Positions 1 to 24,682 of a stretch of DNA of 24,682 bases are shown piece by piece; position 1 is the stretch's first letter; each line of letters starts with the position of its first letter. This DNA comes from a virus. The stretch covers positions 1 through 24,682 of the IMG/VR virus record IMGVR_UViG_3300032282_000397; one strand, 5' to 3'. Position numbers and translations under genes: made by a program. Below the pieces are notes generated by a model that had not been told where the DNA came from, did not search any database, and was given only the letters and a program-made list of their open reading frames with translations.

Positions 1-1
1 C

Positions 2-196
2 GTTGCTCGTCAATGGCATGGGGCAACTGACCAAGAACTTGAACAGGTGCTACATCTCGATGGCAACACAATCCGACCAACTCGCGGAAGCCTAGTCAAA
101 AAAGGTTTAATCCATGATTCAGGCACAACTCGTAAAAACAACAAAGGAAACGACTGCATCGTTTGGGTAGTCACAGAGGAAGGAATGCTCCTATGA
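2..196 (+). CDS. Winged-helix DNA-binding protein, 5' truncated
   Basis: The reading frame is open from the left edge and ends at TGA 194-196, giving 64 visible residues; the true start lies outside the window. The visible part reads as a helix-turn-helix followed by a wing: a TDQELEQVL helix, a recognition-type stretch with TRGSLVKKGLIHDSG, then a basic loop and a strand ending in CIVWVVTEEG. This arrangement is common in small actinophage DNA-binding proteins, where the family form is roughly T-x-x-E ... R..L...GLI..SG. The stop overlaps the next start as ATGA, so the two are probably translationally coupled. A role in early transcription or replication control is inference. Confidence 0.6.
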   Translation, partial: VARQWHGATDQELEQVLHLDGNTIRPTRGSLVKKGLIHDSGTTRKNNKGNDCIVWVVTEEGMLL

Positions 197-444
197 GCGA
201 CAAGAGCAAAAAGTTCGAACCCCCTATGGGTTGGATTGTAGAAGTAAATCACCAGCAGGTGTCTGTACATCGCGTAGCCGAACAACTCAATGTCAGCGAA
301 TATAATCTCGCGAAAGCATTGGAGAATGCAGGTTACAAGCTTGTGCCTGACCAAATGGATGTCATGTCGGATACAGCCAAGATTATCTTGAAATCAGGAG
401 AGACTCCAAAAGTCAATCTTACGGCGGTACCAGATGAAGACTAG
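193..444 (+). CDS. Small protein of unknown function, possible HTH
   Basis: Eighty-three residues starting at ATG 193, chosen because it overlaps the upstream stop as ATGA. A longer frame upstream would bury most of the previous gene. The middle (VHRVAEQLNVSEYNLAKALE, about residues 30-49) looks like a helix-turn-helix or a short DNA-binding helical bundle, since the pattern 'VAEQLNVSEYNLAKAL' resembles HTH helices 2 and 3. The C-terminus is polar and acidic (VPDED). I do not recognise a named family. It sits in a chain of overlapping early genes, which suggests an accessory role in early DNA metabolism. Confidence 0.55.
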   Translation: MSDKSKKFEPPMGWIVEVNHQQVSVHRVAEQLNVSEYNLAKALENAGYKLVPDQMDVMSDTAKIILKSGETPKVNLTAVPDED

Positions 445-571
445 AAAGAAAAAGGCGAAGTCATATCACCTTGCTATTGAAGTAGATGAATTGTGGTACG
501 CAATCCTTGGTCAAATCTCACAACATCAAGAAGGTTTTATTTGGCTTGAAGTCCATGAGGTAAAACAATGA
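434..571 (+). CDS. Very small basic-N-terminus protein, unknown function
   Basis: Forty-five codons from ATG 434 to TGA 569-571. The start lies 10 bases inside the preceding gene and the stop overlaps the next gene as ATGA (568-571), so it fits the coupled pattern of its neighbours. The N-terminus is strongly basic (MKTRKKKAK), followed by a short amphipathic stretch with several tryptophans and ending in EVKQ. No family recognised. Its existence is supported by the continuous tiling of frames: without it there would be an isolated gap of about 120 bases in an otherwise fully packed operon. Confidence 0.5.
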   Translation: MKTRKKKAKSYHLAIEVDELWYAILGQISQHQEGFIWLEVHEVKQ

Positions 572-936
572 GCCAGATAGTCACTCCTGCGCAGGTTGAG
601 AAGCGACTTTACGATTTGTCCAAAGACATCGACGATGTTCAACGCAACCTCGAAATAATCGAAAAGACATATTATGAAACCAAAGCGGCGTATGAAATTG
701 CGCTTGCTAAAACACGCATGACCTATGCGAGCAAGAGCGCTCCTAACGGCAAGAATTACACAGTACAAGAACGCGAAGATATCGCTCTGATAGAGAATGA
801 AGATTTGCATTTCCAACTGGCTTCCGTTGAGGCTACGGTGCGCGCTATCCGTGGAAAAGCTTCTGCCGTGCGACAGCAAGTAGATGTCGCTCGTTCTATC
901 GGCACTTCAGTTCGGGCGGCGGTGGATATTTCATGA
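568..936 (+). CDS. Coiled-coil phage protein upstream of Cas4-like nuclease
   Basis: One hundred twenty-two residues, almost entirely helical by composition, with heptad-like spacing from about residue 8 to 45 and again from 70 to 105. The C-terminus carries the sequence SIGTSVRAAV. Actinophages often have a small helical protein with this architecture and a similar SVGxSVR tail just upstream of a Cas4-like nuclease; that match is from memory of the family, not a search. The start ATG overlaps the previous stop (ATGA), and the end overlaps the next gene by four bases. A role as recombination partner of the nuclease is inference from position only. Confidence 0.6.
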   Translation: MSQIVTPAQVEKRLYDLSKDIDDVQRNLEIIEKTYYETKAAYEIALAKTRMTYASKSAPNGKNYTVQEREDIALIENEDLHFQLASVEATVRAIRGKASAVRQQVDVARSIGTSVRAAVDIS

Positions 937-1058
937 GCGAAGAAACTCAGGAACATTTAGAGCAGTCCGTCATGGATGCTTTCATAGACGCCTATTTGAA
1001 GAAGAACCCAGAACTGACCAGAGAACAAGCGCTCCAGAAGATTCGTGAATCATCTTGA
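933..1058 (+). CDS. Very small acidic protein, unknown function
   Basis: Forty-one residues (ATG 933 to TGA 1056-1058), overlapping the upstream gene as ATGA and the downstream gene as TTGA. The composition is acidic and helical (MSEETQEHLEQSVMDAF...). The C-terminal part, PELTREQALQKIRESS, resembles a short helix-loop-helix such as those of UBA-like or small phage helical proteins. No family assigned. Support comes from the frame tiling and from a plausible start and stop rather than from homology. Confidence 0.5.
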   Translation: MSEETQEHLEQSVMDAFIDAYLKKNPELTREQALQKIRESS

Positions 1059-1294
1059 ATCCAATAACAATGCATGACCAAGCCTTAGCGTTTATTGCGA
1101 CTGATTCTTATATGTTGATGATAGATGGCAAAGTCTCTTACGAGATTTTGGCTGAACAGTTTGAAGGTTATTGGCGCGCAACTATCGCCCAAGAAATGGC
1201 GGCACAACTAATCATCATCGACCATGAGGAGAAGAACCTGCCGTATCCCACTCGCCGCAAAATTATCAAATCAATTTGGAGTCACCATGAATGA
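1055..1294 (+). CDS. Small helical protein, unknown function, TTG start likely
   Basis: Seventy-nine residues if translation begins at TTG 1055, which overlaps the upstream stop (TTGA); an in-frame ATG at 1070 would remove five residues. No strong Shine-Dalgarno sequence is visible for either, so coupling to upstream translation would favour 1055. The protein is mixed alpha with a middle segment IDGKVSYEILAEQFEGYW and a basic C-terminus (TRRKIIKSIWSHHE). The stop lies inside the start region of the Cas4-like gene (1287). Function unknown. Confidence 0.5.
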   Translation: MNPITMHDQALAFIATDSYMLMIDGKVSYEILAEQFEGYWRATIAQEMAAQLIIIDHEEKNLPYPTRRKIIKSIWSHHE

Positions 1295-1955
1295 TTTACA
1301 AGTTCTGCTCACCAAATCGCTAACGGCTTATGACCGCAATCGCGATAGAAGCAAGCAGGTTGAAATTGGACCGAGTTCTGTTGGCGGTTGCCGCAGACAG
1401 GTTTATTACCACTTGACCGAGCAACCCACTACAAACCCCGATACAGAAGCCCTAGCCGCTATCCTCGGAACCTTTATCCACGCCGGAATCAGCGAAGCCA
1501 TCAAGAGGGAAGACCCATTTGGCGACAACTTTCTGATTGAACAAGCTTTTGAATACGACGGGTTGAAAGGTCATGTGGATTTATTTATCCGCGATGCCGG
1601 ACTCGTCGTAGATTGGAAGACCACGAAGAAGAAGTCTCTGCGTTATTTCCCTAGCGAACAGCAACGCTGGCAAGTCCAGTTATACGGATGGCTTTTAAGC
1701 AACAATGGCTACGAGGTCAAAGAGGTTGCGCTAGTGGCTATTGCTCGCGATGGCGACATGAACGATATCCGCACCCACACAGAACCCTATGACGAGGCTA
1801 TTGCCAAAGATGCATTGGCTTGGTTAGGCTCTGTGCAGAAGCTTGCAGCGTATAGAGAGATGCCACCAGCAGAGAAATACGCAGGTTTCTGCGCGGCATA
1901 TTGTCGCTACTACGACGCTTCGGGGGAAATTGGATGTCAAGGTACGACAAAGTAA
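1287..1955 (+). CDS. Cas4/RecB-like PD-(D/E)XK exonuclease with Fe-S cluster cysteines
   Basis: A 222-residue nuclease of the Cas4/AddB-like branch of the PD-(D/E)XK superfamily. The catalytic motifs are visible: H65 in GTFIH, D98 in GHVDLF, D109-x-K111 in VVDWKTTKK, and the QxxxY motif Q129...Y133. Four cysteines in the expected arrangement, C35 plus C202, C206 and C217, would bind a [4Fe-4S] cluster. Cas4 family enzymes are ssDNA exonucleases; in phages without CRISPR they are taken to act in recombination or end processing. The start is ATG 1287, preceded by GGAG with suitable spacing; an upstream frame extension would only overlap the previous gene. No cas1 or cas2 is nearby, so a CRISPR adaptation role is not supported. 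Confidence 0.88.
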   Translation: MNDLQVLLTKSLTAYDRNRDRSKQVEIGPSSVGGCRRQVYYHLTEQPTTNPDTEALAAILGTFIHAGISEAIKREDPFGDNFLIEQAFEYDGLKGHVDLFIRDAGLVVDWKTTKKKSLRYFPSEQQRWQVQLYGWLLSNNGYEVKEVALVAIARDGDMNDIRTHTEPYDEAIAKDALAWLGSVQKLAAYREMPPAEKYAGFCAAYCRYYDASGEIGCQGTTK

Positions 1956-2311
1956 ATTGGGAGAATGCGGCTTGCCGTGGCTTGCCGACGAATCTCTTTT
2001 ATGTCGTTGAGGAATTTCGCCCCAGCAGAACTAAAGATTTCTTTGATGTGTCAATTATCAAACGCATTTGTTATGCCTGTCCGCTTTGGCGGCAATGCTT
2101 ACAGTACGGGTTGGTCGATGAAGACTATGGCGTGTGGGGAGGTTTGCTGACGGCAGAGCGTAAAGCCCTAGTTGCTGGCGAGCCTTCCCCTATTTTCTCT
2201 AGGGTGATACAAGAATTGTTCGATGCCGGAATCGCGATTCAGGAAATACAGGAGGTGTTAGATGAGTATCCGCGTGATGAGCGAAGTCTGGAGAACCAAG
2301 CTTCCGACTAG
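1934..2311 (+). CDS. WhiB-like [4Fe-4S] transcription factor
   Basis: A 125-residue WhiB-family protein. The four cluster-binding cysteines are C14 (AACRG), C46 and C49 (CYAC) and C55, and the family turn GVWGG is at residues 66-70. WhiB proteins are restricted to Actinobacteria and their phages and bind the sigma factor region 4 to modulate promoters, which is the best single clue to the host. The start ATG 1934 has a G-rich Shine-Dalgarno (GGGGGA) six bases upstream and overlaps the nuclease gene by 22 bases. After the core there is a C-terminal extension of about 45 residues with an acidic helix; its role is unknown. Phage WhiB proteins can interfere with host WhiB function; whether this one does is inference. 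Confidence 0.93.
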   Translation: MSRYDKVNWENAACRGLPTNLFYVVEEFRPSRTKDFFDVSIIKRICYACPLWRQCLQYGLVDEDYGVWGGLLTAERKALVAGEPSPIFSRVIQELFDAGIAIQEIQEVLDEYPRDERSLENQASD

Positions 2312-3017
2312 CGAGAAGATGGTTTTGCTCGTCATCGCCGACCACGCAAGCGACGAGGGTGATAATGCTTGGCCATCTCAGGCGACAATAGCCGCAAGAG
2401 CCAGTTGCACGATTCGGACAGTCCAGCGGTGCGTCAATAATCTTGTCCGCGAGGGTTATGTCCGCATGGAAAAAGGCGCAGGTGGCTCTGCAAACTGCCG
2501 AGACGATAGACGACCACACCGATACACAATCAACCTAGCGAAACTACGGGGCGACAAATTGACACCCCGTAAGGAACTACGAGACGACATTGACGACGGA
2601 GACGGGGCGACATCTGCGACGGATACGGGGCGACTTTCGCGACCAATGAATCATCCTATTGAACCACCCAAGGAAACACCCTTCGATTCATTTTGGAAGG
2701 CTTACCCCAAGAAGATTGCCAAGAAGGCGGCGCTAAAGGCATGGACGCAAGCCATTAAGGACACCGACCCTGATATAATTATCGCGAGCGCCCAAGCTTT
2801 TGCCAACGACAAGACCCGACAAGATGCCTTCACCGCCTACCCAGCGACATGGCTCAACGCCGGAAGATGGATGGATGAGGTTACGGTTGCGAAGCCGCCT
2901 GTGGTTGTAGATAAATTCAATGCGCGAGAGTACGAAGCCGCCAAAGCCAAAGCCGTACCCATGCCCCAAGAAGTTAAAGATTTGCTTGCACAGATTACGA
3001 ATAAGCATTACGATTAG
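2262..3017 (+). CDS. Replication-initiator-like winged-helix protein
   Basis: A 251-residue protein with an N-terminal winged helix (about residues 15-75: EKMVLLVIADHASDEG, WPSQATIAARASCTIRTVQR, then a wing with EGYVRME), the HTH_36-type arrangement of phage and plasmid replication proteins. A polar low-complexity linker (about 95-130) leads to a C-terminal domain with FWKAYPKK, KAALKAW and PATWLNAGRW. That second pattern is typical of DnaT/helicase-loader-like phage replication proteins. GGAGG seven to eleven bases before ATG 2262 supports this start; the gene begins 50 bases inside whiB. No helicase or DNA polymerase gene is visible, so partner proteins probably lie upstream of the window. 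Confidence 0.8.
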   Translation: MSIRVMSEVWRTKLPTSEKMVLLVIADHASDEGDNAWPSQATIAARASCTIRTVQRCVNNLVREGYVRMEKGAGGSANCRDDRRPHRYTINLAKLRGDKLTPRKELRDDIDDGDGATSATDTGRLSRPMNHPIEPPKETPFDSFWKAYPKKIAKKAALKAWTQAIKDTDPDIIIASAQAFANDKTRQDAFTAYPATWLNAGRWMDEVTVAKPPVVVDKFNAREYEAAKAKAVPMPQEVKDLLAQITNKHYD

Positions 3018-3046
3018 GTTAGTGATTCAAGACACTTGGAGGTGTT

Positions 3047-3232
3047 ATGACACAAGCCCTAGTCCAGCCGTCACAGGTGTTGTGCGGCGACAGAGTTATT
3101 ATCAACAAGCAGATTTATTCTGTGAATTCTATGCAGGGTCCAGACATGCATGGCGTTTATGACGCTTACCTACAAAGCGAAAATGGCGCGACGCATAAAA
3201 TTATTTCTGAGCCTGTCACAATTATTGTGTGA
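3047..3232 (+). CDS. Small beta-rich phage protein, unknown function
   Basis: Sixty-one residues with a clear GGAGG about five bases before ATG 3047. The core (VLCGDRVIINKQIYSVNSMQ) and following alternating hydrophobic residues suggest a small beta-barrel or SH3-like fold. Its stop overlaps the RusA start (GTGA at 3229-3232), which points to co-translation with the resolvase. Small proteins of this look (GDRVxIxxxxYxV) are frequent beside replication genes in actinophages, but I do not know a function. Confidence 0.6.
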   Translation: MTQALVQPSQVLCGDRVIINKQIYSVNSMQGPDMHGVYDAYLQSENGATHKIISEPVTIIV

Positions 3233-3609
3233 TTGAGTTCAGAGCCGTAGGAGCGCCCGTTCCGCAAGGCTCCATGAAAGTAATCAACGGGCATGTTTTG
3301 CATTCCCAAGGGAGTGCGCTCGCGGTTTGGCGTTCGGCTATTGCATGGGCGGCTAAACAGGCTGGAGCGACCATTTCAGACCAGCCCATAGACATCACAA
3401 TGGTATTTATTATGCAACGCCCAAAGTCCGTTAAACGCCCCCTGCCGTCCGTAGCGCCCGACCTTGACAAGCTTGTAAGAGGCGTACTAGACGCTCTTAC
3501 TGGAATCGCCTACGCAGACGACAGCCAAGTAGTGAGTATCCACGCTCACAAGATATACGGCGCTACTCCCGGAGTAGAGGTGCGACTCGCCGAAAAAATA
3601 ATTGGCTAG
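3229..3609 (+). CDS. rusA: RusA-family Holliday junction resolvase
   Basis: A 126-residue RusA-like endodeoxyribonuclease that cleaves four-way junctions during phage recombination or before packaging. Family signatures are visible: the N-terminal GAPVPQGSMK, WRSAIAWAA, the RPKSVKR basic patch, PDLDKLVRGVLDALTG carrying D78, D80 and D88, then YADDSQV with D97/D98. The metal-binding aspartates and Lys81 match the active-site pattern of the family, and the length is normal (about 120). The start is GTG 3229 overlapping the previous stop by four bases. It is the last gene before a 77-base gap with a hairpin, so it may end a transcription unit. Confidence 0.9.
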   Translation: MIEFRAVGAPVPQGSMKVINGHVLHSQGSALAVWRSAIAWAAKQAGATISDQPIDITMVFIMQRPKSVKRPLPSVAPDLDKLVRGVLDALTGIAYADDSQVVSIHAHKIYGATPGVEVRLAEKIIG

Positions 3610-3653
3610 GGGTAGTCAAACCGTAATGTCATAGGGCATAATTATCTCGACGG

Positions 3654-3670
3654 GTTCGCAAGGCGCGAAC
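3654..3670 (+). terminator. Short hairpin after rusA, possible weak terminator
   Basis: A perfect 6-bp inverted repeat, GTTCGC (3654-3659) and GCGAAC (3665-3670), with a 5-base loop. It lies in the 77-base gap between rusA and the next gene. No T-run follows on the plus strand, so it is not a canonical intrinsic terminator; it could also be an mRNA 5' structure just upstream of the Shine-Dalgarno AGGGAAGG of the next gene. Confidence 0.35.
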
Positions 3671-3686
3671 TAGGGAAGGTAAAAAA

Positions 3687-3911
3687 ATGGCTAAGAAGCG
3701 TGTTCAGAAGTGTTGGGATTGCGGCAAGATATTTGCTGAGTCTTACCAATTATTATTGCATTACGAATTTCATCGCGGCGAACCAGTTGTGCGACAGGCT
3801 GGTTGCTTTTGCGGTCAAGATTACGATATCCGTCGCGGTTCATGCATCAGTTGTGGATTTGTTCACAGCACAGGTTGGCGCGTAATCAACGGAGAGGCGG
3901 TTACTAAATGA
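3687..3911 (+). CDS. Two-zinc-finger small protein
   Basis: Seventy-four residues with two apparent metal sites. The first is a classical C2H2-type finger: C9, C12 (CWDC), H25 and H29, with F16 and L22 at core positions. The second is a four-cysteine site: C40, C42 (CFCG), C53 and C56 (CISCG). The start ATG 3687 follows AGGGAAGG. It opens a run of tiny genes that overlap or abut each other. Zinc fingers of this kind in phages usually bind DNA or proteins; the target here is unknown. Confidence 0.65.
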   Translation: MAKKRVQKCWDCGKIFAESYQLLLHYEFHRGEPVVRQAGCFCGQDYDIRRGSCISCGFVHSTGWRVINGEAVTK

Positions 3912-4108
3912 CATTCGATTGTGTGGGTGCTTTAGCCAATGTTATTCGCATCAGCGCTGGCAATTACAAAACTCCATGCGGTGCTTTCTACATCTCAAAT
4001 TACATGGGTGCTTGGACAGTTCAAGAAGATGAAGACCACTACACAGATTTCCGCACACTACGCGAAGCACGCGAATATGTCGCAGAAGCGTTGGTGCACA
4101 ATGGCTAA
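3908..4108 (+). CDS. Small protein of unknown function
   Basis: Sixty-six residues beginning at ATG 3908, overlapping the previous stop as ATGA. The pattern GAFYISNYMGAWTVQEDEDHYTDF suggests beta strands, followed by a helix (TLREAREYVAEALV) at the C-terminus, so a small alpha/beta fold is likely. Similar single-domain proteins with 'F.TLREARE.V' ends occur widely in phages, but with no function I can state. The next gene starts inside its last codons. Confidence 0.55.
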   Translation: MTFDCVGALANVIRISAGNYKTPCGAFYISNYMGAWTVQEDEDHYTDFRTLREAREYVAEALVHNG

Positions 4109-4250
4109 TTTGATTAAGAACCTGAAAGATTTCCGATGCAATAACTGCGGCATCGAATATCAGTCTCTGCACGCTTATCAGCATGTAGTTCTTGGCGTGG
4201 TATGCAACGACTGCATGAATGTTCAAGTTACAGATAGTAAGTGGGCATAA
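4101..4250 (+). CDS. Zinc-ribbon microprotein (49 aa)
   Basis: Forty-nine residues with two CxxC knuckles, C13-x2-C16 (CNNC) and C35-x2-C38 (CNDC), and histidines between them, consistent with one bound zinc. The ATG at 4101 lies inside the last codons of the previous gene; a longer open frame extends upstream but would completely overlap that gene. No strong ribosome site is visible, so coupled translation is likely. Function unknown; ribbon microproteins often contact RNA polymerase or nucleic acid. Confidence 0.55.
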   Translation: MANLIKNLKDFRCNNCGIEYQSLHAYQHVVLGVVCNDCMNVQVTDSKWA

Positions 4251-4252
4251 CA

Positions 4253-4384
4253 ATGAGTTACGAACAGTCTTTAGAGACTTTGATTAAAGTCATGGTTGAA
4301 AGCGGATACACGCAAGAACAGGCGGTTGCATTCGCCTTGAATTTGAACAAAGAAGTAATTACACCTAAGACGGAAGGCAAATAA
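4253..4384 (+). CDS. Small UBA-like helical protein
   Basis: Forty-three residues from ATG 4253, two bases after the previous stop. The sequence ETLIKVMVESGYTQEQAVAFAL has the spacing of a three-helix UBA-like or CUE-like mini-domain (hydrophobic helix, GYT turn, second helix). That resemblance is by eye and weak. It is too short for confident assignment, but it fits the gapless tiling, ending directly against the next ATG (4385). Confidence 0.45.
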   Translation: MSYEQSLETLIKVMVESGYTQEQAVAFALNLNKEVITPKTEGK

Positions 4385-4543
4385 ATGAGAATGGAACGCA
4401 AGTATGTGCGCCGCCGCCGAATCACCGCAGTAATCTTATTTCTCGCGGTATTTGCTGGCTTGAATTACATTACGATACCGAAAGAGTGCCGCGTGTCGGT
4501 CGAAGAAATGAGCCAATTCTGCAAGGAGATACGATTCCCATGA
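4385..4543 (+). CDS. Small single-pass membrane protein
   Basis: Fifty-two residues with a strongly basic N-terminus (MRMERKYVRRRRI) followed by a hydrophobic stretch (about residues 13-31, AVILFLAVFAGLNYITI) and a short polar tail with two cysteines. By the positive-inside rule the N-terminus would be cytoplasmic and the tail outside. It starts at the base after the previous stop and overlaps the next gene as ATGA. Small membrane proteins near a lysin can be holins, but this one is about 0.9 kb upstream of the lysin, has one transmembrane segment and belongs to the small-gene array, so superinfection exclusion or another membrane role is equally possible. Confidence 0.5.
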   Translation: MRMERKYVRRRRITAVILFLAVFAGLNYITIPKECRVSVEEMSQFCKEIRFP

Positions 4544-4866
4544 GTCAATTTACAATACGCAGTTGCTCTGACACTTGTTCCAAGCTTACGAATGTATTTC
4601 CCGAAGGTGAATTAGAGCGTTTGTCCAATGCCATGGCGCATCAAGTAAATACTTTGTATTACTGCGGTCATTGTAATAATGGTCGCAATGAATGGTCTAT
4701 CAATCAAATGTTATTCGACCTTGACAATGAAATGGCTGTGACACCTTGTTGCCATACCGAAGCGACTGAAGCGCTGAAGTGTTATTGCGCCGAAGAAGCT
4801 TGTGAAGCAGACGACGATAGCCTCGCAAAGCAAGAACGCCTTAATTATGTCTGGAGCCAATCATGA
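4540..4866 (+). CDS. Cysteine-rich protein of unknown function
   Basis: One hundred eight residues with at least ten cysteines: CSDTC near the start, CGHC around residue 42-45, a CCH pair near residue 72 and CYC...C near the C-terminus. This suggests two or more metal sites. The start ATG 4540 overlaps the upstream stop (ATGA) and has GGAG about 10 bases upstream; extending further upstream would bury the membrane-protein gene. Helical segments (ELERLSNAMAHQVNTLYY) separate the knuckles. No family recognised. Confidence 0.6.
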   Translation: MSQFTIRSCSDTCSKLTNVFPEGELERLSNAMAHQVNTLYYCGHCNNGRNEWSINQMLFDLDNEMAVTPCCHTEATEALKCYCAEEACEADDDSLAKQERLNYVWSQS

Positions 4867-5213
4867 GTCGCAAATTGGCTAAACCCGAAGATAATGGCAA
4901 CGGCGTACAGGGTTACGAGCCGAAACCGACTAACTCTAAACACGCAGATAACACTTACAACGGCTGGAAGAACCGCGCTACTTGGAATGTCAGCCTATGG
5001 CTTAATAACGAATATGCGATTTATATGGGCGCAGTTGAGTTTATGAAAGATTACACAGGTAAGCGCCCGTACATAGATTTCTGCAAAGACTCCGGATTAG
5101 ACACCCAAAGAACGCCAGACCGCATTATGTGGATAAGCGACCAATTAGATTACGCCGAACTCAATTTGATGATGTGGGAACTTGCGCCCGAGGGCGCTCG
5201 CAAGCTTGGATAA
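4863..5213 (+). CDS. DUF7249-like phage protein
   Basis: One hundred sixteen residues. The block YNGWKNRATWNVSLWLNN (about residues 32-49) is the hallmark of a widespread phage and plasmid family, DUF7249-like, in which the wording is usually YNGWKNxETWNVxLWxxN. The N-terminal 30 residues are polar and probably disordered; the C-terminal half is helical and acidic. The family function is unknown. The start overlaps the previous stop as ATGA, and it is the last gene before the 186-base non-coding gap. Confidence 0.65.
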   Translation: MSRKLAKPEDNGNGVQGYEPKPTNSKHADNTYNGWKNRATWNVSLWLNNEYAIYMGAVEFMKDYTGKRPYIDFCKDSGLDTQRTPDRIMWISDQLDYAELNLMMWELAPEGARKLG

Positions 5214-5255
5214 TTACTGACTATGAGCGTTAAAGCGATTGCACGATTGCTAAGG

Positions 5256-5293
5256 CTGGTCATGACCCGTTCCGTCACCCTTACGGTAGCCAG
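5256..5293 (+). other. Structured non-coding segment with 10-bp palindrome
   Basis: The gap between 5214 and 5399 has no supportable gene. Within it, GGTCATGACC (5258-5267) is a perfect 10-bp palindrome. A nested fold is also possible: CTGG (5256-5259) with CCAG (5290-5293) outside, and CCGT (5272-5275) with ACGG (5283-5286) inside. This could be an operator for a dimeric regulator or part of a folded 5' leader or small RNA. No tRNA-like cloverleaf could be made. Confidence 0.35.
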
Positions 5294-5305
5294 ACCTGCG
5301 CTCCC

Positions 5306-5345
5306 ACCCTTATCCCCGTCTTAACCTTTCTACGGGGATAAGGGT
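5306..5345. terminator. 14-bp perfect hairpin, probable terminator or regulatory stem
   Basis: Fourteen bases at 5306-5319 pair perfectly with 5332-5345 (ACCCTTATCCCCGT against ACGGGGATAAGGGT) across a 12-base loop. It is the longest perfect inverted repeat I saw in the window. It follows the end of the small-gene array and precedes a new gene with its own Shine-Dalgarno (AAGGAG). The downstream base run is TCAGTATTTCATG, only weakly T-rich, so a factor-assisted terminator or a processing or anti-termination element is possible. Confidence 0.55.
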
Positions 5346-5399
5346 CAGTATTTCATGTAAACTTAATCAGTCCGCTATCGCTCGTTAAGGAGAACGAAA

Positions 5400-5492
5400 A
5401 TGGAAGAAAATATCAATCGTTGTACAGGTTGCGGCGCGCAGATTTGGAAAAAGAATATCTGCGCCTATTGTCCAGAGGAGCCAAAGGCTTAA
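5400..5492 (+). CDS. Zinc-ribbon microprotein (30 aa)
   Basis: Thirty residues from ATG 5400 to TAA 5490-5492 with a good Shine-Dalgarno (AAGGAG, eight bases upstream). The cysteines C8-x2-C11 and C21-x2-C24 form one complete four-cysteine zinc knuckle, which is hard to get by chance in so short a frame. The C-terminal half overlaps the putative start of the lytic transglycosylase in another frame. Function unknown; it may act as a leader peptide that delivers ribosomes to the lysin gene. Confidence 0.55.
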   Translation: MEENINRCTGCGAQIWKKNICAYCPEEPKA

Positions 5493-5917
5493 AGGTTAGC
5501 CTTCTCCGTAAAGTCCTCTTAATAGCCCTAGTGGTTGGACTTTGCAATTCTTTTACTGCGCAAGCAGTCGCACCTGTGGTGACTGAATCTATGCGTGCCC
5601 AAGTCAATCCAAAAGCTTTTGCCTATATCCGCGTGATGGAGCAATGGGAAAGTCAACGCGAATATAAATGCCTCGTTGAATTATGGGAGCGCGAAAGCCG
5701 TTGGAATCCTGCGGCACACAATAAGAGTTCCGGCGCTTTTGGTATTGCGCAGTTTATGCCTTCGACATGGGCTAATTACAAACTGCCTTACAAGCCTAAG
5801 TCGGCTAGCGTTCAGATTACGGGTGGGCTACGATACATCTACAAGCGTTACGGGTCGCCTTGCGCGGCTTGGGCGTTTTGGCAAAAGCAAGCAAAACGGG
5901 GCAACCCTTGGTATTAG
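5468..5917 (+). CDS. Secreted SLT-type lytic transglycosylase (endolysin candidate)
   Basis: A peptidoglycan-cleaving enzyme with a Sec signal peptide. From TTG 5468 the product has 149 residues: a basic n-region (GAKGLKVSLLRK), a hydrophobic core (VLLIALVVGLC) and an AQAVA cleavage site. The SLT-like domain then shows the catalytic Glu in LWERESRWNP, then SSGAFGIAQFMPSTW, and a C-terminal GSPCAAWAFWQ. This matches the actinobacterial transglycosylase pattern (R-E-S-x-W-N-P ... G-I-x-Q ... R-Y-G-x-P-C-A-A-W). No in-frame ATG precedes the signal peptide; TTG 5420 is an alternative start giving a long n-region. It overlaps the 30-residue zinc ribbon. A signal peptide means export without a holin, unlike classical endolysins. 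Confidence 0.75.
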   Translation: MSRGAKGLKVSLLRKVLLIALVVGLCNSFTAQAVAPVVTESMRAQVNPKAFAYIRVMEQWESQREYKCLVELWERESRWNPAAHNKSSGAFGIAQFMPSTWANYKLPYKPKSASVQITGGLRYIYKRYGSPCAAWAFWQKQAKRGNPWY

Positions 5918-5924
5918 GAGCGTT

Positions 5925-6263
5925 ATGGACAAGAAGCTTGTGCAACTCGTTCAAGAGCGCGCTAATGGATATTGCGAGGTCTGCGGCGGCGTAATGCACG
6001 AGCAGGGAGCGCTACATCATCGCAAACTCAAATCTCGCGGCGGTAAAGACACGCTCAGTAATTTAATCTACATACATCACGGGTGCCATAATCTGAAAAC
6101 AGATAGCATTCATCTCAATCCTGCGCTCGCTGAAAGCAAAGGTTGGATGGTGGCAAGTTGGCAAGAACCGCACGAAACACCTTTCGTCATGCCGGACGGC
6201 GGCTTCGCATTACTGCTTGACGATGGCACAATCAAAAGACTAGGAGAAGGCAATGGCAATTAA
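5925..6263 (+). CDS. HNH endonuclease
   Basis: A 112-residue HNH nuclease. The zinc-supporting cysteines appear as CEVCGG (about residues 17-22), followed by ALHHRKLKSRGGKDTLSNLI and IHHGCHN, giving the His-Asn-His core with a second structural Cys. ATG 5925 follows AGGAG four bases upstream. HNH proteins near packaging genes often help terminase cut at cos; this one is about 4 kb upstream of terminase and sits next to ssb, so a recombination role or a homing-type origin is equally possible. The last 11 bases overlap ssb. Confidence 0.88.
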   Translation: MDKKLVQLVQERANGYCEVCGGVMHEQGALHHRKLKSRGGKDTLSNLIYIHHGCHNLKTDSIHLNPALAESKGWMVASWQEPHETPFVMPDGGFALLLDDGTIKRLGEGNGN

Positions 6264-6618
6264 TCAAATCACAATCGAAGGCAATGTAGGTAGCGACCCA
6301 GAAATGAAATTCACTCATGATGAATCGCTGGCTAGTTTTTCGCTTGCGCATACACCTTGGAGCAAGACCAAAGGCGAAGGCGAACCGATGTGGTTCCGCA
6401 TTACATTTTGGAGTCGCAAAGCAGATTCCGTTATGGATAATGTCAAGAAAGGCGACAAGCTTTTGGTTATCGGTTCTTTCAAACACTCCACATATACCGA
6501 CAAAGAAGGCGTAAGCCGTTCATCACTAGACATTACCGGAAGTGAATTTGCTATTTTGCCTCGTAATGCGAAGAATAGCGCACCTCAGAAGACAGAAGCA
6601 GAGGTTGCACCTTGGTAG
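6253..6618 (+). CDS. ssb: Single-stranded DNA-binding protein
   Basis: A 121-residue SSB with one OB fold (residues 1-105): NQITIEGNVGSDPEMKF, then ASFSLAHTPW, WFRITFW, KGDKLLVIGSF and SSLDITGSEF. It binds ssDNA during phage replication and recombination. The C-terminal tail is short and ends EAEVAPW rather than the bacterial DDDIPF, so interaction with host SSB partners may be weakened. The start ATG 6253 follows TAGGAG and overlaps the HNH stop. The stop overlaps the following HTH gene by 7 bases. Confidence 0.93.
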   Translation: MAINQITIEGNVGSDPEMKFTHDESLASFSLAHTPWSKTKGEGEPMWFRITFWSRKADSVMDNVKKGDKLLVIGSFKHSTYTDKEGVSRSSLDITGSEFAILPRNAKNSAPQKTEAEVAPW

Positions 6619-6797
6619 AAGAATTGTGGAGTTCCAATCAGACCGCCGAATATCTTGGAGTTACGATAAATAACTTAAGACAGATTCAGCATCGCGGAAC
6701 ATTGCGATGGGTCAAGCGCGAATGGCGTTCAGTTTATTACAGGGCTGATGAAGTTCGCGATTACCATGCCAAGCGAGAAGCGCGTAAGGCGAGGTAG
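6612..6797 (+). CDS. Small HTH_17/excisionase-like DNA-binding protein
   Basis: Sixty-one residues, probably starting at TTG 6612 within the end of ssb. The N-terminal WSSNQTAEYLGVTINNLRQ followed by RGTLRWVKREWRSVYYRADEV is the MerR/excisionase-type winged HTH (helix, turn, recognition helix, then a strand hairpin reading R-x-Y-Y-R-A-D-E-V). This fold is used by excisionases and by small phage regulators. No integrase is seen in the window, so a simple regulator is the more cautious reading. The TTG start is inferred from overlap. Confidence 0.7.
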   Translation: MVEELWSSNQTAEYLGVTINNLRQIQHRGTLRWVKREWRSVYYRADEVRDYHAKREARKAR

Positions 6798-6806
6798 TCT
6801 GTATGT

Positions 6807-6980
6807 ATGACTATTCTCATAACCGAAGAAGTGACGCTCGCTGACATAGATGAAGCGATGCAACATATTCAGTTATTGCTTAGTGATACACGCATAAACC
6901 CAAGACGGAGAAATTTGTTGTTGTCAAGCCTAGATGATTTGTTAGACGCTAGGCTCGAACTATCACCAAAGAAGTGGTAA
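6807..6980 (+). CDS. Small helical protein, unknown function
   Basis: Fifty-seven residues from ATG 6807 to TAA 6978-6980. It consists mainly of two amphipathic helices (LADIDEAMQHIQLLLSD, then RRNLLLSSLDDLLDARLEL), suggesting a helical hairpin that may dimerise. It ends 20 bases before the ParB-like gene, which has a strong AGGAGG site. A second ATG at 6803 in another frame yields only a 13-residue peptide. No family recognised. Confidence 0.5.
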   Translation: MTILITEEVTLADIDEAMQHIQLLLSDTRINPRRRNLLLSSLDDLLDARLELSPKKW

Positions 6981-7000
6981 TGTAATTCTAGGAGGCTCAA

Positions 7001-7663
7001 ATGGAAATTGTTAAAGTTGCTGTTGAAGAATTACACCCGTACCCAAATAATCCGCGCAAGGGTAATATCAGTCTCATCGCGGAATCGTTAAGTAATTACG
7101 GACAATATAAACCGATTACTGTCAATAAGCGCAATAACCAAATCCTCGCTGGTAATCACACTTTCCAAGCCGCAAAACATCTTGGTTGGTCGGACATCGC
7201 AATTACTTATGTAGATGTCGATGATGCAACCGCCGCAAAGATTGTGGCGATAGACAACAAGACCAGCGACACGGGCGGTTACGACACCAGCAAGCTTCTA
7301 GAACTCCTAGACGAGTTACCTGACCTTATCGCCACGGGTTACACGGACGACGACATCGATTCATTGAAGGCTTTGATGGACGAAGAAGCGACTCCCGACC
7401 TCGGTAGCAATATGCACGCGGCACCTAAAGTTGGTGAAACAGGACTCAGTAATGTGAATATCGGCACATCTCTAGCCGAATACGCAGAACGCTACGCGCA
7501 GAAGACCACCAGAATGCTGATGATGGATTACGAAAACACGCTTTATATTTGGCTTGTTGATAAACTTAGCGAATACCGAGCCGCCAATAACATTGTCAGT
7601 AACGCTGATGCCATAGTCAGTCTTGTGGAAAATGTATCAGGCGAGAAAGCACCCAGAGAATGA
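7001..7663 (+). CDS. ParB-like N-terminal domain protein
   Basis: A 220-residue protein whose first 100 residues are a ParB/Sulfiredoxin-fold nuclease-like domain: ELHPYPNNPRKGN, IAESLSNYGQYKPITVN, ILAGNHTFQAAKHLGW, and DVDDATAAKIVAIDN. The GNHT block replaces the G-E-R-R motif of chromosomal ParB, as in many phage ParB-like proteins. The second half is acidic and helical and has no HTH I can see, so centromere binding is unlikely. GGAGG lies six bases before the start. The stop overlaps the dioxygenase start as ATGA, making it the first gene of the modification operon. Phage ParB-like domains have been linked to DNA-modifying enzymes and nucleases; its exact activity here is unknown. Confidence 0.85.
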   Translation: MEIVKVAVEELHPYPNNPRKGNISLIAESLSNYGQYKPITVNKRNNQILAGNHTFQAAKHLGWSDIAITYVDVDDATAAKIVAIDNKTSDTGGYDTSKLLELLDELPDLIATGYTDDDIDSLKALMDEEATPDLGSNMHAAPKVGETGLSNVNIGTSLAEYAERYAQKTTRMLMMDYENTLYIWLVDKLSEYRAANNIVSNADAIVSLVENVSGEKAPRE

Positions 7664-8532
7664 ACCTAGCAGAATTACCTATCATCAAAGTCAATCGCGT
7701 AATGTCCGAAGATGACGCTAGCGCGCTGGTCGGAACAATGGTTGATGAAAAAGAAGCTAATTGCACCGAGGCTGGTATTTATGTAGATGCCGAAACCGAA
7801 GAAATTATTTTTGTTTATTTCCCAATGGAAGAAGAAGTAAATCTGCTCCGGCGCTCAGTTCTCAACATCAAGTACGGTTCGACCAAACGGCAATCTTTAG
7901 GCATTGAAAACTCCTCACGCACTTTCGGAATGGCACCACGCAAGGTTTATCAACGCAGAGAATCTTGCCGCCCAACAACTTTGGCTCATGAGCAGCCCAA
8001 CGAACACGCAGTCTTGATTGCTTTCGCAGAGAAGTTTGCCGCCATGTTCAAAGAGTTCGCTCCTGAGATTTACGAGCGCGATGTAAAAGCACTAGCCGAT
8101 GCAGGATTAGATGACGAATGGCGAATGACGGACGACGCCCTATGGACTAGCGGCGTAGTCAATAAATCATCAACTTTGCCTTACCACCGCGATGGGTTTA
8201 ATTTTGCCACTTGGAGCGCGATGCCCGTAATTCGTAGAGATATGCGCGGCGGTTATCTGCACCTACCAGAATACGACTTCACCTGTTCTTGCCGCGATGG
8301 CTGGGTAACTTTCTTTGCTGGGTACAAATATGTCCATGGCGTAACACCTATGACGCCAATGAAGGAAGATGCCTACCGCTACTCGGTGGTTTATTACGCA
8401 TTACGCGGCATGAAAGATTGCTTCACTTACGCAGTCGAAACTGCCAAGGGTGCCGAGAACCGCACCAAGCGAGAAGAACAAATGGTGGCAGTCCTCAAAG
8501 GAGATACGGAACTACAGGTCGGAAAGAAGTAA
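7660..8532 (+). CDS. TET/JBP-like 2-oxoglutarate-Fe(II) dioxygenase
   Basis: A 290-residue 2OG-Fe(II) dioxygenase. The iron ligands are H176-x-D178 (PYHRDGFN) and H226 (HGVTP), and R240 (AYRYS) would bind 2-oxoglutarate. Between them lie GGYLHLPEY and CRDGWVTFFAG. The order HxD, GGxLxxPE, DGxxxxF, HGVTP, RxSxVYY is the pattern of the phage TET/JBP family, which oxidises 5-methylcytosine or thymine in DNA to the hydroxymethyl base. The N-terminal 120 residues are less conserved, with a basic patch that may bind DNA. It overlaps parB (ATGA) and is followed after one base by a glycosyltransferase. No C5-methyltransferase gene is in the window, so the substrate could be thymine, host-made 5mC, or 5mC from a gene elsewhere. 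A general 2OG oxygenase is the alternative. Confidence 0.82.
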   Translation: MNLAELPIIKVNRVMSEDDASALVGTMVDEKEANCTEAGIYVDAETEEIIFVYFPMEEEVNLLRRSVLNIKYGSTKRQSLGIENSSRTFGMAPRKVYQRRESCRPTTLAHEQPNEHAVLIAFAEKFAAMFKEFAPEIYERDVKALADAGLDDEWRMTDDALWTSGVVNKSSTLPYHRDGFNFATWSAMPVIRRDMRGGYLHLPEYDFTCSCRDGWVTFFAGYKYVHGVTPMTPMKEDAYRYSVVYYALRGMKDCFTYAVETAKGAENRTKREEQMVAVLKGDTELQVGKK

Positions 8533-8533
8533 C

Positions 8534-9460
8534 ATGATAATTGGATATAGGCGTGTATCCGGAAGATTGCCTCTGACTACCGATGAAAAAGGCGCTCGCG
8601 GCACTTGGCTCGAAAAGCGATTAGCACTTATCGCAAGCTTGGAGCGGCGCGGTCATTTGTTCCGTTACCTCAGCGCTCCTACCATCAACAGCGAGGCGGT
8701 AGGTTACAAAAAGGAACCTTTGGGAACTTGCGATGTATTATTCCTAGAGTTCGGCGGCGCGAATCTATTGTTCAACCGCAAAGCATGGGACGAGACCTTT
8801 GCCATAATCCAAGAGCATAAAGGTCGCATTATCTTTTTATGTGACGACCCTGACCTGCCTTTCCTCTGGAAAGAATTGCCAGACGAAGATTGGTCGCGCT
8901 GGACTTGCGCCGTCAATGCGTCACAGATTGAGCCGACCCGACTCAAGTTAAGTATTCCGATTCAGGCTCAGATTGTAGATACACCATTCCACGCTTTGTT
9001 AGAACAGCAAGAATTCCACGATGGGGATAAGCCCACAGCCATCTACTTTGGACGCCCCAACGGACGCATGAAGTCGATTACGCCCTATCTACAAAGCGGC
9101 ATGGTAACTATCGCTGGCAAAGCCGACGAATGGAAAGACGATTCCTTAAAACTGGTTACGCCACCAGAACAGAAGGAACGCTCAGGCTGGTATAAACAAT
9201 GGCGCGCTTGCTTCGCCATGTACGACGCTAAGCACGCAATTACAGGTTGGCGCACAGGCAGGGCATATCACGCTTTACTGGCAGGAATTCCGGTAGCCGC
9301 ACCCTATGGCAACCCTGCGTTGGATTGGACATGGAAAACCGACAGCCCAAGAGATTTAGCCGAACTCCTGAAGTTAGATGCCGACAAAAGAAAAGCAATC
9401 CACGAACAACAGGTGCAAGCTTGTGCGGTAAAGTTTCCGTTTGAGGCGTTAGGACTTTGA
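8534..9460 (+). CDS. GT-B-like glycosyltransferase, probable base-modifying
   Basis: A 308-residue protein that reads as a GT-B glycosyltransferase. The N-terminal half has a Rossmann-like start (KRLALIASLERRGHLFRYL), then CDVLFLEFGGAN and IIFLCDDPDLPF. The C-terminal half has AIYFGRPNGRMKSI, then TGWRTGRAYHALLAGIPVAA followed by YGNPALDW, which matches the nucleotide-sugar-binding end of GT-B enzymes. Start ATG 8534 is one base after the dioxygenase stop, with GGAAAGAAG upstream; an in-frame upstream extension would lie inside the dioxygenase gene. Directly behind a TET/JBP gene the natural role is to glycosylate the hydroxymethyl base, as in known phage systems. Cell-wall or virion glycosylation is the alternative. 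Similarity to named GT families was not tested. Confidence 0.65.
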   Translation: MIIGYRRVSGRLPLTTDEKGARGTWLEKRLALIASLERRGHLFRYLSAPTINSEAVGYKKEPLGTCDVLFLEFGGANLLFNRKAWDETFAIIQEHKGRIIFLCDDPDLPFLWKELPDEDWSRWTCAVNASQIEPTRLKLSIPIQAQIVDTPFHALLEQQEFHDGDKPTAIYFGRPNGRMKSITPYLQSGMVTIAGKADEWKDDSLKLVTPPEQKERSGWYKQWRACFAMYDAKHAITGWRTGRAYHALLAGIPVAAPYGNPALDWTWKTDSPRDLAELLKLDADKRKAIHEQQVQACAVKFPFEALGL

Positions 9461-9903
9461 TAGGTTTTGACATAGACGGCGTATTAGCCGAAAAGCCACC
9501 AGCATCAGATAAAGCATGGGGCAAGATGAACGGGACAGAGCGTAAAGCGCGCAAACAATTCCTGCTCCAATGGTACAGAGACGCTGAGCCGCTTTACCCA
9601 ACCATAAACGAACCCTTTGTAGCCATTAGCGCCAGAAAAGATGAAGTTGAAATTAGAGCGATTACTGTCGGTTGGCTCAATCACCATTACCCACAGGTAC
9701 AAGAACTCGTACTGCTACCGATGAGCAGGTCTATTGAGAATGTGGTTCGATTTAAGAGCGCGGCGTTAGTAAACTATCAGATTACGGACTTTACCGAGGA
9801 CAACAAGAAGGTACTCAAAGGGATAGCGGCTCACGAATTAGATTGCCGCCTTTGGTTTTGGGAAAAGGGAATGCCTGAGCGAGTTGCGTATAATTTGATT
9901 TGA
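9457..9903 (+). CDS. HAD-superfamily phosphatase
   Basis: A 148-residue HAD hydrolase. Motif I is DIDG (D5, D7), motif II has S58 in AISARK, motif III is K100 in RFKSAAL, and motif IV is TDFTEDN (D111, D115). The layout and small size match nucleotidase or sugar-phosphate phosphatase type HADs with a minimal cap. It begins at TTG 9457 overlapping the glycosyltransferase stop (TTGA), so it is very likely co-expressed. Possible roles are removal of a phosphate from a nucleotide or sugar precursor of the modified base, or DNA-end phosphatase repair. The cassette context favours the first; the sequence alone cannot decide. Confidence 0.75.
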   Translation: MIGFDIDGVLAEKPPASDKAWGKMNGTERKARKQFLLQWYRDAEPLYPTINEPFVAISARKDEVEIRAITVGWLNHHYPQVQELVLLPMSRSIENVVRFKSAALVNYQITDFTEDNKKVLKGIAAHELDCRLWFWEKGMPERVAYNLI

Positions 9904-9917
9904 GATAAATTAAGCGT

Positions 9918-10406
9918 ATGACAGGAAAAATCGCAGACGCTGACGCTAAGCAATTAGCAAAGCAGGAAAAGGCTGAAAAGATTATTGAGTTGCGCAGGAC
10001 AGGGGCGACTTGGGAACTTATCGCTAAAGCAACAGGTTACGCCAACCCTTCCGGCGCTTACAAGGCTTACCAAAAGATTCTAGAGAGCATGGTGTTTCCC
10101 AAGCTTGAAGAATACCGACACATGGAACTTGACCTTTATGACAGGTTGCAGTTAAGTGTTTATGAACGCGCCAAGAATGGCGATATGCGCGCTATTGAAA
10201 CTATCTTGAAGATAAGCGATAGACGCAGAAGCATTATCGGCTTAGACGCACCAAGCAAAATTCAAGCGGAGGTAATTACTTATGACGGCGCAATCCTTGA
10301 ACAGCATACCGCCCGAATCGTTGAAATGGTACGACTCTCTCGGGAGCCGCAGGGCGACATGGGCAGCGGAACTGGCGAGACCAGAGCAATTACCGACGGA
10401 GACTGA
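9918..10406 (+). CDS. terS: Small terminase subunit-like protein
   Basis: A 162-residue protein with an N-terminal HTH (IIELRRTGATWELIAKATGY, about residues 22-41), the KAYQKILE region, a central helical oligomerisation segment (YRHMELDLYDRLQLSVYERA) and GDMRAIETILKISDRRRSIIGLDAP. The last block is typical of actinophage small terminases and related HTH proteins. Small terminase recognises the packaging site and regulates the large subunit. It overlaps the large terminase gene by 125 bases, a strong sign of a pair. The upstream ribosome site is weak. The C-terminal 25 residues are encoded in the overlap and are probably disordered. Confidence 0.75.
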   Translation: MTGKIADADAKQLAKQEKAEKIIELRRTGATWELIAKATGYANPSGAYKAYQKILESMVFPKLEEYRHMELDLYDRLQLSVYERAKNGDMRAIETILKISDRRRSIIGLDAPSKIQAEVITYDGAILEQHTARIVEMVRLSREPQGDMGSGTGETRAITDGD

Positions 10407-11649
10407 CGACTGGACTACTTGGCTATATCTCGCTGGGCGTGGTGCTGGTAAGACTAGGACTGCGGCTGAATGGATTGCATGGCAAGCGATAACCAAGAAC
10501 AACACTCGCTGGGCTGTTGTTGCACCTACCTTCGGCGATGTGCGCGACACCTGTGCCGAGGGAGAGTCAGGGTTGCTACCAATCCTCCGGCAATACGGAG
10601 TTCTTGATTATTACAACAGAACGATTGGTGAAATTAGATTATTAAACGGAAGCCGCATTAAGTTATTTTCGGCTGACGAACCTGACCGCCTTCGCGGTCC
10701 ACAGCATCATGGTGCATGGTGCGATGAGTTAGCGGCATGGCGTTACGAGGACACCTATGACCAGTTGCAGTTCGGTCTGCGCTTAGGAGAACACCCTCGC
10801 GTGATAATTACGACAACGCCTAAACCTGTTCCGCTTATCCGGAAATTAAGCAGTCGTAAAGATGGCACAGTCAAGCTTGTGCGCGGAAGCACATTCGACA
10901 ATGCGGCAAACCTAGCGCCGCAAGCATTGATTGAATTACAGGCACGCTATAACGGCACTCGCCTCGGTAGGCAGGAACTCTACGGAGAATTGCTAGAAGA
11001 TGTTGAAGGTGCATTATGGACTAAGAATTTAATTGAACGGAACAGAATTACCGAACGACCACCTCTTGCCCGTATTACTGTCTCTATTGACCCTGCTATC
11101 ACCAACCATAAAGACAGCGATGAAACTGGCATTGTAGTTTGCGGTAGCGACTCTCGCGGCTTCGGTTATGTCCTTGCCGATTATTCTTTCAAAGGCTCGC
11201 CATTGGAATGGGCGCAAAAGGCGGTGGCAGTATTTAACGAATGGAAAGCAGACAGCATCTTGGTGGAAGTGAACCAAGGCGGCGACATGGTCAGCGCGGT
11301 TCTACGCCAAGTGAACACAAGCTTGCCTATCCGAGAAGTCCGCGCCCATGTGGGTAAAAAGTTGAGAGCCGAACCCGTCGCGGCGATGTACGAACAGGGT
11401 AGAATTAAACACATTGGCGTATTTGAGCAACTTGAAGACCAAATGGCTACATGGACACCAGAGTCCTCAGATTCGCCAGATAGATTAGACGCAATGGTGC
11501 AAGCATTTTCTGATTTACTAGGAACTAGCAATGTATTGAATTACTTCAATGCTTTAGCGAATTTCTGTCCGAACTGTGCCTTGCCGATGCCGAAGTCAAT
11601 GGCGCATTGTAGTAAATGCGGAACCGCTATGATTAGCGCGGAGAATTGA
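10282..11649 (+). CDS. terL: Terminase large subunit with C-terminal zinc ribbon
   Basis: A 455-residue packaging motor. Walker A is GRGAGKT (residues 52-58), Walker B is GAWCDE (144-149), and the coupling motif is TTTP (176-179). The nuclease domain starts around SIDPA (D269), with DETGIVV and later LVEVNQGGD. It cuts concatemers and drives DNA into the prohead. GGAGG about nine bases before ATG 10282 decides the start. The C-terminus carries CPNC (429-432) and CSKC (443-446), a zinc-ribbon tail not usual for this family, which may mediate DNA or partner contacts. Length is otherwise normal for Terminase_6 type proteins. Confidence 0.93.
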   Translation: MTAQSLNSIPPESLKWYDSLGSRRATWAAELARPEQLPTETDDWTTWLYLAGRGAGKTRTAAEWIAWQAITKNNTRWAVVAPTFGDVRDTCAEGESGLLPILRQYGVLDYYNRTIGEIRLLNGSRIKLFSADEPDRLRGPQHHGAWCDELAAWRYEDTYDQLQFGLRLGEHPRVIITTTPKPVPLIRKLSSRKDGTVKLVRGSTFDNAANLAPQALIELQARYNGTRLGRQELYGELLEDVEGALWTKNLIERNRITERPPLARITVSIDPAITNHKDSDETGIVVCGSDSRGFGYVLADYSFKGSPLEWAQKAVAVFNEWKADSILVEVNQGGDMVSAVLRQVNTSLPIREVRAHVGKKLRAEPVAAMYEQGRIKHIGVFEQLEDQMATWTPESSDSPDRLDAMVQAFSDLLGTSNVLNYFNALANFCPNCALPMPKSMAHCSKCGTAMISAEN

Positions 11650-11656
11650 GGTTTAG

Positions 11657-12004
11657 ATGATAGCGTCAGGCTACGACACAATAATTGACCAAGGCGCTGA
11701 TTGGTATATCAATTTTGTTTGTCAAGACCCAGACGATGCACCAATCAATCTAACAGGTTCTACTGCGGCTTTACAGTTGCGTTCGCTCCCCGATGACCCT
11801 ACTGCGGTATTAACTTTAACAACAGAGAACAATGGAATCGCAATTACTGGCGTCGATGGTTTAATCGCTGTTCACGCAACATCTACGCAAACTAACGCAA
11901 TCATTACTGGTATTTATTATTATGATTTAGAAGTAACCATTTCAGGTACAATAACTAGAATTATCCAAGGACAAGTAACTGTATCGGCACAGGTGACACG
12001 ATGA
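11657..12004 (+). CDS. Small Ig-like/BppU-N-like virion or fibre-base protein
   Basis: One hundred fifteen residues, almost all beta: DQGADWYINF, then LTGSTAALQLRS, ending GIYYYDLEVTIS and [15 protein letters not shown]. The pattern 'D.G.D...........NLTG.TA.LQLR ... Y.YDL ... G.V.VS..VT' resembles the N-terminal domain of baseplate upper proteins and short structural proteins in front of tail fibres. TGAGG precedes ATG 11657. The stop overlaps the collagen-like fibre start as ATGA (12001-12004), so it is probably the fibre attachment or adaptor protein. That adaptor role is inference. Confidence 0.6.
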   Translation: MIASGYDTIIDQGADWYINFVCQDPDDAPINLTGSTAALQLRSLPDDPTAVLTLTTENNGIAITGVDGLIAVHATSTQTNAIITGIYYYDLEVTISGTITRIIQGQVTVSAQVTR

Positions 12005-15000
12005 CTCCAACTCCAAACACAGGCATCACTACAGTCGTAGTTCAGTTTCCGGGTCCACAAGGACAGCAAGGTGCGCAAGGCGTTCAAGGTCTTTCAGGTG
12101 GAGCAGTTGCACAAGGCGTACAAGGTCCACAAGGTATTCAAGGTGGTGGCTTTAATCAAGCACAAGGCACACAAGGCGTCCAAGGAACAACAGGCACACA
12201 AGGTTTAGATGGAAGCGCCGGAGCGCAAGGCACAATCGGTGGACAAGGTGTTCAAGGTCTAGATGGCATTCAAGGATTCACCGGAACACAAGGTGTTGAT
12301 GGTGCACAAGGATTAGAAGGCGCGCAAGGCTTAATCGGCGTACAAGGTGTTCAAGGATTTGAAGGAACACAAGGTTTTACAGGTATTCAGGGAACTGATG
12401 GTTCACAAGGCACAGAAGGTGCGCAAGGATTAGCTGGCGTACAAGGCTTTGATGGTGTGCAAGGTTTTGATGGTGCGCAAGGTACCGATGGTGCGCAAGG
12501 ACTGCAAGGTTTAGACGGAGCGCAAGGATTTGATGGCGCGCAAGGTTTAATTGGTATTCAAGGAACAGATGGCGCACAAGGCATCGAAGGAATGCAAGGC
12601 ACAACAGGTGCGCAAGGACTCACAGGCATTCAAGGTGACCAAGGTGCGCAGGGTGTTGAAGGCGCACAAGGTTTAGAAGGAACACAAGGAATTGTCGGTA
12701 TTCAGGGAGACCAAGGCGCACAAGGCGTAGAAGGCGCGCAGGGTCAAACAGGCACACAAGGTTTAATCGGTATCCAAGGCGAAATTGGTTTACAAGGCGT
12801 TCAAGGCTTAGACGGAATCCAAGGCACAGACGGATTACAAGGGATAATCGGCGCACAAGGCTTTGATGGTGTTCAGGGATTTGACGGAACGCAAGGAATT
12901 GAAGGCGCGCAGGGAACACAAGGCATTCAGGGAAGCTTGGGAATCCAAGGTTTTGATGGAGCACAAGGTTTCGACGGAACACAGGGATTAACGGGCGCAC
13001 AAGGTACCGACGGCACACAAGGATTAGAGGGTGCGCAAGGTACACAGGGCGTACAAGGTCACGATGGTATTCAAGGCATCGAAGGTATGCAAGGTACCGA
13101 AGGTCGTCAAGGAACTGTTGGCGCACAAGGTTTCGAAGGTATCCAAGGTGTTGAAGGCTTACAGGGATTAGAAGGAACACAGGGTACACAAGGTATTCAA
13201 AGCGCTATCGGCGCACAAGGAACCGAGGGTATCCAAGGATTAACAGGCGCACAAGGTTTCAACGGAATCCAAGGTGTTACAGGTTCACAGGGCATTGAAG
13301 GCATCCAAGGAACCGATGGAGCGCAAGGAACACAAGGTGTCCAAGGTGCAATTGGTAGCCAAGGCATCCAAGGCTTAGATGGCACCCAAGGTGTACAAGG
13401 TATTACTGGTGCGAGCGGTACATCATCATCTATTTTTGATTATGTAGCGCAAACTACTTCACAGACACCACCGCCTAATAGTGGTGACATTCAATGGAAT
13501 AACGCCACACAAATTTCTGCAACAAACATTTATGTATCTCATTTAACAGATGCAAGTGTGGACATTGATTTTCTATTAGCAAACATTAAAAATGGTGACA
13601 TCTTCTTTATTCAAGATAGAAACGACTCTGCTAACTATCAAGAGTGGCAAGTGAATGGCACACCTTCATCTGTTACTAATAGTTACTTTACTTTCCCTGT
13701 TGCATTGCTTGATTCAAGCGGAACAGGTACAACAAACTTTGCAAACAACCACAACATTTCTCTTATTACGCAGAGCGTCGGTGTGCAAGGAACAACTGGT
13801 GCACAAGGAACTATTGGCGCTCAGGGAACAACAGGTTTGCAGGGCATTCAGGGGACTGAAGGTACACAAGGCACAACTGGAACTCAAGGATTAGTCGGCG
13901 CGCAGGGTCAGACAGGTTCGCAAGGCATCGAGGGAATCCAAGGTGTTGAAGGTGCACAGGGAACAGAAGGCATTCAAGGCGTAACTGGCAGTCAAGGAAC
14001 AACTGGAACTCAGGGAGCAATCGGCTCACAGGGATTACAGGGAGTCCAAGGTCAGAACGGAACTCAGGGCATAACAGGTGCGCAGGGCGCAGAGGGTATG
14101 CAAGGCATTGAAGGTGCACAAGGTCATGAGGGAACTCAGGGTACCGATGGCATTCAAGGCATCACAGGCGCACAGGGAACACGCGGTATTCAGGGAATTA
14201 TTGGAAGCCAAGGTACAGAAGGATTACAAGGAACTCAGGGAACAGAAGGTGCGCAGGGAACTGCTGGTGAAAATGGTTCTCAGGGTACAACTGGCGCACA
14301 AGGTATTGAAGGTTTACAAGGTGTGCAGGGAAGCTTGGGAACACAAGGCGCAACAGGTTCACAAGGAACTGTTGGCGCTCAGGGGATACAAGGTTCAACA
14401 GGTAGCCAAGGTGCAATCGGCACACAAGGTGCACAGGGAATCCAAGGCACAACTGGTATTCAAGGTGATTTTGGTTCTCAGGGTGCAACTGGTACAACAG
14501 GTGCACAAGGTATTCAAGGAACAACTGGTATCCAAGGTGATGTTGGTGCGCAAGGTACAACTGGTAATACAGGTACACAAGGCACAACTGGTATCCAAGG
14601 CAATCAGGGAACAACTGGAACACAAGGATTAACTGGTAGCCAAGGAACGACTGGTACACAGGGTGCGAACGGCACACAAGGTTTAACTGGTTCACAGGGA
14701 ACCGACGGACTTAACGGCGCTCAGGGTACGACAGGTACACAAGGCACCAGCGGAACCAATGGTGCACAAGGTACAACTGGAACTCAGGGTACAAACGGAA
14801 CCAACGGCAACAACGGCTCACAGGGAACCACGGGTCAGCAAGGAACAACTGGTTCACAAGGCACAACTGGACTACAAGGATTAACTGGAACGCAGGGTAC
14901 AAATGGTACAACTGGTTCTCAGGGAACTACTGGTTCTTTGCCTACGCTTTCATTTAACGCACAAACAACTGCTTACACACTTGTCGCAGGAGATGTGAAC

Positions 15001-15249
15001 AAATGGGTGACTATGAACGCGGCTACTTCACAAGCAATCACTATCCCAGCGAGCGTGTTCAGCGTTGGACAAGTAATTTATGTACAGCGTTTGGGTGCAG
15101 GAGCGGTGCCAATTACACAAGGAGCAAGCACAACTGTTACTTCTAACGGCGCTACTTCATCGGCACCTAATATGCGTGCGGCTTATAGTGCCGCGTCAAT
15201 TATCTGTACAGGTACAAACACCTTTACAGTCGTAGGAGATATTACTTAA
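12001..15249 (+). CDS. Collagen-like fibre protein (1082 aa)
   Basis: A very long structural fibre. After a 17-residue N-terminus (possible anchor) come two collagen-like GXY triple-helix regions: about residues 18-473 and 594-979. The triplets alternate, with Q very often in the Y position (GxQGxxG). A non-repetitive domain of about 120 residues (474-593) separates them. The C-terminal ~103 residues ([16 protein letters not shown], then a beta-rich part ending [11 protein letters not shown]) resemble the terminal trimerising or receptor-binding domain of other phage fibres. One Gly-to-Ser change at residue 401 interrupts the triplets, and an insertion near the start ([15 protein letters not shown]) does too. 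Position between terminase and portal is unusual for a tail fibre. A head decoration is an alternative. Confidence 0.85.
12052..13419 (+). repeat. First collagen-like GXY repeat tract
   Basis: About 456 residues of GXY triplets with an 18-base hexapeptide-pair period (GxQGxxG), near-identical at the protein level but varied at the third codon position. It contains short breaks near 12097-12170 and one Gly-to-Ser codon at 13201-13203. Tandem coding repeats of this kind change length by replication slippage. Confidence 0.85.
13780..14937 (+). repeat. Second collagen-like GXY repeat tract
   Basis: About 386 residues of GXY triplets with the same GxQGxxG logic, shifting toward Thr-rich triplets (GTQGTTG) in the last third. 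It directly precedes the C-terminal domain at 14938. The two tracts may have arisen by duplication around the central domain. Confidence 0.85.
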
Positions 15250-15920
15250 CGAACCCAAAGCATGCCGACATCAGCAGTTGGACGCAGACTAGCTTCTCGC
15301 CAACCGCCATCTATCCATGCATCTGATGTGAGTTGATGCCAACCTAATAACTGATTGGTGTTATTTGCTTGCAGGTTACCCCATTCTTGCGGTTCTTCTA
15401 AATGATTGACGATGTATTGCGCCGCCATCTCTCGGTAACCCAATGTAAATAAATAATCCAACTGGTCTTCGTGTTGATGGATAGTTTCAAATGTCCATTC
15501 AAAGCACAGCGTACCGCCGTAGTGACGCGTCATGCCTTTTATCACTTGCCATTCAGCGCCTTCTACATCTATCTTAATTAAATCGGGGTCGCCGTAGCGT
15601 TCTGCAAGCTTGTCGATTGTTGTCGTATTGGCTTTGATAGTCCTAAAAGGCTTTCCGGCATAAGGCATGGAATCTTTGGTCAACCATTCCTTGTTCAGCG
15701 TAGATAAGCCATCCTCGTCTGCCTCGTAGAACTCTAAACGCTCTCCGTGTGAATTTGAAACTGCATATCGCAGCGGTACCACATTGAGATTGTAAATAAA
15801 GTTATTGACTAACTGTGCATAGACTTTTGGAGCCGCCTCTACCGCGATTACTTTGTAACCTTTATTCAATCCAGCCAGCGTTGCGTCACCTCGGTTAGCA
15901 CCTATATCAAATAGCAACAT
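15246..15920 (-). CDS. FkbM-family SAM-dependent methyltransferase
   Basis: A 224-residue Rossmann methyltransferase. SAM motif I is FDIGANRGDAT (residues 4-14), followed by VEAAP, and the FkbM motif IKIDVEGAEWQVIKG near residue 115. FkbM enzymes mostly O-methylate sugars or related polyols. The gene is on the minus strand; its stop TTA (15246-15248) overlaps the fibre stop TAA on the other strand by two bases, so the two converge. ATG at 15920 has GGA-type Shine-Dalgarno and overlaps the TPR-like gene by 14 bases. Likely substrate is a glycan, perhaps on the fibre, virion or host wall (inference). Confidence 0.85.
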   Translation of the reverse strand: MLLFDIGANRGDATLAGLNKGYKVIAVEAAPKVYAQLVNNFIYNLNVVPLRYAVSNSHGERLEFYEADEDGLSTLNKEWLTKDSMPYAGKPFRTIKANTTTIDKLAERYGDPDLIKIDVEGAEWQVIKGMTRHYGGTLCFEWTFETIHQHEDQLDYLFTLGYREMAAQYIVNHLEEPQEWGNLQANNTNQLLGWHQLTSDAWIDGGWREASLRPTADVGMLWVR

Positions 15921-16470
15921 TGCCTATCCTTTCCAGATTATTACGAACAGCGAGCGCGTATTCCGGCGCTAAATCCATAGCGAATAACTTAGTCAGCAAT
16001 TCGCGGCTCTCCTCTGGTCTGCCAAGCCACCATGCGCTAACGGCTTTTTCGAACTGCAAACAATATTCGCCGTGATAACCCACATCTATTGGCAACGCAG
16101 GGCAATGGCTTTGTGCAAGACCGATGCGCGCCCATGTGTAAGCTTCCTGCCATTGGCTATTGCGTTCACAGAACTGCGCGAGCAAGAAATAACCTTCTGG
16201 GCGATAAGGCAAATACGCAACTGCTTGTAATAAACAGTTAGTCACGGTTGCCACGCGGTCATTCTGGTCGTCGAAGCAATGGGCTACCTTCAGTAACGAT
16301 GTATAAACGAGCGATGGGTGCGTAATTTCGCCGTATTCTGCGGTGCGCAAATAGAAGGAAACAGCCGAAGCAGTTTGGTTTTGCTTCTCGTATTCAACTG
16401 CTACCGCGAAATTAAGGTCTGGATTGAACGGGTCATGCGATAATTCGACTACCAATTCCTCAATTTTCAT
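15907..16470 (-). CDS. TPR-like helical repeat protein
   Basis: A 187-residue helical-repeat protein. Repeats of about 34 residues can be read: LNFAVAVEYEKQNQTASAVS (first), SLVYTSLLKVAHCFDD, then EGYFLLAQFCERNSQWQEAY and AVSAWWLGRPEESRELLTKL. These match the TPR consensus (A, G/W, L, Y, F, A). The start was set at ATG 16470, with GGAGG nine bases before it; TTG 16476 would give two more residues but is only three bases from that site. Such proteins in phages often sit next to glycosyltransferases as scaffolds. It lies between two glycan-type genes and overlaps both. Confidence 0.7.
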   Translation of the reverse strand: MKIEELVVELSHDPFNPDLNFAVAVEYEKQNQTASAVSFYLRTAEYGEITHPSLVYTSLLKVAHCFDDQNDRVATVTNCLLQAVAYLPYRPEGYFLLAQFCERNSQWQEAYTWARIGLAQSHCPALPIDVGYHGEYCLQFEKAVSAWWLGRPEESRELLTKLFAMDLAPEYALAVRNNLERIGNVAI

Positions 16471-17458
16471 AAGCAAGAGCCTCCATAATCATGTCTTCTA
16501 CGACTAATTGCGGTACGCGTAATACGAAAGCGGCGTTATCTTGAAAGCCAAAACTCAACAATAAGTCGTCTTGGTACCTAGCCGCGCCTACACAGAACTC
16601 TATTCGGGCGTCTAGGAATGTGAACTCTTTAGAGATACCAATAAGGTTCAACTCTTTATCCCAAAGAACTAAGCGATGGCGATAGATAGCATCTTTTTGC
16701 TTCAGGTAATTCTTGAACAAATCGACTTCGTGCGTAATCGAAATATACATATTGCCCCAAGGTATAACCTGAGAACTGCCTCGCTGGTCTTTCGGTGCTG
16801 GTGCTGTTTGCTTTACAAATACTTGTTCGGTTTTGCCGCTAGGTTCGGCATACACCAATTCTGTCGGCATAGTCCATTTCACAAAGTGATACGGCTTGTC
16901 TATTACCGGAACCCAATTCTTCTCGCAATAAGAATCGTCAGGCGCAGGGGCAGGAATACGAACACGGGATATTTCCTTGATTGTCCAAGCTTGTTTGTCG
17001 ATGGCTAATTCGCTGTATTCCATGCGTCCTACACCATTGGTCGTCGTATCGCGGCGCACACCAACCGCATAATACTTGCCGTGCCATTGCATAAGGCGAC
17101 AATCTTCTTCCCCCACAAACTCCCAAATCGGTTCAACATCTAATTCTGATGTATCTACCTTGGCGTAATCGGTCATTTCTAAATCTTGATTAAGCCGACA
17201 GATGTAATTCGTTGTAACTAATCGGCGGTCTTTTTCTGGGTGCAGATAAGACAAAGGTCCCCAACGGCTAGGGAAGCGTTGATTGTTTTCTGCGTGGTAT
17301 AGCGTGTAATTAACATGGCGCAGATTGACGAGGATATCACCATCGTCGTCTATAAATATTGACGGATTCATAAGCCCTGTGCCTGAAGTTAGCCCATGCG
17401 AAATAACTATTGGCGCTAATTTGCCGCCGTGCGAAACTGCCTTCTCAACTAAGTTCAT
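16460..17458 (-). CDS. GH130-like five-bladed beta-propeller glycosidase/phosphorylase
   Basis: A 332-residue protein rich in beta strands. Features resembling GH130/GH43-like propellers include MNPSIFIDDDGDILVNLRHV near the start (residues 30-49), PIWEFVGEEDCRLMQWHGKY, CEKNWVPVIDKPYHFVKW and later RGSSQVIPWGNMYISITHEV, then HRLVLWDKELNLIGIS and FCVGAARYQDDLLLSFGFQD. These spaced W/D/E motifs recall families that hydrolyse or phosphorolyse mannosides or other glycosides. Similarity was judged by eye; catalytic residues cannot be fixed. It starts at ATG 17458 and faces the portal gene across a 78-base gap. It is the first gene of the leftward operon. Confidence 0.6.
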   Translation of the reverse strand: MNLVEKAVSHGGKLAPIVISHGLTSGTGLMNPSIFIDDDGDILVNLRHVNYTLYHAENNQRFPSRWGPLSYLHPEKDRRLVTTNYICRLNQDLEMTDYAKVDTSELDVEPIWEFVGEEDCRLMQWHGKYYAVGVRRDTTTNGVGRMEYSELAIDKQAWTIKEISRVRIPAPAPDDSYCEKNWVPVIDKPYHFVKWTMPTELVYAEPSGKTEQVFVKQTAPAPKDQRGSSQVIPWGNMYISITHEVDLFKNYLKQKDAIYRHRLVLWDKELNLIGISKEFTFLDARIEFCVGAARYQDDLLLSFGFQDNAAFVLRVPQLVVEDMIMEALAYEN

Positions 17459-17463
17459 ACGAG

Positions 17464-17492
17464 TTACCCTACCTCAAAACGGGTGCTATGAT
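17464..17492 (+). promoter_or_regulatory. Putative extended -10 promoter for portal/late genes
   Basis: TATGAT at 17487-17492 is preceded by TGC (extended -10, TGN), with a weak -35, TTACCC (17464-17469), at 17-base spacing. It lies in the divergent gap between the leftward cassette and the portal gene, the only long gap in this part, so a rightward promoter is expected here. Matching is by eye. Confidence 0.4.
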
Positions 17493-17536
17493 AACAACAC
17501 GCCTGAAATACAAGGGGCAATTCTAAGGAGATACAC

Positions 17537-19405
17537 ATGGGTCTTCGTGACCGTATCGCAAAAGCGTTACTACAAGCACAGGCAGAAAAGGCACCTAATC
17601 TTCCGGCAGGTTCGGTAACAATGACTGAACAAGAAATGCGGAACCGCGCAGGTGGCGCGATAGGTCAGTCCTATGGATTCTCCGAACCTTTACCTCGTAA
17701 CCCTTGGCTATCTATGGTGCCATTCGGTCCGGGAAACCCGATTACTCCGGGAGCAATCAATCCTCTACGCGCAGATGGACGCCCAGACCCACGCCGTTAC
17801 GAATATCAAGTCGCACAGAACATCAACATTACGCCAACACGATTGGTGCCATTCACAACGCTCCGTGGAGCAGCAGACCAAATCGACATCTTGCGCCGTT
17901 GCATCGAAACATTAAAATCTAAAGTCTCAAGCTTGGAATGGGACATTGTTCTTGGTAACGATGCTTCCGAAAGAATCGTTGCCGAATCAGGCGGCGACCA
18001 CATCCGCGCCATGGCGAAGGCTCGCGAGAATTACACCGAGGAAATCAATCGCTTGCGTCAGTTTTGGGAAAACCCAGACAAGTCCAACGGACTTACATTC
18101 ACAGACTGGATAACTATTGCGTTAGAAGAAATTCTAGTTATTGACGCATGGGCAGTTTGGCCACAAAAAACTGTTGGTGGCGATTTATACGGATTACAAA
18201 TTCTTGATGGCTCAACTATCAAGCCGCTTCTTGATGACCGAGGTATGCGCCCAATGGCACCAGCACCTGCATACCAACAAATCCTTTATGGTTTCCCACG
18301 CGCAGAGTTCTCCGCAAACAGCGACGACCCAGCAACAGATGGTGATTTCACCTCTGATGACTTGGCTTACATGGTCAAGAACCGCCGCACTATCAGCGTT
18401 TATGGTTATGGACCTGTTGAAAGAAGCTTGCCACTAGCAGATATTTACTTGCGTCGCCAGCAATGGATTCGCGCTGAATATACCGATGGCGTATTGCCGG
18501 AACTTATGTTCACAACAGATGCAACATGGGGAACCAACCCAGACTTGCTACGCGCATACGAGAACATTCTCAATGACGACCTTGCAGGACAAACAGCACA
18601 GCGTAAGCGCGCTCGTTTATTGCCACAAGGCATCAATCCTGTAACCAATGATGCTTACGGCGAGAAGTTCAAAGACACGCTAGACGACTTCCTAATCGCC
18701 TCTATCTGCGGACACTTTGGAGTTCAGCCAACAGAAATTGGATACACACAGAAGTCAGGTTTGGGTGGCGGTAATCTTGAAAAAGGTAAAGCAGACAGCG
18801 CAGACTTCCTCGGAATGCAACCGCTCGTCAACTGGTTGAACAAAATGATTACTAACCTTTCATACGCATACCTTGATATGCCACGCGAACTTGAATTTAA
18901 GTTGATGACCAGCAAGCGCGATGATGACGAATCTTCCGCTCGCAAGTCTCAGATTGAAATTATGAGCGCTGGTAAGACAGTCAATGAGCGTCGCTCTGAA
19001 CTCGGATTACCATTGCTAGACACACCACAAGCCGATATGCCAATGTTGGTAAGCGGTAATAGCATCTTCCTATTCTCGCCAGACGGAATGATTGTTCCTT
19101 CAGCTGATTCTTCAGCATCACAATTAGGAACAGACGGCAACCCTGTTGAAGCAACAGCCGATACGCCAGTTCCGCAAGAGAACGAACAGCCGGAAAAAGA
19201 ACCAACTGAAAAAGAAGACGAAACTGTCAGAGAAGAAGTCGCGGCTGAAGTTAAAGCATTTATGAAGTGGGCTAACAAGGGTCGCCGTAGCAGAGATTTT
19301 GAGTTCAAGACTTTAGATTCTGTTGTTGCTGATGCGTTGAATCGTTGTGCTATGGAAGGCGACCTCGAAACTGCTAGGTCATTGGCGAAAGCCTATCTTT
19401 CATGA
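17537..19405 (+). CDS. Portal protein
   Basis: A 622-residue portal protein of the HK97-like type. Visible markers include FTTLRGAADQIDILRRCI near residue 107, RQFWENPDKSNG with TFTDW (residues 174-192), DPVERS-like YGPVERSLPLADIYLRRQQW (blade between wing and stem), and QPTEIGYTQKSGLGGGN with EKGKAD, typical of portal C-terminal cores. The last 130 residues are acidic, low-complexity and probably disordered. It forms the dodecameric ring through which DNA enters. AAGGAG precedes ATG 17537. The stop overlaps the next start as ATGA. Length is somewhat over the usual 450-550 because of the acidic tail. Confidence 0.88.
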   Translation: MGLRDRIAKALLQAQAEKAPNLPAGSVTMTEQEMRNRAGGAIGQSYGFSEPLPRNPWLSMVPFGPGNPITPGAINPLRADGRPDPRRYEYQVAQNINITPTRLVPFTTLRGAADQIDILRRCIETLKSKVSSLEWDIVLGNDASERIVAESGGDHIRAMAKARENYTEEINRLRQFWENPDKSNGLTFTDWITIALEEILVIDAWAVWPQKTVGGDLYGLQILDGSTIKPLLDDRGMRPMAPAPAYQQILYGFPRAEFSANSDDPATDGDFTSDDLAYMVKNRRTISVYGYGPVERSLPLADIYLRRQQWIRAEYTDGVLPELMFTTDATWGTNPDLLRAYENILNDDLAGQTAQRKRARLLPQGINPVTNDAYGEKFKDTLDDFLIASICGHFGVQPTEIGYTQKSGLGGGNLEKGKADSADFLGMQPLVNWLNKMITNLSYAYLDMPRELEFKLMTSKRDDDESSARKSQIEIMSAGKTVNERRSELGLPLLDTPQADMPMLVSGNSIFLFSPDGMIVPSADSSASQLGTDGNPVEATADTPVPQENEQPEKEPTEKEDETVREEVAAEVKAFMKWANKGRRSRDFEFKTLDSVVADALNRCAMEGDLETARSLAKAYLS

Positions 19406-20232
19406 ACTGGGGCGCTCACAAGGCTGACGGGCGCATAGCGGCTAAGAACTCGGTAAAGATACGGGCGGCAATCCGTCAATCTATCGACGCTGAACAAGTG
19501 TTCAAGGATTACCAAGATACACATCCTTATGTGAGTGATGACATTACGCAAGACCGCGCTCGCGCTCGCGCGTGGGCAATGCTCCATGTGCAGACAAATA
19601 AAGAACCCATCAAAGCCGCACTTATTAAGGTTTATGCCGATGGCTTTGTGCTGGGACAAGCTTCTGCGAACGAAGCCGTTGCCAAAGCGCGAACCGCGCA
19701 AAAGGCAGACGATGTTTATGTGGACTGGTCTAACTGGAAACCCGGAAACCGCGCCGCCGCGCTTCTTCTGCGACCAACGGGTGCGTTCAAAAGATTATTA
19801 GATAAGGCTGGAATTACTAGCGACAGCATTGCTAAGACAGGATACGAACGCATAGGCACAGCGCTCGCGGATTCTATCGCCGCAGGTCTCAGCCCACAAC
19901 GAGCCGCTAAAGTGCTTACAGAAAAGATTGGAGACCCTGCTCGTGCTTTGACTATTGCCATCACCGAACAAAATCGTGCTATTTCTGCCGCAACAATAGA
20001 GCGCTATCAAGACGCAGGACTGCAACAGGTGGAATGGTCGGGCGCCAACCCTTGCGATATATGCGCTCCGAACGACGGAGAAATTGTTACAGTCGGGCAA
20101 GCTTTTACAACAGGAGATACGCAACCGCCCGTGCATCCTAATTGTAGATGTGCTTTACTACCTGTTATAGACGGCATGGTTGATGATTACTCTTTAGGGC
20201 AAGATTTCATTGACGCGGCGATGTATGATTAG
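19402..20232 (+). CDS. MuF-like head morphogenesis protein
   Basis: A 276-residue minor head protein. The C-terminal part has the MuF pattern: ITEQNRAISAATIERYQ, then WSGANPCDICAPNDGEIV and PPVHPNCRCALLPV, with paired cysteines that may bind metal. The N-terminal 130 residues are helical. MuF-like proteins bind near the portal and help head assembly or DNA ejection. Start ATG 19402 overlaps the portal stop (ATGA). No toxin domain is fused to the C-terminus. Confidence 0.85.
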   Translation: MNWGAHKADGRIAAKNSVKIRAAIRQSIDAEQVFKDYQDTHPYVSDDITQDRARARAWAMLHVQTNKEPIKAALIKVYADGFVLGQASANEAVAKARTAQKADDVYVDWSNWKPGNRAAALLLRPTGAFKRLLDKAGITSDSIAKTGYERIGTALADSIAAGLSPQRAAKVLTEKIGDPARALTIAITEQNRAISAATIERYQDAGLQQVEWSGANPCDICAPNDGEIVTVGQAFTTGDTQPPVHPNCRCALLPVIDGMVDDYSLGQDFIDAAMYD

Positions 20233-20252
20233 CGATAATTCAAGGAGATTCT

Positions 20253-22139
20253 ATGGCTGATGGTTTTGTTCCACCACAAGAGGTGCGGAATAATGCGAAA
20301 CGCGGTTTAGAACTTCGGGAAAAACATGGTCGCGGTGGAACTGCGGTCGGCGTAGCGAGAGCGCGAGATTTATCTAATGGTAAGGCGATACCATTAGACA
20401 CCATCAACAGAATGATTTCATATTTTGCTCGACATGAAGTTGACAAAAAAGGAGAGGGATGGGGTGTCGATAGTGCTGGCTATATTGCTTGGTTATTATG
20501 GGGCGGCGACGCTGGCAAGTCATGGGCTAATAAAATTAAACGAGAACAAGAAAACAAGGAGAAGTCCATCATGGGTAATTTGACCACAGCTTATTTCGAG
20601 ATAACCAAATCGGACAGGCAACCTGATGGAACACTCATGGTTTATGGTAAGGCGACCGACGATTCATTAGACATCGACCAGCAAATTTGTGACCCTGTAT
20701 GGCTAGATCGCGCAATGCCGGACTGGTTTAAATCAGGCGGCAATATTCGCGAACAACATTCTGCTATTGCGGCAGGTGTCGCTAAAGAATACGAGAAGAA
20801 GCAAGACGGACACTACATTCACGCGCTCGTCGTTGACCCAGTATCTGTTAAAAAAGTAGATACAGGCGTTCTCAAAGGTTTTTCAATCGGTATCAAATCT
20901 CCACGCGTTGTGCGTGACCAGAAGGCAGCGAATGGTCGCATTATTGACGGACAAATTGTTGAGGTATCTCTAGTTGATAGACCAGCCAATCCAAACTGTC
21001 AGTTAGTCTTAGCGAAGTCCGTAGATGGAGAATCAGATATGTGGAAAGTAGAAGAATTGGTTGAGCCGAAAAGCGCAACCGCTTTGATAACAACTGCGAA
21101 ATCTATTGCAGGCGATATCAACAAGTTCGACCAGAATCTCTATGATGCGGCTCGCCAAGCATTGGCACAACTCATCGTTGTTGAAGCTAATGAGATGACA
21201 GAAGGACACAACGAAGAACAATCAATCGCACATCTCCTTTCCGCAGTTCATCACCTTTTTGCTTGGTATGCAGGTGAAGAAGCAGAAGGCGAAGTCACAG
21301 AAGCCGGAGAGGACATCGAAATGGCGGCTAAGAAAGAACCAGAACCAGACGAGATGAAAGATTCTCATATTAAATCAACAGTCGGTTGCGACTGTGCAGG
21401 TTGCGAAAAATGCGCCGCCGCAGGTGGTTGCTCGGACAAGATGTGCAAAATGCACGACGGAAAATCTATGATGAAGACTGCTGAAGAAGCAGATACAGAG
21501 AAGTCCGCTGATGTCCACAAGTGTCTTGAATGCGGTTGCGGAACTCCTGCGACAACACATGGATTAGAAACTATCCGTGTAGCAGGTGGCACAGCAGGAG
21601 CGGAATACAGCCATGTATCGACCGCCACAATGATTACGCCTGACCAAGTTGCTGGTGTTGCTTTCAACGCAACAGTTACAGATTCACAGGCTCTTATTAA
21701 CGCACAGTTAGGTAGCAAGTCAGCAGAAGGCGAAGAAGTACCTGCTGAAGCAACCGAAGAAGCTTCTGAAGAAGAAGCACCTAAAGTTTCTGATGAGGAA
21801 TTGTCAGAGAAAATCGAAGCCATCGTAGAGAAAGCAGTAAAAAGCGCAACGGAGAGTCTCAAATCTGAGATAGCCAATCTTAATTCCGCAAAAGAGGCGG
21901 CAGTCAAGAAGGCTGTGGGATTAGAAACTGAGTTGACAACTGCCAAGTCACTTGCGGTTGGCGGTGGTCCTAAGAGAACCATCAAGCCAGTAGATTACGC
22001 GTCAAATGATTTATTGGTAAAAGCCGCAACATACAAGGCTAAAGCAGACGCATCAACCGACCCAGACTTGACTAAGGGATACAAGATTTTGGCAGAAAAG
22101 TATTTTGCCGAAGCCGCTGCCCTTACAGAGTCAAACTAA
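20253..22139 (+). CDS. Prohead protease-scaffold fusion with extra N-terminal domain
   Basis: A 628-residue multi-domain protein. Residues 1-100 form a separate domain (AKRGLELREKHGRGG, then GVARARDLSNGKAI and GYIAWLLWGGDAG) often seen fused to phage head maturation proteases. Residues 113-255 are an HK97/XkdF-type protease with H169 (REQHS) and S211 (GFSIGIK), ending EVSLVDRPANPNC. A Cys-rich insert follows (about 378-400, CDCAGCEKC, and 423-430, CLECGCG). The final third is acidic and coiled-coil-like, as in a scaffold. The protease would cleave scaffold and capsid during maturation. Shine-Dalgarno AAGGAG precedes ATG 20253. A second strong site for an internal start is listed separately. 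Confidence 0.85.
   Translation: MADGFVPPQEVRNNAKRGLELREKHGRGGTAVGVARARDLSNGKAIPLDTINRMISYFARHEVDKKGEGWGVDSAGYIAWLLWGGDAGKSWANKIKREQENKEKSIMGNLTTAYFEITKSDRQPDGTLMVYGKATDDSLDIDQQICDPVWLDRAMPDWFKSGGNIREQHSAIAAGVAKEYEKKQDGHYIHALVVDPVSVKKVDTGVLKGFSIGIKSPRVVRDQKAANGRIIDGQIVEVSLVDRPANPNCQLVLAKSVDGESDMWKVEELVEPKSATALITTAKSIAGDINKFDQNLYDAARQALAQLIVVEANEMTEGHNEEQSIAHLLSAVHHLFAWYAGEEAEGEVTEAGEDIEMAAKKEPEPDEMKDSHIKSTVGCDCAGCEKCAAAGGCSDKMCKMHDGKSMMKTAEEADTEKSADVHKCLECGCGTPATTHGLETIRVAGGTAGAEYSHVSTATMITPDQVAGVAFNATVTDSQALINAQLGSKSAEGEEVPAEATEEASEEEAPKVSDEELSEKIEAIVEKAVKSATESLKSEIANLNSAKEAAVKKAVGLETELTTAKSLAVGGGPKRTIKPVDYASNDLLVKAATYKAKADASTDPDLTKGYKILAEKYFAEAAALTESN
20556..20573 (+). promoter_or_regulatory. 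Internal ribosome binding site and in-frame ATG in the protease gene
   Basis: AAGGAG (20556-20561) lies nine bases before an in-frame ATG (20571-20573). Starting there would give a 522-residue protein without the N-terminal domain, beginning at the protease. Placement exactly at the domain border suggests functional use. It could also be a relic of a gene fusion. Confidence 0.5.
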
Positions 22140-22157
22140 CCGAAAGGAAATACCCAC

Positions 22158-23819
22158 ATGGCCGAAATGCCACGCGCTAAAGACCTGTTCGGCGATGCAA
22201 CTCCTATTGAAGCAGCACAGAAGATGGAAGAATATACCGACTTGCTCGGTAAGGCTCTATCTAGCGCTTCTTCAGTTCCGGGACAAGCACCTGCCGCAGA
22301 CCCAATCTCTGCAATGGAATCACTTGCTTCAAGCAAGTCTTTGACTCCAGATGCACTTGCTGGATTAAACAACGCACTCGCTTCACAGCGTGTTGCAATG
22401 CAGGACATCCAGAAGGAAATCACACTCACAGTTCCTCTTTCAACATCATTCGCGGCGTTCGACTTGGAAGCACCTTCCAAGCTTCTAACACCACGCCCAA
22501 CACCATTGCGTAACCGCATTCCTCGTAAGAAGGGTGTCGGTACATCACACCGCGTAAAGCGTATCCTCGGATACACAGGTACAGGTACTGGTGGAGTTGG
22601 ACAGACTTGGCCGGGAATTACTGAAAGCACAACAACTGCTTTTGGTTCAATTTCTTACCAACGCGGTCCACAGATTACATATGCTGCTGATGACCTAGTC
22701 TTGCCTTACAACTCATACTCACTATCTGATGCAGTTTCATTCGATGCAAACTTCTCAGGTATGGGTTACCAAGACCTTCGTCAGTTATCTTCAACTTCGA
22801 CACTTTATGCAACAATGTTGATGGAAGAACGCATGATGCTTATGGCTCGCGGAACTGCTTCTGGTTATTCAGGCGCACTTGCACAGCCAGTTATCGCATC
22901 AGCAACTGCTGGCGCAAAGGTATCAACAGAAACAAACCTCGCTAACGGACAGTACATTATTTTCGTAACTGCTAACGCAGGTATCGCATCTACTGGTTTC
23001 GGTGAATCAATCGTTTCTGCTCAGGCTGCTGAAACAACTTCAGGCGGACAAATCATTACAGTTACACTTTCAGCACCAGTAGTTGGCGCTCTTGGTTACA
23101 ACCTTTATGTTAAGTCAGGCGCTCAGGCAACAGCAACATATCAGGGTACATTCCAAGGTCTATCTGCTCGTCTTGTTGGAGCAACTTCTGTCAGCACACC
23201 TAACACAATCGTTTATTCGACAACAGGTGCTCTTGTAACTCGCGCAGCAGCAGATACTTCTGCTTACGCAACAGGTTACGATGGAATTCTCCCAACACTT
23301 CTCGGTCCAAACACAGGTTACAACAACGCTATTAACGGCGCGTTTTCAACCTCAAACCCAGGAGTCGAGTTCCAGACTGTATTCGCTAATCTCTACAACA
23401 GCGTAAAGGCTGACCCAGATGAGGTTCTCCTCAATGGCGCAGACCGCAAGCAGTTGTCAGATGCAATCAAGTCAGGTTCAACTGCGAACTACCGCTTGAT
23501 GATTGATAATCCGGGAACAGACGGAGTCACATACGGTTCTGTTGTTACAGGACTACAGAACGAAGTTACAGGAAAGGCAGTTAATCTAACTGTTCATCCT
23601 TGGCTTCCACAGGGTGTAGCACCAGTTATGTCTTACACTCTCCCAATTCCAGACACTGAGGTATCAGATGTATGGGCGAACTTCTTGGTACAGGATTACA
23701 TGGGCATTCAATGGCCAGTAACTCAGTTCCAGTATGAGTTCTCAACATACTTCCGTGGAACATTCTTCTGCACAGCCCCAGCATGGAACGGAATCGTTTC
23801 AAACATTTACAACGCATAA
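22158..23819 (+). CDS. Major capsid protein with Ig/FnIII-like insertion
   Basis: A 553-residue HK97-fold capsid protein. The N-terminal ~110 residues are a scaffold-like delta region likely removed by the protease. The fold then shows PLRNRIPRKKGVGTSHRVK, a P-loop-like basic region, VQTWPGI and YAADDLVLPY. Residues ~257-338 (ANGQYIIFVTANAG, ESIVSAQAAE, ALGYNLYVKSGAQA) look like an inserted Ig or fibronectin III domain, which would project from the capsid. The C-terminal part has VLLNGADRKQLSDAI and the final strands FQYEFSTYFRG. ATG 22158 follows GAAAGGAAA. Codon use is more biased than in neighbours (C-ending and A-ending, few rare codons), as expected of a highly expressed gene. Confidence 0.88.
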   Translation: MAEMPRAKDLFGDATPIEAAQKMEEYTDLLGKALSSASSVPGQAPAADPISAMESLASSKSLTPDALAGLNNALASQRVAMQDIQKEITLTVPLSTSFAAFDLEAPSKLLTPRPTPLRNRIPRKKGVGTSHRVKRILGYTGTGTGGVGQTWPGITESTTTAFGSISYQRGPQITYAADDLVLPYNSYSLSDAVSFDANFSGMGYQDLRQLSSTSTLYATMLMEERMMLMARGTASGYSGALAQPVIASATAGAKVSTETNLANGQYIIFVTANAGIASTGFGESIVSAQAAETTSGGQIITVTLSAPVVGALGYNLYVKSGAQATATYQGTFQGLSARLVGATSVSTPNTIVYSTTGALVTRAAADTSAYATGYDGILPTLLGPNTGYNNAINGAFSTSNPGVEFQTVFANLYNSVKADPDEVLLNGADRKQLSDAIKSGSTANYRLMIDNPGTDGVTYGSVVTGLQNEVTGKAVNLTVHPWLPQGVAPVMSYTLPIPDTEVSDVWANFLVQDYMGIQWPVTQFQYEFSTYFRGTFFCTAPAWNGIVSNIYNA

Positions 23820-23832
23820 AAGGCATGAGGAC

Positions 23833-23860
23833 GGGGGAGAGTCAGCAACGGCTCTCCCCC
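23833..23860 (+). terminator. GC-rich hairpin after the capsid gene
   Basis: GGGGGAGAG (23833-23841) pairs with CTCTCCCCC (23852-23860); two more pairs (one a G-T wobble) close a 6-base loop. It follows the capsid stop by 13 bases. No T-run follows, so it may attenuate or stabilise the abundant capsid mRNA rather than end transcription. Confidence 0.55.
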
Positions 23861-23881
23861 TACTTGTAGGAAGGGAAATAA

Positions 23882-24157
23882 ATGCCAAGAATTGTGGCGC
23901 CAGATAAAGGCGTGAAAGAAACTGTTGTCGGCGGTAAGACTTATAGCGTTGACAAAAAAGGTATTTACAATGTTGAAAGTCCTAGCGCAATCAGGGCTAT
24001 GAAGGCGGAAGGTTTTTTCGAAGCTTCTTTAAATCCATATTCAAGTGGTGACCGCGCGAGAGGATTTACTTGCGTAGAATGTGGCTTTGATGGTTGGTTT
24101 CGCAAATGTGGGCGTTGCGGACACGAATCTAACGCGATACAAACAGACGGAGATTAA
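23882..24157 (+). CDS. Zinc-ribbon structural-region protein
   Basis: Ninety-one residues. The N-terminal half (APDKGVKETVVGGKTYSVD, then VESPSAIRAMKAEGFFEAS) looks like the small beta-alpha protein often found just after the capsid gene. The C-terminal half has four cysteines, C64-x2-C67 (CVEC) and C76-x2-C79 (CGRC), forming a zinc ribbon. GGAAGGGAAA lies upstream of ATG 23882. The stop is directly followed by the next ATG (24158). A decoration or head-completion role is inferred from position. Confidence 0.65.
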   Translation: MPRIVAPDKGVKETVVGGKTYSVDKKGIYNVESPSAIRAMKAEGFFEASLNPYSSGDRARGFTCVECGFDGWFRKCGRCGHESNAIQTDGD

Positions 24158-24682
24158 ATGGCAATCGGCGTAAGTGTAAACACCTTTAACGAACAGCCAT
24201 ATATCACTATCGCTGAATTCAAACAAGCACCTACCGCAATAGACATTGACAATCTTGTTGTTGGTGGCAATCTAGCGGCACAAAATGCTGAATTAGAAAA
24301 CGCTATTTTCCGCGCATCTTCTTACATGGATGAATACTTTAACCAAAATTTATGCGCAAACACCGAGACTGAAACTCAACGCGTGCGCGTGAGTAACATG
24401 GGTTATCTCGCTGTTCACCCAACTAACGACCCACTTATTGCTGTGCGTGAATTTCTCTACGGCACAGACCCAAACAATCTTTATGCGCTCAACGACCCGA
24501 CTACTATTTGGTTTGAAGACCAACAATTTCTTGTTCCAGTAGCGCCTTTGAGCGCCACACAATACTCATCGCAAGGTCCATTAGGATTCTATGGGTTTCC
24601 ACCTAGCGGACGCGCTTGGGTTTATTGCCAATACACATACGACGCTGGTTTCGTAAATAATCGAATTGCCACAGCGGTCGCA
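24158..24682 (+). CDS. Head-tail connector-like protein, 3' truncated
   Basis: An open frame of 175 codons from ATG 24158 to the right edge with no stop. Features: YITIAEFKQAPTAIDID near the start, AELENAIFRASSYMDEYFNQ (a helix), then beta-rich segments and YCQYTYDAGFVNN near the end. Helix-then-beta architecture and 'A...AS..ID' like wording match phage head-tail adaptor (gp6-like) proteins, which bind beneath the portal. Position two genes after the capsid supports this. The C-terminus is missing. Confidence 0.6.
   Translation, partial: MAIGVSVNTFNEQPYITIAEFKQAPTAIDIDNLVVGGNLAAQNAELENAIFRASSYMDEYFNQNLCANTETETQRVRVSNMGYLAVHPTNDPLIAVREFLYGTDPNNLYALNDPTTIWFEDQQFLVPVAPLSATQYSSQGPLGFYGFPPSGRAWVYCQYTYDAGFVNNRIATAVA

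Follow-up and report, generated by a model that had tools for sequence, protein, structure and literature searches.

The four genes at positions 7001-9903 of the viral DNA analysed here (24,682 nt, referred to as the window) encode what we consider, on balance, to be a two-step, post-replicative DNA decoration pathway, in which a TET/JBP enzyme would oxidize thymine and a glycosyltransferase (GT) resembling T4 DNA beta-glucosyltransferase (BGT) would then act on the oxidized base, yielding a base-J-like glycosylated 5-hydroxymethyluracil (5hmU). The ParB-like and dioxygenase genes overlap in an ATGA, a one-base gap separates the dioxygenase from the GT, and the GT and HAD genes overlap in a TTGA; the coordinates and junctions given in a preliminary description of this DNA were re-checked, and both hold. 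No tRNA (0) and no Rfam feature (0) was found in the window. The source virus is a freshwater virus infecting bacteria. The features discussed below are as follows:

6991-6996, + strand: Shine-Dalgarno-like AGGAGG ahead of the ParB-like gene, read directly from the sequence
7001-7663, + strand: ParB/Srx-fold protein of 220 aa, the constant TET partner in the phage lineage of the window
7660-8532, + strand: TET/JBP Fe(II)/2-oxoglutarate (2OG) dioxygenase of 290 aa, proposed thymine (5-methyl) hydroxylase on DNA
8534-9460, + strand: GT-B glycosyltransferase of 308 aa with a T4-BGT-like fold, proposed DNA glycosyltransferase on a hydroxymethylated base
8846-8848, + strand: codon of GT residue D105, the proposed catalytic base, which aligns with D100 of T4 BGT
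9457-9903, + strand: HAD-superfamily phosphatase of 148 aa, the constant GT partner
9918-10406, + strand: small terminase-like gene, recognized by conserved gene order, which closes the exchangeable slot and lies outside the modification unit

Judged by its sequence, the second gene encodes a TET/JBP dioxygenase. It matches Tet_JBP (PF12851) in Pfam with an E-value of 8.8e-9 and 35.2 bits, against a curated cut-off of 34.9, and the HxD...H iron triad and 2OG-binding arginine, previously recognized as H176-x-D178, H226 and R240 in the TET/JBP order, are unchanged across 39 relatives. A profile search of the PDB with this protein found the solved TET NgTet1 (5cg8/4lt5) at a modest E-value of 0.002-0.003 over 57 C-terminal residues, below a top row occupied by a de novo repeat protein whose score came from four weak repeated matches, each of them insignificant by itself. 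Acting on phage DNA, the enzyme would turn thymine into 5hmU by hydroxylating its 5-methyl group. Relatives are present in 90 phage records, mostly of actinophages, and many of these are annotated as 'queuine tRNA-ribosyltransferase', 'oxidoreductase' or hypothetical; an uncharacterized branch of phage TET/JBP enzymes gains a testable substrate, thymine, and the 90 records become candidates for re-examination for 5hmU.

The target base had been left fully open in the preliminary description, a position that no longer holds in full, since the slot behind the dioxygenase swaps with thymidine hypermodification enzymes, pointing to thymine. TETs that are 79-93% identical carry five different modules: GT plus HAD; ADDT, a PLP-like enzyme and a 5hmdU kinase; a TAGT-like GT; another GT-B; and the kinase alone. 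Module labels change 13 times on the TET tree, and in sister loci the slot holds ADDT (PF18724) with a 5hmdU-kinase-type protein (PF18751) and an FAD enzyme, or ADDT with a PLP-like enzyme and the kinase. The 5hmdU kinase and ADDT are enzymes of thymidine hypermodification. Because the slot swaps with them, and because the genomes hosting them have no hydroxymethylase of the thymidylate-synthase type and, in most cases, no C5-methyltransferase either, the sequence comparisons indicate that the oxidized base is most likely thymine and the product a base-J-like glycosyl-5hmU. Neither PF18751 nor PF18724 occurs in the window or in any of the GT+HAD records tested. A thymidylate-synthase-type gene (PF00303) was found in none of 45 relatives and none of 10 T4-like records, while ThyX (PF02511) is absent from the window, from the window-lineage records and from the two complete actinophages tested. 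A T4-like phage with GT and HAD does possess ThyX, so a nucleotide-level route may apply there. Swapping with TAGT was considered as further evidence for thymine and rejected, since PF20691 enzymes use cytosine in T-even phages.

The fold of the GT does not in itself specify thymine, because the natural substrate of T4 BGT is 5hmC and TAGT-type GTs (PF20691) act on cytosine in T-even phages. This bears on a cytosine pathway, which we regard as unlikely though worth serious attention, and in which a C5-methyltransferase of the phage or its host would supply 5-methylcytosine, TET would oxidize this to 5hmC, and the BGT-like GT would glycosylate the product. The nearest fold to the GT is that of a 5hmC enzyme, a phage TET acting after a C5-methyltransferase has reportedly been published (Burke and colleagues, PNAS, 2021), and a 38.7 kb sister with the same GT+HAD module (G005/L011) carries a PF00145 C5-methyltransferase on the same strand, approximately 11 kb upstream. 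Against this, near-identical TETs adjoin the 5hmdU-kinase and ADDT enzymes, and a C5-methyltransferase is absent from the window, as the preliminary description had it. Such a gene may sit outside the window, which is a fragment of 24.7 kb. None is present in 39 of the 45 relatives; it is missing from Tonitrus and ChrisnMich, both complete phages, and from all 10 T4-like records tested, among which the two GT+HAD carriers measure 126.8 and 159.7 kb. Furthermore, T4 BGT is able to glucosylate 5hmU, being active on the base in duplex DNA only in a mispair with G (PMC4111573); a GT active on 5hmU in an ordinary A-paired duplex would consequently be a useful enzyme.

The proposed third-gene function, a DNA glycosyltransferase for a hydroxymethylated base, draws on structural modelling. 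The AlphaFold2 model is confident (pLDDT 90, pTM 0.88) and bears out the earlier GT-B guess, and a Foldseek search with it against 350,542 PDB chains places T4 BGT first (1j39/1c3j/1bgt; E-values 1e-8 to 1e-7, TM 0.70-0.72), with wall-sugar GTs (Gtf3, GtfC and PimA) ranking lower. In a co-linear, full-length profile alignment, D105, R174, R178 and R243 fall on the catalytic D100 and on R191, R195 and R269 of BGT. The profile-profile score of 26.7 exceeds all of 200 column-shuffled controls (mean 15.7, maximum 25.9) and the reversed control (13.2), with an E-value that is marginal, at 0.009 for one comparison. The GT profile matched the single BGT sequence only locally, around D100/D105, and aligned over the full length once BGT and GT homologues were added. 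Identity to T4 BGT is approximately 12%, and the position of BGT E272 is taken by His246, which, like D105, is invariant among the GT relatives. The GT has no family match in Pfam, PHROG or NCBIfam and none to PF20691 up to an E-value of 1; tblastn against annotated phages yielded no relative, and a PDB sequence search with the GT and HAD profiles gave no match. Since there is no sequence-family match, we say that the GT works like BGT, not that it is a BGT. With D105 as catalytic base, it would attach to the hydroxymethyl group of 5hmU a sugar donated by a nucleotide-sugar that is probably UDP-linked, and the resulting base-J-like glycosyl-5hmU would shield the phage DNA from host nucleases.

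The last gene was correctly described as a HAD phosphatase: a complete active site (D5xD7, S58, K100 and E114-D115) is invariant in 11 relatives, and the AlphaFold2 model has a pLDDT of 95.5. A fold search returned weak general-HAD matches, including the T4 PNK phosphatase (best E-value 0.002), and no specific family; for that reason no substrate is claimed. The phosphatase would serve the sugar step by removing phosphate, a nucleic-acid or nucleotide phosphate being the first guess. Its constant pairing with the GT also agrees with a rather improbable variant, in which thymine is oxidized and the product of GT+HAD is not a simple O-glycoside but, for example, a 5hmU sugar-phosphate trimmed by the HAD. 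Phosphate-linked sugar does occur in the DNA of phage SP-15, where thymine derivatives bear a glucosyl and a phosphoglucuronolactone residue (PMC5977210), but BGT-type GT-B enzymes in which the base and the arginines are conserved form simple glycosides, and the unit contains no nucleotidyltransferase or kinase. The HAD gene starts with TTG, where most relatives have ATG at the same overlap, a feature that might be read as decay of genes no longer serving DNA modification; this seems hardly credible given that all four cassette reading frames are intact and that the active-site residues are invariant in relatives down to ~45% identity.

The first gene is ParB-like, as had been surmised, with matches to ParB_N (PF02195, E 1.6e-6) in Pfam and to phrog_723 (1.7e-47) in PHROG. 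It lies next to TET in the window-lineage loci whose sequence covers it, and the ParB-TET pair is kept in the same place upstream of the terminase in 80 related loci, far beyond chance. In the T4-like lineage there is no ParB beside TET. The mycobacteriophage ChrisnMich has both ParB and TET, with no decorating enzyme adjoining them. ParB is linked to TET and not to the sugar step; we infer that it assists the dioxygenase, through DNA targeting or nicking. Every GT with sufficient upstream sequence has a TET, and every GT with sufficient downstream sequence has a HAD, with the exception of one locus (L139), where a transporter-like gene lies between and the record then ends. GT+HAD is found beside TET/JBP in two unrelated phage lineages, the T4-like TET being only 25% identical, and is an exchangeable module separate from ParB-TET. 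Hence, the 'four-gene set' stands insofar as all four genes are real, but they do not form one fixed set. That GT and HAD act elsewhere (on the cell surface, the virion or a small molecule) and neighbour TET by chance is very unlikely: both belong to large, promiscuous superfamilies and Gtf3, GtfC and PimA do follow in the Foldseek list, yet BGT ranks first, no GT relative was confirmed in 84,980 cellular genomes, and the linkage to TET recurs in both lineages.

The same oxidized base would feed several swappable decorating modules, GT+HAD being one of them, and we give about an even chance to the broader proposal that phages make base-J-like glycosylated 5hmU by means of a TET/JBP thymine hydroxylase, a BGT-like GT and a constant HAD, with the hydroxylase as hub and the downstream chemistry (sugar, amino acid or amine) exchanged in at least two unrelated lineages. 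If true, the locus would exemplify a natural slot for module swapping, with a single oxidized base supplying several chemistries.

Hypermodification by TET/JBP and a DNA-type glycosyltransferase, as first suggested, is well supported and is strengthened by the likeness of the GT to T4 BGT. The claim of an undescribed system was too strong, as descriptions or predictions already exist for GTs linked to TET/JBP and for thymidine hypermodification operons that include ParB and TET; the part for which no description was found in the literature is the pairing of a BGT-like GT with a HAD. TET-linked hypermodification and TET-associated GTs were reportedly predicted in 2013 by Iyer and colleagues, and Burke and colleagues reportedly described phage systems of TET, C5-methyltransferase and GT in 2021. 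The latter resemble the cassette in combining TET and a glycosyltransferase on phage DNA, and differ in the C5-methyltransferase, which neither the window nor most relatives possess. In sister loci, the slot behind the same TET is filled by TAGT (TET-associated glycosyltransferase, PF20691), whereas the window GT has a BGT-like GT-B fold. T4 BGT itself is similar in fold and size and has its catalytic Asp and three Arg at equivalent positions; in T4, however, hmC is made at the nucleotide level, with no TET. The thymidine hypermodification systems of phages M6, ViI and phiW-14 and of Rhodococcus phage Tonitrus employ a 5hmdU DNA kinase and aGPT-Pplase/ADDT, in place of which the window has GT and HAD, and its 5hmU is proposed to be made in DNA by TET and not by a dUMP hydroxymethylase. 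Tonitrus (ParB, TET, aGPT-Pplase2, kinase), published as a likely system of this kind (PMC11955845), shares the gene position, the ParB and TET genes (49% identity between the TETs) and the presumed 5hmU intermediate. Base J has been said not to occur in viruses (PMC4111573), and by 2019 no phage had been reported to contain glucosylated 5hmdU (PMC6449724). The kinetoplastid base J pathway (JBP1/JBP2 and JGT) belongs to another organism and serves another purpose; as proposed here, the cassette would share its two steps, thymine oxidation in DNA by a TET/JBP enzyme and then glycosylation of the hydroxymethyl group, and would, if the reading is true, constitute its counterpart in a bacterial virus.

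The four genes lie where the preliminary description placed them, with their ATGA, one-base and TTGA junctions all verified; an AGGAGG ribosome site precedes the cassette, and a small terminase-like gene lies directly 3' of it.

7001-7663, plus strand, ParB-like protein (PF02195, E 1.6e-6; phrog_723, 1.7e-47)
7660-8532, plus strand, TET/JBP dioxygenase (PF12851 Tet_JBP, E 8.8e-9, barely over the curated cut-off)
8534-9460, plus strand, glycosyltransferase (GT)
9457-9903, plus strand, HAD phosphatase

The dioxygenase residues singled out earlier (H176, D178, H226 and R240) show no variation among 39 relatives, and the dioxygenase profile recovers Naegleria TET structures (E 0.002-0.003). PHROG 6059 and RefSeq label this gene (window 7660-8532) and Mycobacterium phage gene 2 (e.g. 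NC_042034.1, 785-1753) 'queuine tRNA-ribosyltransferase'; this label looks like a propagated misannotation, because the protein scores as Tet_JBP and retains the dioxygenase active site. The HAD assignment is likewise upheld, with catalytic D5, D7, S58, K100, E114 and D115 unvarying among 11 relatives; its fold search matched generic HADs, with a faint likeness to polynucleotide kinase phosphatase.

The GT has no family match in Pfam, PHROG or NCBIfam, and none among annotated phages. An AlphaFold2 model built from nine relatives (pLDDT 90, pTM 0.88) was searched against 350,542 PDB chains, and T4 DNA beta-glucosyltransferase (BGT) took ranks 1, 2 and 4 (1j39, 1c3j and 1bgt; E 1e-8 to 1e-7, TM 0.70-0.72), which bears out the GT-B-like reading proposed from the sequence. 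Comparison of profiles of 15 GTs and 6 BGTs aligns GT residues 30-299 with BGT 24-333, placing D105 on D100, the catalytic base of BGT, and R174/R178 and R243 on R191/R195 and R269, the arginines with which BGT holds the UDP phosphates; BGT E272, in contrast, faces His246. The profile score of 26.7 exceeds all 200 column-shuffled controls (maximum 25.9) and the reversed profile (13.2). With a borderline E-value (0.009, counted for a single comparison), the case rests jointly on fold, co-linearity and catalytic positions.

Gene order in 80 related loci is ParB, TET, a variable slot and terminase, with ParB next or near to TET wherever the loci include that stretch. The slot holds one of the following:

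ADDT (PF18724, 2.9e-19) and P-loop kinase (PF18751, 3.4e-23), in some cases joined by an FAD oxidoreductase
ADDT, an unannotated protein (PLP-dependent-looking by eye; no Pfam match) and kinase
kinase alone
a GT-A resembling TAGT (PF20691 score under the cut-off)
a different protein, judged GT-B-like by eye and unmatched in Pfam
GT and HAD (13 loci)
nothing

Slot labels require 13 changes on the TET tree. Within one clade that has full support, each of five TETs (79-93% identical) sits with a module of its own: kinase, GT-B-like, TAGT-like, ADDT set or GT+HAD. Kinase and ADDT were not found in the GT+HAD records; therefore, the modules substitute for each other. In the L043 and L044 records (G022/G023), C5-methyltransferase matches run across two adjoining open frames, as though split or interrupted.

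A search with the GT profile also found the GT+HAD pair in T4-like phages, a second lineage unrelated to the first, adjoining a 432-aa TET (PF12851, E 4.7e-24) that is only 25% identical to that of the window; no ParB adjoins TET in these loci. The majority of 80 loci with this TET have ADDT (2e-20), PF18751 kinase, GNAT and amidotransferase genes, and others have GT+HAD, TAGT (1.8e-19), or a cytidylyltransferase together with a GT-B-like protein. In both lineages, TET lies upstream of the GT and HAD downstream wherever sequence extends, the one exception, for HAD, being L139; loci found through TET are biased towards this linkage, and searches begun from GT and HAD alone agreed. Two T4-like loci carry a transporter-like membrane protein (SulP-like by eye) after the GT:

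L184, 4567-5679, between GT and HAD
L139, 5142-6197, followed by the record end

The T4-like loci L116-L183 include extended ADDT modules, in which GNAT, glutamine amidotransferase and amidoligase-like genes occur; this suggests that thymidine hypermodifications of T4-like phages in freshwater may be built on amino acids.

As to the base, 5hmdU DNA kinase and subsequent transferases are part of thymidine hypermodification (PMC6449724), and kinase/ADDT phages require 5hmU in DNA. Thymidylate-synthase-type enzymes were found in none of 45 relatives, ThyX neither in the tested records of the window lineage nor in two complete actinophages, and C5-methyltransferases were missing in 39 of the 45 relatives and in 10 T4-like records of up to 168 kb; in these records TET is thus the sole visible source of 5hmU. 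Since TETs near-identical to those beside kinase/ADDT occur with GT+HAD, the window TET likely acts on the base that they do, thymine. Against this counts the longest sister with GT+HAD (G005/L011), with a C5-methyltransferase about 11 kb from the cassette, which may be either an orphan protection enzyme or a 5mC supplier.

With thymine as the likely substrate, TET would oxidize it within DNA and the BGT-like GT would then move a glycosyl onto the hydroxymethyl group. T4 BGT can glucosylate 5hmU, poorly when the DNA is single-stranded and more efficiently when 5hmU is mispaired with G (PMC4111573), so this chemistry is within reach. HAD accompanies the sugar module only, and its faint similarity suggests a nucleic-acid or nucleotide phosphate as substrate. 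ParB is a partner of TET in the window lineage, perhaps in DNA loading or targeting. Nuclease protection is the usual role of such modified bases, and we infer it here.

The window, which spans an IMG/VR virus record in full (24,682 bp) and is likely a genome fragment, contains terminase, portal-like and capsid-like genes, as well as:

1901-2311, WhiB-type regulator (PF02467, E 1.1e-12)
12001-15249, just past the terminase region, 1082-aa collagen-like protein (PF01391, E 1.8e-124), with abundant Gly-x-Gln-Gly repeats
15246-17458, minus strand, FkbM methyltransferase (PF05050), TPR protein and a 332-aa protein with no match in Pfam

To our knowledge, the WhiB family occurs solely in actinobacteria and their phages, pointing to an actinobacterial host; cultured relatives of the window TET are for the most part actinophages. 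The minus-strand trio sits amid structural genes and looks like sugar or surface-modification cargo.

Among known systems, the Rhodococcus phage Tonitrus, published as a likely thymidine hypermodification system (PMC11955845), matches the related loci in its ParB, TET, aGPT-Pplase2 and kinase genes, which also speaks for thymine. A 2014 paper (PMC4111573) cites a prediction, made in 2013, that GTs associated with TET in phages may add sugars to 5hmU from JBP-like enzymes. The thymine derivative of SP-15 is likewise glucosylated but is a different compound (PMC5977210). New here are a GT family, BGT-like in its predicted fold, with a HAD partner, the independent linkage of this BGT-like GT/HAD pair to two distant TETs, and the module swaps, which point to thymine as the base.
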